The notes below the pieces were generated by a model. It was not told where the DNA came from. It was given only the letters and a program-made list of their open reading frames with translations, and made no database searches. Positions 1 to 64,000 of a DNA stretch of 64,000 nt are shown piece by piece. Positions within the stretch are counted from its first letter, which is position 1, and every line of letters starts with the position of its first letter. Origin of the DNA: Actinoplanes sp. SE50/110 (GTDB lineage Bacteria; Actinomycetota; Actinomycetes; Mycobacteriales; Micromonosporaceae); NCBI RefSeq assembly GCF_900119315.1, contig NZ_LT827010.1:4869001-4933000 (forward strand), given 5' to 3'. Both the position numbers and the translations under genes were made by a program.

Positions 1-107
1 GCGTCGCCGGCCGGTGACCAGAGGACGCCGGGGATGTCACCGACGAGGAAGTCGCGTTCGAGGACGCCGTCGGCGGTGGTCTGGGCGGTGAAGTGGAGCG
101 AGTGCAT
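1..107 (-). CDS. alpha/beta hydrolase (dienelactone hydrolase-like), N-terminal part only
   Basis: The gene runs off the left edge, so only its first 35 codons are visible. It starts at an ATG at 107 with GGAAGG about eight bases upstream. The peptide contains RDFLVGDIPGVLWSPAG, a short strand-rich opening like that of actinobacterial alpha/beta hydrolases of the dienelactone hydrolase type, where 'VPGVLWTPAG' is common. No catalytic residue lies inside the window. The assignment rests on this N-terminal resemblance only. Confidence 0.55.
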   Translation of the reverse strand, partial: MHSLHFTAQTTADGVLERDFLVGDIPGVLWSPAGD

Positions 108-257
108 GACGGGTTGCCTTCCGATGGCGGTCGGGGCTCCCGGCAATCCTCAGCTCAATCGCCTGATCGTGACGGCGAGGGGAGCACCCACGTGGTTACT
201 GCGGTCATGGGTCTCACCTCCTCGACGGGGTCACGATCGAGCCGGACACTATCAGAT

Positions 258-293
258 CCCGGCCGGGTGTCCATCGTGGATCACCCGGCCGGG
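258..293 (-). terminator. strong hairpin downstream of the alcohol dehydrogenase gene
   Basis: A perfect 12-bp inverted repeat (CCCGGCCGGGTG at 258-269, CACCCGGCCGGG at 282-293) lies 15 bases beyond the stop codon of the dehydrogenase gene. The loop can add about four more pairs (TCCA/TGGA). No T-run follows on either strand, so it resembles the T-less hairpin terminators common in high-GC actinobacteria. The 108-308 gap otherwise holds only the leader of the hydrolase gene to its left. Confidence 0.6.
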
Positions 294-308
294 AGGAAGA
301 GCCCGGGA

Positions 309-1478
309 TCAGGGCACGAACACCGCGCGTACGCAGTCGTCCTTCTTGTCCTTGAAGATCTGGTAGCCCTCGGGCGCCCGGTCCAGCGGCATCACATGGG
401 TGGCCAGGTGTTCGGTGGTGAGCTCACCCGTGGCCATCCGGTCCAGCAGCATCGGGATGTAGCGCTGCCCGTGCATCTGGGCGCCGCGTACCGTCAATCC
501 CTTGTTCATCAACGCACCCAGCGGAAACTTGTCGACGAAACCGGCGTAGACGCCGAGGACGAACACCGAGCCGCCCTTGCGGCAGGCGTGGATCGCCTCG
601 CGGACCGCGATCGGCCGGTCGGTCTGCAGCCGCAGCTGCTGTTTGAGCTGGTCGTAGGCGAAGTGCGGGCCGGGCGCGTGCGCCTCCATGCCGACCGCCT
701 CGATGCACACGTCCGGGCCGCGGCCGCCGCTGAGCTCGCGCAGTTCGCCGGCGATGTCGGTCTGCTCGTAGTTCAGGGTCTCCGCGCCGATGTGCTGCCG
801 GACCTGCCGCAGCCGGTTCTCGAGCCGGTCGATGACGACCACCCGGTCGGCGCCGAGCAGCACGGCGGCGCGGGCCGCCATCTGCCCGACCGCCCCGGCG
901 CCCCACACCGCGACCACGTCGCCCGGGGCGACCCCGGCCAGGTCGGCGCCCATCCAGCCGGTGGCGGCCGTGTCGGAGGCGAACAGCGCGCGCTCGTCGC
1001 TGACCGCTTCCGGGACGGTGAACGCGCCGACGTCGGCGAACGGCACCCGGATGTATTCGGCGTGGCTGCCGGCGTTGCCGCCCATCGCGTGCGAGTAGCC
1101 GAAGCAGCCGCTGGGCGCGTGCCCCCACAGGGTTTCGGTGATCGCCGGGTTGGTGTTGCCGTTGTCGCACAGCGAGTAGAGCTTCTGGTCGCAGTACCAG
1201 CAGTTGCCGCAGGCGATGAACGACGACACCACGACCCGGTCGCCGACCCGGTGGTTGCGCACGTCCGGGCCGATCTCGACGACCTCGCCGAGGAATTCGT
1301 GCCCGAGCACGTCGCCCTTCTGCATGAACGGGATGTACCCGCCGAGCAGGTGCAGGTCGGAGCCGCAGGTGACGGTCTTGGCGACCTTCACGATGATGTC
1401 GCCCGGGTTGCGCAGCTCCGGGTCGGGCACGGTGCCGACGGCGAGCTTGTTCACACCCTCCCACTGCAGCGCCTTCAC
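309..1478 (-). CDS. zinc-dependent alcohol dehydrogenase (MDR superfamily)
   Basis: A 389-residue medium-chain dehydrogenase. The catalytic-zinc region shows Cys38 (TVTCGSD) and His60-Glu61 (GHE). The structural-zinc cluster is Cys90, Cys93, Cys96 and Cys104. A Rossmann segment GAGAVG near residue 193 binds NAD(P). Length and spacing match the glutathione-independent formaldehyde dehydrogenase-like branch, which has an extra segment after the Rossmann fold (here about residues 240-275). The ATG at 1478 overlaps the stop of the upstream gene by four bases, so the two are translationally coupled. The substrate cannot be read from sequence. Confidence 0.9.
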   Translation of the reverse strand: MKALQWEGVNKLAVGTVPDPELRNPGDIIVKVAKTVTCGSDLHLLGGYIPFMQKGDVLGHEFLGEVVEIGPDVRNHRVGDRVVVSSFIACGNCWYCDQKLYSLCDNGNTNPAITETLWGHAPSGCFGYSHAMGGNAGSHAEYIRVPFADVGAFTVPEAVSDERALFASDTAATGWMGADLAGVAPGDVVAVWGAGAVGQMAARAAVLLGADRVVVIDRLENRLRQVRQHIGAETLNYEQTDIAGELRELSGGRGPDVCIEAVGMEAHAPGPHFAYDQLKQQLRLQTDRPIAVREAIHACRKGGSVFVLGVYAGFVDKFPLGALMNKGLTVRGAQMHGQRYIPMLLDRMATGELTTEHLATHVMPLDRAPEGYQIFKDKKDDCVRAVFVP

Positions 1479-1903
1479 AGCAGGCCTCCTTCGCGGCCGT
1501 TGCGGGTGGCCGCCTGCAGCGGCCGGTTCAGCAGCGTCGGCGTGGTGGTGGCCGGGCCGGACGGCAGCAGCACGTCACCGGCCTCGATCAGGGAGCGGGT
1601 TTCGCGCAGGGCGCGGCGGACGTCGCCGTCGGTGACCGGGGAGCCGTCCGGGATGCGGACCGCGATCTCGGTGCCGCGGCCGCCGGGTGCGGCCGCCAGC
1701 GAGATCTCGACCCGGTCGGCGATCTCGCGCAGCGAGCCGGGCAGCTGCGTGCTCTCCAACTCGGACAGGGGTTTGTAGACCGTGAGGACGTGCCGCCGGC
1801 GGGTGGGCGGCGCGGCACCGCGGCGGCGGACGGCGGTTGCGGCGACGACGACGCCGGCCGCGAGCGGTCCGACGATCAGAAGCGATTTGCGTGTACGACC
1901 CAT
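1475..1903 (-). CDS. small single-pass membrane-anchored protein of unknown function
   Basis: A 142-residue protein starting at an ATG at 1903. Residues 1-22 form a short hydrophobic anchor (KSLLIVGPLAAGVVVAATAV) followed by an arginine-rich stretch. The rest reads like a small alpha/beta domain with LREIADRVEISL and a repeated charged segment VRRALRETRSLIEAG. Homologues commonly sit next to zinc alcohol dehydrogenases in actinobacteria (recollection, not checked). The ATGA overlap with the dehydrogenase supports a shared transcript. I do not recognise a named domain; a degenerate SRPBCC-like protein is possible. Confidence 0.75.
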   Translation of the reverse strand: MGRTRKSLLIVGPLAAGVVVAATAVRRRGAAPPTRRRHVLTVYKPLSELESTQLPGSLREIADRVEISLAAAPGGRGTEIAVRIPDGSPVTDGDVRRALRETRSLIEAGDVLLPSGPATTTPTLLNRPLQAATRNGREGGLL

Positions 1904-1997
1904 GTCCCCCCGGATACCACGCCGCGGCGCCGATAAACGGTTCGTGGCGTACGCACAGGAACAGGTCAGGACCTTTCCAGCATCGGGGAGTACATCA

Positions 1998-3188
1998 ATG
2001 GGGGTGAACCCGCACGAGCAGTCGCCGTACACGCCGATGCCGCCGCAGCAGTACTGGCCGCAGCCGGCCCCGCCGCCGCGGCGACGGCCGGTGGGTGCGC
2101 TGGTGGCCGGTGCGCTCGCGGCGCTGATGGTCACCGGTGGGGCCGGGTTCGCCGCGGGTTGGGGTCTGCGGAGCGAGCCGGTCGCGCAGCAGAGCACCCG
2201 AGGATCCCACCTGCCCCGAGATCCCGGCGACGGCGCCTCGTCCTCAGCCGGGGCCACCGACGCCCAGGTCGCCGCGGTCGCGGCCAAGGTCGACCCGGCC
2301 CTGGTCGACATCGACACCGTCCTCGGCGCGCAGAACGGCGCGGCCGCCGGCACCGGCATCGTGATCGGCGCGGACGGCATCGTGCTCACCAACAACCACG
2401 TGATCGCCGGCGCCACCGCCATCACGGTCACCGACATCGGCGACCACCGGGCTTACCGGGCCGCCGTCGTCGGCTACGACCGCGCCCGGGACATCGCCGT
2501 GCTCCACCTCGACGGAGCGTCCGGCCTGGCCACCGCCACGCTCGCTGAGTCGACCCCGGTCCGCCAGGGCGACCCGGTCGTCGCGATCGGCAACGCGGGT
2601 GGCGCCGGCGGCACCCCCGGCGCGGTCGGCGGCGTGGTCGCCGCACTGCACCGGTCGATCACCGCGCAGGACGCGTCGAGCGGCGCGTCCGAGCAGCTCA
2701 CCGACCTGATCGAGGTGAACGCCGCGATCCGGCCCGGTGATTCCGGCGGCCCGCTGCTGACCACCGACGGCACGGTGATCGGGGTCGACACCGCCGCCTC
2801 GACCGGTTTCCGCTATCCGGCCTCGGGCGGTGCCGGCTACGCGATCCCGATCGACGCCGCGATGAGCATCGTCCGGCAGATCCAGGCCGGTCAGGCCTCC
2901 GACGGCAGTCACCTGGGCGCCACCGGCTATCTGGGGATCGGCGCGGCCGACGGTGCCGGCGGCGCCGCGGTGCGCAGCGTGGTGCGGGGTTCGCCGGCCG
3001 CCTCGGCGGGCCTCGCCCGCGGCGACACGATCACCGCCGTCGACGGCGCCCGGGTCGGCTCGGCGGCCGCGCTGATCGAGCGGCTGGACCGGCACCACCC
3101 CGGCGACCGGGTGAAGCTGTCCTGGACGGACACCGCCGGCCGGACCCGCTCCGGCACCGTGGCCCTGGCGAGCGGCCCGGTCGGGTGA
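1998..3188 (+). CDS. trypsin-like serine protease with PDZ domain (HtrA/DegP-like)
   Basis: A 396-residue membrane-tethered S1C protease. A Pro/Gln-rich cytoplasmic start is followed by a transmembrane helix at about 31-55, then a linker and the protease domain (about 95-300). The triad is visible: His134 (TNNHVI), Asp165 (ARDIAVL) and Ser249 (GDSGGP). A C-terminal PDZ domain covers about 305-390. The ATG at 1998 is preceded by GGGGAG seven bases upstream and fits the cytoplasmic segment; in-frame sequence further upstream is not needed. It is transcribed away from the preceding operon across a 94-bp divergent gap. The expected role is extracytoplasmic protein quality control. Confidence 0.93.
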   Translation: MGVNPHEQSPYTPMPPQQYWPQPAPPPRRRPVGALVAGALAALMVTGGAGFAAGWGLRSEPVAQQSTRGSHLPRDPGDGASSSAGATDAQVAAVAAKVDPALVDIDTVLGAQNGAAAGTGIVIGADGIVLTNNHVIAGATAITVTDIGDHRAYRAAVVGYDRARDIAVLHLDGASGLATATLAESTPVRQGDPVVAIGNAGGAGGTPGAVGGVVAALHRSITAQDASSGASEQLTDLIEVNAAIRPGDSGGPLLTTDGTVIGVDTAASTGFRYPASGGAGYAIPIDAAMSIVRQIQAGQASDGSHLGATGYLGIGAADGAGGAAVRSVVRGSPAASAGLARGDTITAVDGARVGSAAALIERLDRHHPGDRVKLSWTDTAGRTRSGTVALASGPVG

Positions 3189-3337
3189 GCCGCCCACCCC
3201 GGTCGGTGATCGGTCCTGCGGCCCCGGTCCGCTCGGCGCCCTGGCGTCCCGGCACTGCGGTGGCAGGGTGGACACGGTGGGTCAGCCCGGTCACCCGGGT
3301 CGGCTACGAAGCGCTGCACAACCGGATGGGAGTGTCG

Positions 3338-3439
3338 ATGCCACAGACCGGAAGGCTCACCCTCGCCCAGCGCCCGGCCGGCGACAACGACCTGATGTCG
3401 GCCGGGGAGATCCGCACCCCCGCCGGCGACCCGGCGTGA
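3338..3439 (+). CDS. possible small protein coupled to the GNAT gene
   Basis: A 33-residue reading frame from an ATG at 3338, with GGGAG five bases upstream. Its TGA overlaps the ATG of the following acetyltransferase by one base (TGATG). The peptide is polar (MPQTGRLTLAQRPAGDNDLM and on) and matches no family I know. The good ribosome site and exact stop/start overlap favour translation as a leader or coupled peptide. A chance frame remains possible. Confidence 0.35.
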   Translation: MPQTGRLTLAQRPAGDNDLMSAGEIRTPAGDPA

Positions 3440-3912
3440 TGACCGTCGAGATCTCCTACCGCCCCGCGGACGCGCCGGTCCCCCGGCTGGCGGCGCTGTT
3501 CGCCACCGCCTGGTGGGCGGCCGGGCGCACCGACGACGAGGTGGCCCGGATCGTGGCCGGCTCGGACGTGGTCGTCGCCGCCGTGGACCGTGACTCCGGC
3601 CGCCTCGCCGGATTCGCCCGGGTGCTGACCGACGGTGTCGCCCTGGCGATGGTGCTGGACGTGATCGTCGCCCCGGAGCATCGCGGCACCGGCGTGGGCG
3701 CGCTCGTGATGGACGCGGTGCTGCGGCATCCCGCGGTGGCGGCGGCGCGCAGCGTCGAGCTGGTCTGCCAGCCGGAGTTGCTGCCGTTCTACCGCCGGTG
3801 GGGCTTCACCGACCGGGTCGGGCGGTCGCGGCTGATGCGCCGGACCGCCGATCCGGCCCTGACCGATGACGATCAGACGCCGCCGACCGCTGAGCGCCGG
3901 CCCGTGCCGTGA
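3439..3912 (+). CDS. GNAT family N-acetyltransferase
   Basis: A 157-residue acetyltransferase. The acetyl-CoA loop is seen as HRGTGVGALVM around residues 75-86, preceded by the beta-4 strand MVLDVIVAPE. The C-terminal FYRRWGF is the usual beta-5/alpha-4 signature. The C-terminal 20 residues are a polar tail. It may be coupled to a small upstream frame. Its stop lies one base from the stop of the convergent deazaflavin-type gene. The acceptor substrate is unknown. Confidence 0.85.
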   Translation: MTVEISYRPADAPVPRLAALFATAWWAAGRTDDEVARIVAGSDVVVAAVDRDSGRLAGFARVLTDGVALAMVLDVIVAPEHRGTGVGALVMDAVLRHPAVAAARSVELVCQPELLPFYRRWGFTDRVGRSRLMRRTADPALTDDDQTPPTAERRPVP

Positions 3913-3913
3913 G

Positions 3914-4393
3914 TTACCTGACCGGGACGAGGCGGAAGATGCGCAGGGTGCGGTGGGCGGCCCGGTCGCGGTATCGGGCGTAGCCCGGCCACTGGTCCAC
4001 GAACAACTGCCACAGGCGTTCCCGCTCGTCGCCGTCGGCCTCCAGCGCGTCGACCGGCACGTCGCGGCCGCCGATGGTGATGGTGGCGCGGGGCGTCGCG
4101 CGCAGGTTGTGGACCCATGCCGGGGCGTTCGGGCCGCCCCAGTTGGAGCCGACCACCACGTACCCCTCGCCGTCCGTGACGTACTGCAGCGGGCAGCTGC
4201 GGGGCTGACCACTGCGCCGGCCGGTGGTGGTGAGCAGCAGGCCGGGGGCCATGCCGAGGGCCACGATCCGGCCGCGGGTGATCCGGCTGACCCAGCGGTC
4301 GAGGGTCACGGTGCGTTTCGCGATCGGGGTGAACCCGGGGATCGAGCCGACCGTACGCCAGAATTTTCGCCAGACCATCCGAACCTCCGTCAC
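3914..4393 (-). CDS. nitroreductase family deazaflavin-dependent oxidoreductase (DDN-like)
   Basis: A 159-residue protein of the split-barrel DUF385/DDN family, which uses reduced F420 in mycobacteria. Characteristic segments are LLLTTTGRRSGQPRSCPL (about residues 50-70), YVVVGSNWGGPNAPAWVHNL and the C-terminal WPGYARYRDRAAHRTLRIF. An alternative start is the internal ATG five codons in. A second member of the same superfamily lies at 12452-12865. The substrate is not predictable. Confidence 0.88.
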   Translation of the reverse strand: MTEVRMVWRKFWRTVGSIPGFTPIAKRTVTLDRWVSRITRGRIVALGMAPGLLLTTTGRRSGQPRSCPLQYVTDGEGYVVVGSNWGGPNAPAWVHNLRATPRATITIGGRDVPVDALEADGDERERLWQLFVDQWPGYARYRDRAAHRTLRIFRLVPVR

Positions 4394-4479
4394 CCCGGCA
4401 CGTGTCGCATGATCATGTCAGGCGGGTGCCGGGGAGCGGCTACAGGTTGCCGGTTCCCGAGAGGAGTTTGACGATCTCC

Positions 4480-4632
4480 TCATTCGGCGGCCTGGACCGG
4501 GCCGGAGGTTTCGCCGCCGGTCATCACCATCCCGTAGTGGCGGTTGCCGCCCAGGTCGAGGTGGGCGATCGAGGTGAAGGTGTCGCCCTTGGCCGCGGCG
4601 ACGTCCTGGGAGCCGACGTTGATCGGATGTAT
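4480..4632 (-). pseudogene. short coding remnant, family not recognised
   Basis: About 50 codons read on the minus strand up to a TGA at 4480 with strong third-position GC bias. They encode VGSQDVAAAKGDTFTSIAHL followed by a Gly/His/Met-rich end. The codon bias fades upstream of about 4630 and there is no convincing start codon with a ribosome site; the frame then runs into the start of the SDR gene on the other strand. It looks like the C-terminal stump of a lost gene. A very small intact gene cannot be excluded. Confidence 0.35.
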
Positions 4633-4679
4633 CAGGACGCGGTTTCGACGGGTGCGACGGCGTGCCCTACCGTGTCGGC

Positions 4680-5417
4680 ATGTCACGAGGAGTCGTCCTG
4701 ATCACGGGTGCCAGTGCCGGCCTCGGCGAGGAGATGGCCAGGCAGTTCGCGGCGCTCGGCTACGACCTGGCGCTGTGCGCGCGCCGGGTGGACCGGCTGG
4801 CGGCGCTGCGCGACGAGCTGCCCGGCCGCCGGGTGGTCGTCAAGCAGCTGGACGTCACCGACGACGCCGCGGTGTCCCGGGTGTTCGGCGAGTTCGCCGC
4901 CGAGTTCGGCCGGATCGACCGGGTGGTGGTCAACGCCGGGCTGGGCAAGGGCGCGCCGCTGGGCACCGGCCGGTTCGCCGCGAACCGGGCGACCGCGATG
5001 GTCAACTTCGTGGGGGCGCTCGCCCAGGCGGACGCCGCGCTGGAGATCTTCCGCCGGCAGCGGGGCGGCCATCTGGTGCTGATCTCGTCGATGTCGGCGC
5101 TGCGCGGGATGCGCAGATCGATGACGACGTACGCGGCGACCAAGGCCGGCGTGGCGGCGATCGCCGAGGGTGTCCGGTCGGAGCGGATTCCCGGCGTCGA
5201 CGTGTCGGTGATCTATCCGGGGTACATCCGGTCGGAGATGAACGAGCACGTCCAGCAGAAGACCAGGTTCATGGTCGACACCCCGGTCGGGGTGCGGGCG
5301 ATGGTCGCGGCGATCGAGAAACGCCGGTTGAAGGCGTTCGTCCCGGCCTGGCCGTGGGTGCCGATCGGCGCCGCGATGCGGCTTCTTCCGCTTTCCGTCG
5401 TACGAAGGATGGTGTGA
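4680..5417 (+). CDS. short-chain dehydrogenase/reductase
   Basis: A 245-residue classical SDR. The cofactor motif TGASAGLG is at residues 9-16, and the NAG-type strand appears as VVNAGLG. The catalytic Ser lies in ISSMSAL and the YAATK motif is near residue 151. The ATG at 4680 is chosen because it leaves the usual short N-terminus; an ATG six codons upstream is possible. The C-terminal segment RLKAFVPAWPW resembles SDRs that work on lipid-like substrates. It sits four bases upstream of the histidine phosphatase gene, so the two probably share a transcript. Confidence 0.9.
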   Translation: MSRGVVLITGASAGLGEEMARQFAALGYDLALCARRVDRLAALRDELPGRRVVVKQLDVTDDAAVSRVFGEFAAEFGRIDRVVVNAGLGKGAPLGTGRFAANRATAMVNFVGALAQADAALEIFRRQRGGHLVLISSMSALRGMRRSMTTYAATKAGVAAIAEGVRSERIPGVDVSVIYPGYIRSEMNEHVQQKTRFMVDTPVGVRAMVAAIEKRRLKAFVPAWPWVPIGAAMRLLPLSVVRRMV

Positions 5418-5421
5418 CGCC

Positions 5422-6120
5422 GTGGCCCGGCTTCTGCTGATCCGGCACGGTCAGGCGTCGTTCGGCGCCGACGACTACGACGCCCTCTCCGACCGGGGGC
5501 ACGAGCAGGCCGCCGCGCTGGGCCGGGTGCTCGCCGCCCGCGGGGTGCGGCCCACGCTGCTGCTGCGCGGCACCATGCGCCGGCATCGGGAAACCCTGGA
5601 CGGGCTGGGTTTGGACGCGCCGGTGGTGACCGACGCGAACTGGAACGAGTTCGACTTCCAGCACGTCGTCGAGGTGCATCGCCCGCACTTCCGGGACCGG
5701 GCCGCGATGATGGCCGAGCTGAACCGGTCGGAGCAGCCGGGCCGCGCCTTCCAGGCGATCTTCGACGAGGCCACCGCCCGCTGGTGTTCCGGTGCTTTCG
5801 ACGCCGAGTACGCCGAGTCCTTCGCCGCGTTCCGCACCCGGGTCGCCGCCGCGCTCACCGCGGTCGCCGCCCTGCTGCGCGAGCACCGGGACGTCGTCGC
5901 GGTCAGCTCGGGCGGCCCGATCGCGATCGCCGCCGCCCTGCTCACCGCCGGCCCGGACGCGCCGGCCAACACCCTGGCGACGATCTGGGCGGCGCTGAAC
6001 CGGGTGTCGGTGAACACCGGCGTCACCAAGATCATCGCCGGGCGGGCCGGGCTGTCGCTGTCCACCTTCAACGAGCACACCCACACCGAGACCGAGCCGC
6101 GGCTGCTGAGCTACCGCTGA
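5422..6120 (+). CDS. histidine phosphatase family protein
   Basis: A 232-residue phosphoglycerate-mutase-like phosphatase. The phosphohistidine motif is LLLIRHGQASF at residues 4-14, with the usual downstream LSDRGHEQA. The second histidine of these enzymes is normally near a 'SHGG' segment; here the matching position reads AVSSGGPIAI, with Ser where His is expected. That may weaken or alter catalysis. The GTG start lies four bases after the SDR stop. The substrate is unknown. Confidence 0.85.
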   Translation: MARLLLIRHGQASFGADDYDALSDRGHEQAAALGRVLAARGVRPTLLLRGTMRRHRETLDGLGLDAPVVTDANWNEFDFQHVVEVHRPHFRDRAAMMAELNRSEQPGRAFQAIFDEATARWCSGAFDAEYAESFAAFRTRVAAALTAVAALLREHRDVVAVSSGGPIAIAAALLTAGPDAPANTLATIWAALNRVSVNTGVTKIIAGRAGLSLSTFNEHTHTETEPRLLSYR

Positions 6121-6162
6121 GCGGGGCCGCGCATCGACACCGGTCTCCCCTATGGTCGGTGC

Positions 6163-8127
6163 GTGCTCTCGGTGCTGCTGTTCGTCCCGTTCCTGATCCT
6201 CACCGTGCTGGCCTTCGCGGCGATCATCCGCCGGCTGCTCGGTGTCCGGGTCGGCCTGGGTCGCACGCTGCTGGCCGCGGTGCTGGCCACCGGGGTGACC
6301 TCGCCGCTGCTGGCGGCCCTGGCGCCGCCCGACCCCCGGCACGTCACGACCGGTCAAGGCGTCCTGCTGATGCTGGCCGCGGCCAGCGTCGCGGTGCTGA
6401 TCGCGATGGCCGCCCTGGTGATCGCCGAGGTGCTGCTGCCGACCGGCACCCTGCCCGGTCCGGTGGAGCTGTGGCGCGGCACCCGCCGGCGGATCGTGCG
6501 CACCCGGCGCTATGCGGCGATCGTCCGGATCGCGCTGCGCCACGGTCTGGGCCGGTTCCTGCGCGGCCGCCGGCAGACCGGGCCCACCTCGGCCGCCGCC
6601 CGCCGCCGGCTGGCCCGGTCGTTGCGCGCCGCGCTGGACGAGGGCGGGGTCACCTTCGTCAAGGTGGGCCAACTGCTGTCCACCCGGCGTGACCTGCTGC
6701 CCGCCGAGTTCGTCGAGGAGCTGACCGCGCTGCAGGACCGGGCCGCTCCGGTGCCGTGGGAGCGGATCGAGGCGGTCCTCAGCGCGGAGCTGGGACGTTC
6801 GGCCGGCGAGGTGTTCGCGACCATCGACCGGGAGCCGCTCGCGGCCGCCTCGGTCGCGCAGGTGCACGCGGCCACCCTGCCGGACGGCACCCCGGTCGTG
6901 GTGAAGGTGCAGCGTCCCGGCATCGCCACGATCGTCGACCGGGATCTGGACATCCTGCGGCGGCTCGCGGCCACGCTGGAGGCCCGCACGAGCTGGGGCC
7001 GCTCGCTCGGGGTGCGCGGGCTGGCGCTGGGCTTCGCCGAGGCGCTGCGCGAGGAGCTGGACTTCACCGTCGAACGCGACAATCTGCAGACGATGGCCGC
7101 GGCGCTGGCCACCGCGCCGGAGCGCGGCGTGCGGGTGCCCACCCCGTACGCCGCAATAAGCTCGGAAAAGGTCCTGGTGATGCGCCGGCTGCCGGGTACG
7201 CCGCTCGGGTCGGCCGCACCCGTGCTCGACCGGCTGGGCGCCGACCGGCGCGAGACGGTCGCCGCGGCGCTGCTCGACAGCCTGCTCGACCAGGTGCTGG
7301 TGCACGGCGTCTTCCACGCCGACCTGCACCCCGGCAACCTGCTCGTCGACCACGACGGCGCCCTCGGCATGCTGGATCTCGGCTCGGTCGGCCGGCTCGA
7401 CGCGATCACCCGCGCCGCGGTCGGCCGGCTGCTCGGCGCGGTCGGCCGCGGTGACGCGGTGGCGGCCAGCGACGCGCTGCTCGACCTGGCCGACCACACC
7501 GAGGAGGTCGACGAGCGGGATCTGCAGCGGGCGCTGGGCGTGCTGCTGGTCCGCTACGCGGCGCCGGGCAGCAGTGCCGGGGTGGCCGCGGTGTCCGCCC
7601 TGGTGCGCACGCTGACCGCGTACGGCCTGGGCATCCCGGCGGCGGTGGCCGCGGTCTTCCGCGCGTTCGCCACCCTGGAGGGCACGCTGGGCCTGCTCCG
7701 GCCCGGTTTCGACCTGATCGCGCAGGCGCGCGCCTCGGCCGGGCGCCGGCTGGCGGCGACCTTCGCCCCGGCAAACCTGTCCCGCACCGTCGAGGAGGAG
7801 CTGATCGCGCTGCTGCCGATGCTGCGCGGCGTCCCGCGCCGCCTCGACCGGATCGGCGACGCGATCGAGAACGGCCGGCTGCGGCTCAACATCCGCCTGT
7901 TCTCCGACGACCGGGACCGCCAGGTGGTCACCGGCCTGGTCCACCAGACGTTGCTCACGGTCATCGGCGCCGCGGCCGGGGTGATGGCCACCCTGCTGCT
8001 CGGCACCACCGGCGGGCCGCGGGTCACCACCGGCATCGGCCTGTTCCCGGTGCTCGGGTACCTGTTGCTGATCGTCGCGGTGGTCCTCGTCCTGCGCGTG
8101 CTGGTCGTCGTCCTGCGCCGCGACTGA
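6163..8127 (+). CDS. ABC1/AarF/UbiB family atypical kinase, membrane-anchored
   Basis: A 654-residue protein with N-terminal membrane helices (about 1-25, 30-50, 65-90), then an ABC1 kinase-like domain. Hallmarks are the KxGQ motif (VKVGQLLSTRRDLLP), AAASVAQVH, VVKVQRPG with the ATP-binding lysine, the catalytic loop HADLHPGNLLV and the metal-binding LDLGSVG. Two C-terminal helices end the chain (VIGAAAGVMATLLLG and the last 30 residues). Family members support quinone or isoprenoid metabolism. No quinone gene is adjacent here. The start is GTG. Confidence 0.9.
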   Translation: MLSVLLFVPFLILTVLAFAAIIRRLLGVRVGLGRTLLAAVLATGVTSPLLAALAPPDPRHVTTGQGVLLMLAAASVAVLIAMAALVIAEVLLPTGTLPGPVELWRGTRRRIVRTRRYAAIVRIALRHGLGRFLRGRRQTGPTSAAARRRLARSLRAALDEGGVTFVKVGQLLSTRRDLLPAEFVEELTALQDRAAPVPWERIEAVLSAELGRSAGEVFATIDREPLAAASVAQVHAATLPDGTPVVVKVQRPGIATIVDRDLDILRRLAATLEARTSWGRSLGVRGLALGFAEALREELDFTVERDNLQTMAAALATAPERGVRVPTPYAAISSEKVLVMRRLPGTPLGSAAPVLDRLGADRRETVAAALLDSLLDQVLVHGVFHADLHPGNLLVDHDGALGMLDLGSVGRLDAITRAAVGRLLGAVGRGDAVAASDALLDLADHTEEVDERDLQRALGVLLVRYAAPGSSAGVAAVSALVRTLTAYGLGIPAAVAAVFRAFATLEGTLGLLRPGFDLIAQARASAGRRLAATFAPANLSRTVEEELIALLPMLRGVPRRLDRIGDAIENGRLRLNIRLFSDDRDRQVVTGLVHQTLLTVIGAAAGVMATLLLGTTGGPRVTTGIGLFPVLGYLLLIVAVVLVLRVLVVVLRRD

Positions 8128-8150
8128 TCCCTTCCACAAGGAGAAGAACC

Positions 8151-8879
8151 TTGCTTCTGTACGACATGATCGGCGCCGACTATCCGACCACCCGGAGCAC
8201 CGACCCGCGGATCGCCGCGCGGATCCGGACGGCTCTCGGTGATGCCCGGACCGTGCTCAACGTGGGCGCCGGCACCGGCTCCTACGAACCGCCCGACCTC
8301 GCGGTCACCGCGGTGGAACCGGCCGCGGTGATGCGCTCCCTGCGGCCGCCGGGCTCGGCCCCGTGCGTGGCCGCCACCGCCGACCGGCTGCCCTTCGCCG
8401 ACCGGTCGTTCGACGCCGCGATGGCGGTCAGCACCGTGCACCACTGGCCCGACCCGGTGGCCGGCCTGCGGGAACTCCAGCGGGTGGCGCGCCGCGTGGT
8501 CGTCCTGACGTACGACGCCGCCTGCTCGCAACACTTCTGGCTGAACCGTGACTACCTGCCGGAATTCGACGGTCTGCTGACCGCCTGGCCGTCCCTGGCC
8601 GAGCTGACCGGCGCCCTCGGCGCCCGCGCCGAGCCGGTCCCGATCCCGTGGGACTGCACCGACGGCCTGTTCGAGGCCTACTGGCGGCGTCCCGAGGCCT
8701 ATCTCGACGACCGGGTCCGCCGCGCGGTCTCGGTCTGGACCCGGGTGGGCCCGCGGGCGGAGCGGCGCGCCGTCACCGCGCTGCGCGCCGACCTGGCCTC
8801 CGGTGGGTGGGCGGCCCGCAACCGCGACCTGCTCGCCCTCGACTCCGCCGACCTCGGCCTCCGCCTTCTGGTGGCCTGA
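8151..8879 (+). CDS. class I SAM-dependent methyltransferase
   Basis: A 242-residue methyltransferase starting at TTG with AAGGAG eight bases upstream. Motif I is VLNVGAGTGSYEP (about 38-50), the acidic end of beta-2 is VTAVEPA, motif II is AAMAVSTVHHWPD and motif III follows as VARRVVVLTYD. The HHWPD segment is typical of ubiquinone/menaquinone-type small-molecule methyltransferases. The acceptor is unknown. It follows the AarF-like gene by 23 bases, so a common transcript is likely. Confidence 0.88.
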   Translation: MLLYDMIGADYPTTRSTDPRIAARIRTALGDARTVLNVGAGTGSYEPPDLAVTAVEPAAVMRSLRPPGSAPCVAATADRLPFADRSFDAAMAVSTVHHWPDPVAGLRELQRVARRVVVLTYDAACSQHFWLNRDYLPEFDGLLTAWPSLAELTGALGARAEPVPIPWDCTDGLFEAYWRRPEAYLDDRVRRAVSVWTRVGPRAERRAVTALRADLASGGWAARNRDLLALDSADLGLRLLVA

Positions 8880-8895
8880 CCCGCGCCTGCGGTGG

Positions 8896-10134
8896 TCAGC
8901 GGCGCTGAGCCGTGTTGATGGCGGCCTGGAGGCGGAGCCAGGTCGGGTCGGTCTCCGCGGCCGCGGTCACGTCACCGAGGTCGCCGGGCACCCATACCCG
9001 CTCGCCGTCGTGGCGGATCAGGTGTTCCGCCAGGTCGGCGCCCTCGGGCAGCTCGACGGTCGCCGCGCGGAACCGGGCGGCGACCGCCCTCGCCGGCCGG
9101 CTGTCTCCGGTCCGGCGGCCCCGGTGCTGTGTCACGGTGACCTGCCCGGCGCGGTCCGCGACCACCAGGCGGCCGGTCGAGGTGATCGCCAGCGCGCTGA
9201 TCGGCGCGGAGCTGTGCTCCTCTTCGGCGACCTGCTCGGTGTCGAGATCGATGCCGAGGATGCCGCCCCGCGCCGTGCCGACCAGCAGGGTGCCGGTCCC
9301 GGGGGCGAAGGCGATGTTGTGCGCGGACCAGCGCTGCTGCTCGGCCAGCCACTCGGGCGGATACGGATAACCCGGATACGGCTCGCCGAGGGTGGTGCTG
9401 AGGACCCTGCGCATGGCCGGGAACGTGAAGACGTCGAGAGACTGAACGTAGGCGTTGCCCCGGACCGCCAGAAACCGCCCGTCGTCGGAGAACACCGGCG
9501 TCTCGTAGCCGTCGACATCGAGGATGATCGCATCACGCAACAGCGTCAGGCCCGCGGGCGGGTCCGCGCCGGGCCGGGCGAACAGAATGTGGGTCGCGCC
9601 CTGGTCGCTCACCATGGTGGCCAGCAGTCCGCCGCCGGGATGCTCGACGACGGCGGTGTCCCACCTCGGCCCCGGCCGCAGCTCGCCGGTGGCCAGGTCG
9701 ATGGCGTCCGACCGTTCCCCGGCCGACTCCGGATCGAACAGTGCGGACGGCGACGCCCACAGCGTGCGCCCGTCCGGGCTGAAGGCGACGAAGCGGTAGG
9801 CGTGGCCGGGCCGGGACGCGGGCAGCGGAGCGGTGCCCTCCGGCGTCCAGAGGTGCGGGCCGGCCGGGCCGGTCACGACCAGCCGCGCCGCGGACGGATG
9901 CCAGGCCGGCTCGGGGACGAGTGCCTGTCGTTTCCAGGCTTCGGCCGGATAGGGTTCACCGCCGGCGTCGACGACGCCGAGCTGCCGGAGCCCGCCCGAT
10001 CCGTGCTCCCACACGTGCACCGCCGGGCGGCTCCCGTTCACGCCGGCGATCAGGGGCAGCCGGCGGTGACAGAGCAGTCGCTCCATGTACGAGCCGTCCG
10101 GCGATGTCCATGTGCCGCCGCTGTCCCCGTTCAC
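8896..10134 (-). CDS. WD40/beta-propeller-like protein of unknown function
   Basis: A 412-residue soluble protein without signal peptide. It contains propeller-like blades such as VAFSPDGRTLWAS, VFSDDGRFLAVRGNAYVQSL, IAFAPGTGTLLVGTARGGIL and ISALAITSTGRLVVADRAG, each ending in a hydrophobic strand. WD dipeptides are mostly missing, so the blades are degenerate. The C-terminal third is Arg/Glu-rich and helical. It is probably a scaffold or sensor. The gene converges with the methyltransferase gene. Confidence 0.75.
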   Translation of the reverse strand: MNGDSGGTWTSPDGSYMERLLCHRRLPLIAGVNGSRPAVHVWEHGSGGLRQLGVVDAGGEPYPAEAWKRQALVPEPAWHPSAARLVVTGPAGPHLWTPEGTAPLPASRPGHAYRFVAFSPDGRTLWASPSALFDPESAGERSDAIDLATGELRPGPRWDTAVVEHPGGGLLATMVSDQGATHILFARPGADPPAGLTLLRDAIILDVDGYETPVFSDDGRFLAVRGNAYVQSLDVFTFPAMRRVLSTTLGEPYPGYPYPPEWLAEQQRWSAHNIAFAPGTGTLLVGTARGGILGIDLDTEQVAEEEHSSAPISALAITSTGRLVVADRAGQVTVTQHRGRRTGDSRPARAVAARFRAATVELPEGADLAEHLIRHDGERVWVPGDLGDVTAAAETDPTWLRLQAAINTAQRR

Positions 10135-10166
10135 GCTTCGCGATGCTACGCGCCCCCGGCGAACGC

Positions 10167-10892
10167 TCAGTCGCCCAGAAAGTCATCGATGATCGGCGTG
10201 ATCTCGCCGGCGAATTCGTCGAAGAAGCCGTGCCGGCCACCCTCGTGCAGGTGCAGCACGGCGCCCGGGATGCGGGCGGCCAGCAGCGGCGCGTTCGCCG
10301 ACGGCACCATCCGGTCGTCGGTGCCGTGCAGGATCAGGGTGGGCGCCCGGACGCGGGGCAGCGCGTCCCAGGCGTCGTGCCGGTTGCTGGCCCGCAGGTG
10401 GGCGCGGCTCTCCTCGGCGCTCATCGTGGGGTCGCCGAACAGATGGCTGTGCCCGTCCCAGCCGTCGGTGTAGAACAGCTCGCGCAGGGTGCCGGCGCGG
10501 GCCTCCAGCAGCCGGCGCCGGACCTCAGGGGTGCGCTCGTGCGCCTGCGGCCCGCCGGGCGAGGTGCAGGCCAGCACCAGCCGGCGCACCAGGCCCGGAT
10601 ACCCGGCCGCGAGGTGCTGCGCGACCCGCCCGCCCATCGACGTGCCGTAGACGTCGGCCGGGCCGGGCAACGACCGCAGCACGGACGCCGCATCGTCGGC
10701 GAACGACCGGGTGGTCCAGTCGCCGACCGGGCCGCGGCTGTCGCCGGTGCCCCGCCAGTCGAAGGTGACCACCCGGTGGCGGTCCTCGAAGCCCTCGCGC
10801 AGCCCGGTCCACCAGAGGTGCGAGTTGGCCTGCCCGGCCAGCAGGAGCAGCACCGGGCCGTCATCGCGGCCACTGACCTGCACCGAAAGCAC
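10167..10892 (-). CDS. alpha/beta fold hydrolase
   Basis: A 241-residue hydrolase. The oxyanion region is LLLLAGQANSHLWW, a conserved strand/loop gives VVTFDWRGTGDS, and the nucleophile elbow is YGTSMGG (Ser near residue 96). The acid is probably in LILHGTDDRMV and the His is in EGGRHGFFDEF near the C-terminus. All triad positions are visible, so it should be active. It is separated from the beta-propeller gene by 32 bases on the same strand. Confidence 0.9.
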   Translation of the reverse strand: MLSVQVSGRDDGPVLLLLAGQANSHLWWTGLREGFEDRHRVVTFDWRGTGDSRGPVGDWTTRSFADDAASVLRSLPGPADVYGTSMGGRVAQHLAAGYPGLVRRLVLACTSPGGPQAHERTPEVRRRLLEARAGTLRELFYTDGWDGHSHLFGDPTMSAEESRAHLRASNRHDAWDALPRVRAPTLILHGTDDRMVPSANAPLLAARIPGAVLHLHEGGRHGFFDEFAGEITPIIDDFLGD

Positions 10893-10961
10893 GCCGCCGA
10901 TCCTACGCCGGCGCCCCGGTGGCGGCGGGTCCGCAGGCGGGCGCTGCGGTGCGGTGCTCCG

Positions 10962-11243
10962 TCAGAACGGTGCGGGGCCCTGACCGGTCAACGACATCAG
11001 CAGCTGCGTGGCGAGCAGCTTGCGCATGCCGGTGACGGCGACCGTCCCCACCCGGTCGTAGGGCAGTTCCAGCTGCAACCCGTCGCCCGCGTTGCGCAGT
11101 TCGGTCGTGATCTGGTCGGGTCGGAACGTGCCGCCCCAGCCGGTGATTCCGCCGCGCTGGTTGGTGCTGAGGGAGACCATGCCGGAGATGCACGCGCCGT
11201 CGACCAGGGTCAGCTTCGCGGGGCCTGAATAGTTCGTGGTCAT
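10962..11243 (-). CDS. small conserved-type hypothetical protein (DUF4873-like)
   Basis: A 93-residue protein with ATG at 11243. It opens with YSGPAKLTLVDGACISG and continues GGITGWGGTFRPDQ, a strand-rich pattern resembling the small DUF4873 proteins ('GPATL...V.....G....W.G'). This link is weak. No signal peptide or membrane helix is present. It stands alone between the hydrolase and cold-shock genes. Confidence 0.65.
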   Translation of the reverse strand: MTTNYSGPAKLTLVDGACISGMVSLSTNQRGGITGWGGTFRPDQITTELRNAGDGLQLELPYDRVGTVAVTGMRKLLATQLLMSLTGQGPAPF

Positions 11244-11458
11244 GGTGTTGTCCTTCAGTTCTTCGGTCGGGCGCACGCGCATGGTCGGGTGCCGGCGCGG
11301 CGGCGAGGCGGGTAGCGGTCGGTAACCGATGAAAGTCGGACCGGCGGCTGGAGTCAAGTGGCGACGAAGCCGTGGTACCCATGGCGGTGACGCGCGGGCG
11401 CCCGGAATGCCGGACGACGGCCCGCCGCATGGGTCGGGCCGTCGTCGGCAGGCGTGGA

Positions 11459-11662
11459 TCAGAGCGGGCGGATGTTCTGCGCCTGCGGGCCCTTCTGACC
11501 CTGGGTGATCTCGAACTCCACCTTCTGGTTCTCGTCGAGGCTGCGGTAGCCGCCGGCCGAGATGGCGGAATAGTGGGCGAAGACGTCGGCGCCGCCGTCG
11601 TCCGGGCTGATGAAGCCGAAGCCCTTGTCGGCGTTGAACCACTTCACGGTGCCGGTGGTCAT
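11459..11662 (-). CDS. cold-shock protein
   Basis: A 67-residue single cold-shock domain, the usual length. RNP1 is KGFGFISP (about 13-20) and RNP2 is DVFAHYSA (about 26-33). It binds single-stranded RNA or DNA and melts secondary structure. A good ribosome site (AAGGAG) lies seven bases before the ATG. The leader carries a terminator-like hairpin 50 bases upstream of the start (separate entry). Confidence 0.96.
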
Positions 11663-11711
11663 GTCTGCTCCTTAGCAGGTGGTGACAGGTCGCGCGGTGC
11701 AGCCCGGACGC

Positions 11712-11760
11712 CGAAAAACGAAAAGCGCCTGGATGGGTTTCCGATAACCCATCAGGCGCT
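11712..11760 (-). terminator. intrinsic terminator-like hairpin in the cold-shock leader
   Basis: On the minus strand AGCGCCTG-ATGGGTT pairs with AACCCAT-C-CAGGCGCT (11760 down to 11724), giving a 15-bp stem with one bulged base and a six-base loop. It is followed at once by CTTTTCGTTTTT (11723-11712). A T-run this good is rare in this GC-rich window. The structure ends 50 bases before the cold-shock ATG. It may end transcripts from yidD, or act as a cold-dependent attenuator if the csp promoter lies upstream of it. Confidence 0.75.
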
Positions 11761-11873
11761 GACCAACGTCTACGGAAATCAAAACTGCAACTTCACCAAC
11801 ATAGCAGGTCATTTGTCGGCAATTCCTGCGGGCTCCGCTGTGGAACAGATCACTCGGCGCCGCGGCACCAGGG

Positions 11874-12281
11874 CTATGCCGGCACCGGGTCGCTGCCGCG
11901 GGCGCCGCCGGGCCGGCAGCGCAGCAGGCGCCGGGCGGCGAGCAGGGCGCCGCGCAGTGCACCGCGACGCTCGATGGCCTGCGCGGCATACTCGGAGCAG
12001 CTCGGGGTGAACCGGCAGACCGCCGGCCGGTGGGCGCTGATCTCCCGCTGGTAGAAGCGGATCCCGCCGAGCAGGCCACCCCCGCCGGTGGTGGTGGCCG
12101 TCAGCAGCCGGGGCAGCAGCGGCAGGGTCAGCATCAGGCAGTTGCCGTCGAGGCCTTCGGCGATGCAGCAGCCGGTCTCCAGCAGGCAGGCATCGCGCAG
12201 GCAGGAGCCCTGCGGGTTGCGGTAACGCCGGTCGTAGTACGGGTCGTAGTAGTCGTAGCGGCGGCGTCTGATCCATGGCAT
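11874..12281 (-). CDS. yidD: membrane protein insertion efficiency factor YidD, with unusual N-terminus
   Basis: A 135-residue protein. The YidD core is at about residues 70-130: IRFYQREISAHRPAVCRFTPSCSEYAAQAI. The canonical family begins close to that segment and is about 80 residues. Here the first 70 residues are extra: a Tyr/Arg-rich start (RRRRYDYYDPYYDRRYR), then a run with four cysteines (CLRDACLLETGCC) and a hydrophobic stretch. The gene is not beside rpmH, rnpA or yidC, so it is probably a second, diverged copy. Start chosen at ATG 12281. Confidence 0.85.
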   Translation of the reverse strand: MPWIRRRRYDYYDPYYDRRYRNPQGSCLRDACLLETGCCIAEGLDGNCLMLTLPLLPRLLTATTTGGGGLLGGIRFYQREISAHRPAVCRFTPSCSEYAAQAIERRGALRGALLAARRLLRCRPGGARGSDPVPA

Positions 12282-12451
12282 GCCCGCCGGATACCCGGTT
12301 CGCGCGGGCTGAATCGCGGCCCGGGAACGGTCCACAGTGGGGTGTGAGGTTCGGGGGGCCGCTCTTCGCGTTCCACCAGCCGACCGCGACACCATCCCCC
12401 GGGCCGCCGCGTCGCCATCGGCGCGGCCCGCCCTTCGCCCACCCGATCACT

Positions 12452-12865
12452 CTATCGGGCGGGATTTGCGGTATGCCGGGAGACCACCAGCCACTCGTCC
12501 GCCGGGAACAGGCGCCGGGCGATCGCCCACGCCACCCGCCCGTAGTACGGCCGCGCCTGCACCTCGCCGATCACCTGCGGATCACGCACCGGATGGTCGG
12601 CCCCCTTCCAACGGATCACGCACCCGCCCGCGGCCAGGACGTTGCGGACCCAGTTGGTGGTGGCACCCCAGGGCAGGTTGATCACGAACACGTCGGGTGC
12701 CACGGTGAGCGCGATCGGCACGGTCAGCGCGCGCCCGCTGACCCGCCCGCGGTGGTGCACCACCGCCCAGAGCGGGATCAGCCGGCGGCCGGCGAGGACC
12801 CGGACGGCGGGCGCGGTGGCCCGGGCGAAACGCCAGGAGGTGCTGCTGGGAGCCACGGTTGTCAT
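12452..12865 (-). CDS. nitroreductase/deazaflavin-dependent oxidoreductase-like protein
   Basis: A 137-residue split-barrel protein of the same broad family as the gene at 3914-4393. Segments VVHHRGRVSGRALTVPI (about 34-50), FVINLPWGATTNWVRNVLAAGG (about 60-82) and VIRWKGADHPV are typical. It lacks the long N-terminal helix of DDN. The ligand (F420 or FMN) is inferred from the family. It stands alone, with about 170 bp gaps on both sides in which I see nothing definite. Confidence 0.82.
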   Translation of the reverse strand: MTTVAPSSTSWRFARATAPAVRVLAGRRLIPLWAVVHHRGRVSGRALTVPIALTVAPDVFVINLPWGATTNWVRNVLAAGGCVIRWKGADHPVRDPQVIGEVQARPYYGRVAWAIARRLFPADEWLVVSRHTANPAR

Positions 12866-13035
12866 ACCCCGATCGTGCCGCCGCGGACGGGCCCGGCGCT
12901 TCCCGGCGTTCCGTCAGTGCGGATGACGGAAAACCGCCAGACGCGCCGGCATCGGGTCGCCGCCTCGGTCCCGGTCATCACCCACTGCCGTACGCCGTAC
13001 GCCGTCCAACGGCCGCGGCACTTGGCGGCGGCCGG

Positions 13036-14067
13036 TCAGCGCGGATGGCGGGAGACCGCCAGGCGCACCGCGTCGGCCCGGCCGCGCGCCCCGATCTTGC
13101 GATAGATGCTGCCCAGGTGGCGTTCCACAGTGTGCACCGCGATTCCGAGCTGCCCGGCGATCGCGCTGTTGGACTCGCCGGCCGCCAGCAGGGCCAGCAC
13201 CTCCCCCTCGCGCGCGGTCAGCCCCGGCGAGGCCCGGAAGGCGCCGGCCCGCCCGCCGACCACGAAATCGGTGACCAGCCGCAGATCCGCCCCCGGATCC
13301 TCCATGAACAGCGTCGGCGTCGACCCGGGCAGCTCGACCAGCCGCGCGTCCGGCAGGTCGGCCGCGAGCCGGCGGAACACCTCGACCGGGATCTGCTGCT
13401 CGCCCTGCCGGTGCAGCACCAGCGCCGGCGCCCGGACCCGGGCCACCTCGTCGCTGACGTCGATCTCGCCGGCCGCCTCGAACCACGCCTTGGCCACCGG
13501 CGCGGTCGTCGCCCCGCGGAACGCCTCCGCCGTCCACCGGTTCGACGGCGCCGCATCCCAGCCCAGCCAGGCAGCCGCCGCCGCGTCGGCGAACAGGTCC
13601 CAGTCCTGCTCGATCAACGACAGCAGCGCCCGGGTCTGGGCCGGCAGCATCGCCTCGCGCAGCCGCGGCGACCCGCCGAACAGCACCAGGCGCTCGACCC
13701 GGCCGGGTTCGCGGGCCGCGAACGCCAGCGCGGTGGTCACCGAGTGGTAGTAGCCGAGCAGCGACGCCCGGGCGATCCCGGCGTGGTCGAGGACCGCCCG
13801 CAGGTCCCGCAGGTGCGCGTCGACCCCCAGGTCGGTGAGGTCGATCCGGCGGTCCGAGCTGCCGGTCCCCCGCCCGTCGTAGAGCACCAGGGTCACCCGC
13901 TCGGCCAGCCCCCGATAGGCGGCCCGCATCACCGGAATCCGCCACTGCGCCACGATGTTGCTCAGCGACGGCATCCAGACCAGCGCCGGCCCCCGCCCGA
14001 ACACCTGGTATCCGACGGTCACACCGTCCTCGGCACGGGCGAAGCGCAAGCTCTCCACAGCGCTCAT
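13036..14067 (-). CDS. alpha/beta-hydrolase-like sensor fused to a LuxR-type DNA-binding domain
   Basis: A 343-residue fusion. Residues 1-270 form an alpha/beta-hydrolase fold (VGYQVFGRGPALVWMPS, VTLVLYDGRGTGSSD). Residues 278-340 are a LuxR helix-turn-helix (LTAREGEVLALLAAGESNSA, then IAVHTVERHLGSIYRKIG). At the nucleophile elbow the usual G-x-S-x-G is replaced by LLGYYHSVT, so the serine nucleophile is missing from its normal position. The hydrolase part is therefore probably a ligand-binding sensor. Such fusions occur in actinobacteria as one-component regulators. No target is evident. Confidence 0.88.
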   Translation of the reverse strand: MSAVESLRFARAEDGVTVGYQVFGRGPALVWMPSLSNIVAQWRIPVMRAAYRGLAERVTLVLYDGRGTGSSDRRIDLTDLGVDAHLRDLRAVLDHAGIARASLLGYYHSVTTALAFAAREPGRVERLVLFGGSPRLREAMLPAQTRALLSLIEQDWDLFADAAAAAWLGWDAAPSNRWTAEAFRGATTAPVAKAWFEAAGEIDVSDEVARVRAPALVLHRQGEQQIPVEVFRRLAADLPDARLVELPGSTPTLFMEDPGADLRLVTDFVVGGRAGAFRASPGLTAREGEVLALLAAGESNSAIAGQLGIAVHTVERHLGSIYRKIGARGRADAVRLAVSRHPR

Positions 14068-14195
14068 TATCCCGGCTCCGCGCCCACCGGCCGCCCCGGC
14101 ACTGTGTCGCGGGTCACATCATGATCGCCAACCTTTTTTGCGCTGAGGCGTCCTCCCAGGCGACAGTGCACCGACCGACAGTGCTGGAGCTTGAG

Positions 14196-14576
14196 ATGCG
14201 CAGATCCACCCGGGCCCTCGTGGTCACCGCCGGAGCCGTGGCCGTCGCCGCGATCGGCGGAGTGTCCGCAGCAGCCGCCTTCGCCGGCGACAGGAAACCC
14301 GCCCCGGCGACCTCCCCTACCGTGATCGCCTCCCCGGCCACGTCCGCGTCCGCCACCGCGAGCCCGGCCACCACCCCGAGCGCGACCGTGATCGCCACCC
14401 CGAGCGCCTCGCCGGCCACGACGGCCTCGTCGCGCCCGGCCCCCACCGCCTCGGCCGGGAGGCCGACGGCCGCGCCCACGCCGTCGGCCTCCCGGCCGGC
14501 CACGACACCCAGGCCGACCGCGTCCGCCTCCCGCCCGGCGACGACGCCCGCGCCCACCGCCTCGCCCGCGTCCTGA
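14196..14576 (+). CDS. secreted or membrane-anchored Pro/Ala/Ser/Thr-rich protein
   Basis: A 126-residue low-complexity protein. It has an N-terminal signal or anchor (RRSTRALVVTAGAVAVAAIG to about residue 30), then about 95 residues made almost only of A, P, S and T with a few R (repeats like SRPATTP and TASAS). This looks like a cell-wall-spanning or O-glycosylated stalk. The ATG at 14196 is preceded by GGAG. It lies just upstream of an ECF sigma gene whose partner has a similar tail. Confidence 0.65.
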   Translation: MRRSTRALVVTAGAVAVAAIGGVSAAAAFAGDRKPAPATSPTVIASPATSASATASPATTPSATVIATPSASPATTASSRPAPTASAGRPTAAPTPSASRPATTPRPTASASRPATTPAPTASPAS

Positions 14577-14645
14577 GGCGTCGCGTGCCGGCCGCCCCCG
14601 CGGCCGGCACGCGACCGGCCGCCCCGTCACCCCGAGAGGCCTCTT

Positions 14646-15215
14646 TTGATCTTCGTGTTGCCGATGCCGACGTCGTTGCTGCGCTGGTGGCGATCCGGTC
14701 CCCCGGGCGCCGTGCGGACGGCGGCGACCACGGCGACCGAGATCGGCGAGTTGTACCGGGAGCGCCGCCTGCCCCTGGTCCGGCTGGCCGTGCTCATGGT
14801 CGACGACCTGCCCACCGCCGAGGACATCGTCCAGGACGTCTTCACCCGGCTGCACCGCCGGCACGGCGGGGGCCTGGACGCCCTCACCGACCCCCATGCC
14901 TACCTGGTGTCAGCGGTGATGAACGCGGCCCGGTCGGCGCTGCGCCGGCGCCGGATCGCCCGCGCCTACCTGCCGCCGCGCCCCGAGCCGGCGCCGGCCG
15001 CCGAAGACGAGGCCCTGCTCGGCGCCGGTGACCGCGCGGTGATCGGGGCGTTGCACCGGCTCACCGCCCGCCAACGGCAGGTCATCGTCCTGCGCTACTG
15101 GTCCGGGCTGTCCGAGCGGGAGATCGCCGCCACGCTGCGGGTCACCACCGGAACCGTCAAGTCGACCGCGCACCGCGCCCTGACGCTGCTCCGCGCCGAG
15201 CTGGGGGAGAAATGA
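14646..15215 (+). CDS. ECF-type RNA polymerase sigma factor
   Basis: A 189-residue sigma-70 family factor. Region 2 covers about 35-105 (LYRERRLPLVRLAVLMVDDL, AEDIVQDVFTRLHRR, then the DPHAYLVSAVMNAARS helix). Region 4 covers about 130-185 (LTARQRQVIVLRYWSGLSER, EIAATLRVTTGTVKSTAHRA). The TTG at 14646 has GAGAGG six bases upstream; an in-frame ATG lies six codons in. Its stop overlaps the ATG of the next gene (ATGA), marking a sigma/anti-sigma style pair. Confidence 0.9.
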   Translation: MIFVLPMPTSLLRWWRSGPPGAVRTAATTATEIGELYRERRLPLVRLAVLMVDDLPTAEDIVQDVFTRLHRRHGGGLDALTDPHAYLVSAVMNAARSALRRRRIARAYLPPRPEPAPAAEDEALLGAGDRAVIGALHRLTARQRQVIVLRYWSGLSEREIAATLRVTTGTVKSTAHRALTLLRAELGEK

Positions 15216-15700
15216 CCGACACCGATCTGGAACGGCGCCTGCGGGACGCGCTCGCCGCCCGGGCCGCCGCCGTCACCGCCCGGGACCTGCGTCCCGCCGA
15301 GTCACCGTCCGAGGCCGCCCGCCAAAGCACGGTGGCCCGCTGGTGGCTGCCGCTCACCGCCGGCGCCGCCGCGGCCGCCGTGTCGATCACCGCGTTCGCC
15401 CTGCTGCGACCCAACGGCCCGGCGAACCCGCCGGCCGCCCCGCCCTCCCCGGCGGTCTCCCCCACACCGTCGGCCCTGCCCACCTCGGCGTCGCCGCCGG
15501 CCCCCACGGCGTCCTCGGCGGGCCGGGTCCCGTCATCGTCGGCCCGCCCCGCGTCCCCCACCGCCCTCGCCGTCACCGGCCCGGGTGTCACCGCGCCGGC
15601 CGGCACCACGCCCACCCCGTCGGCCGCCTCCGCCACTGCTCAACCGACCCCGACCGGGTCCGGGTCCCTCTCCACCGTCGCCTCCACCCCGAAACGCTGA
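15212..15700 (+). CDS. single-pass membrane protein, probable anti-sigma partner
   Basis: A 162-residue protein translationally coupled to the sigma gene. A charged N-terminal part (DLERRLRDALAARAAAVTAR, residues 5-24) is followed by one membrane helix (WWLPLTAGAAAAAVSITAFALL, about 44-66) and a Pro/Ser/Ala/Thr-rich outer tail of about 95 residues. No zinc-binding anti-sigma motif (HxxxCxxC) is present. The anti-sigma role is inferred from topology and coupling only. Confidence 0.72.
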   Translation: MTDTDLERRLRDALAARAAAVTARDLRPAESPSEAARQSTVARWWLPLTAGAAAAAVSITAFALLRPNGPANPPAAPPSPAVSPTPSALPTSASPPAPTASSAGRVPSSSARPASPTALAVTGPGVTAPAGTTPTPSAASATAQPTPTGSGSLSTVASTPKR

Positions 15701-15766
15701 CCAGTCCACCCCCGCCGCGTATCCACCCCGTACTCACAGTGGCGGCGGTATGGGCACACTGACCTC

Positions 15767-16306
15767 GTGACGCCCGCATGGCTACAGGCCAGGATCGCCG
15801 AGTTCCGCGCCGTACCGGGCCGGACCGTCACCGGGTGGTACGGCGTGGAGATGGCCGTTCGTGAAGGTGGCGGTGCCGGACCCGAGTTCGCCGGCCCCGA
15901 CGCGCCCTGCCTGCAGCTGCTGACCCTGAGCGCCCAGGTGCTCGACGGTCCCGCCCTGACGGTCGGCACCTACCAGGACGACGATGTGTTCGGGCTGCTC
16001 CTGACCTCCCCCGAGGACGGCGCCTCCTCTAGGAACGGCATCTTCCGCGCGCGGAGCCTGCCCGAGCTGCCGGTCGGCCCGGTCGACGAGGTCACCGTCC
16101 ACCTGGACGCCGATGTCCTGGCCGAGGTGGTCCTGCGGATCGGCGAGCGGAACCTGCTCCTCATCGCGGGTGAGGCGTACGAGAACGGCGACGGTGACCT
16201 CTCCTGGCACCGCCTCGACGAGTCCGTCCTCGCCTTCGTCGATCCGGAGGCCGCGCAGGCGCTGCCGTGGATCCCCCGGCGTTCGACACCTGCCGGATCG
16301 GCCTAG
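15767..16306 (+). CDS. hypothetical protein, stop codon supplied by the IS insertion
   Basis: A 179-residue soluble protein from a GTG at 15767 with no recognised domain. It looks alpha/beta with VTGWYGVEMAV near the start and SWHRLDESVLAFVDPEAAQA near the end. Its TAG stop is formed by the duplicated TA plus the first G of the IS element. Before insertion the codon would have been TA plus the G now right of the element, again TAG, so the protein is unchanged. Homologues are probably actinobacterial. Confidence 0.72.
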   Translation: MTPAWLQARIAEFRAVPGRTVTGWYGVEMAVREGGGAGPEFAGPDAPCLQLLTLSAQVLDGPALTVGTYQDDDVFGLLLTSPEDGASSRNGIFRARSLPELPVGPVDEVTVHLDADVLAEVVLRIGERNLLLIAGEAYENGDGDLSWHRLDESVLAFVDPEAAQALPWIPRRSTPAGSA

Positions 16307-16334
16307 TGCGTTGACCACGAACGTTCGCCGGGTC
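16306..16334 (+). repeat. left terminal inverted repeat of the IS630 element
   Basis: A 29-bp repeat matching the right end with a single mismatch (G here, A-equivalent at the right end, 22 bases in). The outer 21 bases are identical. Confidence 0.9.
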
Positions 16335-16425
16335 GATGACACGCCGGATCACTTCCACCGGTAACTGCTGGGAACACCTCACTCTCAACGGCGGTGACAT
16401 TCGTCGTGGAGAGTGAGGTAGCGGG

Positions 16426-17544
16426 TTGGTCGAGCCGGTCAGGGCACGGCGGTTGACGCAAGAAGAAGGCCGCAAGCTGCAACAACTAGTCCGCAGAGGC
16501 AAGCACGATTCGGTCCGGGTGCGCCGGGCGTTGATCATCATGGCGTCCGCGTCCGGGACACCCGTCGCAGCGATCGCGAACTTGATCGCCGGGCATGAGG
16601 ACACCGTCCGCGACGTGATCCACTCGTTCAACGAGATCGGCTTACGTGCGCTGGACCCTCAGTGGGCGGGAGGCCGTCCCCACCCGATCAGTGACGACGA
16701 TGAAGCGTTCATCGTCGCGACGGCCACGGCCCGCCCGAGCACGCTCGGGCGGCCTTTCACCTGCTGGAGCCTGCGCAAACTCGCCGATTTTCTGGCCACC
16801 GACGCCGCTCCTGAAGTCATCATCGGCCGGGAACGGCTGCGACAGATCCTGCGCCGTAACCAGGTCAGCTGGCAGCGGACCCGGACCTGGAAGCAGTCGA
16901 AGGACCCGGACTTCGACGCCAAACTCGACCGGATCGAGGAAGTCACCACCCGATTCCCGACCCGCAGCTTTGCGTTCGACCAGTTCGGGCCGTTGTCGAT
17001 CCGCCCCAACCACGGCCGCGGCTGGGCCCCGCGATCGCATCCGGACCGGCTGCCGGCGACCTACCATCGCACGCACGGCATCCGCTACTTCCACGGCTGC
17101 TACAGCCTCGGCGACGACCACCTCTGGGGCGTGAACCGGCGACGCAAAGGCGCAGACCACACCCTGTCCGCGCTGAAGTCCATCCGGAAAGCGCGGCCGG
17201 ACGGCGCGCCGATCTACGTAATCATGGACAACCTGTCGGCGAACAAAACGCCGACCATCCGGGCCTGGGCCGCTCGTAACAAGGTCGAGCTGTGCCTGAC
17301 GCCGACCAGCGCGTCCTGGGCCAACCCGATCGAGGCGCAGTTCGGGCCGCTGCGCATGTTCACCATGGCGAACTCGAACCACCCGAACCACACCGTCCTG
17401 GCCCGCAAACTGCAGCAATACCTGCGCTGGCGCAACGCCAACGCCCGCCACCCCGACGTCCTGGCCGCGCAACGCCGCGAACGAGCCCGAGTCCGCAGCG
17501 AACGCCAACAACGCTGGGGCCGACCCCGAGCCAAGGCCGCCTGA
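16426..17544 (+). CDS. IS630 family transposase
   Basis: A 372-residue transposase starting at TTG. The N-terminal helix-turn-helix (about 5-70) includes RRALIIMASASGTPVAAIAN. The DDE catalytic residues are Asp185 (AFDQFGPL), Asp268 (VIMDNLSANK) and Glu303 (NPIEAQFG), with a D-to-E spacing of 35 as expected for IS630. The C-terminus is Arg-rich. All key residues are present, so the element is probably active. Confidence 0.93.
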   Translation: MVEPVRARRLTQEEGRKLQQLVRRGKHDSVRVRRALIIMASASGTPVAAIANLIAGHEDTVRDVIHSFNEIGLRALDPQWAGGRPHPISDDDEAFIVATATARPSTLGRPFTCWSLRKLADFLATDAAPEVIIGRERLRQILRRNQVSWQRTRTWKQSKDPDFDAKLDRIEEVTTRFPTRSFAFDQFGPLSIRPNHGRGWAPRSHPDRLPATYHRTHGIRYFHGCYSLGDDHLWGVNRRRKGADHTLSALKSIRKARPDGAPIYVIMDNLSANKTPTIRAWAARNKVELCLTPTSASWANPIEAQFGPLRMFTMANSNHPNHTVLARKLQQYLRWRNANARHPDVLAAQRRERARVRSERQQRWGRPRAKAA

Positions 17545-17551
17545 CGGATCG

Positions 17552-17580
17552 GACCCGGTGAACGTTCGTGGTCAACGCAC
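17552..17580 (-). repeat. right terminal inverted repeat of the IS630 element
   Basis: Inverse complement of the left end with one mismatch. It ends at the C before the flanking TA at 17581-17582 and starts eight bases after the transposase stop. Confidence 0.9.
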
Positions 17581-17834
17581 TAGACACCGATCGCCCTCCC
17601 CGACCCTCACATTCCGGTCCTCAATGCTGTTCAGAGCACCTATTCAACCGTCGTCAGTTCTTACTCTCGCTGGACGTGCCGGTGGTGATGAGTGGCTATC
17701 GGTGCCTGCTGGTGAGCGGGCCTCGACGTGGTGCGAGTGGTTCTTTAGGATCGTGGGCACGGCATCGCGTGTCGGTCACCGGCCGGGTGAGGCATGGAGG
17801 TGCCCGTGAGATTGCCTTGCGGAGGCATCCACAC

Positions 17835-18224
17835 ATGCCAGTTGAGTTGAATCACACCATCGTCCACGCCCGGGACAGCCGGGAGTCGGCCGAGTTCCTG
17901 GCACGCATCCTGGGACTTGAGGTCGGAGCCGAGTGGGGCCCGTTCATTCCGGTAACCACCGGCAACGGGGTCACACTCGACTTCGCCGCCATCCCGGCGG
18001 GGCCGATCGCCACGCAGCACTATGCGTTTCTGGTTTCCGATGAGGAGTTCGACGCGGCCTTCATGCGAATCCGGGAGGCCGGCGTCACATACTACGCGGA
18101 TCCGCACCTGAAGCAGCCTGGAGAGATCAACCACCACCACGGTGGACGCGGCCTGTACTTCAAAGATCCGGCAGGGCACGGCATGGAGATCATCACTCAG
18201 CCCTACGGCACAACCGTGAACTGA
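17835..18224 (+). CDS. VOC (glyoxalase/bleomycin-resistance) family protein
   Basis: A 129-residue VOC protein. The ATG at 17835 has GGAGG nine bases upstream; in-frame sequence further upstream reads into the IS end and is not plausible coding. The paired beta-alpha-beta-beta-beta modules appear as LNHTIVHARDSRESAEFLAR and, at the C-terminus, GGRGLYFKDPAGHGMEIIT. Metal-ligand candidates are His6 and the Glu in GMEIIT. The 250 bp between the IS and this gene show no gene. Confidence 0.87.
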   Translation: MPVELNHTIVHARDSRESAEFLARILGLEVGAEWGPFIPVTTGNGVTLDFAAIPAGPIATQHYAFLVSDEEFDAAFMRIREAGVTYYADPHLKQPGEINHHHGGRGLYFKDPAGHGMEIITQPYGTTVN

Positions 18225-18386
18225 CGCTACGGCCGGTGAAGGAGTGGCAGGCCAGGGAGTGCCCCGGCCCGCCACTTCGACCGGATCGTGACCGACTCCA
18301 ACGGCCGAGCTCGTCGGCAGCGGATCCGGATGTCGGTGCCTACGCCCGCGGTCTGACCCCATGGACTTCACCACGATCCGTCGGCA

Positions 18387-18862
18387 TCAAGAGGCCCGAC
18401 GGAGCCCGTCCAGGAAACCGGCCAGCACGGCATCCTGTTCCGCGGTCAGCGGCTCTCGCGGAATGTCCCAGGTCTTGCCGTCGCCGGTACGCAGCAGGTA
18501 GGCGTCGTCGTCCTGCCAGAGCCAGGTGAACGCCGACCACGGAAGCTCGGTCGATGTCTCCGCGGTGCGGGACTTGAATTCCTTCCGGGTAAGCACCCAG
18601 GTCCGCGCCAGGCGGCCGGTACCGTCACCTGACGCTTCCACCGCCAGAACCCGACGCCGGCGAGCGCGACGGCCATGGTGACCAACACCGCACCCACCGC
18701 GAGCTCGTTACGCACCGACCCGGCAACGCAGAAGACGAGCCAGCCCAGCACGCCGAGAATCACCGCCGGGATCACGAACGGCTTGGCGGCCTTCGACCCG
18801 GCGGCGGCGAACCTGCGGCGGAAGTACTTCGACGACCGCGCATGGGTGAATTCGATGTGCAC
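18387..18862 (-). pseudogene. YcxB-like membrane protein with a frameshift
   Basis: Two overlapping minus-strand frames make one protein. The 5' part from GTG 18862 encodes MHIEFTHARSSKYFRRRF and two membrane helices (PFVIPAVILGVLGWLVFCVA, LAVGAVLVTMAVALAGVGFW). The 3' part, in another frame, encodes TWVLTRKEFKSRTAETSTEL, PWSAFTWLWQDDDAYLL and a C-terminal helix, a typical YcxB domain ending. The frame change lies near 18640. A single-base indel, real or a sequencing error, would explain it. The intact protein would be about 158 residues. Confidence 0.75.
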
Positions 18863-18982
18863 CGATAGAGACTACGAAACGACGAGCGCGACGCGGTGGC
18901 GCACGCCCTCGGAGGATGCCGGGCGGCGGGTTCGCCGCGTCCACCGTTGGTCGTCCTGCCGGCAGGGCGGCGAACCCGCCGG

Positions 18983-19705
18983 TCAGCGCGCGGCGCCCGG
19001 GCTCCGGTACCAGATGGTCGTACCCACCGTCCGGAAGCCGAGGGACTCGTAGAGAGGTATCCCGGCCGCTGTCGCCACCAGCGTGAAGACGCGCGTCGGG
19101 TAGGCCGCGATCGCGGTGGCGAGCAGGGCCCGGGCCAGCCCGCGCGACCGGAACCCGGGCAGCGTGGCCAGCCAGTAGACGCCGGCCGCGACGCCGTCGT
19201 CGAAGGTGTACGCGGCGGCGGCCGGGCGATCGCCGAGATACGCCAGCCAGACCTGCCAGCCGGGCGCGGTGAGCAGGCGCTCGGGCAGCGCCGCGCCGCG
19301 CACCAGCGGCAGGAACTCGGACATCGGGAAACTCTCCACCATGATCCGCTCGGCCACGGCGAGTTCGTCGGCGGCGGTCACCGGGGTCACCCGCACATCG
19401 GGCGCGTTGCGCGGATCCGGCGGGCCGGCCGGCCGGTTCATCACCGGCATGCGGCGCACCGTGGCCCCGGCGGCCTCAGCCGGTTCCGCGCCGAACGTGT
19501 CCTCGACCGTCACCGGACGCCCGTCCGGCACGGTCGCCAACAGTGCGGCGACGGCCGCGGCCGGTAGCGGGCGGGTGACCAGCAACCGGGTCGCCGGGGC
19601 CCGGTCGGCCCGCAGATGATCGCCGAGCTCACGCGCGCCGGGCACCAGCACCCGCCACATCGCCGCCGCGTTGGACACGTGGACATGCACCCCGTCGGTG
19701 ATCAC
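18983..19705 (-). CDS. GNAT family N-acetyltransferase, two-domain
   Basis: A 240-residue protein from a GTG at 19705 (MITDGVHVHVSNAAAMWRVL). The C-terminal GNAT domain (about 120-240) has VYWLATLPGFRSRGLARALL as the acetyl-CoA motif and LYESLGFRTVGTTIWYRS as the last strand/helix. The N-terminal half (about 1-115) resembles the degenerate first GNAT-like half in FR47-type proteins. It shares a 69-bp divergent promoter region with another GNAT gene. Confidence 0.85.
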   Translation of the reverse strand: MITDGVHVHVSNAAAMWRVLVPGARELGDHLRADRAPATRLLVTRPLPAAAVAALLATVPDGRPVTVEDTFGAEPAEAAGATVRRMPVMNRPAGPPDPRNAPDVRVTPVTAADELAVAERIMVESFPMSEFLPLVRGAALPERLLTAPGWQVWLAYLGDRPAAAAYTFDDGVAAGVYWLATLPGFRSRGLARALLATAIAAYPTRVFTLVATAAGIPLYESLGFRTVGTTIWYRSPGAAR

Positions 19706-19774
19706 ACGGGGCACCTTAACGCGTACCACCAATAGTTTGACTGTGTCGATGTCTTGCCTCGATAAGCTTGGATC

Positions 19775-20311
19775 ATGGGAGTCGGCGGGGAGCGCATCGG
19801 GACGCAGACGGTGGTCCGGCCGGCGCGGGTGGGGGATCTCGATGCGGTGGCCGGGGTGCATGTCGCCGCGCGCAACGGGGTCCTGCGGGACGTGCAGAGC
19901 GCTGCGCAGCTGGCGGCACGGGCGGTGGTGGTGCGCGGCGCCTATGTGCCGGCGATCCTCGGCGACCCGGGCCGGGAGCTGCTGGTCGCGGAGCACGACG
20001 GCGAGGTGGTCGGCATGGCGCTGATCGGCCCGCCGCACGACCCGGCCGCCGACGTGACGCGGATCGGCGAGTTGTGGCAGATCCAGGTGCGGCCGGACCA
20101 TCAGGGGCGCGGTGTCGGGCAGGCGCTGCACCGGGTGTGTGCCGACAGCTGGCGGCGTCGCGGCCTGCGGACGGCCCACGCCGAGGTGTGGGAGGCCAAC
20201 GCCGGTGCCCGGCGGTTCTACGATCGGCTCGGCTACCGCTTCGACCGGCGCACCCGTCCGGCGTACGGCGACACCTGGTTCGCCCGGCTCGTCAGGGATG
20301 TGCCGTGGTGA
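19775..20311 (+). CDS. GNAT family N-acetyltransferase
   Basis: A 178-residue acetyltransferase. IQVRPDHQGRGVGQALHRVC (about 106-125) is the acetyl-CoA motif, and AEVWEANAGARRFYDRLGYR is the alpha-4/beta-5 region. It is divergent from the GNAT gene at 18983-19705, but the two are not close paralogues. The substrate is unknown. Confidence 0.88.
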   Translation: MGVGGERIGTQTVVRPARVGDLDAVAGVHVAARNGVLRDVQSAAQLAARAVVVRGAYVPAILGDPGRELLVAEHDGEVVGMALIGPPHDPAADVTRIGELWQIQVRPDHQGRGVGQALHRVCADSWRRRGLRTAHAEVWEANAGARRFYDRLGYRFDRRTRPAYGDTWFARLVRDVPW

Positions 20312-20344
20312 GCCGTGGGCTGTCGGTGCGGGCCTCGATGGTCC

Positions 20345-20464
20345 CGCCTGGCGGTCCTGGACGGCGTGCCTGGTGACCGGGCGGTCGGCTACGCCCGGGC
20401 CCACCACTCTCCCGGGGCCGTCGAGATGCCGTGGCAGCGGCGGTTCGTCGCCCCGTTCCGCTGA
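20345..20464 (+). pseudogene. short coding remnant
   Basis: Forty codons with the local third-position bias end at a TGA at 20462: LAVLDGVPGDRAVGYARAHH, then MPWQRRFVAPFR. There is no start codon with a ribosome site, so it reads as the C-terminal stump of a lost gene. I could not place the family. It fills the gap between the GNAT and L,D-transpeptidase genes. Confidence 0.25.
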
Positions 20465-20466
20465 TG

Positions 20467-21237
20467 TCAGGCGCTGTGCAGGTCGGCCGCCGGGGCCATC
20501 ACGATGCGGGGGTGGCGGGCCGGGTCGAGCCACTTCAGCAGGGTGACCATGTCGTCCTTGCCGACCGAGACGCAGCCGGCGGTGTTGCCGGCGCCGCTGC
20601 AGTGCAGGAAGACGGCGGAGCCGGCGCCGACGTGGGACGGGGTGGCGGTGACGTTCTGCCCATGGGAGGCGTCCCAGTGCACGCCGGCCGGGCGGTTGAA
20701 GTCGATCACCGCGGCGTAGGCGTACTGCGTCGGGTAGTCGGCGAGGCGTTCCGATTCGGTGATCCGCCAGGTGCGGGTGGTGGGTGCGGACGGCTGGAAG
20801 ATGTTGTAGGTCGCCGGGTCGAGTTTGTCGCCGGCCCAGTAGTCGTCGCCGTCGACTTTGCGGTACGGCAGCCGGCTGCCCGGGTTCGCCTGCACCCCGA
20901 AGCCCTCGGTGAGGGTGAACGTCCCGGCCGGGGTGAGCCCCCGGTCCTGGACCCGCTTGGCCGCCCAGGCCCACCCGCCGTAGCCGGTGCGGGCCGGCAT
21001 CGCCGGGTACGCCACCTGCCACCGGCCGTCGCTGTCGCGCTGGAAGCTGCGCAACGTGGCATACGTCGACGTCCAGCTCTCGCCGCTCACGATGATCGCC
21101 TGTGCCGCGTCGCCCAGGTGTTTGTAGCGCAACTGCAGGCCGACGGGTTGCGGCTGGGGGCGGACCGGGAGTCCGGCCGCCGCCGCCAGGGTGGTGAGTA
21201 CCGCTCGCCGTCGCACAGCTGCAGTCTTGTCGATCAC
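20467..21237 (-). CDS. secreted L,D-transpeptidase-like (YkuD) protein
   Basis: A protein of 256 residues from the GTG at 21237, the likeliest start because it puts AVRRRAVLTTLAAAAGLP close to the N-terminus as an export signal (twin-Arg-like). A longer frame reaches 21303. The catalytic region is at the C-terminus: SAVFLHCSGAGNTAGCVSVG, with His and Cys positioned as in the YkuD active site. The family crosslinks peptidoglycan with 3-3 bonds or attaches proteins to it. It diverges from the glucanase gene. Confidence 0.8.
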   Translation of the reverse strand: MIDKTAAVRRRAVLTTLAAAAGLPVRPQPQPVGLQLRYKHLGDAAQAIIVSGESWTSTYATLRSFQRDSDGRWQVAYPAMPARTGYGGWAWAAKRVQDRGLTPAGTFTLTEGFGVQANPGSRLPYRKVDGDDYWAGDKLDPATYNIFQPSAPTTRTWRITESERLADYPTQYAYAAVIDFNRPAGVHWDASHGQNVTATPSHVGAGSAVFLHCSGAGNTAGCVSVGKDDMVTLLKWLDPARHPRIVMAPAADLHSA

Positions 21238-21337
21238 CACCGCCGGAGCAAGCGGCCGGCCGGACACGGGCCACCACGAAACCGGTTCCGGAACCGTGAA
21301 CACCTTGTTACATAGGCGTTAACCGATGAAACTCCTT

Positions 21338-21351
21338 AGAGAGCGCTCTCA
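21338..21351. promoter_or_regulatory. LacI-family (CebR-like) operator
   Basis: AGAGAGCGCTCTCA contains the perfect palindrome GAGAGCGCTCTC. The general form resembles the CebR box of Streptomyces, TGGGAGCGCTCCCA, with two symmetric changes. It lies 33 bases upstream of the ATG of the secreted glucanase, where it could block transcription until a sugar inducer is present. A perfect version occurs upstream of the glycoside hydrolase at 58361. Confidence 0.7.
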
Positions 21352-21383
21352 CAGTCCCGCCGGCCCGCTCCCCTGGAGGTTCG

Positions 21384-23132
21384 ATGAGCCCTGTCCCCCG
21401 ACGGCGCCTACTGATCGGCGCCCTGATCACCGTGCTGGTCGCGGCGTTCGCGGCGGTCTTCGCCGGCCCCGCGCAGGCTGCCGACCAGCTGCTCTCCCAA
21501 GGCCGGCCGGCCACCGCGTCGTCCGCCGAGAACGCCGACACCGCGGCGGCCAAGGCGGTCGACGGGAACGCGAGCACCCGCTGGTCCAGCGCGTTCAGCG
21601 ACCCTCAGTGGATCCAGGTCGACCTCGGCGCGGCCGCCACCCTCAGCTCGGTCACCCTGAACTGGGAGGCCGCGTACGCCAGGTCCTTCCAGATCCTGAT
21701 ATCCACCGACGGCACCACCTGGACGACCGCCTACAGCACCACCACCGGGACGGGCGGTACGCAGAGCCTGGCAGTCGGCGGGACCGCTCGTTACGTGCGG
21801 ATGAACGGGACCGTGCGGGCCACCGCGTACGGCTACTCGCTGTGGGAGTTCCAGGTCCACGGAACGTTCACGGCGTCCGGATGCTCGGCGAACGACTCGG
21901 CGCGTGGCGCCACGGCGACCGCGTCCTCCGCGGAGAACGCCGACACCGCGGCGGCCAAGGCGGTCGACGGGAACGCGAGTACCCGCTGGTCCAGCGCGTT
22001 CAGCGACCCGCAGTGGATCCAGGTGGACCTCGGCGCGGCCGCCACGGTCTGCGGGGTGGAGCTGAGCTGGGAGGCGGCGTACGCCAGGTCCTTCCAGATC
22101 CTGATCTCCGCGGACGGCAGCACCTGGACGACCGCCTACAGCACGACGACCGGCGCCGGCGGCAACCAGTCGCTGACGGTCAGCGGCACCGGGCGGTACG
22201 TGCGGATGAACGGGACCGTCCGGGCGACCGTTTACGGCTACTCGCTGTGGTCCTTCGTCGTGCACACCACGACGGGTGGCACCGGCACGCCGCCGGGCGG
22301 CACCACCATGCCGGACTCCTTCTGGGGTGACACGAGCGGCATTCCGGCGGCTGGAAACGTCCTGCAGGTCAAGATCTTGAACCGCACCAACGGCAGATAT
22401 CCGGACAGCCAGGTGTACTGGAGTTACAACGGGGTCGCGCACTCGATCGCCGAGCAGCCCTATTTCGACATGCCGGCCAACACCGCCGGGCGGATGTATT
22501 TCTACCTCGGCTCGCCGAACAGCCAGTACTACGACTTCATCGAATTCACCGTGGGACCGGACCAGTTCAACGGCAACACCACGCGGGTCGACGCCTTCGG
22601 GTTGAAGATCGCGATGCGGCTGCATTCGCACGACGGCAACGACGTGCAGGTCGGTGAGGATTACCAGACCTTCACCGAGGACCGGGCGGTGACCTTCCAG
22701 AAGTTCTCCGACGAGGTGCCGGCCGAGTTCAAGCACCTGGCGACGGCGACCGCGCCGTACCGGATCCTGGCGCCGGGCAGCGACGCGGCGTTCCGGCAGG
22801 GCGGGCAGTACCAGAACTATCTGTCCGGCTACGCGGCGCAGAACGGGATCACCGCGATCACGTCGGACATCTTCGGGTGCGCCGGGGTGCTCGCCGGGCA
22901 GCCGCAGCAGTGCGCGGCGCTGAACCGGCACACGATCGACCTGCCGCAGGCGCAGTGGGAGACGCCGTCGAACTTCTACCGGGCGGCGCCGGCCAACTAC
23001 TACGCGAAATTCTGGCACGACCACGCGCTGGGGAGACTGGCCTACGGGTTCCCCTATGACGACGTGGCCGGCCAGAGTTCGTTCGTGTCGCACGGCGACC
23101 CGCAGTATCTGCTGGTCGCGGTCGGATGGTGA
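21384..23132 (+). CDS. secreted beta-1,3-glucanase (GH64-like) with two discoidin domains
   Basis: A 582-residue exported enzyme. The signal peptide (RRRLLIGALITVLVAAFAAV, about 6-33) is cleaved near AQA-AD. Two discoidin (F5/8 type C) domains follow at about 38-160 and 175-292, then a short Gly/Thr linker. The C-terminal catalytic domain (about 310-582) matches GH64: VLQVKILNRTNGRYPDSQVY, RMYFYLGSP, FSDEVPAEFKHLA and FWHDHALGRLAYGFPYDD. It would cleave laminarin or fungal beta-1,3-glucan, with the discoidin domains as carbohydrate binders. GGAGG lies just before the ATG. Confidence 0.9.
   Translation: MSPVPRRRLLIGALITVLVAAFAAVFAGPAQAADQLLSQGRPATASSAENADTAAAKAVDGNASTRWSSAFSDPQWIQVDLGAAATLSSVTLNWEAAYARSFQILISTDGTTWTTAYSTTTGTGGTQSLAVGGTARYVRMNGTVRATAYGYSLWEFQVHGTFTASGCSANDSARGATATASSAENADTAAAKAVDGNASTRWSSAFSDPQWIQVDLGAAATVCGVELSWEAAYARSFQILISADGSTWTTAYSTTTGAGGNQSLTVSGTGRYVRMNGTVRATVYGYSLWSFVVHTTTGGTGTPPGGTTMPDSFWGDTSGIPAAGNVLQVKILNRTNGRYPDSQVYWSYNGVAHSIAEQPYFDMPANTAGRMYFYLGSPNSQYYDFIEFTVGPDQFNGNTTRVDAFGLKIAMRLHSHDGNDVQVGEDYQTFTEDRAVTFQKFSDEVPAEFKHLATATAPYRILAPGSDAAFRQGGQYQNYLSGYAAQNGITAITSDIFGCAGVLAGQPQQCAALNRHTIDLPQAQWETPSNFYRAAPANYYAKFWHDHALGRLAYGFPYDDVAGQSSFVSHGDPQYLLVAVGW
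21509..22262 (+). repeat. tandem duplication of the discoidin-coding segment
   Basis: Two copies (starting near 21509 and 21915) match almost base for base over long stretches, for example the segment encoding TAAAKAVDGNASTRWSSAFS, including most third positions. The copies differ more toward their ends. This points to a recent internal duplication or gene conversion. Confidence 0.8.
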
Positions 23133-23133
23133 A

Positions 23134-23337
23134 TCAGTCGCGGTGCGCCGGCCGCACACTGCCGGCGATCGGTACCGCGAGGGCCGGCAGGGCGGCCACC
23201 ACGATGAGTGCCCTCAGCACGCCGACATGGTGGCCGAGGAAACCGATCGCCGGCGGCCCGCCGAGGAACGCGCGGTAACCGATCGACGCGATCACCCTGT
23301 CCCGGGCGGCGGCCATCCGCGGATCGTCGCCGCCCGC
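23134..23337 (-). pseudogene. C-terminal remnant of an MFS transporter
   Basis: About 67 codons end at a stop at 23134 and encode MAAARDRVIASIGYRAFLGG, PPAIGFLGHHVGVLRALIVV and a final helix. This matches the last two helices of MFS exporters ('[23 protein letters not shown]'). Upstream the frame turns into Arg-rich sequence without membrane segments, so about 80% of the gene is gone. Five residues expected between helices (such as the 'T' of ATIGY) also seem altered. Confidence 0.65.
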
Positions 23338-23373
23338 GCCATCCCGACCGGGAAGCCGAGCGAGGCGCCCATA

Positions 23374-23413
23374 TGTACGCGCGTACACACGTTGGGTATG
23401 CGTGTACATACCC
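23374..23413. promoter_or_regulatory. paired palindromic operator-like sites upstream of the DHFR-like gene
   Basis: TGTACGCGCGTACA (23374-23387) is a perfect 14-bp palindrome. Six bases later GGGTATGCGTGTACATACCC (23394-23413) has perfect 7-bp arms around a six-base centre. They lie 49-88 bases before the ATG at 23462, fitting binding of a dimeric regulator such as TetR or GntR. They also lie upstream of the MFS remnant on the other strand, so the regulator may once have controlled that exporter. Confidence 0.6.
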
Positions 23414-23461
23414 ACCGGGCAGCGATCCCACGGGAGCCGCCCCCTGCGGGAGACTGGCACG

Positions 23462-24025
23462 ATGGGGAAACTGACCTACGGGATGAACGTGAGCCTGGAC
23501 GGCTACATCGCCGCGCCCGGCGGCGACCTCGGCTGGGGCGCGCCGAGTGACGAGCTGTTCCAGTGGTGGTCCGACCGGGTGGCCGCGACCGGGCTGGCAC
23601 TGTACGGGCGCCGGCTGTGGGAGACGATGAACGCGCACTGGCCGACCGCCGACCGGCGGCCTGATGCCACCCCGGCGCAGATCGAGTACGCCGGCCGCTG
23701 GCGGGCCATGCCGAAGGTGGTGTTCTCCTCGACGATCGGCGCGGTCGACGGCAACGCGCGTCTGGTCACCGGGGACGCGGTCGCCGAGATCACCCGGCTC
23801 CGGGCCGGCGACGGCGGCCCGATGGACATCGGCGGCGCCACCCTGGCCGCGGCGGCCGTGCGGGCCGGGCTGATCGACGAATACGTGCTGGTCACCGCGC
23901 CGGTCCTGGTGGGCGGCGGCACGCCGTTCTTCACCGCCCTGGACAGCTGGGTGAACCTGAACCTGGTGGAGACCCGCGCCTTCCCCGGCGGCGTGCTCCT
24001 GACCCGGTACGAGACGAGGCGATGA
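23462..24025 (+). CDS. dihydrofolate reductase family protein (RibD C-terminal type)
   Basis: A 187-residue protein. MGKLTYGMNVSLDGYIAAPG opens the fold, ALYGRRLWETMN is the NADPH-side helix, VVFSSTIGA and MDIGGATLAAAAVRAGLIDE are typical, and VLVGGGTPFF closes the core. Members are usually annotated as riboflavin-pathway-type reductases of unknown substrate. The ATG at 23462 is chosen; upstream in-frame sequence overlaps the operator sites. It is four bases upstream of the VOC gene. Confidence 0.88.
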   Translation: MGKLTYGMNVSLDGYIAAPGGDLGWGAPSDELFQWWSDRVAATGLALYGRRLWETMNAHWPTADRRPDATPAQIEYAGRWRAMPKVVFSSTIGAVDGNARLVTGDAVAEITRLRAGDGGPMDIGGATLAAAAVRAGLIDEYVLVTAPVLVGGGTPFFTALDSWVNLNLVETRAFPGGVLLTRYETRR

Positions 24026-24029
24026 GAGC

Positions 24030-24452
24030 ATGATCGAACCCACGGTGGCCGTCCGGATAGCGCGTCCGAGTCGCGATCTGGCCGCGGCGGAACGCTTCTA
24101 CGTCGACGGTCTCGGGCTGACCGTCATCTGGCGCACGACCGGCGACCTGCAACCCGGCGAGCACGACCTGATCATGCTCGGCTGGCCCGGCGCGACCTGG
24201 CACCTGGAGCTGGTCGGCGGCCCGAACCTGACCGTCGAGCCGTCGCCCACCGCGGCGGACCTGCTCGTCCTCTACCTGGCCGGGCCGGTCGACGAGGCCC
24301 TGATCGCCCGGCTGGAGCGGGCCGGCGGCCGCCGGGTCGCGCAGGGCGGGTACTGGGACCGCTGGGGTGTCACCGTCGTCGACCCGGACGGCTACCGCCT
24401 CACCCTGTCCACTCGTTCCTGGTCCAACGGGACTACAACGCCACAACCCTGA
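24030..24452 (+). CDS. VOC (glyoxalase) family protein
   Basis: A 140-residue VOC protein: TVAVRIARPSRDLAAAERFY at the start, TWHLELVGG in the middle and a closing WGVTVVDPDGYRLTLSTRSW. It follows the DHFR-like gene by four bases on the same strand and its last 20 bases overlap the end of the convergent membrane-protein gene. The ligand is unknown. Confidence 0.88.
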   Translation: MIEPTVAVRIARPSRDLAAAERFYVDGLGLTVIWRTTGDLQPGEHDLIMLGWPGATWHLELVGGPNLTVEPSPTAADLLVLYLAGPVDEALIARLERAGGRRVAQGGYWDRWGVTVVDPDGYRLTLSTRSWSNGTTTPQP

Positions 24453-25164
24453 GGTTCGATCCAGGAGAGATTCCGATTTCCGAAAGCGGACGCCGATCGC
24501 GGGTTTCACCATGCTTCTGGGCCCAGGCAGTCCCAGCTTCACGGAACTCCTTCCGGTTCTCGTCGTCCACTAGAACCCAGTCCTTGCCATACGTGAACGC
24601 CCTGAACCTTCCCCGCATCGCGAACCAGACCTGATCAAGAAAGTCATCGACTCCCGTGCCGCGGTCGACGGGAATCACGAGACCGTCCGAACCTCCATCG
24701 CCGATGCCGTCAAGATCGACCGCGACAGATGACTGGAAGATCGTCTGGCGGAACACCTCGACAGCTCGTGACGCCACGTTCGCGTCGCCATGGGAAGCCG
24801 GTTCGGACTGCTCGATGGCTTGGGCCACCGCTTCGGCGATGAGCGTCACCTGAGGCTGCGTGAAGCCGCCGGCATTCACACCGACAGCGAAGCGCTCCGG
24901 GTCGATGTCAACACTGTACTGACTTGGAGCGTAAAGCTTCGCGGTGTGACCCACCAGCAGGTAGGAGAACACGGCGAAGACAATCAGCGGAAATCCCACC
25001 GCAAACACCGCGAATATTATTCGGGTTGCTCCGTCGGTGGCGATGGAGGCAACGCCCGCCATCACCTCGCTGAGCACGATGAAGAGCGCGATTATCCACA
25101 ACGGCGAAGTTGATGCGGGAGCCTTGGACGGATCGATGGGCACAGTGCTCCATTCCTCTGCCAT
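24433..25164 (-). CDS. two-helix membrane protein of unknown function, atypically AT-rich
   Basis: A 243-residue protein from the ATG at 25164 (MAEEWSTVP). Two membrane helices lie at about 22-45 (PLWIIALFIVLSEVMAGVAS) and 50-75 (IIFAVFAVGFPLIVFAVFSY), followed by a soluble C-terminal domain of about 165 residues with no family I recognise. Codon usage is visibly less GC-biased than its neighbours (for example GAATATTATTCGG), suggesting recent acquisition. The 155 bp upstream, to 25319, hold its promoter region and no gene. Confidence 0.72.
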   Translation of the reverse strand: MAEEWSTVPIDPSKAPASTSPLWIIALFIVLSEVMAGVASIATDGATRIIFAVFAVGFPLIVFAVFSYLLVGHTAKLYAPSQYSVDIDPERFAVGVNAGGFTQPQVTLIAEAVAQAIEQSEPASHGDANVASRAVEVFRQTIFQSSVAVDLDGIGDGGSDGLVIPVDRGTGVDDFLDQVWFAMRGRFRAFTYGKDWVLVDDENRKEFREAGTAWAQKHGETRDRRPLSEIGISPGSNLRVVAL

Positions 25165-25319
25165 CCGCCTGAGCGGATATACAGTAACTCCGATCGGCAA
25201 GGCGGGAGGAACGGCCTTTCACGTTTGCCGCGCGATCGGCTACGCGTGCCGACCGTCTGGTCCACCATGACGGATGTCCGCGGGAGAAGGCGCCCGACCG
25301 GCAAGCTGAGCCGGACGGA

Positions 25320-26168
25320 TCACGCGCCGCCGTCGACGGCACCGGTGCGCAGGGCGCCCTCGGTCACCTTCCACTTGGTCAGCAGGGCGTCGTAGGTGCC
25401 GTCGTCGACCAGCGAGTACAACGCGGTCTGCACCGCGGTGGTCAGCGCCGGACGATCCTTGGCGATGCCGATGCCGTACGGGATGGCCTCGATCTGCGGT
25501 CCGGAAAGCTCCAGGCCCGGGTTCTTCTGTACGTCGAGGGCGGCGATCGGGAAGTCGTTGAGGGCAGCGTCGGCGGCCTTCTGGGCGACCGCGGCCGACG
25601 GGTTGTCGCTGCGTACCGAGACCAGTTTCCGGCCGCCGCACCGGGCGGCCTGCGCGGCCGCCATGTCGACGTAGACGGTGTCCGGCTGCACGGCGACCCG
25701 CCGCCCACACAGGCCGGGCATGCCGCCGACGTCACCGGTGCCCTTGGCGACCACGATCGACGTGCCGGCGTTGAGATAGTCGACGAAGTCGGCCTTCTTC
25801 TGCCGTTCGGCCCGGTCGAACATCGACGACACGGACAGGTCGATCTTGTGCTGCTGCACCTGGTCGAGCAGGTCGCCGAAGCTCACCGTCCGCCAGTCGA
25901 CGCGCATCCGCAGCCGGGCCGCGATCGCCTCGACCAGCTGCACGTCCAGACCGGTGTAGGTGCTGCCCTGCTTGAACGTCATCGGCTCGAACGTCGGGTC
26001 GGTGCCGGCGACCAGCACCCCGCCGTCGGCCATGCCGGGCGGCAGTGCGGCGCGGGCCTCGGCCAGCCGGTCGACGGGCTGCCCCAGGGCGCCGGTCGCG
26101 GAGCCGCAACCGGTCGCGCCGGTCGCCACCAGCAGGGCGGGAAGGAGAAGACGGGCCAGTCGTCCCAT
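25320..26168 (-). CDS. lipoprotein solute-binding protein (amino-acid type, SBP_bac_3)
   Basis: A 282-residue lipoprotein: signal LARLLLPALLVATGATGCGS with the lipidated Cys near residue 21. Family 3 features follow: DPTFEPMTFKQGSTYTGLDV, LVEAIAARLRM, DLSVSSMFDRAERQKKADFV and IAALDVQKNPGLE. Such proteins deliver polar amino acids to ABC permeases or act as receptors. No permease or ATPase gene is adjacent. Divergent placement next to a chemoreceptor, 92 bp away, makes a sensing role worth considering. Confidence 0.88.
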   Translation of the reverse strand: MGRLARLLLPALLVATGATGCGSATGALGQPVDRLAEARAALPPGMADGGVLVAGTDPTFEPMTFKQGSTYTGLDVQLVEAIAARLRMRVDWRTVSFGDLLDQVQQHKIDLSVSSMFDRAERQKKADFVDYLNAGTSIVVAKGTGDVGGMPGLCGRRVAVQPDTVYVDMAAAQAARCGGRKLVSVRSDNPSAAVAQKAADAALNDFPIAALDVQKNPGLELSGPQIEAIPYGIGIAKDRPALTTAVQTALYSLVDDGTYDALLTKWKVTEGALRTGAVDGGA

Positions 26169-26260
26169 GCCCCGCAATTCGGCCGGTCGGCGACCGAACT
26201 GAGCGGATTCGCGACGAATCCAGCTAGATTCTCCTATCGTCGGCGGTCGGGGGGTACCAC

Positions 26261-27835
26261 GTGACGCTCACCATCCGGCGCCAGATCGCCGCTCTCGCCG
26301 TCGCCGGCTTCCTGCTGGTCGCGGTCGCCGGCGCCATCGGATACCTCGGCACGTCCGCGCTCGACGAGCAGCAGGCGGTGACCCGCAACGCGGCCGCCGC
26401 GCTGCAGGCGGCGCAGTCGGCCGACATCGCACGGTCGCTGTTCCGCGGCAGCGTCCTGGCCGCGCTGGTCACCAACGACGCCAAGGAACGCCAGGAGGTC
26501 CTGGACCGGCTGGGCAGGAACGTGCGCCAGGTCCGGCAGGGCGTCGACGAGGTGATCCGCGACATGCCGCAGGTGCGGCCCCAGGCCGACGCGGTCCTGC
26601 CGGTGCTCAATCAGCTGATCGCGTCCGGGCAGCGGATCGTCACGCTGGCCAGCCGGGTGGCGTCCGACCCGAAGCGGACGGCGGCGCTCGCGGCGCGGCC
26701 CGCCTACGACGCGGTCGACGTCAAGGCGGCCCAGGCGATCGGCGCGCTGCAGGCCGCGATCAACGAGCGGATGAAGGCGGCGTACGACGATGCCGCCGCG
26801 GCCGCCAAGCGGTCCAAGACCCTGACCGTGGTGGTGGGCCTGGTCGCCGCGTTGCTGCTCGGCGGTGCGGCGATGCTGCTCGCCCGCCGGATCGCCCAGC
26901 GGGTCAACAGCTGCCTGTCGGCCGCCCGGTCGATCGCCGCCTACGACCTGACCGTCGAGGCGCGCCTCGGTGGCAGCGACGAGCTGGCCCAGCTCGGCAC
27001 CAGCCTCAACGAGATCGTCAGCGCCTTGCGGACCGCCGTGTCGGAGATCAGCGGGAACGCGAGCTCCGTCGCCGCGGCCTCCGAGCAGCTGACCGCGACC
27101 AGCCGGCACCTGGCCGAGGGCGCCGGCACCGCGTCGTCCGAGGCCGCGGTCGCCAAGCAGGACCTGGAGCAGGTGACGTCGAGCGTGCACGAATCCACCC
27201 GGGCCGCCCGCGGTCTGGGCAGCTCGATCCAGGCGATCACGACCGCGGTCGCCGAGGCGGACACGGTCGCCCGCGACGCCGTCGGCCTGGCCTCGGACGC
27301 CAACCGGATGATCGAGCGGCTGCGCAGTTCCAGCGACGAGGTCTCCGCGGTGATCAGCATCATCACCTCGATCGCCGAGCAGACCAACCTGCTGGCCCTC
27401 AACGCCACCATCGAGGCGGCCCGGGCCGGCGAGCAGGGCAAGGGTTTCGCCGTGGTGGCCGGCGAGGTCAAGGACCTGTCCCGGGAGACGGCTACGGCCA
27501 CCGGCGACATCTCGTCCCGGGTGACCGCCATGCAGACCGACACCGGGCAGGCCTTCGACGCGATCGGCCGGATCGGCCAGGTGATCTCCCGCATCGACGA
27601 GCTGCAGCAGTCGATCTCCACCGCGGTCGAGGCGCAGACCAGCGCCACCGACCTGATCGCCGGCAACGTCGAGGTCGCGGAACGCTCGGCGGCCGCGGTG
27701 TCCGCCTCGATCGGCCGGGTCACCGACACCACGGTCCTGACCCACGAGGCCGCCAACCAGACCGAGGCGGCCGCCGTCGAGCTCGCCCAGCTGTCCCACC
27801 AGTTGCGCCTGGTCTCCGACCGCTTCCAGCTGTGA
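26261..27835 (+). CDS. methyl-accepting chemotaxis protein
   Basis: A 524-residue chemoreceptor starting at GTG. TM1 is at about 9-30, a four-helix-bundle-type sensor lies at 31-185, TM2 is at about 188-210 and a HAMP domain follows at 211-265. The signalling domain runs to the C-terminus, with the conserved hairpin tip EQTNLLALNATIEAARAGEQ near residue 373, continuing GKGFAVVAGEVKDLSRETA. It should signal through CheA/CheW, which are not in the window. It has no C-terminal CheR-binding pentapeptide. Confidence 0.94.
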   Translation: MTLTIRRQIAALAVAGFLLVAVAGAIGYLGTSALDEQQAVTRNAAAALQAAQSADIARSLFRGSVLAALVTNDAKERQEVLDRLGRNVRQVRQGVDEVIRDMPQVRPQADAVLPVLNQLIASGQRIVTLASRVASDPKRTAALAARPAYDAVDVKAAQAIGALQAAINERMKAAYDDAAAAAKRSKTLTVVVGLVAALLLGGAAMLLARRIAQRVNSCLSAARSIAAYDLTVEARLGGSDELAQLGTSLNEIVSALRTAVSEISGNASSVAAASEQLTATSRHLAEGAGTASSEAAVAKQDLEQVTSSVHESTRAARGLGSSIQAITTAVAEADTVARDAVGLASDANRMIERLRSSSDEVSAVISIITSIAEQTNLLALNATIEAARAGEQGKGFAVVAGEVKDLSRETATATGDISSRVTAMQTDTGQAFDAIGRIGQVISRIDELQQSISTAVEAQTSATDLIAGNVEVAERSAAAVSASIGRVTDTTVLTHEAANQTEAAAVELAQLSHQLRLVSDRFQL

Positions 27836-27851
27836 CGCGGCGGGCCGCGCC

Positions 27852-28412
27852 CTACTGGGTGACGAACTGGACGAAGTAGAGGTCCGACACGACACCCGGG
27901 TAGGCCGCCTGCGTCTTCTCCAGCAGCTGCTGCTTGAGCCGCGCCCGGCCCTGCGCGGTGCTGAGTTCGCCGAGATCCTGGCCGGTGTAGTTGTCGACCG
28001 CCAGTTCGAGAGCCTTGTTGACGTCCAGACTGTCCGGCTGCCCGGCCGCCAGTTGCAGGGCGATGCCCAGTTTCAGGTAGTGCCCGTCGGCGAGGTTCAG
28101 GGTCAGCGCGTCGCCCAGCGGCACCACCGGCCCCCGGCCCGACGGCGCGGCCGTCGGTCGCGGCGACTCGCTGGACGCCTTCGACGACAGCGACGCGAGC
28201 GGATCGTGCAGCGGCCCCACCGCGAGACCCACGCCCGCGATCAGGCCGGCGAGGAGCCCGGCCCCGGCGAACACCGCCGAGCGGCCCCGGCCGGCGCCCG
28301 CGCGGGCCGGGACCGGCCCGGCGAACCCGGCCGGCGGCGTCCACGGCACGGCACCGGCGAACTCGATCGGCTGCGGTGGCACGAAGCCCTTGCTGTCGTC
28401 ATCCGTCGTCAC
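27852..28412 (-). CDS. FliL-like flagellar basal-body-associated protein
   Basis: A 186-residue protein from a GTG at 28412 with GAGGG five bases upstream. A Pro-rich cytoplasmic start is followed by one membrane helix (VFAGAGLLAGLIAGVGLAVG, about 45-68). The periplasmic domain shows the FliL pattern: ALTLNLADGHYLKLGIALQL, then a C-terminal VVSDLYFVQFVTQ. FliL stabilises the stator around the flagellar motor. It is convergent with the chemoreceptor gene, 16 bases apart, and no other flagellar gene is nearby. Confidence 0.82.
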   Translation of the reverse strand: MTTDDDSKGFVPPQPIEFAGAVPWTPPAGFAGPVPARAGAGRGRSAVFAGAGLLAGLIAGVGLAVGPLHDPLASLSSKASSESPRPTAAPSGRGPVVPLGDALTLNLADGHYLKLGIALQLAAGQPDSLDVNKALELAVDNYTGQDLGELSTAQGRARLKQQLLEKTQAAYPGVVSDLYFVQFVTQ

Positions 28413-28476
28413 GCTGCCCTCGTTCGGCGCGACCGGCCCGGATCTTATCCGTCCCGGAAAGGTCAGACGGGCGCCG

Positions 28477-28938
28477 TCACCAGCCGGTGGTGCCCGGGCC
28501 ACCCTTGAACGGGCCGGTGATGTCCGCGGTGATCCAGCCGCCGTAGAAGTCGCCCTCCTGCGCGCGGACGAGTTCCCCGTCCACCCGGCACTCGCCCACC
28601 CGGCTGGGGTAGAAGGCCACCGCGCCGGCGATCACCGCGTACCCCGGCGAAGGATCCTCGTACGACCAGCCGGCCCGCGGCACCCGGATGCCGTCCCCGA
28701 CCAGGTCCCAGTAGGCCGCGATCCCCTTGAACTCGCAGAACGACCGGCCCTCCCCCGGCTCCAGCACCCCGGCGGCGATCTCGCCGCGCGGCACGTAGTA
28801 GACCGGCGGGTGCGAGGTCTCCAGCACCCGCCAGCAGCGGTCGCTGTCCACGATCACCCGCCCCTGGTGAACGATCGTCACCCGCGCGGCCGTCCGCTCC
28901 ACCCGCGGTGGCCGCGGATAATCCCACACCGATTCCAT
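28477..28938 (-). CDS. DUF427 domain protein
   Basis: A 153-residue DUF427 protein: ARVTIVHQGRVIVDSDRCWR (about 18-37), HPPVYYVPRGEIA, then SFCEFKGIAAYWDLVGDGI and the late VAFYPSRVGECRVDGE. These match the conserved barrel of the family. The C-terminal 30 residues ending KGGPGTTGW are as in longer members. Function is unknown in the family. The gene lies upstream of fliL on the same strand, 64 bases away. Confidence 0.9.
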   Translation of the reverse strand: MESVWDYPRPPRVERTAARVTIVHQGRVIVDSDRCWRVLETSHPPVYYVPRGEIAAGVLEPGEGRSFCEFKGIAAYWDLVGDGIRVPRAGWSYEDPSPGYAVIAGAVAFYPSRVGECRVDGELVRAQEGDFYGGWITADITGPFKGGPGTTGW

Positions 28939-29157
28939 CCCCCCAGCCTGCCCGCCAATCGCGGGTGGCGGCGAAGGCGACCGAGCGGCGCACGTCGTTG
29001 CGGATCACCCCGACGCCGACGAGCAGGCACAGCAGGGCCGCCACCCGAACGCCGTCGGCGAAGCCGTGCCCCCGCAACTGCGACGCCAGGTCGTCCACCC
29101 GGTCAAGGACGCCGGAGGCGGAGACCGTCAGCCAGCACTGCAGGTACGGCGCGGGTG
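28939..29157 (-). other. intergenic stretch with a possible membrane-segment remnant
   Basis: On the minus strand a frame from a GTG at 29098 encodes MDDLASQLRGHGFADGVRVA followed by LLCLLVGVGVIRNDV, a plausible helix. It then runs out of frame with the DUF427 gene. It has no ribosome site and no end of its own, so I read it as a remnant or chance frame. Confidence 0.25.
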
Positions 29158-30279
29158 TCAGCGGTAGATGCTGGCGATCGCGCGGATGTCCGGGTGCGGG
29201 GTGGTCGAGGGACGGTCGGCGAGCAGGCCGGCGGCGCGGCGCCGCTGTTTGCGGGGAACGCCGCCGTTGATGCCGAGGTATTCCAGGGTGGGATGCCCGT
29301 CGGCGATCGCGTCGACCAGCAGCCGGGCGCCGCGGCCGCCGATCCCGGTCCGGCGCAGGTCGAGGCGGCGCAGCCGGGCGGTGGGCAGCGCGGCCGCGAA
29401 GGCGGCGGCGCCCTCGTCGCCGAGGTCGTTGGCGGTGGCGCCGAGGGCGCGCTCGGACGGTGGCCGGCTCAGGTCCAGAATCTGCCAGGCGGCGCAGTCG
29501 CGGGCCAGGGCCGCGGCGCCGGTCGCGGTGATCCCGTTGCCGCCGAGACCCAGGATTGCCGGTACGCCGTGAGCAGCCTCGCCGAGCGCGGCGGCGCCCC
29601 GGTCGCCCAGATGGTTGGCGGCCAGGTACAGCTCGTGCACGCCGGCCTCGTGGATCAGCCGGGCCAGCACGCCGACGGCGTCCGGGCCGAGTCCGTTGCC
29701 GCCGAGGAACAGCCGCTGCAGACGGGCGCCGCCGGCGACCAGGGCGTCGGTCAGCACGGTCAGGCCGGTCACGGTGAGCCCGGTGTTGACCAGATCGAGC
29801 GTACGCAGGATCGGGTTGCCGGCGAGCGCCGCCGCGAGCCGCGCGACGCCCTCGTCACCGACCGGATTGCGTTTGAGCCAGAGGGCGCGGACCGTGTCGT
29901 CGGCGGCCAGCCGCTCGGCGAGCACCGCGGCACCGTCCGGGCCGATCCGGTTGCAGCCCAGGTAGAGGGTTTCGATGCCGTGCCCGGGCCGCAGCGCGCC
30001 GGCGACCGCCTCGACGCCCTCGGTGCCCAGCGCGTTGGTGCCGAGCAGCAGGTGCCGTACGTGCGGGGAGCCGGCGGCCGCGGCGGCGATCCGGCCCACC
30101 TCGACCGGGCCGACGCCCTGCTTGCACAGGTCGAGGCGACCGTCCTGCCGGACCGCCCCGCGCGGGAAGACAGCCGGGCCGGCCGGGCCCTCGGCGAGCC
30201 AGCTGACCAACGGGTCGAAGTCGGCGGGTGGGGCGAGGCCGTCGTCCGGGTTCTGGATCGCCGGGCAGCGGATCGGCAT
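29158..30279 (-). CDS. leucine-rich-repeat protein (ribonuclease-inhibitor type)
   Basis: A 373-residue soluble LRR protein, last gene of a three-gene operon. About eight repeats of the RNase-inhibitor type are visible between residues 50 and 340, for example VRHLLLGTNALGTEGVEAVA, IETLYLGCNRIGPDGAAVLA, LRTLDLVNTGLTVTGLTVLT and VHELYLAANHLGDRGAAALG. No enzymatic or membrane segment is present, so it should be a binding protein in the cytoplasm. The ATG at 30279 lies two bases after the stop of the SDR gene. Confidence 0.9.
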   Translation of the reverse strand: MPIRCPAIQNPDDGLAPPADFDPLVSWLAEGPAGPAVFPRGAVRQDGRLDLCKQGVGPVEVGRIAAAAAGSPHVRHLLLGTNALGTEGVEAVAGALRPGHGIETLYLGCNRIGPDGAAVLAERLAADDTVRALWLKRNPVGDEGVARLAAALAGNPILRTLDLVNTGLTVTGLTVLTDALVAGGARLQRLFLGGNGLGPDAVGVLARLIHEAGVHELYLAANHLGDRGAAALGEAAHGVPAILGLGGNGITATGAAALARDCAAWQILDLSRPPSERALGATANDLGDEGAAAFAAALPTARLRRLDLRRTGIGGRGARLLVDAIADGHPTLEYLGINGGVPRKQRRRAAGLLADRPSTTPHPDIRAIASIYR

Positions 30280-30281
30280 GG

Positions 30282-31550
30282 TCACCAGGGCACGCTCCGA
30301 TAGTCCTTGAGGAACTTCCCGCTGATCGGCGCACCGCGGCCGGCCGCCACGACCGGATGGTAGACCCGTGCCGCGCCGTCGATGACGTCCAGCGGTGGCC
30401 GGAAACCGATGGCCCGCTGCTCCTGCTTGTGCGGGTGCGGCCGCTCGTCGGTGACCCAGCCGGTGTCCACCGCGTTCATCAGGATCCGCTCCCGGGCGTA
30501 GTCCGGCGCCGACGTCCGGACCAGCATGTTCAGTGACGCCTTGGCCATGTTGGTGTGCGGATGCCGGACCGTCTTGCCGGTCCGCGAGAAGCTGCCCTCC
30601 ATGGCGGACACCTGCACCACGTGCCGGTCCCGCGGCGGCCCGGCGGCCAGCAGCGGGCGCAGCCGGGAGGTGAGCAGGAACGGCGCGAACGCGTTGACCA
30701 CGTGCGCGGACAGCCACTCGTGCGGGCTGACCTCGCCGTCGCGCAGGACCCACGAGTTGACCGGGCGCAGGTCGAGCTGGAAACCGGTCTCGTCGACCCG
30801 CCCGGCCGGGAAGAACCGCTGGTCGAGAGCCTGGAGTTCGGGCGCGGTGCCGAGCGAACGGTAGTAGGCGGGCGGCCGGTACACGGTCTGCGCGGCGTTG
30901 TTGACCAGGATGTCGAGGTGGTCGAAACGCCGCCCGGCGAAGCGTACGAACTCCTGCAGCGCGTCGAGGTCGAGCAGGTCCAGGCCGTGCAGGTGCAGCC
31001 GGTCACCCCACTGGTCGAAGTCGGACAGGGCGGCGAACCGCTGGGCCGCGTCGTCGGGGAACCGGGTGGTGGCCACCACGGTGGCGCCGTCGCGCAGCAG
31101 CTTCAGCGCGGTGTGGAAGCCGATCTTCACCCGGCCGCCGGTGATGATCGCGGTCCGTCCGGTCAGGTCGGTGCGGGCGTGCCGCCAGTCCCGGTTCTCC
31201 GCCGCGCAGACCGGGCACATCTGGTGGTAGTCGGCGTCGACCTCGCGGTAGTCGCCCTTGCAGACGTAGCAGAGCCGCACCCGGCGCAGCACGCCCAGCG
31301 TCTCGGCCGGTGCGGCGGGTGCGACGGGCTCCGGGGACGGGATCTCGGTCCGGAACCGGCTCGCCCCGGCCAGCAGGGTCCGGTCGGCGTCCCGGGACTG
31401 CGCGGACCGCCGGGCCTTCGCCCGCTGCTTGATCCGGCGCGCCGCGGTGGTCACCGCACGCTCCAGCTCCAGCCGGGACGCCGGGTCCAGCTCCGGGTCG
31501 TCGAGCCGGGCCAGGGCAGCCACGGCGGCGTCGAGGTCCGCGCGGTCCAC
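30282..31550 (-). CDS. SDR oxidoreductase with N-terminal zinc ribbon and altered active site
   Basis: A 422-residue protein. A helical Arg/Ala-rich start (1-60) is followed by a zinc ribbon with Cys94, Cys97, Cys112 and Cys115. The SDR domain (about 130-400) has TGGRVKIG instead of TGxxxGxG at 137-144 and LVNNAAQTVYRPP. The usual YxxxK reads THxNMAK-like HTNMAKASLN, with Thr where Tyr is expected. Catalysis may differ or be lost. It starts at GTG one base after the ankyrin gene and is coupled to the LRR gene. Confidence 0.9.
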   Translation of the reverse strand: MDRADLDAAVAALARLDDPELDPASRLELERAVTTAARRIKQRAKARRSAQSRDADRTLLAGASRFRTEIPSPEPVAPAAPAETLGVLRRVRLCYVCKGDYREVDADYHQMCPVCAAENRDWRHARTDLTGRTAIITGGRVKIGFHTALKLLRDGATVVATTRFPDDAAQRFAALSDFDQWGDRLHLHGLDLLDLDALQEFVRFAGRRFDHLDILVNNAAQTVYRPPAYYRSLGTAPELQALDQRFFPAGRVDETGFQLDLRPVNSWVLRDGEVSPHEWLSAHVVNAFAPFLLTSRLRPLLAAGPPRDRHVVQVSAMEGSFSRTGKTVRHPHTNMAKASLNMLVRTSAPDYARERILMNAVDTGWVTDERPHPHKQEQRAIGFRPPLDVIDGAARVYHPVVAAGRGAPISGKFLKDYRSVPW

Positions 31551-31551
31551 G

Positions 31552-33099
31552 TCAGGACCCGACCCGCCGGACCTGGGCGGCGGTCGAACCGCGGCCGTCG
31601 AAGGCGTTCTCGTCGGCGCCGGCGGCGATCAGCGCGGCCATCGCCCCGGTGTCCGCCGACAGGGCGGCCACATGCAGCGGGGTGCGGCCGTCGTAGTCCC
31701 GGTCGGCGAGCGACAGGCCGGCGGCCAGCAGCACCGGCAGCACCCGCTCATGCTCGACGTTCGCGATGTAGTGCAGCAGCGTCCGGCCGTGCTGGTCGCG
31801 CAGCAACGGATCACAGCCGGCCGCCAGATCGGCCAGCACCGCGTCGGTGTCCCCGTGCACGATCCGCTCGAACACCCGCTGGCGCAGCCGGCGCACCTTC
31901 TTCGGGGTGCCGGCGCCGGCGGTGCGGAACCGGTCGACCGCGGCCGTGCACCCGTTCGGTGTCACCGGATGGTCGGGGTGCAGGATGCGCAGGCTCGCCC
32001 CGGCCGCCTCGACCGGATGCCACCGGCCGCCGCACAGCACCCGGAACGTCCGGCGTGGCCGGTGCTCGATCGGCTGCCAGTGCTGGACCCGGCCCGGGAA
32101 CAGCGCCTCGTGCACGAGCGGATGCAGCTGATCCGGGCCGATCATGCCCCAGCGCAGCAGCGCGGCGTCCCGGGGCGCGGCGACGCCGAACGCGGCCGGC
32201 CCGCCGCCCGGCTCACCGGCGACCCGGTCCGCCGGCTCGGCGCGGAACAGTCCCCCCGGGGCGGCGGTCAGCCGCACGTCGAGCCACTGCGGGGCGCGCA
32301 ACAGGCCGCCGGTGCGCTCCGGGTACCGTTCGATCAGCCGGCGGGCCTCGGCCGCGGCGACCGGCAGCCGATCCTGCAGACCGGCGAGCCGCTGCACGAT
32401 CCAGGCGTCGCGGTGCGGATCGGGCACGGCGATGCCGGCCGCGGCGTACCACTCCGTCCTGCGATCCTGATCTATCGGGCCGAGAAGGCGCTCGAACTCG
32501 CCGGCGCGATCGGTCCCGTCGGTCACGGTTCCCTGCGGGTACGCCGTGCCGTCCGCGAAGTGCCAGGGCAGACGTGCCGCCGAGGCCCCGTAGGCCCAGC
32601 GGCGCCCCTCGATCGCGTCCGCGTGCCAGGCCCAGGCCGGCAGATCCACCCAGACCCCGGACAGCTCGTGGACGTCGACCACCTCGAGGGTGACCCGCCG
32701 GGCGACCAGCCCGTCCCGCGGGAGCGTCGCGACCAGCACCGGAACCCGCGGACGCCGGCGGGCGAGAAAGCGGCGCTCGCGGAACGGCTCCGGACGGCTC
32801 GACAGCACCACCCGGGCCCGGGACGGCCACCGCCCCCAGGTGTCCACCGGCAGGTGGCGACGCAGCAGGTCAGGGGCCAGTCCGGCGAGATCGTCCTCGA
32901 TCGCCGCGGTCGCTGCGGCACCGAACCGGTCCCGCACCGCGGCCGGCTCGAAGCGCACGTCGACCATCGCCGCGGCGCACGCGGCCCGCCAGTCACCGGC
33001 CAGCCGCGCCGCGGTCGCCCGGGCGATCATGCCACCGGGCGACGCGTACGCCATCCGCCGCGCATAGTCGTCGCGGTCCCGCCGCCGTCCCAGATCCAC
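31552..33099 (-). CDS. large protein with C-terminal ankyrin repeats
   Basis: A 515-residue protein, first gene of the operon. The C-terminal 100 residues carry two clear ankyrin repeats (DQHGRTLLHYIANVEHERVL and DYDGRTPLHVAALSADTGAM) and a partial third (FDGRGSTAAQVRRVGS). The first 400 residues are Arg/Ala/Pro-rich with Trp-containing patches (LSGVWVDLPAWAWHADAI, EHRPRRTFRVLCGGRWHPVE) and match no domain I know. There is no signal peptide. It begins 22 bases after the end of the tRNA-Cys-like gene on the same strand. Confidence 0.85.
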   Translation of the reverse strand: MDLGRRRDRDDYARRMAYASPGGMIARATAARLAGDWRAACAAAMVDVRFEPAAVRDRFGAAATAAIEDDLAGLAPDLLRRHLPVDTWGRWPSRARVVLSSRPEPFRERRFLARRRPRVPVLVATLPRDGLVARRVTLEVVDVHELSGVWVDLPAWAWHADAIEGRRWAYGASAARLPWHFADGTAYPQGTVTDGTDRAGEFERLLGPIDQDRRTEWYAAAGIAVPDPHRDAWIVQRLAGLQDRLPVAAAEARRLIERYPERTGGLLRAPQWLDVRLTAAPGGLFRAEPADRVAGEPGGGPAAFGVAAPRDAALLRWGMIGPDQLHPLVHEALFPGRVQHWQPIEHRPRRTFRVLCGGRWHPVEAAGASLRILHPDHPVTPNGCTAAVDRFRTAGAGTPKKVRRLRQRVFERIVHGDTDAVLADLAAGCDPLLRDQHGRTLLHYIANVEHERVLPVLLAAGLSLADRDYDGRTPLHVAALSADTGAMAALIAAGADENAFDGRGSTAAQVRRVGS

Positions 33100-33121
33100 C
33101 GTGCCCCGCCCGTCCTCGTGG

Positions 33122-33197
33122 TGGCGGCCGGCCGGATTCGAACCGGCGTCCTTCGCCTGTGCAGGGCGATGCGACGACCTCTGCGCTACGGCACGCC
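33122..33197 (-). tRNA. tRNA-Cys(GCA)-like, eight-pair acceptor stem with a bulge
   Basis: The cloverleaf can be drawn by eye. Acceptor strands are GGCG-U-GCCG and CGGCCGCC: eight pairs with one bulged U. U8-A9, a 3-bp D stem (GCG/CGC), a 5-bp anticodon stem (TCGCC/GGCGA) with loop CTGCACA (anticodon GCA at 33162-33160) and the T arm GCCGG-TTCGAAT-CCGGC follow. Position 37 is C, unusual for tRNA. N74 is A and no CCA is encoded. It shares its variable loop and T arm with two neighbouring tRNA genes. Confidence 0.75.
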
Positions 33198-33225
33198 AAG
33201 GGGGGAGTGTAGCGATCGAGGGCGG

Positions 33226-33301
33226 CGGAGCCGAGCCGGATTCGAACCGGCGTCCCCACCGATGCGAACGGTGTGCGTCGACCAGCTGCGCTACCGGCCC
33301 C
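33226..33301 (-). tRNA. tRNA-Ala(CGC)-like, eight-pair acceptor stem
   Basis: Acceptor strands GGGGCCGG and TCGGCTCC give eight pairs with a G-U at the third pair (the alanine identity feature) and a G-U at the base. The D stem is GCG/CGC and the anticodon stem CACCG/CGGTG, with loop TTCGCAT (anticodon CGC), the same loop as ordinary bacterial tRNA-Ala(CGC). The T arm GCCGG-TTCGAAT-CCGGC is identical to its neighbours. The base after the stem is G, not A. Confidence 0.8.
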
Positions 33302-33319
33302 GCCGCGCCCGCAGCCTAC

Positions 33320-33640
33320 CTACCTCGGGGCGACCTTGACGCCACGGGACCGGGCGGAGTCGTGCCACTCGATCCGGGTCAGCGTGGTGCTGCGCGGCAC
33401 GTCGAAGACGACCTTCGCACTGACCCGGTTGCCGGGGTTGATGTCGTTGAGGAACGTGTCCGCGTGGTCGTCGGCGTCCATTTCGGCGGCCCCGTCGTTC
33501 TGGAACTCGGTGCCGGCGGAATCCAGCGCCTTCTGGTTGCTGCCGGAGAACATCTGCGCCCGATCGCCGACATTGCGCACCGACAGGCTGACCACGCAGA
33601 ACCTGCCCCGGGCGGTCTTGTTCAGATACGCCCCGCCCAG
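33320..33640 (-). pseudogene. truncated DUF4352 protein, C-terminal two thirds
   Basis: The minus-strand frame ending at 33320 encodes FCVVSLSVRNVGDRAQMFSG, DTFLNDINPGNRVSAKVVFD and TRIEWHDSARSRGVKV, the classic end of a DUF4352 domain ('FLNDINPGN', 'VVFDVP', 'ELHDS..S.GV'). The expected N-terminal lipoprotein signal and first strands are missing: upstream the frame runs into the tRNA-Asp-like gene. It is flanked by tRNA genes on both sides, 18 bases from the tRNA-Ala-like gene. Confidence 0.75.
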
Positions 33641-33662
33641 AGGACGAGTACGCCGAGGGCGA

Positions 33663-33737
33663 TGGGACCGAGCCGGATTCGAACCGGCGTCCTCCGCCTT
33701 GACAGGGCGACGTGCCGACCTCTGCACTACCGATCCC
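33663..33737 (-). tRNA. tRNA-Asp(GTC)-like, eight-pair acceptor stem
   Basis: Acceptor strands GGGATCGG and TCGGTCCC give eight pairs (two G-U), followed by A. The D stem is a clean GTGC/GCAC, the anticodon stem TCGCC/GGCGG with loop CTGTCAA (anticodon GTC), and the T arm matches the other two genes exactly. Counting from U8-A9, an ordinary tRNA would have seven acceptor pairs. The extra pair could instead be viewed as a -1:73 pair as in tRNA-His. Confidence 0.82.
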
Positions 33738-33767
33738 ACCGCGCCGGGAGCGTATCAGCCCGACGGC

Positions 33768-34688
33768 CTACCGCCACCAGTCGGTTTCGCGGATCGGGTG
33801 CAGGGTGAGGCCCAGCGTCCCCGTGAACCAGCGAGCCAGCTGGGTCTCCATGACGAGGTGTTCGCTGGCCGCGTGGGACACCCCGATCAAGGTCATGCCG
33901 GTCGTGGCGGCGAAGTTCTGCACGTCGGCGAACTTGCGGCGGCCGTAGTCACCCTCGATGCGCACATGCAGCTCGCCGGTCAGGTAGGCCTGAGCACCGA
34001 GCCTCTCCGCCTCGGCCATCTGATCGACGTGGTCGCCGACGCCACCGACGACGGCGATGCGGGTGATGTCGTCGCGTGACCGGCCTTCCACTTCGACGAG
34101 GTCCAGGCCGAACAGTTCGCGGGCACGGCGCACGAGCAGGTCGGTCGTCGTGGGCGCGATGTCCGCGACATGCCCTGCGTAACCCTCGTCGTACGGCCAG
34201 AAATAGTCCACCGCGGTGCCGCCCAGGCCCTCCACGATCGCCGCGGCGGTACCGACCCGCACCGAGGTGTCCATCGGCGCGTGGCAGGAGTACATCGACA
34301 GTTGACGCTCGACGATGGCCAGCCGGTGCGCGTCGGCGATCGGCACGAAACCCTCCGCCCAGGTGTCGTGTTCGGGCGAGCCGTTCCGTATGTCGATGGG
34401 ATGGTGAGTGATCAACAAGTCACCGGTCCGCGCGACGGAGAGCCAGTCGTCCAGCACCTGCGCCGACGGCAGGCAGGCGCCGTGGACGGCACCCACCGAG
34501 GGATGCCCGCGGTGCATCAACCCGTTGAATCGTTGCGCGAAACGCGGCTCGACGAACGCCCGCCAGTCGACTCCGGCCTCGTCGTACACCCGCGGGACAT
34601 GCCGGCTCATCGCCGCGTCGGGGGCCGCCGTGTCAAGGTCGAAGAGCGCGTCGAGGGCGGCACACACGAGATCGAGCTTCGTCACCAT
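33768..34688 (-). CDS. Nif3-like dinuclear metal-centre protein
   Basis: A 306-residue protein starting at the ATG at 34688. Nif3/DUF34 features are DLLITHHPIDIRNGSP (metal-binding HH), QLSMYSCHAPMDTSV, ITRIAVVGGVGDHVDQMAEA and the C-terminal MTLIGVSHAASEHLVMETQL. Members bind two metals and often act as GTP cyclohydrolase I type 2-like hydrolases. The protein has an N-terminal extension of about 90 residues before the HH motif. It stands alone 30 bases upstream of the tRNA-Asp-like gene. Confidence 0.85.
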   Translation of the reverse strand: MVTKLDLVCAALDALFDLDTAAPDAAMSRHVPRVYDEAGVDWRAFVEPRFAQRFNGLMHRGHPSVGAVHGACLPSAQVLDDWLSVARTGDLLITHHPIDIRNGSPEHDTWAEGFVPIADAHRLAIVERQLSMYSCHAPMDTSVRVGTAAAIVEGLGGTAVDYFWPYDEGYAGHVADIAPTTTDLLVRRARELFGLDLVEVEGRSRDDITRIAVVGGVGDHVDQMAEAERLGAQAYLTGELHVRIEGDYGRRKFADVQNFAATTGMTLIGVSHAASEHLVMETQLARWFTGTLGLTLHPIRETDWWR

Positions 34689-34755
34689 CGACGCACTGTA
34701 GAGGTTGCCGTCCTGTTCGTCCCGGCAGATATCGCCCGAAGGGGCCGGCCGCCGA

Positions 34756-35346
34756 TCAGTCCCAGAAGCACTCCAGGTGGTCGGAGGTCTCGATGGCGTC
34801 CGCGTCGGCGCAGAACCTGGTCGCGTCGGCGCGCAGCGCGTCGTCGATCCGCGGCGCCCAGACGGTCTCCAGGGACACCCGGTAGTCGTCCCGGTCCGGG
34901 CTGACCGCGTAACCCTGCGCGTGGGTGCCCGGGTGGTCGCAGACGAACCGGAAGATGTCCCAGGCCGACGGGGCGGCGTTCTGCCGGTCGTCCGGGTCCA
35001 GCCACTTCCCGTCGAGGAGCGCGGCCAGCCCGGCGGCGTCCAGCGGCCCGAAGTACCCGGCGCCGCCGGTGAAGGTGGCGCCGTTGCCGAGCAGGTCGAC
35101 GAAGGGGAGCAGCCGGTCACGGCCGGCGGCGTCCGGGTTGAACGGGAACGGGTCGCGCGGGGCGGGCCGCGCGGCGTCGCAGAGGGCCGGCCGGACCGGA
35201 GCGCCGGTGCTGACGGCGACAGCGGCCACCGTGGCCGTGCCGGCCCCGGGGCCGGCACGGCGGGACGAAGCGGTGACGGCGACGGCGGCCAGTCCACAGG
35301 CGACCGCGACACCGGCGGAGACGGCAAGACTCATCGGGCGGCGCAC
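34756..35346 (-). CDS. secreted protein of unknown function
   Basis: A 196-residue exported protein. A GTG at 35346 gives MRRPMSLAVSAGVAVACGLA as signal; an ATG four codons in is an equally good start. The mature part is rich in Asp and aromatic residues (LLPFVDLLGNGATFTGGAGY, SAWDIFRFVCDHPGTHAQGY) and ends LECFWD. Three cysteines may form a disulfide. I recognise no family. The gap to the MazF-like gene (35347-35504) shows no antitoxin. Confidence 0.7.
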   Translation of the reverse strand: MRRPMSLAVSAGVAVACGLAAVAVTASSRRAGPGAGTATVAAVAVSTGAPVRPALCDAARPAPRDPFPFNPDAAGRDRLLPFVDLLGNGATFTGGAGYFGPLDAAGLAALLDGKWLDPDDRQNAAPSAWDIFRFVCDHPGTHAQGYAVSPDRDDYRVSLETVWAPRIDDALRADATRFCADADAIETSDHLECFWD

Positions 35347-35504
35347 CGGCCGAGTATGCCGCTCGATGATCGACTATCGCGACTCGGATCCCGGACCGGT
35401 TGCCGAGCGCCTGCGCGAACCCGGCGGCCGCCAGCGCCGGCGGTGCACAATGGCATCGCGGTTCGGGCGGGCGGCGCTGAGCGGGACCGCACCCGGGAGG
35501 ACAT

Positions 35505-35924
35505 GTGGAGCGCGGCGAGGTCTGGTGGGCTGAGATCGACGGGAAACAGCCCGTCGTGCTGCTTTCGGGCGGCCCCGGGCCGGCGTTCGCGGCGGTGCAG
35601 GTCGTCGAACCGGCCACGCCGGCGCAGAAGATCGGGTTCGTCCTGTTGTCCGGCGCGCAAGCGGTCGACGCCGACGAGCGGTGCCGGATCCTCGCGGCTG
35701 CCGGACCGGATACGCGGGCCGGCGGCATCGAGGTCTTCCTCGGAGCCGAGGAGGGCCTGCCACGCAGCGGTGTGGTCCGGCTGGCCCTGCCCCGGGAGGG
35801 GAAGGTCTTCTGCACCTGGGAGGCGACCGTCAGCGTCGACTCGCTGGTGGAGAGGATCGGCACGCTGTCCCCGGCCAAGCTGCGGGAACTGGACACCGCC
35901 CTGGCGCTCGCCGGCCACCGGTGA
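35505..35924 (+). CDS. MazF/PemK-family protein without a visible antitoxin
   Basis: A 139-residue protein from a GTG at 35505. It opens MERGEVWWAEIDGKQPVVLL, the hallmark first strands of PemK/MazF, and ends VERIGTLSPAKLRELDTALA, as in chromosomal actinobacterial members. Between them lies IEVFLGAEEGLPRSGVVRLA. MazF toxins cut mRNA. No small antitoxin frame precedes it and none clearly follows, so it may be a tamed solitary copy or use a distant partner. Confidence 0.85.
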   Translation: MERGEVWWAEIDGKQPVVLLSGGPGPAFAAVQVVEPATPAQKIGFVLLSGAQAVDADERCRILAAAGPDTRAGGIEVFLGAEEGLPRSGVVRLALPREGKVFCTWEATVSVDSLVERIGTLSPAKLRELDTALALAGHR

Positions 35925-35941
35925 CGGGCCACCGGTGACGA

Positions 35942-35992
35942 AGGGATCCGCTAAGCGGAAACAACTCGCGAAGCGGAAACAGCTCGTGGAAT
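35942..35992 (+). repeat. short imperfect direct repeat
   Basis: Two copies of an AAGCGGAAACA(A/G)CTCG unit lie side by side (CTAAGCGGAAACAACTCG, then CGAAGCGGAAACAGCTCG). They sit in the 172-bp gap between the MazF-like and glycosyltransferase genes. That gap also has an AT-richer stretch (TTTAACGTATATCGCATG, 36008-36025) that may hold the promoter for the latter. Confidence 0.4.
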
Positions 35993-36096
35993 ACCGCCAT
36001 CTCCCACTTTAACGTATATCGCATGGGTGGGCTTGCCGCAAGACCCCGTCACCGGCGCACACTGGCTGCCGCAATCGTTGAATGGGGGCCGGGAAG

Positions 36097-37308
36097 ATGC
36101 GTGTGGTGTTGAGCACCTGGGGTTCGCGGGGCGATGTCGAACCACTGGCCGCGCTGGCGTTCCAGTTGCGGGCACAGGGGGCCGAGGTGCAGGTCTGCGC
36201 GCCGCCGGATGAGGAGTTCACGACGCTGCTGAACGGGGTGGGCGCCGAGCACGTGCCGCTGGGGCCGGCGGTGGGTTCGGTGGTGGCCGGCAGCCGGCCG
36301 CCGTCGGCGCAGGACGCGTTCCGGCTGGCGGCGGATCTGGTCGCGGCCCGGTTCGAGACGCTGGGCCGGGTGGCGAAGGGGGCCGAGGCGCTGCTGGCGA
36401 CCGGGTTGATGCCGTCCGGTGTCCGCTCGGTCGCCGACCACCTGGGCGTCCGGTATGCGATGGCCTGCTTCCACGTGTACGGGCTGCCGTCGCGGCACCG
36501 CCGGCCGGGCACCCGGCCCGGGGTGCAGTCGGCGGCGCAGGAGACCGATCCGCGGGTGCTGTGGAAGGAGGACGCGGACCGGATCAACGCCCTGTACGCG
36601 GAGCCGGAGAACCGGCACCGGGCGGCGCTCGGGATGCCGCCGGTCGAGGACATCCGGTCGTACGTCTTCACCGACCGGCCGTTGCTGGCCGCCGACCCGG
36701 TGCTGTGCCCGTGGGCGGACACCACCGACCTGGACGTGGTGCAGACCGGCGCGTGGATCCGGCCGGACGACCGTCCGCTGCCGGCCGAGCTGACCGCGTT
36801 CCTGGATGCCGGCGAGCCGCCGGTGTACGTGGGTTTCGGCAGCATCGCCTCGTACCTGCCGGCCGACATCGGCCGGGTCGCCGTCGAGGCGATCCGCGCG
36901 CGGGGCCGCCGGGTGCTGATCAACCGGGGCTGGGCCGGCCTGTCCGCGCTCGACGACGGCGCCGACTGCCTGGTGGTGGGCGAGGTGAACCAGCAGGCGC
37001 TGTTCCCCCGGGTGGCCGCGATCGTGCACCACGGCGGGGCCGGGACGACGACCGCGGCGAGCCGGTCGGGGACGCCGCAGGTGGTGGTGCCGCAGATCGC
37101 CGACCAGACGATGTCGGCGGAGCGGATCGCCGAGCTCGGCATCGGGGTGGCACACGAGGGCCGCTCCCCCACGGTCGGGTCGCTGTCCGCGGCGCTGGCC
37201 ACGGCACTGGGTGCGGATGTCCGGGCACGGGCCGCCGAGGTGGGCGGCACGATCCGCACCGACGGCGCGGCGGTCGCCGCGGGGATGCTGCTGAGCGGCG
37301 AGTTCTGA
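36097..37308 (+). CDS. GT1-family glycosyltransferase (UGT-like)
   Basis: A 403-residue soluble glycosyltransferase of the GT-B fold. The N-terminus is MRVVLSTWGSRGDVEPLAAL, typical of natural-product and sterol glycosyltransferases. The donor-binding C-terminal motif is VHHGGAGTTTAASRSGTPQV followed by VVPQIADQTMSAERI. The ATG at 36097 is preferred over one at 36082 because it matches the family start. The acceptor is unknown. It is followed 65 bp later by a GH13 gene. Confidence 0.9.
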   Translation: MRVVLSTWGSRGDVEPLAALAFQLRAQGAEVQVCAPPDEEFTTLLNGVGAEHVPLGPAVGSVVAGSRPPSAQDAFRLAADLVAARFETLGRVAKGAEALLATGLMPSGVRSVADHLGVRYAMACFHVYGLPSRHRRPGTRPGVQSAAQETDPRVLWKEDADRINALYAEPENRHRAALGMPPVEDIRSYVFTDRPLLAADPVLCPWADTTDLDVVQTGAWIRPDDRPLPAELTAFLDAGEPPVYVGFGSIASYLPADIGRVAVEAIRARGRRVLINRGWAGLSALDDGADCLVVGEVNQQALFPRVAAIVHHGGAGTTTAASRSGTPQVVVPQIADQTMSAERIAELGIGVAHEGRSPTVGSLSAALATALGADVRARAAEVGGTIRTDGAAVAAGMLLSGEF

Positions 37309-37373
37309 GATGTCGTCCGGTGGCCCGGCGGGTACGTTGTCCCTCGGGCCAACCGGATCGGAGACGCTTCACG

Positions 37374-38660
37374 ATGAACGACTGGGTCGAGCACGTGATC
37401 TGGTGGCACGCGCATCCCCTCACGTTCCTGGGGGCTGAGCGGGCGGCGCTGCCACCGGATGCCGCGCCGGTGCCGCGGCTGCGGCGTTTCGCGCCGTGGC
37501 TGGACTATCTGGTGGAGCTGGGCTGCAACGGTCTGGCGTTGGGGCCGGTCTTCGCGGCGGAGACGCACGGCTACGACACGGTCGACCACTACCGGGTCGA
37601 TCCGCGGTTGGGCACCACGGACGATCTGCGGTGGCTGCTCGACGAGTGTCGTCGGCGCGGGATCCGGGTGCTGTTCGACGGCGTGTTCAATCACGTGGGG
37701 CGCGGTTTCGGCCCGTTCCGGGACGTGCTCGACCGGGGGCGCGATTCGGCGTACGCCAACTGGTTTCGTCTTTCCTACAACGACGACGGCGGGTTCGACC
37801 ATGCCGATTTCGAGGGTCACCACCATCTGGTCGCCCTCAATCACGATGAGCCGGCCGTCGTCGACTACGTCGCCGGGGTGATGCGGCACTGGCGGGAGTT
37901 CGGCGCGGACGGCTGGCGTCTCGACGCGGCCTATGCGGTGCCGCTGCCGTTCTGGCGGGCGACCGCCGGGAGCATCGACGGCGGCTGGTTCGTGGGTGAG
38001 GTGATCCACGGCGACTATCCGGCTTTCGTGCGTGACGGCGGCCTCGATTCCGTGACGCAGTACGAGCTGTGGAAGGCGATCCGGTCCAGTCTGAACGACC
38101 TGAACTTCTTCGAGTTGGCCTGGGCGTTGGAGCGGCACGACGCGTTCGGCGCCGATTTCCCCCCGCTGACCTTCGTCGGCAATCACGACGTCACCCGGAT
38201 CGCCAGCGCCCTGACCGAGCCGCGCCATCTCGGCCTGGCCCTGGCCGTCCTGTTCACCGTCGGCGGCGTGCCCAGCGTCTACGCCGGCGACGAGCAGGCC
38301 TTCACCGGCGTCAAACGCGACATCGAGTTCGGCGACGACGAGATCCGCCCGGCCTTCCCCGCGACCCCGGCGGATCTGGCCCCGTTCGGCGAGCCCACCT
38401 TCCACCTGCACCAGCAGCTGATCAGCCTGCGCCGCCGATTCCCGTGGCTGCACCGCGCCACCACGAAACCTTTGCACCTCACCAACAAACAACTGGCGTA
38501 CGAGGTGTCCGCCGGCCCCGACCGCCTCATCGTGCTGCTGAACGCCGCCGACCACGGCCACGACTTCCCCTTGGACCTCGGCCCCGCCCGCGTCGTCGAG
38601 TCCTCCGGCGGCACCGGCACCCTCGTCCCCGGCCCCGGCTGGTCGATCCTGCGGGGCTGA
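37374..38660 (+). CDS. alpha-amylase family (GH13) enzyme
   Basis: A 428-residue intracellular GH13 enzyme with no signal peptide. All catalytic acids are visible: nucleophile Asp184 (GWRLDAAYA), acid/base Glu209 (WFVGEVIHG) and Asp272 (FVGNHDVTR). The beta-3 motif VLFDGVFNHVG is also present. The C-terminal beta domain is short (about 345-428). Start at the ATG at 37374, with GGAG ten bases upstream. The exact substrate (maltodextrin, trehalose or glucosylated acceptor) is not determined. Confidence 0.92.
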   Translation: MNDWVEHVIWWHAHPLTFLGAERAALPPDAAPVPRLRRFAPWLDYLVELGCNGLALGPVFAAETHGYDTVDHYRVDPRLGTTDDLRWLLDECRRRGIRVLFDGVFNHVGRGFGPFRDVLDRGRDSAYANWFRLSYNDDGGFDHADFEGHHHLVALNHDEPAVVDYVAGVMRHWREFGADGWRLDAAYAVPLPFWRATAGSIDGGWFVGEVIHGDYPAFVRDGGLDSVTQYELWKAIRSSLNDLNFFELAWALERHDAFGADFPPLTFVGNHDVTRIASALTEPRHLGLALAVLFTVGGVPSVYAGDEQAFTGVKRDIEFGDDEIRPAFPATPADLAPFGEPTFHLHQQLISLRRRFPWLHRATTKPLHLTNKQLAYEVSAGPDRLIVLLNAADHGHDFPLDLGPARVVESSGGTGTLVPGPGWSILRG

Positions 38661-38682
38661 CGCCGGCCACCCGCCGTGGCGC

Positions 38683-39129
38683 TCAGACCAGGGCGGTGAC
38701 CAGCACCGTGAAGGCGGCGAGGATGACGGCGAGCCGGCCGTAGTGGTAGCGCAGCCACCGGTTCAGCTGCTGCTTCCAGTCGGCCGGCCGGGTCTCCGGC
38801 GTCCAGGTCCGGTTGCGGTTGTTGATCGGGACCAGGAGCAGCACCGACATGAGCACGCTGACGATCAGCAGCCCGGCGGCGGTGACGACGAGCCCGTCAC
38901 CGTCGTGCCGCCGGCCGGCCACCGCCCAGATCGCGATCAGCACGACCGAGCCGATGTACCAGAACGGCATCAGCCGACCGAGCATCCGGCCGCCGTGTGC
39001 GTGGCCGAGCTGGCCGCTGTCCTCGGGGAGGGCGTCCAGGATCGGGTTCATGACGAAGGCGACGGAGAACTCGACCCCCACCATCAGGCCGACGACCACG
39101 GTGGTGATGACTTCCAGAGCGTTGAGCAT
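38683..39129 (-). CDS. DUF1772 membrane protein
   Basis: A 148-residue protein with four membrane helices (about 5-28, 52-72, 80-102, 125-147). The DUF1772 pattern is seen in LMVGVEFSVAFVMNPILDAL, GRLMPFWYIGSVVLIAIWAV and LLVPINNRNRTW. Relatives include anthrone-oxygenase-like proteins. It diverges from a TetR gene with two palindromic sites between them, so it is probably the TetR target. Confidence 0.9.
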   Translation of the reverse strand: MLNALEVITTVVVGLMVGVEFSVAFVMNPILDALPEDSGQLGHAHGGRMLGRLMPFWYIGSVVLIAIWAVAGRRHDGDGLVVTAAGLLIVSVLMSVLLLVPINNRNRTWTPETRPADWKQQLNRWLRYHYGRLAVILAAFTVLVTALV

Positions 39130-39148
39130 GGCGAACCTCTCCAGGTAT

Positions 39149-39161
39149 CTAGCGGCGCTAG
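39149..39161. promoter_or_regulatory. palindromic operator 1 (TetR site)
   Basis: CTAGCGGCGCTAG, a 5-bp inverted repeat around a 3-base centre, 20 bases upstream of the DUF1772 start. It shares the form CTAGC-N3-GCTAG with operator 2. Confidence 0.75.
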
Positions 39162-39199
39162 CTTTCGGATCGAGGCTAGCATTGTCATCGATCCCATGT

Positions 39200-39212
39200 C
39201 TAGCAGTGCTAG
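39200..39212. promoter_or_regulatory. palindromic operator 2 (TetR site)
   Basis: CTAGCAGTGCTAG, ten bases upstream of the TetR GTG start, the same half-sites as operator 1. The centres are 51 bp apart. One site near each divergent gene fits autoregulation plus target repression. Confidence 0.75.
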
Positions 39213-39221
39213 GATCGGCCC

Positions 39222-39800
39222 GTGTCGGTAACAGAACGCAAGCAGCGGGAACGGGCCGTCCGCGAGCGCCTCATCGTGGCGACCGCCCGGGAGCTCGCCG
39301 AGCAGATGGGCTGGGAGGCGGTCACCACCCGCCGGCTCGCCGAGCGCATCGAGTACAGCCAGCCCGTCCTCTACAGCCACTTCCGCGGCAAACGGGAGAT
39401 CATCGGCGCGGTCGCCCTGCAGGGCGCCACCGAGATGGCCGCCCATGTCCGGGCCGCGACGGACGCGACGGACGACCCGCGAGCCCGGGTCACCGCCCTG
39501 GCCCGCGCCTACCTCGACTTCGCCGCGCGCCATCCGGCGGTCTACGACGCGCTGTTCCTCCTGGACGGCGGCCTGGCGTATGGGCGCCAGGACACCCCGG
39601 CGCCGCTCAGGGACGCCTTCGCCGCGCTGCGGGAAACCCTGGGTGAGGTCGCCGGGGACGGGGTCGACAAGGGCCTGTTCACCGAGGTCTTCTGGTCGTC
39701 GCTGCACGGCCTGGCCACCCTGACCCGCACCGGCCGGTTGTTGCCCGCGTTCGCCGAGGCGAGAGTGGAACTGCTGGTCGACCGGCTCGCCGTGCTCTGA
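39222..39800 (+). CDS. TetR family transcriptional regulator
   Basis: A 192-residue repressor starting at GTG. The N-terminal HTH covers about 15-60 (LIVATARELAEQMGWEAVTT, then RRLAERIEYSQPVLYSHFRG). The C-terminal ligand domain resembles the WHG-type group: the segment FWSSLHGLATLTRTGRL is typical. It probably controls itself and the divergent DUF1772 gene through the CTAGC-N3-GCTAG sites. Confidence 0.93.
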   Translation: MSVTERKQRERAVRERLIVATARELAEQMGWEAVTTRRLAERIEYSQPVLYSHFRGKREIIGAVALQGATEMAAHVRAATDATDDPRARVTALARAYLDFAARHPAVYDALFLLDGGLAYGRQDTPAPLRDAFAALRETLGEVAGDGVDKGLFTEVFWSSLHGLATLTRTGRLLPAFAEARVELLVDRLAVL

Positions 39801-39869
39801 CCCCGGCGATCACCGCCACGCCGTGCCTGCCGGACGCTGTCGCGGCGCGGGGGGGGCTATAACAAGATC

Positions 39870-40880
39870 ATGGGTACCGATGAGGAAGTGATCGTCGAGG
39901 TCCGGGAAGGCCTCGGGCACCTGGTCCTGAATCGGCCGCGGGCGATCAACGCGCTCACCGCCGGCATGGTGGCGATCATGCGCCGGGCTCTGGCCGGGTG
40001 GGCGGCGTCGGACACCGTGCGGGCCGTGCTGATCACGGGAGCGGGTGAGCGCGGGCTCTGCGCCGGCGGTGACATCCGGGCGATCCACGCGGACGCGGTG
40101 TCCGGGGGCAGCGGGTCGATCCGGTTCTGGGCTGACGAGTACGAGTTGAACGCGACGATCGCGGAGTATCCGAAGCCGGTCGTGGCGCTGATGGACGGTC
40201 TCGTGATGGGTGGCGGGATCGGTGTCTCGGCGCACGCGTCGGTGCGGGTGGTGACGGAGCGGTCCCGGCTGGCGATGCCCGAGGTGGGCATCGGCATGCA
40301 CCCGGACGTCGGCGGCTCCTGGCTGCTCTCCCGGGCGCCCGGCGAGCTGGGCACGCATCTGGCGCTGACCGGCTCCGCGGTGGGGGCGGCGGACGGGATC
40401 GCGGCCGGGCTCGCCGACTTCTTCGTCCCGTCCGAGCGCCTGCCCGCGCTGGTCGCGGCGCTGGAACAGGGGCAGGGGGTGCGGGCCTTCACGGCCGAGC
40501 CGCCGCCGGGTGAGTTCGCCACGGCCCGGGAGTGGATCGACGTCTGCTACCGGGGGGACTCGGTGATCGAGATCGTGGACCGGCTGGCCCGGCACCCGGC
40601 CCCGGGCGCGCAGGCGGCCGCCAAGGAGATCGGCACCCGCTCCCCCACCGCCCTGACGATCACCCTGCGTTCGCTGCGGACGGCAGCGCGCCTGCCCGAT
40701 CTGCGCGCCGCGCTGGGGCAGGAGCTGCGGCTGTCGGCGGCCATGCTGCGGCTGCCGGACCTGGCGGAGGGGATCCGGGCGCAGATCATCGACAAGGACC
40801 GCAATCCGCGCTGGCGGCCGTCGTCCCTCGCCGAGGTGCGGCCGGAGACCGTCGACGAGGTGTTCGAAGCAACCCGTTAG
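39870..40880 (+). CDS. 3-hydroxyisobutyryl-CoA hydrolase-like enzyme (crotonase superfamily)
   Basis: A 336-residue protein, longer than simple enoyl-CoA hydratases and matching HIBCH (about 340-385). Features are LVLNRPRAINALTAGMVAIM, the oxyanion segment GAGERGLCAGGDIRAIH, LVMGGGIGVSAHASVRVVTE and the HIBCH-type C-terminus RAQIIDKDRNPRWRP. The catalytic acid lies in the MPEVGIGMHPDVGGSW segment. It acts in valine breakdown, releasing 3-hydroxyisobutyrate from its CoA ester. Confidence 0.9.
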   Translation: MGTDEEVIVEVREGLGHLVLNRPRAINALTAGMVAIMRRALAGWAASDTVRAVLITGAGERGLCAGGDIRAIHADAVSGGSGSIRFWADEYELNATIAEYPKPVVALMDGLVMGGGIGVSAHASVRVVTERSRLAMPEVGIGMHPDVGGSWLLSRAPGELGTHLALTGSAVGAADGIAAGLADFFVPSERLPALVAALEQGQGVRAFTAEPPPGEFATAREWIDVCYRGDSVIEIVDRLARHPAPGAQAAAKEIGTRSPTALTITLRSLRTAARLPDLRAALGQELRLSAAMLRLPDLAEGIRAQIIDKDRNPRWRPSSLAEVRPETVDEVFEATR

Positions 40881-40930
40881 CAACCGGAGGCGACCGCTTC
40901 CACACTCAGCCGCACCGACCGTTGTCTTCC

Positions 40931-42442
40931 ATGGCCACCAAGAAGCACGCGCGCCGGGCCGCTCTCACCGTCGCCGCCGCCACCGCCACCGCTGTCAGCC
41001 TCGCCTACCCGATCGCCGCCGGCGCGGCGCCGGGTGTCCCGGTCAGCGTTCTGGCCGACACCCCGGGGACCGCGAAGCCGGTGACCAAGGCGCCGACCGC
41101 GACCGCGGTCACCCCGCCGAGCGGCACCACCGCGGGCGGCACCACGGTCACGGTCACCGGTTCCGGGTTCTCGTCGCTGGACCTGACGAACCCGGCCGCG
41201 GTGAAGTTCGGTGACCTCAACGCGGCCTCGTTCGCCGTCGTGTCGGACACCCGGCTGACCGCGGTCACCCCGGCCGGGACGAACGGCGCGGTCAAGGTGA
41301 CCGTCACCAACACGGTGGGCAGCAGCAGCGGGACGGTGAGCTTCGGGTTCCGGGCGCCGCTGGGTGCCCGGTTCGAGGCGGTGACCGGGGCGAAGGGCGG
41401 CACCGTCGTCCCGGTCACCGTGACCGGCGGCACCGTGGGCGCCACCGCCGCGGCCTTCACCACCGAGAAGGTGACCGCGAAGGTCGGGGACGCCACCGCG
41501 ACGGTGGCCTGGACCGACGAGGCGCACGTCAAGGTGACCGTGCCGGCCGGCACGAAGTTCGGCGCGATGAAGCTGACGCTGACCCACGACGGGGTGGCCG
41601 GCACCCCGTCCGAGTCGACGATCCGCTACGCGCCGCTGCTGAGCGGGGTGTTGCCGGCCAAGGTGTCCACCGCGGGCGGCGAGACGGTGACGATCACCGG
41701 GAACGGCTTCACCGACGTGGCCAGCGACGACCCGGCATCGGTCACCTTCGGCGGCAGGAACGCGACCAGCTTCACGGTCAAGTCGGCCACCCAGATCACC
41801 GCGGTGGTGCCGGAGGGCGCGAACGGGGCGGCCCCGGTCGTGGTGAAGAGCGCGGGTGGCTCGGTGAGCGGGACCGTCACGTACCGCACGCCTCTGGGCC
41901 TGGAAGTTCCCGCCGGCGCGGTGGCGAAGGCCTCCGGCGGCACGGTCACGCTGACGGTGACCGGCGGGACGGTCGGCGCGACCCCGAAGGAGTTCGGCAC
42001 GCAGGCGATCAGCGCCACGGTCGGCACCTCGAAGGTCGTCCCGGTCTGGGTGGACGCCACCCACGTGAAGGTGCCGATGCCGGCCTCGGCCGCGGCGACG
42101 GCCCCGGTGACCCTGCTGCACGACGGGGTGCCGGGCAAGCCGGTGACGGTGAGTTACGCCCCGGTCGTGGTGAACCTGTCGGCGACCACCGACACGCTGG
42201 CCGGCGGCACCAAGGTCACCGTGAAGATCGCCGGCGGGGAGCTGGGCGGCGCGACCGGCTTCACGTTCGGCGGTAAGGAGGCGTCCTGCACCAGGCAGGG
42301 CACCGGCACCTTCGTCACCTACCTGTGCGTGACGCCGCCGGCGACCACGGCCGGCCCGGTCTGGGTGTCGTTCACCGCCAGCACCGGCACCGCCAGCCGG
42401 TTCACCCCGGCCGCCGTCTTCAACTACATCGACCTGGACTGA
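40931..42442 (+). CDS. secreted IPT/TIG repeat protein
   Basis: A 503-residue exported protein. Signal peptide KKHARRAALTVAAATATAVS to about residue 35. Several IPT/TIG immunoglobulin-like domains follow, at about 58-140, 235-318 and 410-500 (VTPPSGTTAGGTTVTVTGSG, LPAKVSTAGGETVTITGNGF, ATTDTLAGGTKVTVKIAGGE), separated by two related Gly/Thr/Val-rich modules (VTVTGGTVGATAAAF, LTVTGGTVGATPKEF). No enzymatic domain. A cell-surface or adhesion role is inferred. Its end overlaps the PadR gene by 19 bases. Confidence 0.85.
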   Translation: MATKKHARRAALTVAAATATAVSLAYPIAAGAAPGVPVSVLADTPGTAKPVTKAPTATAVTPPSGTTAGGTTVTVTGSGFSSLDLTNPAAVKFGDLNAASFAVVSDTRLTAVTPAGTNGAVKVTVTNTVGSSSGTVSFGFRAPLGARFEAVTGAKGGTVVPVTVTGGTVGATAAAFTTEKVTAKVGDATATVAWTDEAHVKVTVPAGTKFGAMKLTLTHDGVAGTPSESTIRYAPLLSGVLPAKVSTAGGETVTITGNGFTDVASDDPASVTFGGRNATSFTVKSATQITAVVPEGANGAAPVVVKSAGGSVSGTVTYRTPLGLEVPAGAVAKASGGTVTLTVTGGTVGATPKEFGTQAISATVGTSKVVPVWVDATHVKVPMPASAAATAPVTLLHDGVPGKPVTVSYAPVVVNLSATTDTLAGGTKVTVKIAGGELGGATGFTFGGKEASCTRQGTGTFVTYLCVTPPATTAGPVWVSFTASTGTASRFTPAAVFNYIDLD

Positions 42443-42978
42443 AGCACCTGGAGGGCGAGCTCACCCCAGGTGATGTTCTCCCGCTCGAAGCTGATGCCCC
42501 GCTGGAGCGTCAGGTAGGGGCCGATCCGGTTTCCGGTGGCGAGGAACTCCGCGTGGCTCCGGCTTCCCAGGATCTCCACCACCATCTGCTCGTACGCGGT
42601 CAGCCGCCGGCGACTCTGCTCGATCCGCGCCTCGATCGAGGACCGGACGCTGGCCGGGTCGGCCCAGGCCAGCGCCTCCACCTGGACCAGCAGCTCGTCG
42701 CGGACCGTGGTCGGTTTCGGCTCCTGCCGGGTGAAGTCGAGCAGCGCGGCCCGGCCCGCCTCGGTGACCGAGAAGATCCGCTTGTCGGGCCGCCTGTCCT
42801 GCTTGACCAGCCGCGCCGCGAGCAGCCCCTCGGACTCCATCCGGTCGAGTTCCCGGTAGAGCTGCTGCGGCGTGGCGGTCCAGAAGTTGGCGACCGAGAC
42901 CCGGAAGCGTTTGGCCAGGTCGTACCCAGAGGACTCGCGGTCGATCAGCGCCGCGAGAACGGCGTTCCTCAGTGCCAC
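42424..42978 (-). CDS. PadR family transcriptional regulator
   Basis: A 184-residue regulator. The winged helix (about 1-80) reads RNAVLAALIDRESSGYDLAK, PQQLYRELDRMESEGLLAAR and KRIFSVTEAGRAALLDF. The C-terminal helical Vir_C-like domain mediates dimers. It is the last gene of an operon with enoyl-CoA hydratase and dienoyl-CoA reductase genes; its start lies inside the preceding gene's end (10-base overlap). A palindrome upstream of the operon is a candidate binding site. Confidence 0.93.
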   Translation of the reverse strand: MALRNAVLAALIDRESSGYDLAKRFRVSVANFWTATPQQLYRELDRMESEGLLAARLVKQDRRPDKRIFSVTEAGRAALLDFTRQEPKPTTVRDELLVQVEALAWADPASVRSSIEARIEQSRRRLTAYEQMVVEILGSRSHAEFLATGNRIGPYLTLQRGISFERENITWGELALQVLQSRSM

Positions 42979-43781
42979 GGACGCATCCTACGGGCCCGGG
43001 GCCGGAACTCCGGGGTGGCCTTGGCGAGCACGGCGCGGCGCAGGATCGCGGTGTTGGGCAGCCGCAGCAGCCGGATCTGCTCCCAGCGTTCACGGGCGAA
43101 GGTGCGCCGGGCGCTGCTCGTCACCGCTCCGTTGAGCAGGCGTTTCGCGGCGGCGATCGCGTCCGGTGACTTGGCCAGCAGGCTTTCGGCGAACGCGGTG
43201 GCCGCCTTCACCGGATCGTCGGCGAGCTCGGTGACGATGCCCAGCTCGGCCGCCCGGGCGCCGCTGAACCGCTCGGCGGTCATGGTGAGCCGCTTGGCGA
43301 CGTCCAGGCCGACCACCTCGGTGAGGCTGCGGATGCCGGACATGTCGGGGATGATGCCCCACTTGCCCTCCAGGACCGACCACTGCGAGTCCGGGGTGGC
43401 GAAGCGCAGGTCGGCGGCGAGCGCGATCTGGATGCCGCCGCCGTAGCAGTGCCCGTGGACCGCGGCGATCACCGGGACCGGGATCCGCCGCCACGCCCAG
43501 CAGGCCTCCTGGAACAGGTTGGTGCCGCGCCAGGGGACCGGGACGAAGGCACGCACGACCCGGGCCGGGGATTTCAGGGTGCCGGCGATGTCGAGGCCGG
43601 CACTGAACGACGGGCCCTCCCCGGCGATCACGACGGCGCGGACCGAGCGGTCGCGGCGCAACCGGCGGGCAACCGCGATCAGCTCGTGCAGGGTGTCCAG
43701 GACCAGGGCGTTCAACTTCTCCGGCCGGTTGAGACGTACCTGGGCGATGCCGTTGTCGATGGTGAGGCTGACGTATCCCAT
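42969..43781 (-). CDS. enoyl-CoA hydratase/isomerase (crotonase family)
   Basis: A 270-residue crotonase. The oxyanion-hole segments are VVIAGEGPSFSAGLDIAGTL and HGHCYGGGIQIALAADLRFA. At the second glutamate position of classical hydratases the sequence reads SVLEGKWGIIPDMSGIRSLT, with Asp a few residues on, as in isomerase-type members such as dienoyl-CoA isomerases. It is 15 bases downstream of the dienoyl-CoA reductase gene, so a role in breaking down unsaturated fatty acids is likely. Confidence 0.9.
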   Translation of the reverse strand: MGYVSLTIDNGIAQVRLNRPEKLNALVLDTLHELIAVARRLRRDRSVRAVVIAGEGPSFSAGLDIAGTLKSPARVVRAFVPVPWRGTNLFQEACWAWRRIPVPVIAAVHGHCYGGGIQIALAADLRFATPDSQWSVLEGKWGIIPDMSGIRSLTEVVGLDVAKRLTMTAERFSGARAAELGIVTELADDPVKAATAFAESLLAKSPDAIAAAKRLLNGAVTSSARRTFARERWEQIRLLRLPNTAILRRAVLAKATPEFRPRARRMRPWH

Positions 43782-43796
43782 GATCTTCCCTCTGGA

Positions 43797-45800
43797 TCAG
43801 ACCGAAGCGGCGAGCTCGGTGGCCTGTTTGATGGCCCGCTTGGCGTCGAGCTCGGCCGCGACGTCCGCGCCGCCGATCACGTGGACCGTCACGCCGCGGT
43901 CGGTGAGCGGCGCGACGAGATCGCGGACCGAGTCCTGACCGGCGCACAGCACGACCGTGTCCACCGCGAGGACCTGGGCCTTCTCGCCGACGGTGAGGTG
44001 CAGCCCGGCGTCGTCGATCTTCTGGTAGGACACCCCGCGCAGCATGGTCACGCCGGACTGCTGCAGCGTCGCCCGGTGCACCCAGCCGGTCGTCTTGCCC
44101 AGGCCCTTGCCGAGCGCGGTCTCCTTGCGCTGCAGCAGGTAGACCTTGCGCCGGACGGAGGGCTTGACGGCGGTGGTCAGCCCGCCGCGCTCCGCCGCCG
44201 GGTCGGTGACGCCCCAGCGCCGCATCCAGTCGTCGAGCGGCTCGTTCTGGTCGTGCAGCAGGAACTCGCCGATGTCGAAGCCGATGCCGCCGGCGCCGAT
44301 GATCGCCACCCGCTCCCCGGCCGGCGCACCCTCCACCAGCTGCTGGTAGGTCAGGACCGACGGGTGGTCGATGCCGGCAATCTGCGGGATCCTCGGTGTC
44401 ACGCCGGTGGCGAGCACCACCTCGTCGAAGCCGGCCAGGTCCGTCACGGTGGCCCGCACCCCGAGGTGCAGCTTCACCCCGCGAACGTCGATCATGTGCC
44501 GGTAGTAGTCGAGGGTCCGCGCGAACTCCTCCTTGCCCGGAATGCGCGCCGCGAGCCGGAACTGCCCGCCGATCGACTCGCCCGCCTCGAACAGCTCCAC
44601 GCTGTGTCCGCGCCCGGCCAGCTCGACCGCCGCCGCCAGCCCCGCCGGCCCGGCTCCGACGACCGCACAACGCTTGACGGTACGGGTCGGCAGCAGCACG
44701 AGTTCGGTCTCGTGCCCGGCCCGCGGGTTCAGCATGCAGGACGCCCGGGTGTTCTTGAAGGTGTGGTCCAGGCAGGCCTGGTTGCACGCTATGCACGTGA
44801 TGATCTCGCGTTCCCGGCCCTGCTCGGCCTTGACCACCCAGTCCGCGTCGGCCAGCAGCGGCCGGGCCATCGACACCAGGTCGGCGTCTCCGGCCGCGAG
44901 GATCTGCTCGGCAGCCTCCGGCCGGTTGATCCGGTTGGAGGCGATGACCGGGATCGTCACCTCGTCGCGCAGCTTGCGGGTCACCCAGGTGAAGGCGCCG
45001 GCCGGCACCGAGGTGACGATCGTCGGCACCCGCGCCTCGTGCCAGCCGATCCCGGTGTTGAACAGCGACACCCCGGCCTCCTGCAGGCCGCGGGCGAGCT
45101 CGACCGTCTCCTCCCAGGACTGGGCGTCGTCGACCAGGTCCAGCAGGCTGATCCGGTACTGCACGATGAAGTCGTCGCCGGCCAGCTCGCGGGTCCGCCG
45201 GACGATCTCCAGCGGGAAGCGCATCCGCTTCGCGGCCGAGCCGCCCCAGGCGTCGGTGCGGTCGTTGGTCCGGGCGGCCAGGAACTGGTTGATCAGGTAG
45301 CCCTCGGAACCCATGATCTCGACGCCGTCGTACCCGGCACGGCGGGCCAGCCGCGCGGCCCGGGCGAACGCGGTCGCCGTCGCGTCGACCTGCCGCGCCG
45401 ACATGGCCCGCGGCCGGAACGGGGTGATCGGCGACTTCTTCGCCGACGCGCCGAGGCTGAACGGATGGTACGAGTACCGGCCCGCGTGCAGGACCTGCAG
45501 CAGGATCTTCCCGTCGTGCTCGTGCACCGCGTCGGTGACCACGCGGTGCTTGTCGGCGTGCCGTCCGCTGGTCATCTTGCTGCCGAACGGCGCCAGCCAG
45601 CCCCGCCAGGTCGGCGCGTACCCGCCGGTCACCATCAGGCCCACCCCGCCCTTGGCCCGCTCGGCGAAGTAGGCGGCGAGTTTCGGCAGGTCCTGCTCGC
45701 GGTCCTCGAGCTTGGTGTGCATCGAGCCCATCACCACCCGGTTGCGCAACACGGTGTGGCCGAGGTCGAGCGGGCTCAGCAGCGTCGGATAGCGGCTCAT
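43797..45800 (-). CDS. fadH: NADPH-dependent 2,4-dienoyl-CoA reductase
   Basis: A 667-residue multidomain flavoprotein of the FadH type. Residues 1-370 form an Old-Yellow-Enzyme barrel (LGHTVLRNRVVMGSMHTKLE, LHAGRYSYHPF, GYDGVEIMGSEGYLINQFL). The [4Fe-4S] cysteines are in CIACNQACLDHTF and SCMLNP. The FAD site is AVVGAGPAGLAAAVELAGRG and the NADPH site VAIIGAGGIGFDIGEFLLHD. It reduces 2,4-dienoyl-CoA intermediates of unsaturated fatty acids. First gene of the PadR-linked operon. Confidence 0.93.
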   Translation of the reverse strand: MSRYPTLLSPLDLGHTVLRNRVVMGSMHTKLEDREQDLPKLAAYFAERAKGGVGLMVTGGYAPTWRGWLAPFGSKMTSGRHADKHRVVTDAVHEHDGKILLQVLHAGRYSYHPFSLGASAKKSPITPFRPRAMSARQVDATATAFARAARLARRAGYDGVEIMGSEGYLINQFLAARTNDRTDAWGGSAAKRMRFPLEIVRRTRELAGDDFIVQYRISLLDLVDDAQSWEETVELARGLQEAGVSLFNTGIGWHEARVPTIVTSVPAGAFTWVTRKLRDEVTIPVIASNRINRPEAAEQILAAGDADLVSMARPLLADADWVVKAEQGREREIITCIACNQACLDHTFKNTRASCMLNPRAGHETELVLLPTRTVKRCAVVGAGPAGLAAAVELAGRGHSVELFEAGESIGGQFRLAARIPGKEEFARTLDYYRHMIDVRGVKLHLGVRATVTDLAGFDEVVLATGVTPRIPQIAGIDHPSVLTYQQLVEGAPAGERVAIIGAGGIGFDIGEFLLHDQNEPLDDWMRRWGVTDPAAERGGLTTAVKPSVRRKVYLLQRKETALGKGLGKTTGWVHRATLQQSGVTMLRGVSYQKIDDAGLHLTVGEKAQVLAVDTVVLCAGQDSVRDLVAPLTDRGVTVHVIGGADVAAELDAKRAIKQATELAASV

Positions 45801-45810
45801 AGGCCGCGAC

Positions 45811-45828
45811 TATACAAACAGTTGCATA
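45811..45828. promoter_or_regulatory. candidate PadR operator upstream of the dienoyl-CoA reductase operon
   Basis: TATACAAACAGTTGCATA is an imperfect palindrome (TATACAA / TTGCATA, six of seven pairs around a 4-base centre), 11 bases before the fadH start codon in an unusually AT-rich patch. PadR regulators bind such short AT-containing dyads. The padR gene is in the same operon, so negative autoregulation is plausible. Confidence 0.45.
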
Positions 45829-45844
45829 CTAAAGAAAGTGACTA

Positions 45845-46138
45845 TCACCGGTCCGGTCCGGGAGTGTCCAGCGGCACCACCGGCCCCGCAACCAGGCCCG
45901 GCTGCATCGCCGGGCGGATGCCGGCAGCGGTGAACAGCCGGTCCGCGGCCACCCGTGGCCGGTCCGCCGGCAGTGCGGCCAAGTGGTGGCCGCGGCGCGC
46001 AGGGGGCCGCCGCGGGCCGGGCAGGCCGGGCACCACCCGGTTGCCGGCGTCGAGCAGCTGGAAGGTGGTGCCCGGGCTGACCGGCGGCGGCCCGCCCCGC
46101 CCGACCGCGGTGGTGAGCTGCTCGGCCTGGGCGCTCAG
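45845..46138 (-). pseudogene. remnant of a sensor histidine kinase (sensor domain part)
   Basis: The minus-strand frame ending at a TGA at 45845 encodes SAQAEQLTTAVGRGGPPPVS, TTFQLLDAGNRVVPGLPGPR and AAGIRPAMQPGLVAGPVVPL. This is like the extracytoplasmic part of actinobacterial two-component kinases ('LQLVDAGGRVVA..P'). Membrane helices, HAMP, HisKA and ATPase domains are missing. It directly follows a truncated response regulator, as in an operon that lost its middle and end. Confidence 0.6.
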
Positions 46139-46470
46139 ATGATGAGCAGGGCCAGGATGTCGAACTCGCGGGCGGACAGCTCGATCTCCGCGCCGTCCCG
46201 GAACACCCGCCGGGCGCCGGGGTCGAGCCGCAGGTCACCGGCCTGCAGCACAGCCACGGCCGACTCGTGGGAATGCCGGTGCAGGGCCAGCAGCTCGTCG
46301 TCGCCGGTGTGCCGCACCTCGGCGGTGTGCCGGGCTGGCATCCCCCGGCCGGCTGCGGCGCGGGCGGTTACGCTGCGTCGGGCCCGGCCGGCGCAACGCC
46401 CGGCCTCGCGCAGCCCGCGCGCCACCAGCTCGGCGAGCCGACGCTCATCCTCCACCACCAGGACCCGCAT
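46135..46470 (-). pseudogene. decayed OmpR-type response regulator
   Basis: The start MRVLVVEDERRLAELVARGL is the beginning of a receiver domain. After about 30 codons the frame becomes unrelated Arg/Ala-rich sequence; then VLQAGDLRLDPGARRVFRDG and AEIELSAREFDILALL, the start of an OmpR winged helix, appear before a premature stop. Most of the receiver, including the phosphorylated Asp, and the recognition helix are deleted. The gene is non-functional. Confidence 0.75.
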
Positions 46471-46488
46471 CGTTTATCTTTCACTCTC

Positions 46489-47628
46489 GTGAAGAGGATG
46501 TGGCCACTCTACGCGGCCGGGTTCACCACCGCGTTCGGAGCGCACGCGATCGCCGCGAACCTGGGCGGGGCGCAGGTTTCGCTGCTGACGCTCGGTGGCC
46601 TGCTGGCCCTCTACGACGGCGCCGAGATCGTCCTCAAGCCGGTGTTCGGCAGTCTCGCCGACCGGATCGGGCCGCGGCCGGTGCTGCTCGGCGGCCTGGT
46701 CGCGTTCGCGCTCGCCTCCGCGGTCTACGTGGCGGCGGACAGCCCCGGCTGGCTGTGGGCCGCTCGGCTCGGGCAGGGCGCGGCCGCCTCGGCGTTCTCC
46801 CCGGCCGCGTCGGCCCTCGTGGCCCGGCTGAATCCCGGCGCCAAGCACGGGCGGGCGTTCGGGTCGTACGGCTTCTACAAGTCGATCGGCTACACCCTCG
46901 GCCCGCTGCTCGGCGGCGTGATCGTCTGGGCCGGCGGGCTGCGGTCGCTGTTCGTCGTGCTGGCCGGGCTCGGCGCGGCGGTCGCCGTCTGGGCGCTGCT
47001 GGCCGTCCCGCACCTGGCGCCGCTGCCGAAGACCCGGCAGACCCTGCTCGATCTGGCCCGCCGGCTGACCTCGGCGACCTTCCTGCGGCCCACCTCGGCG
47101 CTGGCCGCCGCGACCGCGGCCCTGTCGGTCGGCGTCGGCTTCCTGCCGGTCACCGGGCGGGCCGCCGGGCTCAGCCCGATCGCCACCGGCGCGGCCGTGT
47201 CGGTGCTGGCGCTGTGCGCGGCGCTGGTCCAGCCGCGGGCCGGGCGGGCGCTCGACGACGGGCGGTTGAGCCTGCGCACCGGGCTGACCGCCGGGCTGCT
47301 GCTGACCGCGCTCGGCCTGGCCGCGGCGCTGCTGCCCGGCCTGACCGGCGTCCTCGCCGGGGCGGCGCTGATCGGCGCCGGCACCGGCCTGATCACCCCG
47401 CTGGGGTTCGCGGCGCTGGCCGGCTCGACCCCGCCGGAGCGGCTCGGGCAGACCATGGGCGCCGCCGAACTGGGCCGCGAACTGGGCGACGCGGGCGGAC
47501 CGCTGCTGGTCGGCGCGATCGCCACGGCGACCACGCTGAACGGGGGATTCGCCGTGCTCGCGGTGCTGGTGGGTGCACTCGCCGCCATCCTGCCGGCACT
47601 ACCGCTGCGTCACGTTCAGCAGCGGTGA
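46489..47628 (+). CDS. MFS transporter
   Basis: A 379-residue exporter from a GTG at 46489 (an in-frame ATG is three codons later). Twelve membrane helices can be counted. The motif A region is LKPVFGSLADRIGPRPVLLG between helices 2 and 3, and the second half has RAGRALDDGRLSLRTG. The motif FGSYGFYKSIGYTLGPLLGG lies around helix 5. Drug or metabolite efflux is likely. It sits where the decayed two-component system begins and converges with the pseudopilin operon, overlapping by 30 bases. Confidence 0.9.
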   Translation: MKRMWPLYAAGFTTAFGAHAIAANLGGAQVSLLTLGGLLALYDGAEIVLKPVFGSLADRIGPRPVLLGGLVAFALASAVYVAADSPGWLWAARLGQGAAASAFSPAASALVARLNPGAKHGRAFGSYGFYKSIGYTLGPLLGGVIVWAGGLRSLFVVLAGLGAAVAVWALLAVPHLAPLPKTRQTLLDLARRLTSATFLRPTSALAAATAALSVGVGFLPVTGRAAGLSPIATGAAVSVLALCAALVQPRAGRALDDGRLSLRTGLTAGLLLTALGLAAALLPGLTGVLAGAALIGAGTGLITPLGFAALAGSTPPERLGQTMGAAELGRELGDAGGPLLVGAIATATTLNGGFAVLAVLVGALAAILPALPLRHVQQR

Positions 47629-49143
47629 CGCGTTCTGCGCGGTCGACGGGGCGTTCCATTTCTGCTGGTCGGAGCCGTCGCACGGCATCGTCCGGAGAAT
47701 GCTCGTGTTCGCCGGGGCGCCCGGGTCCACGAGGACGTCCTGTCCGACCGCGGTCAGGCACAGGGCATGGTCGTCCTGGACCCGGTAGCTGGTCGTGGGC
47801 AGGCCGGTGTTCCGGGTGATCGTCCACCGGTATCCGGCCGTTGTCGTGGAGCAGGCCTTCGCCTGCACCTTCTGCCCGGCGGTTCCGGGGCTCCACAGGC
47901 AGTACCTGCCGTCCGGGTTGGTCGGGCTTGCGTCGTTGTCGGTCACCGTGAACAGGACGTCCGCCACGCCGGCGACCCCGTTGGCGAGCACCGCGGCCTG
48001 ACCGCTGGTGGCGTCCACCGGCACCCACTGCTGGCTCCAGTCGGCGCTCGTCAGGCTCGGGCTCTGACCGCAGGGATAGGTGATCAGCCGGGCGTCGGCG
48101 ACCTTCTGTCCGCCGACATCCATGCACCGGCTGAACTCGGCGTAGTCCACCCACTGGTTCCGGTCGGCCAGCACGGCCGCGCCCGCACCGGCCGAGCCCC
48201 GCGAGACGAAGGTGGACGCGGTGCTGCAGTCGGCGTCGAGGTTGACCGACAGGCCCGCCACGGGACCCGCGGCCCGCCAGCAGAGGGTCCGGGCCGAGGA
48301 GGCCCAGGTACCGCCACCGGACGGCCCGGGACTCGCGGAGATCCACTGCTGAGTGGCGGGGACGGTGGTGGTGCCACACGCGGCGAGGGCCAGGGAGGAC
48401 CCGCTGGTCTGCTGGGCGTCCACGCACAGTCCGTCGGGCGGGCTCGACGACACCAATCTGACCTGCAGGTTGGAGCCGTAGGCGAACAGCTGGCTCTTGG
48501 GCCGGGTGCTGGCGGCGCAGGTGCGCAGCGCCAGTTGCCCGCCCGCGACGGGCGTGTCGCCCGCGTCCAGGCACAGGTTGGTCCCGGCGAGCCGGACGGT
48601 GTCGCCGGCCAGGTTCTGGTCACCGGACAGCAGGGGGTACGTGGCCGTCAACGTCACGCTGACCTTGCCCGCGAGGTCCAACCCGGTCGACGTCAACCGT
48701 ACGTAGGCGGCCTGGTTGCCGGGCCCCTGTCCGGTCTGGCACGGGGCCAGCGGGCTGCCGCCGTACTGCGGGTCGGTCGTGTAGTAGTCGAAGCTGACCG
48801 CATAGGTGGCCGGGCCCGCGGACGAGGCGTCGGTCATCGGGGCGCAGGGCAGCTTGGTGCGATCACCCTGCGGGTTGCCGGCCGCCGTGGACAGGGTCAC
48901 GGTCGACACGCCACCCGACGTGGACGCCTGGATCGTGGCCACGGCAGCCTGCAGGCCCGCGCGCGCGGACTGCAGTCCGCTGACCCGCCGCTGGTCGAAG
49001 CGCGTGGTACCGATCTGCGCGATCACCAGGGAGCTCAGGACCACGCTGAGGCTCGTCGCCACCATGGTGACCAGCAGGGCGATGGGCATCGACCCGCGGT
49101 CGCCGGCCGCGGGCAGCGGACGCGGGTGTCGGGGAGCGCTCAC
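47599..49143 (-). CDS. pilus-associated exported protein with ricin-type lectin domains
   Basis: A 514-residue protein from a GTG at 49143 overlapping the previous stop. One helix near the N-terminus (MPIALLVTMVATSLSVVLSS, about 19-45) continues as a helix like a pilin-type or PilX-type anchor. From about residue 165 on there are ricin-B-like repeats: LCLDAGDTPVAGGQLALRTC, LCVDAQQTSGSSLALAACGT, and DGRYCLWSPGTAGQKVQAKA with QKW endings. These bind sugars. Last gene of the pseudopilin operon. Confidence 0.8.
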   Translation of the reverse strand: MSAPRHPRPLPAAGDRGSMPIALLVTMVATSLSVVLSSLVIAQIGTTRFDQRRVSGLQSARAGLQAAVATIQASTSGGVSTVTLSTAAGNPQGDRTKLPCAPMTDASSAGPATYAVSFDYYTTDPQYGGSPLAPCQTGQGPGNQAAYVRLTSTGLDLAGKVSVTLTATYPLLSGDQNLAGDTVRLAGTNLCLDAGDTPVAGGQLALRTCAASTRPKSQLFAYGSNLQVRLVSSSPPDGLCVDAQQTSGSSLALAACGTTTVPATQQWISASPGPSGGGTWASSARTLCWRAAGPVAGLSVNLDADCSTASTFVSRGSAGAGAAVLADRNQWVDYAEFSRCMDVGGQKVADARLITYPCGQSPSLTSADWSQQWVPVDATSGQAAVLANGVAGVADVLFTVTDNDASPTNPDGRYCLWSPGTAGQKVQAKACSTTTAGYRWTITRNTGLPTTSYRVQDDHALCLTAVGQDVLVDPGAPANTSILRTMPCDGSDQQKWNAPSTAQNASPLLNVTQR

Positions 49144-49817
49144 GGCGTGTTCCTTCCTAGCGAGCAGGCGACCGGGTCGTGCCAGCCGACGGTGCTGTTG
49201 GCCGCGACGACGGTGGTCTGGGTGTCGCGCTGGGTCGAGCCCTTCCCCCCGCTGGCCGTCGCGGTGAGCCGGATCCGCAGTTGCAGCGGCGTGGCGCTCG
49301 GCAGGTTCGTCAGCGACGGTGTCGAGAAGTCGGGGAAGTGCAGGGTCTGCGGCGCGGCCGCCGCGCCGGTGTCGGCGTCCGGCGTGGCGGGAGCCGCCAG
49401 CCCGGACGCGAGGACCCGCCAGCCGGCCGCGGACACGGTCGTGGCCGACGCGGGCCACTGGCGCAGCTTCAGCGTTCCGCCGGAGAGGCGAAGCTGGTGG
49501 CAGACCCGCTGACCGCTGGAATCCTGGGTGACGTACTCGACGGAGGGATCGCCGCCGGCTCCGGCGCCCGGGTCACTGATGTCGTAGGCGACGCCGATCT
49601 CCGGTTGCAGGCCGGCGTATGCCAGGCTCGCCTGTGTCTGGGCCTCGTCCATCCGGTCGGTGGCGTCGGTCATCCGGTACAGCTGCGCCAGGCCGCCGGT
49701 CGCGATGGCCCCGATGATCGACATCAGCGCCATGGCGACCATCAGGTCGATCATCGTGACCCCGGCGTCCCCGCCCGGCAGGGCGCGGCGTGCCCGGATC
49801 GGGGTCCGGTTCCTCAT
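49140..49817 (-). CDS. minor pseudopilin (prepilin-type N-terminus)
   Basis: A 225-residue protein. The class III prepilin signal is GGDAGVTMIDLMVAMALMSI (about 15-34), with cleavage expected after the last Gly before VTMID. Position five is Asp instead of the usual Glu. The rest is a soluble domain with QLYRMTDATDRMDEAQTQAS as helix continuation, like PilW/GspJ-type minor pilins. Its ATG overlaps the upstream stop by one base (TGATG). Confidence 0.85.
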   Translation of the reverse strand: MRNRTPIRARRALPGGDAGVTMIDLMVAMALMSIIGAIATGGLAQLYRMTDATDRMDEAQTQASLAYAGLQPEIGVAYDISDPGAGAGGDPSVEYVTQDSSGQRVCHQLRLSGGTLKLRQWPASATTVSAAGWRVLASGLAAPATPDADTGAAAAPQTLHFPDFSTPSLTNLPSATPLQLRIRLTATASGGKGSTQRDTQTTVVAANSTVGWHDPVACSLGRNTP

Positions 49818-51688
49818 CAGCTCACCTGCCAGGTAAAGGCGATCGTCTTCCGGTTGCCGGCGAAGTCGGTCACGGTGATGGACACGGTCGAGGTGGCGAC
49901 GGTCATCGGCTTGCCGGTGATCACACCGGTGTTCGCGTCCAGCGCGAGGCCGGCCGGCAGCCCGGAGGCCGTCCACGTGAACGGTCCGACGCCGCCCGTC
50001 TGGGTCAGCTGCAGCGCCGTGATCGCCTTGCCCTTCTGACTGGACTGCGCGCCCGGCGACGTGATGGTCAGCGGTGCGTAGATCGTCCACTTGAAGGGGA
50101 TCTTCTTCACGGTGCCGCTGGCATCGGTGAGCAGGATCTGGATGTCCCAGGTGCCGGCCGTGGTCGGCGTGCCGCTCACGAGTCCGGTCGCCGAGTTGAT
50201 CGAGAGCCCCGGCGGCAGGTTGACGGCACCCCAGGTGTACAGCGAGGGGTTGGCCACGATCAGCTGGGTGGTGGTGCTGTCGTTCAGCTGCTGAGCCTTG
50301 TCGATGGACCAGTCGAAGGTCACCGAGGCGCTCTCGCCGCGGCTGTCGGTGACGGTCACCACGACGTGGGCGGTACCCAGGGCGGCGGGCGTCCCGGTGA
50401 TCAGGCCGCTGCTCGACCCGATCGACATGCCGGCGCGCAGACTCGTGGCCGTCCAGGTGTAGGGGCCGACACCGTCGGTGGCGACCATCTGCAGCGGGAC
50501 CGCGGCGGTGTCGATGTAGGTGTCCTGCTTGGGGGGAATGGCCAGCTTCGGCGCCGAGTAGATCGTCCACACGAACGACACCTTGGCGTTCTGCTTGCGG
50601 GCGTCGGTCACGGTGACGGTGACGTTCGAGGCGCCGAGGGTGTCCGGCGTACCCGTGATCACCCCCGTGGCGCTGTCGATGGACAGGCCGTTCGGCAGAC
50701 CGGTCGCCGACCACGTGTACGGAGTGGTGCCGCCGGCCGCGGACGGTGAGAGCGTGACGCTGCGACCCTGCGTGGTGCCCTGGTCAGCGATCTTGGCAAG
50801 CGTGATCTTGGTGACGACCGCCCACCGGAAGGTGATCCGGGCGGTCTTGCCGCGGGCGTCGATGACGGTCACCGTCACCGTCGAGGTGCCGGCGCTCGTG
50901 GGCGTCCCGGTCACCGAGGTCGTGGTCGGGTCGAAGGTCAGACCGTTCGGCAGACCGGTGACCGACCAGGTGTACGGCCGGCTGCCGCCGGTGGCCGACA
51001 GCGGGAGCGCCGCGATCGCCGACCCGAGCGTGCTGACCTGGTCGGGCACGGCGGTCACGGCCACCGCGCCGGAGCCGAACACCGGGTCGCCCGACCCACC
51101 GGCACCGAAGAGCGTGGACGTGGCGAACGAGCAGGTGTCGCCGCCGCAGGCGGGCGACGGCCAGGCCACCCCGACGACCGCGCGCACCATGGCGATCGGC
51201 TGGGTGTTGTCGGCGGTGCAGGGACTCCCGCCGGTCTGCTCCCAGCACTTGCCGAGGTAGAGATAGCGCTGGTACGTCACCCCGTTGACCGCGATGCCCG
51301 ACGAGCTCGGCGGCACCGGGAAGGCGATGCCGCCGGTGGCCGTGGACGGCGCGGTGGTGACCGCCGTCGGCACCGCCGCGGCGTCCCACCGCTCGGTGTC
51401 GGCCAGCAGCGGCACCGCCTTGGCCACCGGCGCCGGGCATGCCGTGGCGCACGGCGCACGCTCGGACAGCAGGGCCGTCACCTGCGGCGCCCGGAGGGTG
51501 TCCATGGCATCCGCGGCGAGCCGGATGCCGCCCTGTTGCTGACCCTGCCCGTGCGAGGTCGACATGGCCTGCACGAAGAAGGTGCTCAACCCCATCAGCA
51601 CGACGCACACGACCGCGGCGGACACGATCATCTCGAGCATGGTGAACCCACCATCGCCCGCGTCGCACACCCTGACGCGCTTCGGCAC
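49817..51688 (-). CDS. pseudopilin with five immunoglobulin-like (He_PIG) repeats
   Basis: A 623-residue protein with start placed at GTG 51688. The prepilin motif is DGGFTMLEMIVSAAVVCVVL (Gly|Phe, Glu+5 present). A pilin-like domain continues to about residue 220. Then come about five repeats of 75-80 residues of the putative-Ig type, with signatures such as YTWSVTGLPNGLTFDPTTTS, YTWSATGLPNGLSIDSATGV, YTWTATSLRAGMSIGSSSGL and FTWTASGLPAGLALDANTGV. A pilin tip carrying an adhesive stalk is the likely design. First gene of the operon. Confidence 0.88.
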   Translation of the reverse strand: MPKRVRVCDAGDGGFTMLEMIVSAAVVCVVLMGLSTFFVQAMSTSHGQGQQQGGIRLAADAMDTLRAPQVTALLSERAPCATACPAPVAKAVPLLADTERWDAAAVPTAVTTAPSTATGGIAFPVPPSSSGIAVNGVTYQRYLYLGKCWEQTGGSPCTADNTQPIAMVRAVVGVAWPSPACGGDTCSFATSTLFGAGGSGDPVFGSGAVAVTAVPDQVSTLGSAIAALPLSATGGSRPYTWSVTGLPNGLTFDPTTTSVTGTPTSAGTSTVTVTVIDARGKTARITFRWAVVTKITLAKIADQGTTQGRSVTLSPSAAGGTTPYTWSATGLPNGLSIDSATGVITGTPDTLGASNVTVTVTDARKQNAKVSFVWTIYSAPKLAIPPKQDTYIDTAAVPLQMVATDGVGPYTWTATSLRAGMSIGSSSGLITGTPAALGTAHVVVTVTDSRGESASVTFDWSIDKAQQLNDSTTTQLIVANPSLYTWGAVNLPPGLSINSATGLVSGTPTTAGTWDIQILLTDASGTVKKIPFKWTIYAPLTITSPGAQSSQKGKAITALQLTQTGGVGPFTWTASGLPAGLALDANTGVITGKPMTVATSTVSITVTDFAGNRKTIAFTWQVS

Positions 51689-52054
51689 CTGGTCGCCCCG
51701 GAACACGGTCCCCAACTCCCGTCGCTGCCTGAACACCCCACCCCGCACGCGGTGGACGTGCCCTTATCGGCACGGCGACAGCCGCCTTGAGAGCAACGGC
51801 GCGCGAAAACGGCCCGGAGCGACGGTCAGCCGGCCCGCGCGGCTCCTTGTCTGCCTGCGGGACGAGCGCAGCCCGGCCCGGCCTGGTCGAGGCGACCGGC
51901 GGTGATGACGGCCCGCATTTGCGGCCGGGTCGAGGAGATCCCGCTCCGGCGCCCGCCACGACCGGGGGCACATGCCGGCCACCGGTCGGGCGGAGCAGCG
52001 GCCGACCCCTCGCCAGAGGGCCGCCGAGCTCCGCCGAACCGGTTGACCGCGAGG
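51689..52054. other. intergenic region without a recognisable gene
   Basis: A 366-bp gap between the pseudopilin operon and the end of the ThDP-enzyme gene. The right part should hold the terminator of the latter. The left part, with CGTGCCCTTATCGGCACGGC (a small inverted repeat GTGCC/GGCAC near 51759-51774), may hold the pseudopilin promoter. Reading frames here are short and have no ribosome sites. Confidence 0.4.
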
Positions 52055-54385
52055 TCAGTGCCGGGTCAGGGTCAGCGCCGCGTCGACGATGCTGCCGGTG
52101 TCGATACCGTGCAGGCGGTAGGCGTCCGCCAGGCCGGAGGACTGGCCGAACTCGGTCACCCCGAGGCAACGCATCCGGTCCCCGCGCGCCGCGCCGAGGA
52201 AGGCCAGTGTGTGCGGATGGCCGTCCTGCACGGTGACCAGGGGCGTGGGGTGCTCGGCGGGGAACAGCTCGTCCAGGATGCCGCCGCCCACGCCGGCAGC
52301 GCGGCTGCCGCGCTGCTGGAACGAGCGGAAGACCAGATCCGGGCTGGTCAGGCAGACGACCCCGGCCTTGACGCCGTGCGCGGCCAGAGCGTCGGCGGCC
52401 GCGACGACCTCGGGCATGATGGCGCCGACCCCGACCAGCGTCACCTCCTCGTCGCCGATCGGGTGATCGGCCGGCAACCGGTAGCCGCCGGCGACGCTCT
52501 GCCGGCGACGGCGCTCCCGGAGGGTGGGGTCCTCCGGGACGCGGGCCAGCCCGGGATCGATGGGCCGGGTGGACAGCCGGAAGTACGCCGAGGTGCCGCC
52601 CTCGACGCCGACCCGGCTCATCGCGTGCAGGAAGCACCACTGCAGGTCCTGCGCGAACGCCGGCTCCCACGCGACGCAGCCGGGCTGCTCCAGCCCGATC
52701 GACGGGGTGGTGATCGACTGGTGGGCGCCGCCCTCGGGCGCGAGCGTCACGCCGGACGGGGTGCCCACGAGGATGGACTGACCCCCGGCGTAGATGCCGT
52801 AGGACCACGGCTCCAGGGCGCGCGACACGAAGGGGTCATACAGCGTGGCGATCGGGATCAGCCGCTCACCCCAGCGGGACCAGGTGGTGCCCAGCTCGCC
52901 CAGCAGGGACACCAGGTTGACCTCGGCGATGCCCAGTTCGATGTGCTGACCGTTGCTGTCCTCCCGCCAGCGCAGGACCCGCTCGGCGTCGTCGGCGAAC
53001 CAGTCGTGCCGGTCCTCCACCGACCAGACGCCGGTCTTGTTGATCCAGCCGCCCAGGTTGGTGGACGACGCCACGTCGGGAGAGCAGGTGACCACCCGGG
53101 CCGCCGCCTCGGGAGCGTCGCGCGGCAGGTCGGCCAGCAACCGGCCGAGAGCCGCCTGGGTGCTCATCGGCTTGCGGTAGCCGTGGTCGAGCTGGACCGG
53201 CACCGGCAGGGGTGAGGTCGGCGCGACGGGCTCGCGGCGCAGCGCCCGGCCGCGGGCCGCGCACAGCCGGCCGGCCGGGGTGTCCGGGCCGAAACGCTGC
53301 CAGGGCGCCCGGCGGTCCATGCCGCAGGCCTGCGCCAGCGCGTCCATCTGGGCGGCGCTGAGCAGCGCCGAGTGGTTGTTGGGGTGCCCCTCGGTGGGCA
53401 GGCCGCGGCCCTTGACGGTGTAGGCGAACACGACGGTGGGGCGGTGCGTCTCGACGCCGTGGAAGGTGTCGACGAGCAGTCCCAGATCGTGGCCGCCGAG
53501 GTCGCGGACCGCGGCGGCGAGCTCGTCCGGCGGGATCTCGTCCAGCAGCGCCTTGAGCTCGTGGCCGTCGGCCAGCGATGAGCTGCCCGCCAGGATGCGC
53601 TCGGCCACCTCGGCGGGGCCGACCCGCAGCATCCGCTGGTACTCCTCGTTGGGCATCGCTTCCAGCCGGGCGCGCAGCGACTGACCGCCGGGCCGGTCGA
53701 ACAGCCGGGAGATGATGCGACCCCACTTGAGGATGACGACCTGCCACCCGGCGGCCGCGAACATGCCCTGCAACTTGGTGATCTGGATGTCCGGAACGAC
53801 CCGGTCCAGGGACTGCCGGTTGAGGTCGACCACCCAGAGCAACTCGCCCATCTTGGCCACGGCCGGGTCCATGACCGCTTCCCAGATGGCGCCCTCGTCC
53901 AGTTCGGCGTCGCCGAGCAGGCTGATGAAGCGTCCACCGGGGGCCGTGCCGGGGAACTGCGAGGCGACGTACCGATGCGCCATCGCGGCCCAGAGCGCCG
54001 CCGTCGCCCCGATGCCCACCGACCCGGTGGAGAAGTCGACCGTGTCCGGGTCCTTGAGGCGGGACGGATACGACTGCAGGCCGCCCTTGGCCCTCAGCGT
54101 CGGCAGGTACGCCTCGTCGAGGTCGCCGAGCAGCCAGTTGACGGCGTGCAGCACCGGCGAGGCGTGCGGTTTGACCGACACCCGGTCCCGGCTGGTCAGC
54201 TCGGCGAACCACAGGGCCACCATGATGTCGACCATCGAGGCGCTCGACGCCTGGTGGCCGCCGACCTTGACCCCGGAGTCGTTGGGCCGGCCGGCGTTGG
54301 CGGCGTCGACGATCGACGCCGACAGCCACAGCACGCGCCGGGCGATCTCGTGCAGTGCGTCGAGGTCGGTCGGCGTTTCGTCCAT
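52055..54385 (-). CDS. AceE/transketolase-like thiamine-diphosphate enzyme
   Basis: A 776-residue homodimeric E1-type enzyme. The ThDP motif begins at SLLGDAELDEGAIWEAVMDP and continues through ELLWVVDLNRQSLDRV. The substrate-side histidines are in GGHQASSASMVDIMVALWFA. The pyrimidine domain has HIELGIAEVNLVSLLGELGT and VGTPSGVTLAPEGGAHQS. It is about 110 residues shorter than AceE and lacks its N-terminal E2-binding arm. It may be a pyruvate- or 2-oxo-acid-converting relative. No E2 gene is adjacent. Confidence 0.85.
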   Translation of the reverse strand: MDETPTDLDALHEIARRVLWLSASIVDAANAGRPNDSGVKVGGHQASSASMVDIMVALWFAELTSRDRVSVKPHASPVLHAVNWLLGDLDEAYLPTLRAKGGLQSYPSRLKDPDTVDFSTGSVGIGATAALWAAMAHRYVASQFPGTAPGGRFISLLGDAELDEGAIWEAVMDPAVAKMGELLWVVDLNRQSLDRVVPDIQITKLQGMFAAAGWQVVILKWGRIISRLFDRPGGQSLRARLEAMPNEEYQRMLRVGPAEVAERILAGSSSLADGHELKALLDEIPPDELAAAVRDLGGHDLGLLVDTFHGVETHRPTVVFAYTVKGRGLPTEGHPNNHSALLSAAQMDALAQACGMDRRAPWQRFGPDTPAGRLCAARGRALRREPVAPTSPLPVPVQLDHGYRKPMSTQAALGRLLADLPRDAPEAAARVVTCSPDVASSTNLGGWINKTGVWSVEDRHDWFADDAERVLRWREDSNGQHIELGIAEVNLVSLLGELGTTWSRWGERLIPIATLYDPFVSRALEPWSYGIYAGGQSILVGTPSGVTLAPEGGAHQSITTPSIGLEQPGCVAWEPAFAQDLQWCFLHAMSRVGVEGGTSAYFRLSTRPIDPGLARVPEDPTLRERRRRQSVAGGYRLPADHPIGDEEVTLVGVGAIMPEVVAAADALAAHGVKAGVVCLTSPDLVFRSFQQRGSRAAGVGGGILDELFPAEHPTPLVTVQDGHPHTLAFLGAARGDRMRCLGVTEFGQSSGLADAYRLHGIDTGSIVDAALTLTRH

Positions 54386-54475
54386 CGGAATCTCCCGGGT
54401 CGGCGGCTGGTGGTTCGCAGCGAGGATAGGCGTGCCTTCATCTCGCTTTCATGCCGGATCTTTAACTTTCCCGGC

Positions 54476-54607
54476 ATGAGCGACGTGCTGGCGGTCGACG
54501 CGGTCGGCCACCACGGGTCGATCGCGGCGCTGCGCGAGCGGGCCCCGGAGCAGGCGCACGAGATCCGGACGGGGACGACGAGCGTACCGCCGCAATCGCC
54601 GCCGTGA
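54476..54607 (+). CDS. small unknown protein or remnant
   Basis: A 43-residue frame from an ATG at 54476 with good codon bias: MSDVLAVDAVGHHGSIAALR, then ERAPEQAHEIRTGTT. Its TGA overlaps a GTG at 54604 (GTGA) that opens another short frame. I recognise no family. It lies in a run of damaged genes, so a remnant is likelier than a gene. Confidence 0.3.
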   Translation: MSDVLAVDAVGHHGSIAALRERAPEQAHEIRTGTTSVPPQSPP

Positions 54608-54742
54608 GCGGGCGGGACGTGGCGCCGATCGATGGCGGCGGGCTGCCGGTGCGCGGTCCGCAGGAGCGCATCGATGCCCTGATCGCCGCGGTCGTGGGCG
54701 CGGGATCGCGCGGCGCGGCCCGACCCACCGGGGAGACGCCGT

Positions 54743-54853
54743 CCGTTCACCGGGCCGCTGACCGCCGGGCTGGCGGTCAGTGCCGCCCGGACCCTGATCT
54801 GCCTGACCGCGGCGTTCCTGACGCTGCGCCGCCGCGACATCACCGGAGGATGA
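54743..54853 (+). pseudogene. C-terminal remnant of an ABC-type permease
   Basis: Thirty-six codons end at a TGA at 54851 and encode PFTGPLTAGLAVSAARTLIC followed by LTAAFLTLRRRDITGG. The last membrane helix plus a final RRRD-x-T-G is the usual ending of ABC-2 type permeases. The rest of the gene is missing. Its stop overlaps the ATG of the next reading frame (ATGA). Confidence 0.5.
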
Positions 54854-55181
54854 CCATGCGACCCGCCATCACCCGCGCCGCCCTGGTGCTCGCCGTCCCG
54901 GCGTGACCACCGCGACGATCGGCGCCTCGGCCGCCTGCGACAAGGGCGGACCGAAGGTCGCCGACACCGGCGCCGGCCCGAACTGGATCTGCATGATGAG
55001 CTTCACCGACCTGCACGGGCAGCATCAGGACGGCAAGTTCGAGGTCACCGTGAAGACCGACGGCACCTACGTGGCCGGTGGCCCGTCGAAGATCATCGGA
55101 CTCGCGACGGTCACCGACACGCAGGGACACGACGTGCCGAAACCGGTGTTCGAGTTCGACGGGGTGCTCAGCACTCGATGA
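54850..55181 (+). pseudogene. exported small protein split by a frameshift
   Basis: From ATG 54850 (GGAG just upstream) the frame encodes MTMRPAITRAALVLAVPA, the start of a signal peptide, then stops at 54904. The next frame continues without a start: TTATIGASAACDKGG, WICMMSFTDLHGQHQDGKFE and a strand-rich end at 55181. One base change near 54900 would join them into an exported protein of about 110 residues. The last 14 bases overlap the serine dehydratase gene. Confidence 0.6.
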
Positions 55182-56472
55182 CGTTGACGGCCAGGCCGCC
55201 GCGGCTGGTCTCCTTGTACTTGATCTTCATGTCGGCGCCGGTCTCCTTCATCGTCTTGATCACCTTGTCGAGGGAGACATGGTGCCTACCGTCGCCGCGC
55301 AGCGCCATCCGGGCCGCGGTCACCGCCTTGACCGCGGCCATCCCGTTGCGTTCGATGCACGGGATCTGCACCAGGCCGCCGACCGGGTCGCAGGTCAGCC
55401 CCAGGTTGTGTTCCATGCCGATCTCGGCGGCGTTCTCCACCTGCTCCGGGGTGCCACCGAGCACCTCGGCCAGGCCGGCCGCCGCCATCGCGCAGGCCGA
55501 GCCGACCTCGCCCTGGCAGCCGACCTCGGCGCCGGAGATCGACGCGTTCTCCTTGAACAGCAGGCCGATCGCGCCGGCCGCCAGCAGGAACCGGACGATG
55601 CCGTCCGGGCCGGCGCCCGGGATGAACGCCGTGTAGTAGCTCAGCACCGCCGGGATGATCCCCGCGGCGCCGTTGGTGGGCGCGGTCACCACGCGGCCAC
55701 CGGCCGCGTTCTGCTCATTGACGGCCATGGCGTACGCGGTGAGCCACTCCATCGCGTGCACCGCGGGATCCCCGGCGGCCCGCAGTTGCCGGGCCGTGGC
55801 GGCGGCCCGGCGGCGCACCTTCAGCCCGCCGGGCAGCACCCCCTCGGCGTCCAGGCCGGCGCCGACGCAGTCGCGCATCACGTCCCAGATGGCGAGCAGG
55901 CCGGACCGCACCTCGGACTCGGGGCGCCACGCGGTCTCGTTGGCCAGCATCAGCCGGGAGATGGACAGCCCGGTGCGCTGGGTGAGCGCGAGCAGTTCGG
56001 CGCCGGAGCTGAACGGGTGCGGCAGCGGGGTCTCGTCGGCGCGCAGCCGCGAGGTGCCCTGGTCGACGACGAACCCGCCGCCGACCGAGAAGTAGGTCTT
56101 GCTGATCAGCACCGCGCCGCTCGCGTCGAGCGCGGTGAACGTCATCCCGTTCGGGTGCTCGGGCAGCGACCGCCGCCGGTGCAGGACCAGGTCGACCTCG
56201 ACCCGGCGGTCGTCCATGGTGAGGGAGGCCGGCGGCTCCAGCGTGGTGTCGACCGTCTCCGGGTCCTCGCCCATCAGGCCGAGCAGCACCGCGCGGGGGG
56301 TGCCGTGCCCGTGCCCGGTGGCGCCCAGCGAGCCGAACAGCTCGGCGCGCACGGTCGCCACCCGGTCGTCGAGGTGTCCCAGGAACATCCGGGCGGCGCG
56401 CATCGGGCCGACCGTGTGCGAGCTGGACGGGCCGATGCCGATCGAGAACAGGTCGAACACCGAGACGGCCAT
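55168..56472 (-). CDS. sdaA: L-serine ammonia-lyase, single-chain iron-sulfur type
   Basis: A 434-residue enzyme converting L-serine to pyruvate and ammonia. The beta part starts [20 protein letters not shown]; the alpha part has [14 protein letters not shown]. Cluster cysteines are in [35 protein letters not shown] and the final VNVIEC. Length matches the fused form. The ATG overlaps the gcvT stop by one base (TGATG), and both genes lie behind the glycine riboswitch. Confidence 0.95.
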
Positions 56473-57521
56473 CAGTCCTTCTTTCGCCGGTAGAACGGCA
56501 GCTTCACGATCTCCGCCGGGATCGGCGTGCCCCGTACATCGACCGCCAGCCGGGCCCGATCCAGATTTTTCCGGAGATAGGCGAGCGCGATGGGGTGGCC
56601 GAGCGTCGGGGACAGCGCACCGCTGGTCACCTCGCCGACCTTCGCCCCGGTCTCCGCATCGATCACCGCATAGCCCGCGCGCGGCGAGCGGCGGCCGGTC
56701 GTCACCAGGCCGACCAGCTCGCGCACCGGCTCCGCGGCCCGCAGCGCGTCGCCGCCGACGAAATCCCGCTTGTCCCGTGCCACCACCCGCCCCAGGCCCG
56801 CGTCGAACGGCGTGGTGCGCACGGTCAGCTCGTGGCCGTACAGCGGCATGCCGGCCTCCAGGCGCAGCGTGTCCCGGCAGGCCAGCCCGGCCGGCTGGGC
56901 GCCCGCGGCGGCCGCCCACGCCCAGATCGCCTCGGCGTCCTCGTTCGCGCAGTAGATCTCGAAGCCGTCCTCGCCGGTGTACCCGGTGCGGGCCAGCAGC
57001 ACGTCACGGCCGGCCACCCGCTCCGGCTTGATCGCGTAATACCGCAGGTCGGGATGCTCGCCGACGATCTTCACGGCGTCCGGCCCCTGGATCGCGATCA
57101 GCGCACCCACGTGCTCGGTCACGGTCACCGCGAAGCCGCCGGAGTGCTCACCGAGCATGGCGAGCACCATCGGCGCGTTCGCGGCGTTCGCCACCACCAG
57201 GAAGCTGCGCTCGGCGAGCCGGTACACCACCAGGTCGTCGAGCACCCCGCCGGTGGTGTGGCACAGCATGGTGTATTTCGCCCGCCCCACGGCGACCGCG
57301 GAGAGGCGCCCGACCAGGGCGAAATCGAGGAAGGCGGCGGCATCCGGTCCGCTGACCGCGATCTGCCCCATGTGGCCCAGATCGAAAAGACCGCAGGATT
57401 GCCGTACGGCGTGGTGCTCGGCCACGTCACTGCCGTACCGCAGCGGCATCTCCCAGCCGGCGAAACCGGTCATCGAGGCGCCGAGGCGGCGGTGGACGTC
57501 GTGCAGCGCGGTGCGTCGCAA
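56472..57521 (-). CDS. gcvT: aminomethyltransferase, T protein of the glycine cleavage system
   Basis: A 349-residue GcvT starting at TTG 57521. Family marks are [60 protein letters not shown] with the folate-binding residues, and [20 protein letters not shown]. It transfers the methylene group of glycine to tetrahydrofolate. gcvH and gcvP are not in the window. The gene is directly downstream of a glycine riboswitch; AAGGAG lies eight bases from the start. Confidence 0.96.
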
Positions 57522-57522
57522 C

Positions 57523-57553
57523 AGGGAGGCTCCTTCGGGTGTCGGGCCTCCCT
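57523..57553 (-). promoter_or_regulatory. hairpin next to the gcvT ribosome site
   Basis: Perfect 8-bp arms AGGGAGGC (57553-57546) and GCCTCCCT (57530-57523) around a 15-base loop lie between the riboswitch and the gcvT start. The AAGGAG ribosome site (57535-57530) ends where the 3' arm begins, and the arm reaches to one base from the TTG. Formation would hinder initiation, so the switch may act at translation. No T-run follows. Confidence 0.6.
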
Positions 57554-57559
57554 CGCTCT

Positions 57560-57735
57560 GTCATCTGTGCCTGAGAGGTTCACCGCGAAGGCGGCTTGCA
57601 CCGTGGGCGCAGCCCGCGACGGGGCTGACTTTCCAGAGTCGCCTGACCGCTGCGGTACCGGGTGCCTGAGAGATTCTGAGGGAGAATTTGCTCCTTCGGC
57701 GCCCAGGTGACGGACCCTGGGACTCTCCCGCGGCG
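57560..57735 (-). ncRNA. tandem glycine riboswitch
   Basis: On the minus strand two glycine aptamers lie in series. Aptamer 1 (about 57733-57661) has GCGGGAGAGTCCC, GCCGAAGGAGCAA and CTCTCAGGCACC. Aptamer 2 (about 57645-57567) has ACTCTGGAAAG, CACGGTGCAAGCC and CCTCTCAGGCAC. The two CTCTCAGGCA(C) signatures and the GGAGCAA/GTGCAAG loops are the hallmark. It lies 40 bases before gcvT and should switch the operon on when glycine is high. Confidence 0.93.
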
Positions 57736-57773
57736 GCTGTGACGGCGAAAGTCTTCACTTGTCAGCGCCGACC

Positions 57774-58223
57774 CTACCGGGTGCCGGCGCTTTCCCGCTC
57801 ACCGGCCCGGGCCAGGCGTTCCAGGGCCGGCAGCGCCGCCACCACGGTGTCACTCTCCTCCGGGGTCAGCTGCTCGAAGAGCCGGTCCAGGGTGGTGGCG
57901 TAATACGCGTAGGTGCGGCTGAGCAGCTCACGCCCGGCGTCGGTCACCTCGACCAGCACGCCGCGCCCGTCGTGCGGGTCGGGCACCCGGCGCACCTGTC
58001 CGGCCTTCTCCATCCGCCCGATCAGCTGGGTCATGCCCGGCTGTGAGGCCCGGGTGAGCCGCGCCAGGTCGGTGACCCGCCCCGGCCCGTGATCGGCGAG
58101 GCGGCGCAGCACGGCGAGCGCGATCGAACTCGGATTGTCCGGCCCCTCCAGCTGCCGCAGGAACCGCACCAGCTGCCCGAGCACCGGCAACAGTTGTGCT
58201 CCCCGGCCCTCACCGCTCGTCAT
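57774..58223 (-). CDS. MarR family transcriptional regulator
   Basis: A 149-residue winged-helix regulator from the ATG at 58223 (an ATG five codons upstream is possible). The DNA-binding core reads IALAVLRRLADHGPGRVTDL, ARLTRASQPGMTQLIGRMEK and VRRVPDPHDGRGVLVEVTDA, with the wing DPHDGRG. It lies upstream of the glycine riboswitch on the same strand and diverges from the secreted glycosidase gene. The ligand is unknown. Confidence 0.9.
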   Translation of the reverse strand: MTSGEGRGAQLLPVLGQLVRFLRQLEGPDNPSSIALAVLRRLADHGPGRVTDLARLTRASQPGMTQLIGRMEKAGQVRRVPDPHDGRGVLVEVTDAGRELLSRTYAYYATTLDRLFEQLTPEESDTVVAALPALERLARAGERESAGTR

Positions 58224-58322
58224 GCCCACAACCGGCATCCTCCCGCACCGCCCCGCGCCGCCCGCGCGCGGCCGGGCCACCGCTCCGTCCTCATTGACAG
58301 AGTTGATTTCCACGGCGAATTA

Positions 58323-58336
58323 TGGGAGCGCTCCCA
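58323..58336. promoter_or_regulatory. CebR/LacI-type operator, perfect box
   Basis: TGGGAGCGCTCCCA, identical to the CebR box known from Streptomyces cellobiose-controlled genes. It lies 24 bases before the GTG start of the secreted glycosidase. An ATG inside it (58322) opens a longer frame but is plainly operator, not start. Confidence 0.88.
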
Positions 58337-58360
58337 TCATCTCGTCCCCTGGAGAGCCCC

Positions 58361-60409
58361 GTGCACCCTTGGATCCGACGGCGTGTTGCCGCAAGCGCCG
58401 TACTGCTGACGATCGGGCTCGCGCCCGCCATCGCGCCGACACCGGCCGCCGCGGCGACCGCTGACACCCACGTCGACGTCGACACCCGGGCCGGCCTCGC
58501 CACCGTGGCCGGCACCGCGGTCGGCGTCAACCATGCCGTCTGGGACTCCCAGCTCGGCACCGACGCGGTCGCCGACCTGCTGCACGACGCGGGTGTCGGG
58601 ATGCTGCGGTATCCCGGCGGCTCGTACGCCGACATCTACCACTGGAAGGACAACACGGCACCCGGCGGCTACGTCGCGCCCGGCACCGACTTCGACACCT
58701 TCATGGCGGGCGCCCAGCGGACCGGGGCCCAACCAATGATCATCGCGAACTACGGCACCGGGACCGCGCAGGAGGCGGCCGACTGGGTCCGGTACGCGAA
58801 CGTCACCAAGGGCTACCACGCCACCTACTGGACGATCGGCAACGAGAACTACGGCAACGGGCACTACGGCTCGGCGTGGGAGGCGGACGACCACGCCGAC
58901 AAGAGCCCGAAGGAGTACGCCGACGCCGTGGTCGCCTACGCCCAGGCGATGAAGGCCGTCGACCCCACCGTCAAGGTCGGTGCGGTGCTGACCATGCCGG
59001 GGAACTGGCCGGACGGGATCGTCGGGGCCGGTGACAGCGGCACCTGGAACCAGGAGGTGCTGACCCGGGCCGGGACCGCCATCGACTTCGTCGACGTGCA
59101 CTGGTACCCGGGCGGGACCACCCCGGCCGAGGCGCTGGGCAAGCCGGCGCAGATCCAGGACGCGGTCTACCTGCTGCGCCGGCAGATCAGCCGGTACGCC
59201 GGGGCGGACAGCTCCCGGATCGGGATCAGCATGACCGAGACCAACGTCGACGCCGGGCGCAACACCCAGCCGGGGGCGCTGTTCCTGGCCGACGTCTACA
59301 GCGGGCTGCTCGCCCAGGGCGTCTTCACGGTGGACTGGTGGAACGTCCACAACGGGCCGGACCGGGCGGGCACGATCGCCGGGCAGACCGACTTCAACGA
59401 CTTCGGGCTGCTCTCCAGCGGCACCTGCACGCCGGACAACGCGGCCTGCGAGCCGCCGCTGAACACGCCGTTCCCCGCATACCACGCGCTGTCGCTGGTC
59501 GGCTCGCTCGCGCACGCCGGTGACCGCTTCGTCGGGACCGCCAGCGACAACGCACTGGTCAGCGCGCACGCGGTGCACCGGGCCAACGGCGACCTGGCGG
59601 TCCTGCTGATCAACAAGGACCCGGACGCGGCGCACACGGTGGCCCTGAACTACCAGGGCTTCACGCCGTCCGCGGCGGTGCCGACGGTGTCCACGTACGC
59701 CACCGGGGCGACCCGGGTGACCAGTGGCGCGGCCGGGACAGCGGGCACGCAGGTGCTCGCGCCGTACACCGTCGATCTGGTTGTCCTGCATCCCGACCGG
59801 GTCGACCCGAAGGCGCCGAAGGCGCCCGGACAACCGGCCGCGACCGCGACCGACCGCACCGCGACGATCTCCTGGCCGGCCGGCGGCGGCGGCCTGAAGT
59901 ACGAGGTGTACCGGCAGAACCGGGGCGTCAGTGCACTGCTGGGCGAGACCACCGGCACCTCGCTCACGGTGCACAACCTGGAGCCCGGGCACCGGTACAC
60001 GATCAACGTGCTGGCACGCGACGGCGCCGGGCGGCTCTCCCCGCCCTCGCCGCCGGTGACCGTCACGACCGGCGCGCCCACCGACGCCGCGTGCACGGTG
60101 GCCTACCGCGACACCAACGACTGGGGCAACGGGTTCGTCGCTTCGATCGACGTCACCAACAACGGGGCCGGGCCGGTCAGCGGCTGGACGCTGGCCTTCA
60201 CCTGGCCGACCGGGTGGCAGAGCGTGAGCAGCGGGTGGGGTGCCACCTGGAACTCGGACGGGCGGACCGTCCGGGTCACCAGCGACGCGACCCTGGGCGC
60301 CGGGGCGAGCGGGAACGTGGGGTTCGTCGGGGCGTACAGCGGGCCGAACGTGCCGCCCGGGGTGTTCACCCTGAACGGCACGGTCTGCGGAGTGACCACC
60401 GCGGGCTGA
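58361..60409 (+). CDS. secreted glycoside hydrolase (arabinofuranosidase-like) with fibronectin III and CBM2 domains
   Basis: A 682-residue exported enzyme from GTG 58361, with GGAGAG just upstream. Signal peptide to about residue 31 (AAA-AT). The catalytic TIM barrel (about 35-470) has MLRYPGGSYADIYHWKDN, the acid/base Glu162 (TIGNENYGNG) and the nucleophile Glu293 (SMTETNVDAG), as in GH51-type arabinofuranosidases or related clan GH-A enzymes. A fibronectin III module follows at about 485-570 and a CBM2 cellulose-binding domain at about 575-682 (CTVAYRDTNDWGNGF, Cys pair at the ends). The CebR box suggests cellobiose control. Confidence 0.9.
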   Translation: MHPWIRRRVAASAVLLTIGLAPAIAPTPAAAATADTHVDVDTRAGLATVAGTAVGVNHAVWDSQLGTDAVADLLHDAGVGMLRYPGGSYADIYHWKDNTAPGGYVAPGTDFDTFMAGAQRTGAQPMIIANYGTGTAQEAADWVRYANVTKGYHATYWTIGNENYGNGHYGSAWEADDHADKSPKEYADAVVAYAQAMKAVDPTVKVGAVLTMPGNWPDGIVGAGDSGTWNQEVLTRAGTAIDFVDVHWYPGGTTPAEALGKPAQIQDAVYLLRRQISRYAGADSSRIGISMTETNVDAGRNTQPGALFLADVYSGLLAQGVFTVDWWNVHNGPDRAGTIAGQTDFNDFGLLSSGTCTPDNAACEPPLNTPFPAYHALSLVGSLAHAGDRFVGTASDNALVSAHAVHRANGDLAVLLINKDPDAAHTVALNYQGFTPSAAVPTVSTYATGATRVTSGAAGTAGTQVLAPYTVDLVVLHPDRVDPKAPKAPGQPAATATDRTATISWPAGGGGLKYEVYRQNRGVSALLGETTGTSLTVHNLEPGHRYTINVLARDGAGRLSPPSPPVTVTTGAPTDAACTVAYRDTNDWGNGFVASIDVTNNGAGPVSGWTLAFTWPTGWQSVSSGWGATWNSDGRTVRVTSDATLGAGASGNVGFVGAYSGPNVPPGVFTLNGTVCGVTTAG

Positions 60410-60482
60410 CCCGTTACAACCCTTTCCCGCCGGGCTGACCCTTTCCGGTCCTGTCCCGCCGGGCTGACCCTTTACCGCCGAC
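60410..60482 (+). repeat. short direct repeats after the glycosidase gene
   Basis: The unit CCCGCCGGGCTGACCCTTT occurs twice with an irregular third copy around the stop codon (GCGGGCTGACCC). It fills the 79-bp gap to the convergent thioesterase-like gene. It may come from slippage over the gene end and may act as terminator. Confidence 0.5.
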
Positions 60483-60488
60483 CGACCT

Positions 60489-61277
60489 TCATCGCGGGCT
60501 GATCAACAGTGGTTGTCCGACCTGGGCGACGAATCCGTCCGGGTCGGACAGCACCCCCTGGGCGATCCCGGTGCCGGACGGGCCGATCGTGGTCCGCGCC
60601 GCGAAATGCACCCAGTCGCCCTCCGGCACCCGGGCGATCGTCAGCGTCATCGTGGGCGGGATGAACAGCCATCCGGTCAGCGGCAGCTCCCCGGAGATGC
60701 CGTTCGCCGAGTCGGCGAGCACGGCCAGGCGCTGCACCGGCGACGGCGTCTCCCCCGCCACCAGCGGCAGCCGGACCCGCGCCCACAACTCGACCGGACC
60801 GGGTTCGGCGAACGAGCCGGCGACGAAACGCCACTCGATCGAGCGGCCGTAACCCCACGCGGGGTCCACACCGGGGAAGAAGACCGCGGCCTGCGCGGCG
60901 GGAAGAGGCGGCGGTACGACCGGTACGGCGTACCGCCGGGTAAGGTCCTTCTGCGTCCTGATCCGCCACGCCGTGGCGGTGACCGCGAGTCTGCCGCCGG
61001 CCCAGAGCCGCGCCTCGACCATCTCCACCCGCCGCCCCGGGCGCACGATCGTCGCCTCGGTGCGCACCCGCCCGCGCGGGATCGGCCCGAGCATGTCGAC
61101 GGTCAGCCGGGCGATCGGCATCTCCGGATCGGGCCGGGTCAGCTCGACGGCGCGGGCCAGCAGCCCGGCCGGCGGGCCGCCGTGCTGCATCGCGTCGTCC
61201 CACGGACTGGTCGTCGCCGTGGTGGCGTCGAACTCGCCGTCACCGGCCGGCAGGTAATACGCATCGGGATCGCTCAC
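60489..61277 (-). CDS. thioesterase-like (double hotdog) protein
   Basis: A 262-residue protein from GTG 61277. Two hotdog halves are visible: MQHGGPPAGLLARAVELTRP in the first, FIPPTMTLTIARVPEGDWVH and GPSGTGIAQGVLSDPDGFVA in the second. The HGGPPAGL segment is typical of the acyl-CoA thioesterase-like group in mycobacteria and relatives. It would hydrolyse acyl-CoA. It is a single gene between two oppositely oriented ones. Confidence 0.88.
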   Translation of the reverse strand: MSDPDAYYLPAGDGEFDATTATTSPWDDAMQHGGPPAGLLARAVELTRPDPEMPIARLTVDMLGPIPRGRVRTEATIVRPGRRVEMVEARLWAGGRLAVTATAWRIRTQKDLTRRYAVPVVPPPLPAAQAAVFFPGVDPAWGYGRSIEWRFVAGSFAEPGPVELWARVRLPLVAGETPSPVQRLAVLADSANGISGELPLTGWLFIPPTMTLTIARVPEGDWVHFAARTTIGPSGTGIAQGVLSDPDGFVAQVGQPLLISPR

Positions 61278-61316
61278 CGAGCCATTCTCACCCGCCGTCC
61301 GGGGTAAGGCGTCACC

Positions 61317-62123
61317 ATGACCCCCCGCCCGGTCCGCGTGCTCACCGGACTCCTGATCGCCACGGCCGTCGCCACCGTCGCCGTCGAGACCGTCAACTTC
61401 TCCTCCGCCCCGGAGCACGGCGTCGGATTCGCGGTCCGGACCGGTTGGGCCCTGGTCCGCACGTTGGGCTGGCTGATCCTGATCTCCCAGGTCCGCAAGG
61501 GCCGGGCCACCGCCAGGCCGCTGAGCGTCATCCTGGCCATGACCACCCTGTTCGCGGTCGGCCGGCTGATCGTCTCGCCGTCCGGGCTGGTCGGTTTCGG
61601 CGTGCTCGCCATGCTCTGGCTGACCGTGGTCGCACTGCTGCACCGCCACCGGGGCATCGGCGCGCACCTGACCCACCTGCCGCGCCGGCCGGTCCTGACC
61701 CGGGAGGGCCTGAGCCTGCGCGAGGCCCCGCCGGGCGACCCGTGGGTGCTGACCGCCCGGCTGGCCGCGTTCAGTTACAGCCCGCTGATGCTGGTGCCGG
61801 CCCTGGTCGCGGCGGGCACGCTGGGGCACCGTCCGGAGTGGGCGTTCCCGGTCATCCTGTGGATCCTGGCCGGGATCGCGGTCAGCTACGTCGCCCTGCT
61901 GTCCGCCTTCCTCCTCGCCCGGGGCAGCGGCCGGGCCCGCCGGACCCTGGTGTCGGTCACCATCGCGGTGCTGCTGTTCGACCTGCCGCTGTGCCGCCTC
62001 CTGCTGGGCACCGACGGACTGATCCGCGACGGGGCGCCGCTGGTGGCGGCGGCCGCCCTCACCCTGTACGCCCTGCGCCGCGCCGCGGCGTCACCGCGCG
62101 TACTCCTCGACGACCACTGTTGA
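61317..62123 (+). CDS. polytopic membrane protein of unknown function
   Basis: A 268-residue protein with about seven membrane helices (for example VLTGLLIATAVATVAVETVN, GWALVRTLGWLILISQV, VGFGVLAMLWLTVVALL, FPVILWILAGIAVSYVALLS). A cytoplasmic loop of about 40 residues (HRHRGIGAHLTHLPRRPVLT) splits it. No family motif is recognised. It diverges from the thioesterase-like gene across 39 bases. Confidence 0.75.
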   Translation: MTPRPVRVLTGLLIATAVATVAVETVNFSSAPEHGVGFAVRTGWALVRTLGWLILISQVRKGRATARPLSVILAMTTLFAVGRLIVSPSGLVGFGVLAMLWLTVVALLHRHRGIGAHLTHLPRRPVLTREGLSLREAPPGDPWVLTARLAAFSYSPLMLVPALVAAGTLGHRPEWAFPVILWILAGIAVSYVALLSAFLLARGSGRARRTLVSVTIAVLLFDLPLCRLLLGTDGLIRDGAPLVAAAALTLYALRRAAASPRVLLDDHC

Positions 62124-62153
62124 CCCCGGGAGGTGCGGCGGCATCTGCCGGGA

Positions 62154-62999
62154 TCAGCGCGACGCCGTGGCGGACGGCTGGGGGCCGGCCGAGGGCTGAT
62201 CGTAGGACAGCGGAGCGGTGCGACTGCGCCCGTCGCGGAGGGTGACGGTGACGGTGACGGTGACCTCGGGCTCGGGCCGGTCGCCGGTGGCTTCGGGGTT
62301 CGGCCACCACGCCGTCCACCAGCCGGCTTCGATGTGGGCGTCGACCGTCCTCGCGCCCACGGTCAAGGTCACCCTCGTCACCGCATCACCGGCCCGCCCG
62401 ACCACGTAGGAGAAGGCGGACTTCCCGTCGCCGTGGCCGCCGCCGGTCATCGGCCGGACCTCTGCGTCGAGCAGCGGTGTGGGTGCGTCGAGGAGCTCGG
62501 CGAAGCCCGATCGGTCCCGTCCCGCCATACACAGTGAGTAGTCGTCGCCCTGCTTCATGATGAGGGAGCCGACCACCCCGCGAAGCTCAGCACTGACCAC
62601 GGTGCGTGTCGCCGTGCTGTTCGGATCACCGACCGTGTTCTTCATGCACCAGTCCCGTGGACCCGCGGCGACCTCCTGGGCCGCGGACGGCAGGCGCATC
62701 GAGGTGCTGGTCCAGCTCGCCACGTCGACCGTGGTCAGCCCCGTTGCGGCCGGAGACCGCAGCACCCCTGGGCCGACGGTCACGACGACGGCGACGGCGG
62801 CCATCGCCACGGCCCCGATGCCGGCGGTCGTCCAGAACGCCGCCCAGGAGCGGGACCGGGCAGCCGCCGGACGAACGGGCGCCGGATCCGTGAGGATGCG
62901 GTGCAGCAGATGCGCCTGCCGGGCCTTCTCCTCCCGGGTGAGGGCGCGGGCCGGAGCACCGTCGCGAGACTTCAGCAGGGCGATGGTGTCGGTGTTCAC
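62154..62999 (-). CDS. membrane protein partner of the ECF sigma factor
   Basis: A 281-residue protein from GTG 62999, with GGGAG six bases upstream; the GTG overlaps the sigma stop (GTGA). A soluble part (1-50) carries ALTREEKARQAHLLHRILTD, then a helix at about 48-72 (TTAGIGAVAMAAVAVVVTVG) and an outer domain of about 205 residues with three Cys. This is the layout of CU044_5270-type proteins coded after ECF sigma genes. An anti-sigma function is possible but unproven; no HxxxCxxC motif is present. Confidence 0.75.
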   Translation of the reverse strand: MNTDTIALLKSRDGAPARALTREEKARQAHLLHRILTDPAPVRPAAARSRSWAAFWTTAGIGAVAMAAVAVVVTVGPGVLRSPAATGLTTVDVASWTSTSMRLPSAAQEVAAGPRDWCMKNTVGDPNSTATRTVVSAELRGVVGSLIMKQGDDYSLCMAGRDRSGFAELLDAPTPLLDAEVRPMTGGGHGDGKSAFSYVVGRAGDAVTRVTLTVGARTVDAHIEAGWWTAWWPNPEATGDRPEPEVTVTVTVTLRDGRSRTAPLSYDQPSAGPQPSATASR

Positions 63000-63559
63000 G
63001 AGTGCTCCCATCCGGTCGGTGCCAGCGTGGACGTCGGGTGCGGGGCGGGGGTGGCGGCGGACGAGACGACGGCCCCCGGTCCGAGTAGGCGGGCCAGCCG
63101 GCGCCGGGCCCGCATCAGTCGCATGGTGTACGTCGCTCTCGTACAGCCGAGGACGGCAGCCGCGTCCCGATCGCTGAGCGCCTCCCAGATGTGCAGAGCC
63201 AGCGTCTCCTGGTCACGGGGGGTCAACTCCCGCCAGGCGGCGCTGAGGTCGACCCGGGTCTCCACCGGCCCCATGGCGTCGGCCACAGGTTCCGCCGGCT
63301 CATGGGCGATACGGATGCTGATCGCCTGCTGCCGCCGGGAGCCCCGCTGGGTGTTGAGCATGATGTTGCGGGCGGTCCGGAACAGCCACGGGCGCGGCTC
63401 GGGCGGCAGGTCCGCGCGCCGGCGCCACGCGGTGAGGAAGGTTTCGCCGACGATGTCGTCGGCGTCCTCCGGGCTCGCCCGGCGTCGGACGAACCGCAGC
63501 ACGTCCACGTAGTGCGCCTGGTAGAGCTCGGTGAAGTCGAGCTCGCTCACCATCGCCAT
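62996..63559 (-). CDS. ECF-type RNA polymerase sigma factor
   Basis: A 187-residue sigma factor from ATG 63559 with GAGGGG six bases upstream. Region 2 has LYQAHYVDVLRFVRRRASPE, DADDIVGETFLTAWRR and PWLFRTARNIMLNTQR. Region 4 has LTPRDQETLALHIWEALSDR and DAAAVLGCTRATYTMRLMRA. A Pro/Ser/Thr tail ends it. It is coupled to the membrane-protein gene. A GTG eight codons upstream is a less likely start. Confidence 0.93.
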   Translation of the reverse strand: MAMVSELDFTELYQAHYVDVLRFVRRRASPEDADDIVGETFLTAWRRRADLPPEPRPWLFRTARNIMLNTQRGSRRQQAISIRIAHEPAEPVADAMGPVETRVDLSAAWRELTPRDQETLALHIWEALSDRDAAAVLGCTRATYTMRLMRARRRLARLLGPGAVVSSAATPAPHPTSTLAPTGWEHS

Positions 63560-63702
63560 GAGTTCCCCTCTCGCGTCGGACACCCTTACATGTCTGACGC
63601 GGAGGCCGCTGCAACACCGCCCGATGATCTTTTTCTGGTGCTCGACCGGCTGGACGAAGCGTTAGTGGCTGTCTCTCCGCCTGTTTCGCACGGGCTCCGT
63701 TC

Positions 63703-63747
63703 CCGGCGTTCGGATCGGCGTCACGGTGACGCCGATCCGAACGCCGG
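63703..63747. repeat. 45-bp perfect inverted repeat
   Basis: Two 22-base arms (63703-63724 and 63726-63747) are exact inverse complements around a single G at 63725. The arms begin CCGGCGTTCGGATCGGCG. No T-run flanks either side. It lies in the 323-bp gap between the sigma gene start and the HxlR stop and could form a very stable hairpin, possibly ending the HxlR transcript. The rest of this gap holds no convincing gene. Confidence 0.85.
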
Positions 63748-63882
63748 CAAGCGGTATCAGCCCTGGTAGACGCCACCAGCATGAGGTGGGGCGAGCAGGC
63801 CGTCACCACCGCTTCATCGTCATGCACGCCGGCCCTCACCCCGAGGCCATGGCCGACTCGACCAGGGAAGCCGACGGCCGGG

Positions 63883-64000
63883 TCACGACTCGTCGAGGGA
63901 ACCGAGCATCGCGGTGCGGACGGCGTCGCCGTGCCGATCGACCCAGGCGCCCAGGGCGAGGATCGGAACGAGCAGGTCCCGGCCGGCCTCGGTCAGTCGG
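63883..64000 (-). CDS. HxlR-type winged-helix regulator, C-terminal part only
   Basis: The gene continues past the right edge; the last 38 codons are visible. They read RLTEAGRDLLVPILALGAWV, then DRHGDAVRTAMLGSLDES. The LTEAGRDLLPVLLALGAW pattern is the standard wing-to-helix-5 part of HxlR regulators. The DNA-binding helices and N-terminal Cys are outside the window. Confidence 0.8.
   Translation of the reverse strand, partial: RLTEAGRDLLVPILALGAWVDRHGDAVRTAMLGSLDES

What the first reader, a model, noticed from the sequence alone, without database searches (positions are those of the whole stretch)
33122..33737. Three paralogous tRNA genes (Cys, Ala, Asp) with an extra acceptor base pair
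Three minus-strand tRNA-like genes share an identical T arm (GCCGG-TTCGAAT-CCGGC) and near-identical variable and D regions but have three different anticodons: GCA, CGC and GTC. Between the 5' end and U8-A9 each has eight, not seven, bases that pair with the eight bases after the T stem (GGGATCGG/TCGGTCCC in the Asp-like gene; the Cys-like gene has one bulged U). Ordinary bacterial tRNAs for these amino acids have seven. Eight-pair acceptors are known for tRNA-Sec, tRNA-His (with -1:73) and the allo-tRNAs. A single body re-decorated with three anticodons suggests a specialised set, perhaps used by a mobile element, as amino-acid donors outside translation, or against anticodon nucleases. The function is inference; the structure is seen in sequence.
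Basis: partly seen in the sequence, partly recalled or inferred. Interest (0 to 1): 0.82.

Follow-up and report, generated by a model that had tools for sequence, protein, structure and literature searches.

The report
tRNA-shaped leaders on operon messages
The three odd tRNA genes belong to a family of tRNA look-alikes with over-long acceptor stems that often sit at the start of the messages of one recurring but unstudied gene set, so they probably control those genes or sense attacks on tRNA rather than help make proteins.

Summary
The acceptor helices run 13, 13 and 9 bp (Asp-, Ala-, Cys-like). Eight pairs alone prove little: 26 of 98 ordinary tRNAs of this genome show them. Nine or more occur in 85 of 91 relatives against 3 of 98 ordinary tRNAs.
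Relatives keep a near-invariant tRNA body and elbow; the anticodon arm varies in some subfamilies and is fixed in others. Most have their own -10 box, 50 of 58 and 31 of 33, putting the predicted transcript start at the foot of the helix. Some 25-35 nt after the acceptor strand often comes the start codon of an SDR-fold zinc-ribbon protein without the catalytic Tyr, an LRR protein, or an ankyrin protein (83 of 121 within 250 nt). Some clusters add MoxR and DUF2201/VWA genes.
Among genes picked by SDR protein, 28 of 37 have an ARAGORN tRNA upstream, against 1 of 55 in a paralogue clade. Single examples reach Cyanobacteriota, Deinococcota, Armatimonadota, SAR324 and Pseudomonadota.
Best reading: tRNA-fold 5' mRNA leaders, function inferred. 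Main rival: trans-acting bait RNAs. Spare translation tRNAs are unlikely.

The parts
33659..33742 (-). Asp-like tRNA-like RNA with a 13-bp acceptor helix (5' strand 33742-33730, 3' strand 33671-33659); anticodon loop CTGTCAA
   Evidence: family model R1 89.6 bits
33749..33754 (-). -10 box TACGCT of the Asp-like RNA
   Evidence: TANNNT in 50 of 58 elements, shuffles mean 2.5, max 9; coordinates read off
33222..33306 (-). Ala-like tRNA-like RNA with a 13-bp acceptor helix; anticodon loop TTCGCAT
   Evidence: R1 79.0 bits
33313..33318 (-). -10 box TAGGCT of the Ala-like RNA
   Evidence: coordinates read off
33122..33198 (-). Cys-like tRNA-like RNA with a 9-bp acceptor helix and one bulged U; anticodon loop CTGCACA; 22 nt before the ankyrin gene
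   Evidence: R1 87.4 bits
33206..33211 (-). -10 box TACACT of the Cys-like RNA
   Evidence: coordinates read off
31552..33099 (-). Ankyrin protein, 515 aa: about 400-aa N-terminal region for which the PDB fold search listed no match, plus C-terminal ankyrin repeats; homologues repeatedly follow a tRNA-like RNA
   Evidence: Pfam Ank_2; cluster C1; 24 of 121 elements have one within 250 nt; model pLDDT 87.2, 50 of 973 fold matches listed
30282..31550 (-). SDR-fold protein with N-terminal CxxC..CxxC zinc ribbon, 422 aa; Thr in place of the YxxxK tyrosine (HPHTNMAK), Lys in the dinucleotide motif (TGGRxKIG)
   Evidence: model pLDDT 91.9; the 50 PDB matches listed are SDR/FabG-like
29158..30285 (-). 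Leucine-rich-repeat protein overlapping the SDR stop codon; an LRR gene follows the SDR also in L151, L160 (Cyanobacteriota), L213 (Armatimonadota) and L154
   Evidence: Pfam LRR_6 (on ORF 29158-30753); start read off
33320..33658 (-). DUF4352 reading frame between the Asp-like and Ala-like RNAs, seemingly without its N-terminus; no homologue among the relative loci, probably a remnant
   Evidence: Pfam DUF4352 (on ORF 33320-33739); singleton

Best explanation
The three genes are members of a family of tRNA-fold 5' leaders. RNA polymerase starts at the foot of an over-long acceptor stem; the first ~80-90 nt of the transcript fold as a tRNA (D arm, T arm, elbow, usually an anticodon arm) whose 3' end is not free but runs on into the Shine-Dalgarno and start codon of an SDR/zinc-ribbon, LRR or ankyrin gene. 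Shown by computation: the fold and its covariation, the helix beyond 8 bp, the private -10 box, the spacing, the linkage to three protein families with examples in several phyla. Inferred: the tRNA fold in the mRNA raises or licenses translation of the operon, as cis-tRNA leaders do in vitro, and makes output depend on something that acts on tRNAs (an anticodon nuclease, or one of the operon's own proteins binding the elbow). The long helix keeps the RNA out of charging and EF-Tu. In the window the Ala- and Cys-like leaders head one Ank-SDR-LRR operon and the Asp-like one heads a decayed gene in front of it.
For: Linkage: with curated gene starts, 83 of 121 elements have an SDR (43), ankyrin (24) or LRR (16) start within 250 nt downstream; in the RNA-selected part 50 of 85, and 30 of 52 without the 20 loci I chose (a looser match gave 59 of 85). 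Picked by the SDR protein: 28 of 37 genes outside the paralogue and deep clades have an ARAGORN tRNA within 700 nt 5' on the same strand, paralogue clade 1 of 55 (an ordinary tRNA-Leu), deep clade 0 of 9 (clades drawn from the tree after seeing the labels, L167 placed by hand). -10 box in 50 of 58 (shuffles mean 2.5, max 9) and 31 of 33 (mean 1.6, max 6), most often starting 23 nt before U8; 7 of the 8 exceptions are second members of close pairs. T-stem end to the first start codon with an SD-like motif: medians 35 nt (SDR, 24), 43 (LRR, 11), 43 (Ank, 25). Pairs -1:73 and -2:74 form in 39 and 42 of 52 sequences with 15 and 9 two-sided changes; covariation 0.418 against 0.170 shuffled and at most 0.109 slid. 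Elbow nucleotides A14, G18, G19, T54-A58 in 50-52 of 52. Precedent: cis-tRNA leaders raised translation 2- to 6.3-fold in vitro (PMC9142559, sections 8 and 9 read).
Against: 38 of 121 elements have none of these genes within 250 nt by the strict match (28 by the looser one), among them Trp-like ones in genomes of family f20; in L089, L091, L095, L098 the RNA lies at or just past the 3' end of a SUKH-ankyrin gene. Close pairs are odd for a leader. No loop-to-downstream pairing beyond chance (6.37 against 6.30 nt). Predicted SD accessibility differs weakly by state (free 0.40, tRNA fold 0.54, 3' half 0.33; 35 elements, no control). Of 7 elements folded alone only the Asp-like one has the full cloverleaf as MFE, z-scores -0.16 to -2.69; forcing the fold with flanks costs 7 kcal/mol on average. 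Nine of 37 SDR genes in the linked part lack an upstream RNA. No expression data; starts are predicted only.
Confidence: 0.48

Rival explanations
1. Trans-acting bait or scaffold RNAs: the tRNA mimic is cut from the message or made alone, is bound by the SDR, LRR or ankyrin protein, and is the target that tRNA-cutting toxins or phages hit; the anticodon arm is the exchangeable bait and the proteins guard it.
For: Anticodon loops change while the body stands still: L083/L085 0 changes outside, 1 in the loop; L096/L097 0 and 2; over 62 non-independent pairs loop 0.161 per site against acceptor 0.082, anticodon stem 0.071, T arm 0.047, D arm 0.031. 14 of 47 distinct canonical arms carry a loop identical to an ordinary tRNA loop of the genome, null 8.3, reached in 18 of 2000 permutations. 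Orphan and 3'-placed elements. Patchy: 28 of 67 genomes of the genus.
Against: The short spacing to SD and start codon and the -10 box at the helix foot make many of them the 5' end of a message. Faster loop change is also expected from drift. R37 is kept in only 37 of 47 (ordinary 67 of 68), and several SDR- and LRR-led arms are not canonical anticodon arms but are conserved. Of 8 proteins scanned against PADLOC, the SDR, LRR and VWA have no match; ankyrin proteins match over the repeats and MoxR weakly matches AAA models.
Confidence: 0.29
2. tRNA punctuation: the RNA is only a processing signal; RNase P and RNase Z cut it out to set the 5' end of the message.
For: It is tRNA-like and often lies directly before the coding sequence.
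Against: By the predicted start there is almost no 5' leader to remove, and the paired helix reaches position -2:74 and beyond.
Confidence: 0.08
3. Specialised translation tRNAs or amino-acid donors with 8/5 acceptors.
For: Complete elbow, U33 in 40 of 47 canonical arms; 8-bp acceptors exist in tRNA-Sec (PMC7609411, passages).
Against: Helix of 9 bp or more in 85 of 91; CCA in register in 6 or 2 of 58; host already has Asp, Ala and Cys tRNAs; no tRNA-using ligase among the neighbour proteins scanned.
Confidence: 0.05
4. Remnants of tRNA genes left by integration or tRNA-array decay.
For: The genome has two tRNA arrays with many divergent tRNAs.
Against: Covariation, conserved -10 box and gene linkage are not decay.
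Confidence: 0.02

Closest known systems
yjdF riboswitch (tRNA-Lys-like mRNA leader)
   Same: A tRNA fold at the 5' end of a bacterial message, just before the SD; cis-tRNA leaders raise translation in vitro (PMC9142559, abstract and sections 8 and 9 read)
   Different: Here two bases (U8A9) join the acceptor to the D stem instead of a purine-rich J1/2, the acceptor is long, the genes are SDR/LRR/ankyrin, and in the window Rfam at gathering gives tRNA, no yjdF
Allo-tRNAs, selC* tRNA-Cys and tRNA-Sec
   Same: Acceptor longer than 7 bp, many anticodons on one body; [quoted passage not shown]
   Different: Those have 8/4, 9/3, 8/5 or 9/4 arms and a longer variable arm; here mostly 9-13/5, 5-nt variable loop, and a 3' end that runs on into an mRNA
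Bacterial Y RNAs with Ro60/Rsr, and the RNA-repair operon that senses broken tRNAs
   Same: tRNA-like RNA beside its partner genes; the rtc operon responds to tRNA fragments (PMC7790460, abstract and section list)
   Different: No TROVE, RtcB or RtcA match among the neighbour proteins scanned
Band-7-associated tRNA-like RNA of RNA-repair systems (Burroughs and Aravind 2016; recalled, paper not held)
   Same: A novel tRNA-like molecule in a gene-neighbourhood system (recalled)
   Different: Could not be compared; recalled partners are Band-7/SPFH and RNA ligases, not SDR/LRR/ankyrin. It may or may not be the same RNA

Membership tests
Elongator tRNA used in translation | 7-bp acceptor with free N73-CCA end | tested here: not met
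   9 bp or more in 85 of 91 against 3 of 98 ordinary tRNAs; CCA in register in 6 (7 bp + N) or 2 (8 bp + N) of 58
Elongator tRNA used in translation | tRNA elbow and cloverleaf | tested here: met
   A14, G18, G19, T54, T55, C56, A58 in 50-52 of 52; Rfam tRNA hits; but D-stem pair 13:22 forms in 2 of 52
Elongator tRNA used in translation | is aminoacylated | not testable with these tools
   needs a charging assay
tRNA-Sec / allo-tRNA | 12-13 bp acceptor plus T domain (8/5, 9/4, 8/4, 9/3) with a longer variable arm | tested here: not met
   5-bp T stem with mostly 9-13 bp acceptor and 5-nt variable loop
yjdF riboswitch | match to its Rfam model, purine-rich J1/2 pocket | tested here: not met
   only RF00005 and RF00504 reach gathering in the window; two bases U8A9 join the acceptor to the D stem
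tRNA-like mRNA leader (works like) | tRNA fold at the transcript start directly before SD and start codon | tested here: met
   predicted from sequence only: -10 box and spacing
tRNA-like mRNA leader (works like) | changes translation of the downstream gene | not testable with these tools
   needs reporter assays
Y RNA / Ro60 system | TROVE-domain protein next to the RNA | tested here: not met
   no TROVE hit among the window and relative proteins scanned; not every neighbour was scanned
Short-chain dehydrogenase with catalysis | Ser-Tyr-Lys with YxxxK | tested here: not met
   Tyr replaced by Thr, Lys kept: H330, P331, H332, T333 and K337 invariant in 41 rows; Ser is mostly kept, Thr in some
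Known anti-phage defence system | match to PADLOC models across the gene set | tested here: inconclusive
   8 proteins scanned: no match for SDR, LRR or VWA; ankyrin proteins match PDC-M72A over the repeats and MoxR weakly matches RtcR-type AAA

The most novel reading that the evidence does not exclude
A tRNA-integrity switch: the transcription units of a SDR-LRR-ankyrin(-MoxR-VWA) system found in several bacterial phyla are headed by tRNA mimics whose diversified anticodon arms lure tRNA-cutting toxins or phage enzymes; damage to the mimic, in cis on the message or read by the operon's pseudo-SDR, changes expression and sets off the response. This would be a cross-phylum immune or stress system that reads attacks on tRNA through decoys built into its own messages.
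Probability: 0.22. Interest if true: 0.93.

Novelty: new variant of a known kind. Interest (0 to 1): 0.74.

Why it matters
tRNA finders call these RNAs tRNAs, so a family of structured regulatory or bait RNAs can hide in tRNA lists. It gives a predicted class of operons whose messages begin with a whole tRNA, ties three little-known protein families (SDR-zinc ribbon without the catalytic Tyr, LRR, ankyrin with an unmatched ~400-aa region) into one system, and makes two questions testable: whether cells use tRNA folds as mRNA leaders beyond yjdF, and whether they display tRNA mimics to sense tRNA-targeting attacks.

Tried and rejected
Rejected: the 8-pair acceptor as the diagnostic feature (26 of 98 ordinary tRNAs show it); phage or plasmid origin (no SDR in phage records; exact pattern absent from viral contigs; of 21 phage records matched by the Asp-like RNA the 10 listed are annotated tRNA-Met/tRNA-Asp or unannotated; 4 plasmid records carry an SDR relative, and 2 a weak RNA relative); attenuation by loop-to-downstream pairing (chance level); NIF3, DUF4352 and the 850-aa protein as parts (no homologue beside the RNAs of the other loci).

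Led nowhere or weak: fold search with the ankyrin protein listed mostly ankyrin/DARPin matches (50 of 973 shown), with the SDR ordinary SDRs (50 shown). Model R1 is not specific at 70-76 bits: of 14 of 296 genomes in the phylum search, 12 lie in families not seen before; 8 of these were read and look like ordinary tRNA-Pro with CCA (by eye), 4 were not read. SD accessibility had no control. In one search the helix-length column is wrong for several rows (4 bp for L111, L112, L113, L115, L117, L108, which one search gives as 10-12) because the script took the wrong T loop; only its presence counts and the non-actinobacterial rows are used. My first gene-assignment count used some over-long gene models and wrongly counted the window's Asp-like RNA as next to the ankyrin gene (it is 573 nt away); one search recounts. 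in turn misses some divergent ankyrin genes (L235, L236, L241, L249) that one search places downstream. Confidence in the leader reading was lowered from 0.50 to 0.48 and the bait rival raised from 0.27 to 0.29 for that recount.

Paper searches (listings) showed no description of SDR-, LRR- or ankyrin-linked tRNA-like RNAs; they cover open papers only, and the 2016 Burroughs and Aravind paper was not held, so novelty in print is not established.

SDR rows without an upstream ARAGORN tRNA outside the two unlinked clades: L101, L102, L109, L114, L119, L148, L149, L152, L192; L119 has a weak model hit (41 bits), L109 and L114 have elements elsewhere in the locus. Dropped before counts: one duplicate row and two SDRs under 380 aa from the tree; two pattern hits with under 6 acceptor pairs; one hit in L240 that is an ordinary tRNA; 8 of 58 elements with other than 58-nt bodies. 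The 121 elements hold at least one record twice (L115 and L145).

Full report
What was checked. The three genes exist as described. The window is a stretch of a 9.24-Mb chromosome with 94 tRNA model hits; ordinary Asp, Ala and Cys tRNAs are present elsewhere (4, 2 and 3 copies).

The RNA. Pairing beyond the T stem gives 13, 13 and 9 bp for the Asp-, Ala- and Cys-like genes. Forty loci were fetched around same-genus RNA relatives and same-family SDR relatives; one of them is the genome's own SDR paralogue. A pattern scan of these and the window found 60 hits, 58 of them with at least 6 acceptor pairs. Fifty-two distinct ones were aligned. For the 13-pair acceptor plus cloverleaf, 84.8% of cells pair and the covariation score is 0.418, against 0.170 in shuffles and at most 0.109 when partners are slid; pairs at -1:73 and -2:74 hold in 39 and 42 of 52 sequences with 15 and 9 two-sided changes, and pairs ten to thirteen in 34, 29, 28 and 17. 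One D-stem pair (13:22) forms in only 2 of 52. In a second set of 33 elements and the first 58 together, 85 of 91 reach 9 bp or more with one bulge or mismatch allowed (69 of 91 without interruption); of 98 ordinary tRNAs of the genome 3 do, while 26 show exactly 8 uninterrupted pairs. The long helix, not the eighth pair, is the mark. Elbow nucleotides are conserved in 50 to 52 of 52. Folded alone, only 1 of 7 elements has the full cloverleaf as minimum-energy fold, so the evidence for the fold is the covariation, not the energy.

The anticodon arm. Among 62 distinct arms, 47 are canonical (5 bp, 7 nt). Fourteen carry a loop identical to one of the genome's 68 ordinary loops, against 8.3 expected (18 of 2000 permutations reach it); U33 is kept in 40 and R37 in 37 of 47, ordinary loops 59 and 67 of 68. 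In close pairs the loop changes faster than the rest (0.161 per site; acceptor 0.082, anticodon stem 0.071, T arm 0.047, D arm 0.031; 62 non-independent pairs). But 8 of 16 LRR-led arms are identical (CCTTGGCATCGAGCAGG) and 11 of 44 SDR-led arms are CCTTGACTGCAAGCTGG or one change from it, neither a proper 5-bp/7-nt arm. By the labels arms are more alike within than between gene types (difference 0.65 nt, 0 of 300 shuffles; relatedness is not controlled). So the arm is variable in some subfamilies and fixed in others.

Promoter and leader geometry. A TANNNT hexamer stands 22-28 nt before U8 in 50 of 58 elements (shuffles mean 2.5, maximum 9) and 22-26 nt before it in 31 of 33, most often 23. 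With the usual distance from -10 box to start (recalled), transcripts begin at the foot of the long helix. The distance from T-stem end to the first start codon after an SD-like motif is 35, 43 and 43 nt (medians) for SDR-, LRR- and ankyrin-led elements; some longer values are first members of close pairs or cases where the motif search passed the true start, as for the window's own ankyrin gene. Where the gap is this short there is little room for another promoter or a terminator, so the RNA is probably the 5' end of the message.

The genes. In the window the order is Asp-like RNA, DUF4352 remnant, Ala-like RNA, Cys-like RNA, ankyrin protein, SDR protein, LRR protein. The same three protein types recur beside the RNAs. 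Fuller clusters read, for example in L233, [RNA] LRR-ankyrin, [RNA] a short protein that looks like an ankyrin-family fragment, [RNA] ankyrin, [RNA] ankyrin-MoxR-DUF2201/VWA (domains of cluster members). With curated gene starts, 83 of 121 elements have an SDR (43), ankyrin (24) or LRR (16) start within 250 nt downstream; in the RNA-selected part 50 of 85, and 30 of 52 when the 20 loci I picked (several because elements cluster there) are left out. The count misses some divergent ankyrin genes.

The SDR. In 41 aligned members the zinc-ribbon cysteines, the HPHT motif with Thr where SDRs have the catalytic Tyr, the Lys after it and a Lys in the dinucleotide motif (TG-x-R-x-K) are invariant; the Ser is Thr in some. 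The model is confident (pLDDT 91.9) and resembles FabG-type SDRs. It may bind rather than reduce; human mitochondrial RNase P uses an SDR as a tRNA-binding subunit (recalled). In a tree of 114 SDRs the label 'tRNA-like RNA in the locus' needs 8 changes against 36 in shuffles (some rows were fetched through the RNA, and near-copies are included). Of the SDR-selected genes outside the paralogue and deep clades, 28 of 37 have an ARAGORN tRNA within 700 nt upstream on the same strand; the paralogue clade (which holds the genome's second SDR, L120) has 1 of 55, an ordinary tRNA-Leu, and the deep clade 0 of 9. The clades were drawn after seeing the labels, and the loci are the best-scoring hits, not all hits.

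Range. Linked examples with named sources: Catellatospora, Herbidospora, Actinomadura, Kibdelosporangium, Kutzneria, Streptomyces; outside Actinomycetota a cyanobacterium UBA8803 and Tychonema, Parabeggiatoa, SAR324, an Armatimonadota genome, an unplaced bacterium PMG_196 and a Deinococcus plasmid. Relatives in Nostoc, Thiomargarita, Aureispira and Chitinophaga have no such RNA upstream. Outside Actinomycetota the acceptor is 6 to 9 bp, or more with a mismatch, so the 9-13 bp helix is chiefly actinobacterial, and each other phylum rests on one or two genomes. Within the genus 28 of 67 genomes have 1 to 6 copies; in the class sample 15 of 296. The phylum sample gave 14 of 296, but at least 8 of these look like ordinary tRNA-Pro.

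Reading. The anatomy says: tRNA-fold mRNA leader. A precedent exists: yjdF and grafted tRNAs raise translation from the 5' end of a message (PMC9142559, sections 8 and 9). The 8-bp acceptor of tRNA-Sec lowers EF-Tu binding 100-fold (PMC7609411, passages), so a longer stem should keep these RNAs out of the ribosome cycle. Why a cell should keep a whole tRNA, anticodon arm included, on these messages is open. A bait for anticodon nucleases, in cis or in trans, would explain the changing loops; drift of an unused loop would too, but not the fixed arms of LRR- and SDR-led classes, which look like protein-binding sites. Orphans and RNAs placed at the 3' end of SUKH-ankyrin genes keep the trans reading alive.

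Limits. No expression data; promoters and starts are predicted. The most relevant paper for a known tRNA-like RNA in conflict systems (Burroughs and Aravind 2016) was not held, so the family may be partly described already.

Noticed in passing
own genome C1:6399144-6403517 and 6210123-6211002 (L001, L002): Two tRNA arrays (31 and 10 ARAGORN tRNAs) duplicate many isotypes in divergent form; tRNA arrays are described in Mycobacterium (PMC5966550, passages).
   Followed up: partly
window 57556-57740 (-): Tandem glycine riboswitch aptamers (Rfam 60.1 and 41.0 bits).
   Followed up: no
window 33768-35327 (-): 519-aa protein with a NIF3/DUF34 domain only in its C-terminal part; no homologue beside the RNAs of the other loci.
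   Followed up: partly
window 33320-33658 (-): DUF4352 frame that seems to have lost its N-terminus between two tRNA-like RNAs.
   Followed up: partly
L126, L131, L132, L135, L138, L245, L234:12385, L098:8800: tRNA-like RNAs with Trp-type loops (CTCCAAA, CTCCAGA, CTCCAAC), none with an SDR, LRR or ankyrin start close downstream; by eye the arm equals or nearly equals that of the ordinary tRNA-Trp.
   Followed up: partly
L089, L091, L095, L098: A SUKH plus ankyrin gene (C26) with a tRNA-like RNA at or just past its 3' end, in a genus locus that also has an acyl-CoA-dehydrogenase-like gene (named by eye).
   Followed up: partly
own genome C1:7671800-7672400 and 7711300-7712000 (L008, L009): Val-Cys-Gly tRNA clusters with the same three tRNA sequences in two places about 40 kb apart.
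   Followed up: no
L151, L160 LRR proteins: N-terminal part weakly matches the SpoU substrate-binding (RNA-binding) domain in Pfam (E 1.5e-5 and 1.7e-6).
   Followed up: no
window 36009-38561, 39810-40883, 40877-42121 (-): Long reading frames with no Pfam or NCBIfam match at E 0.01.
   Followed up: no
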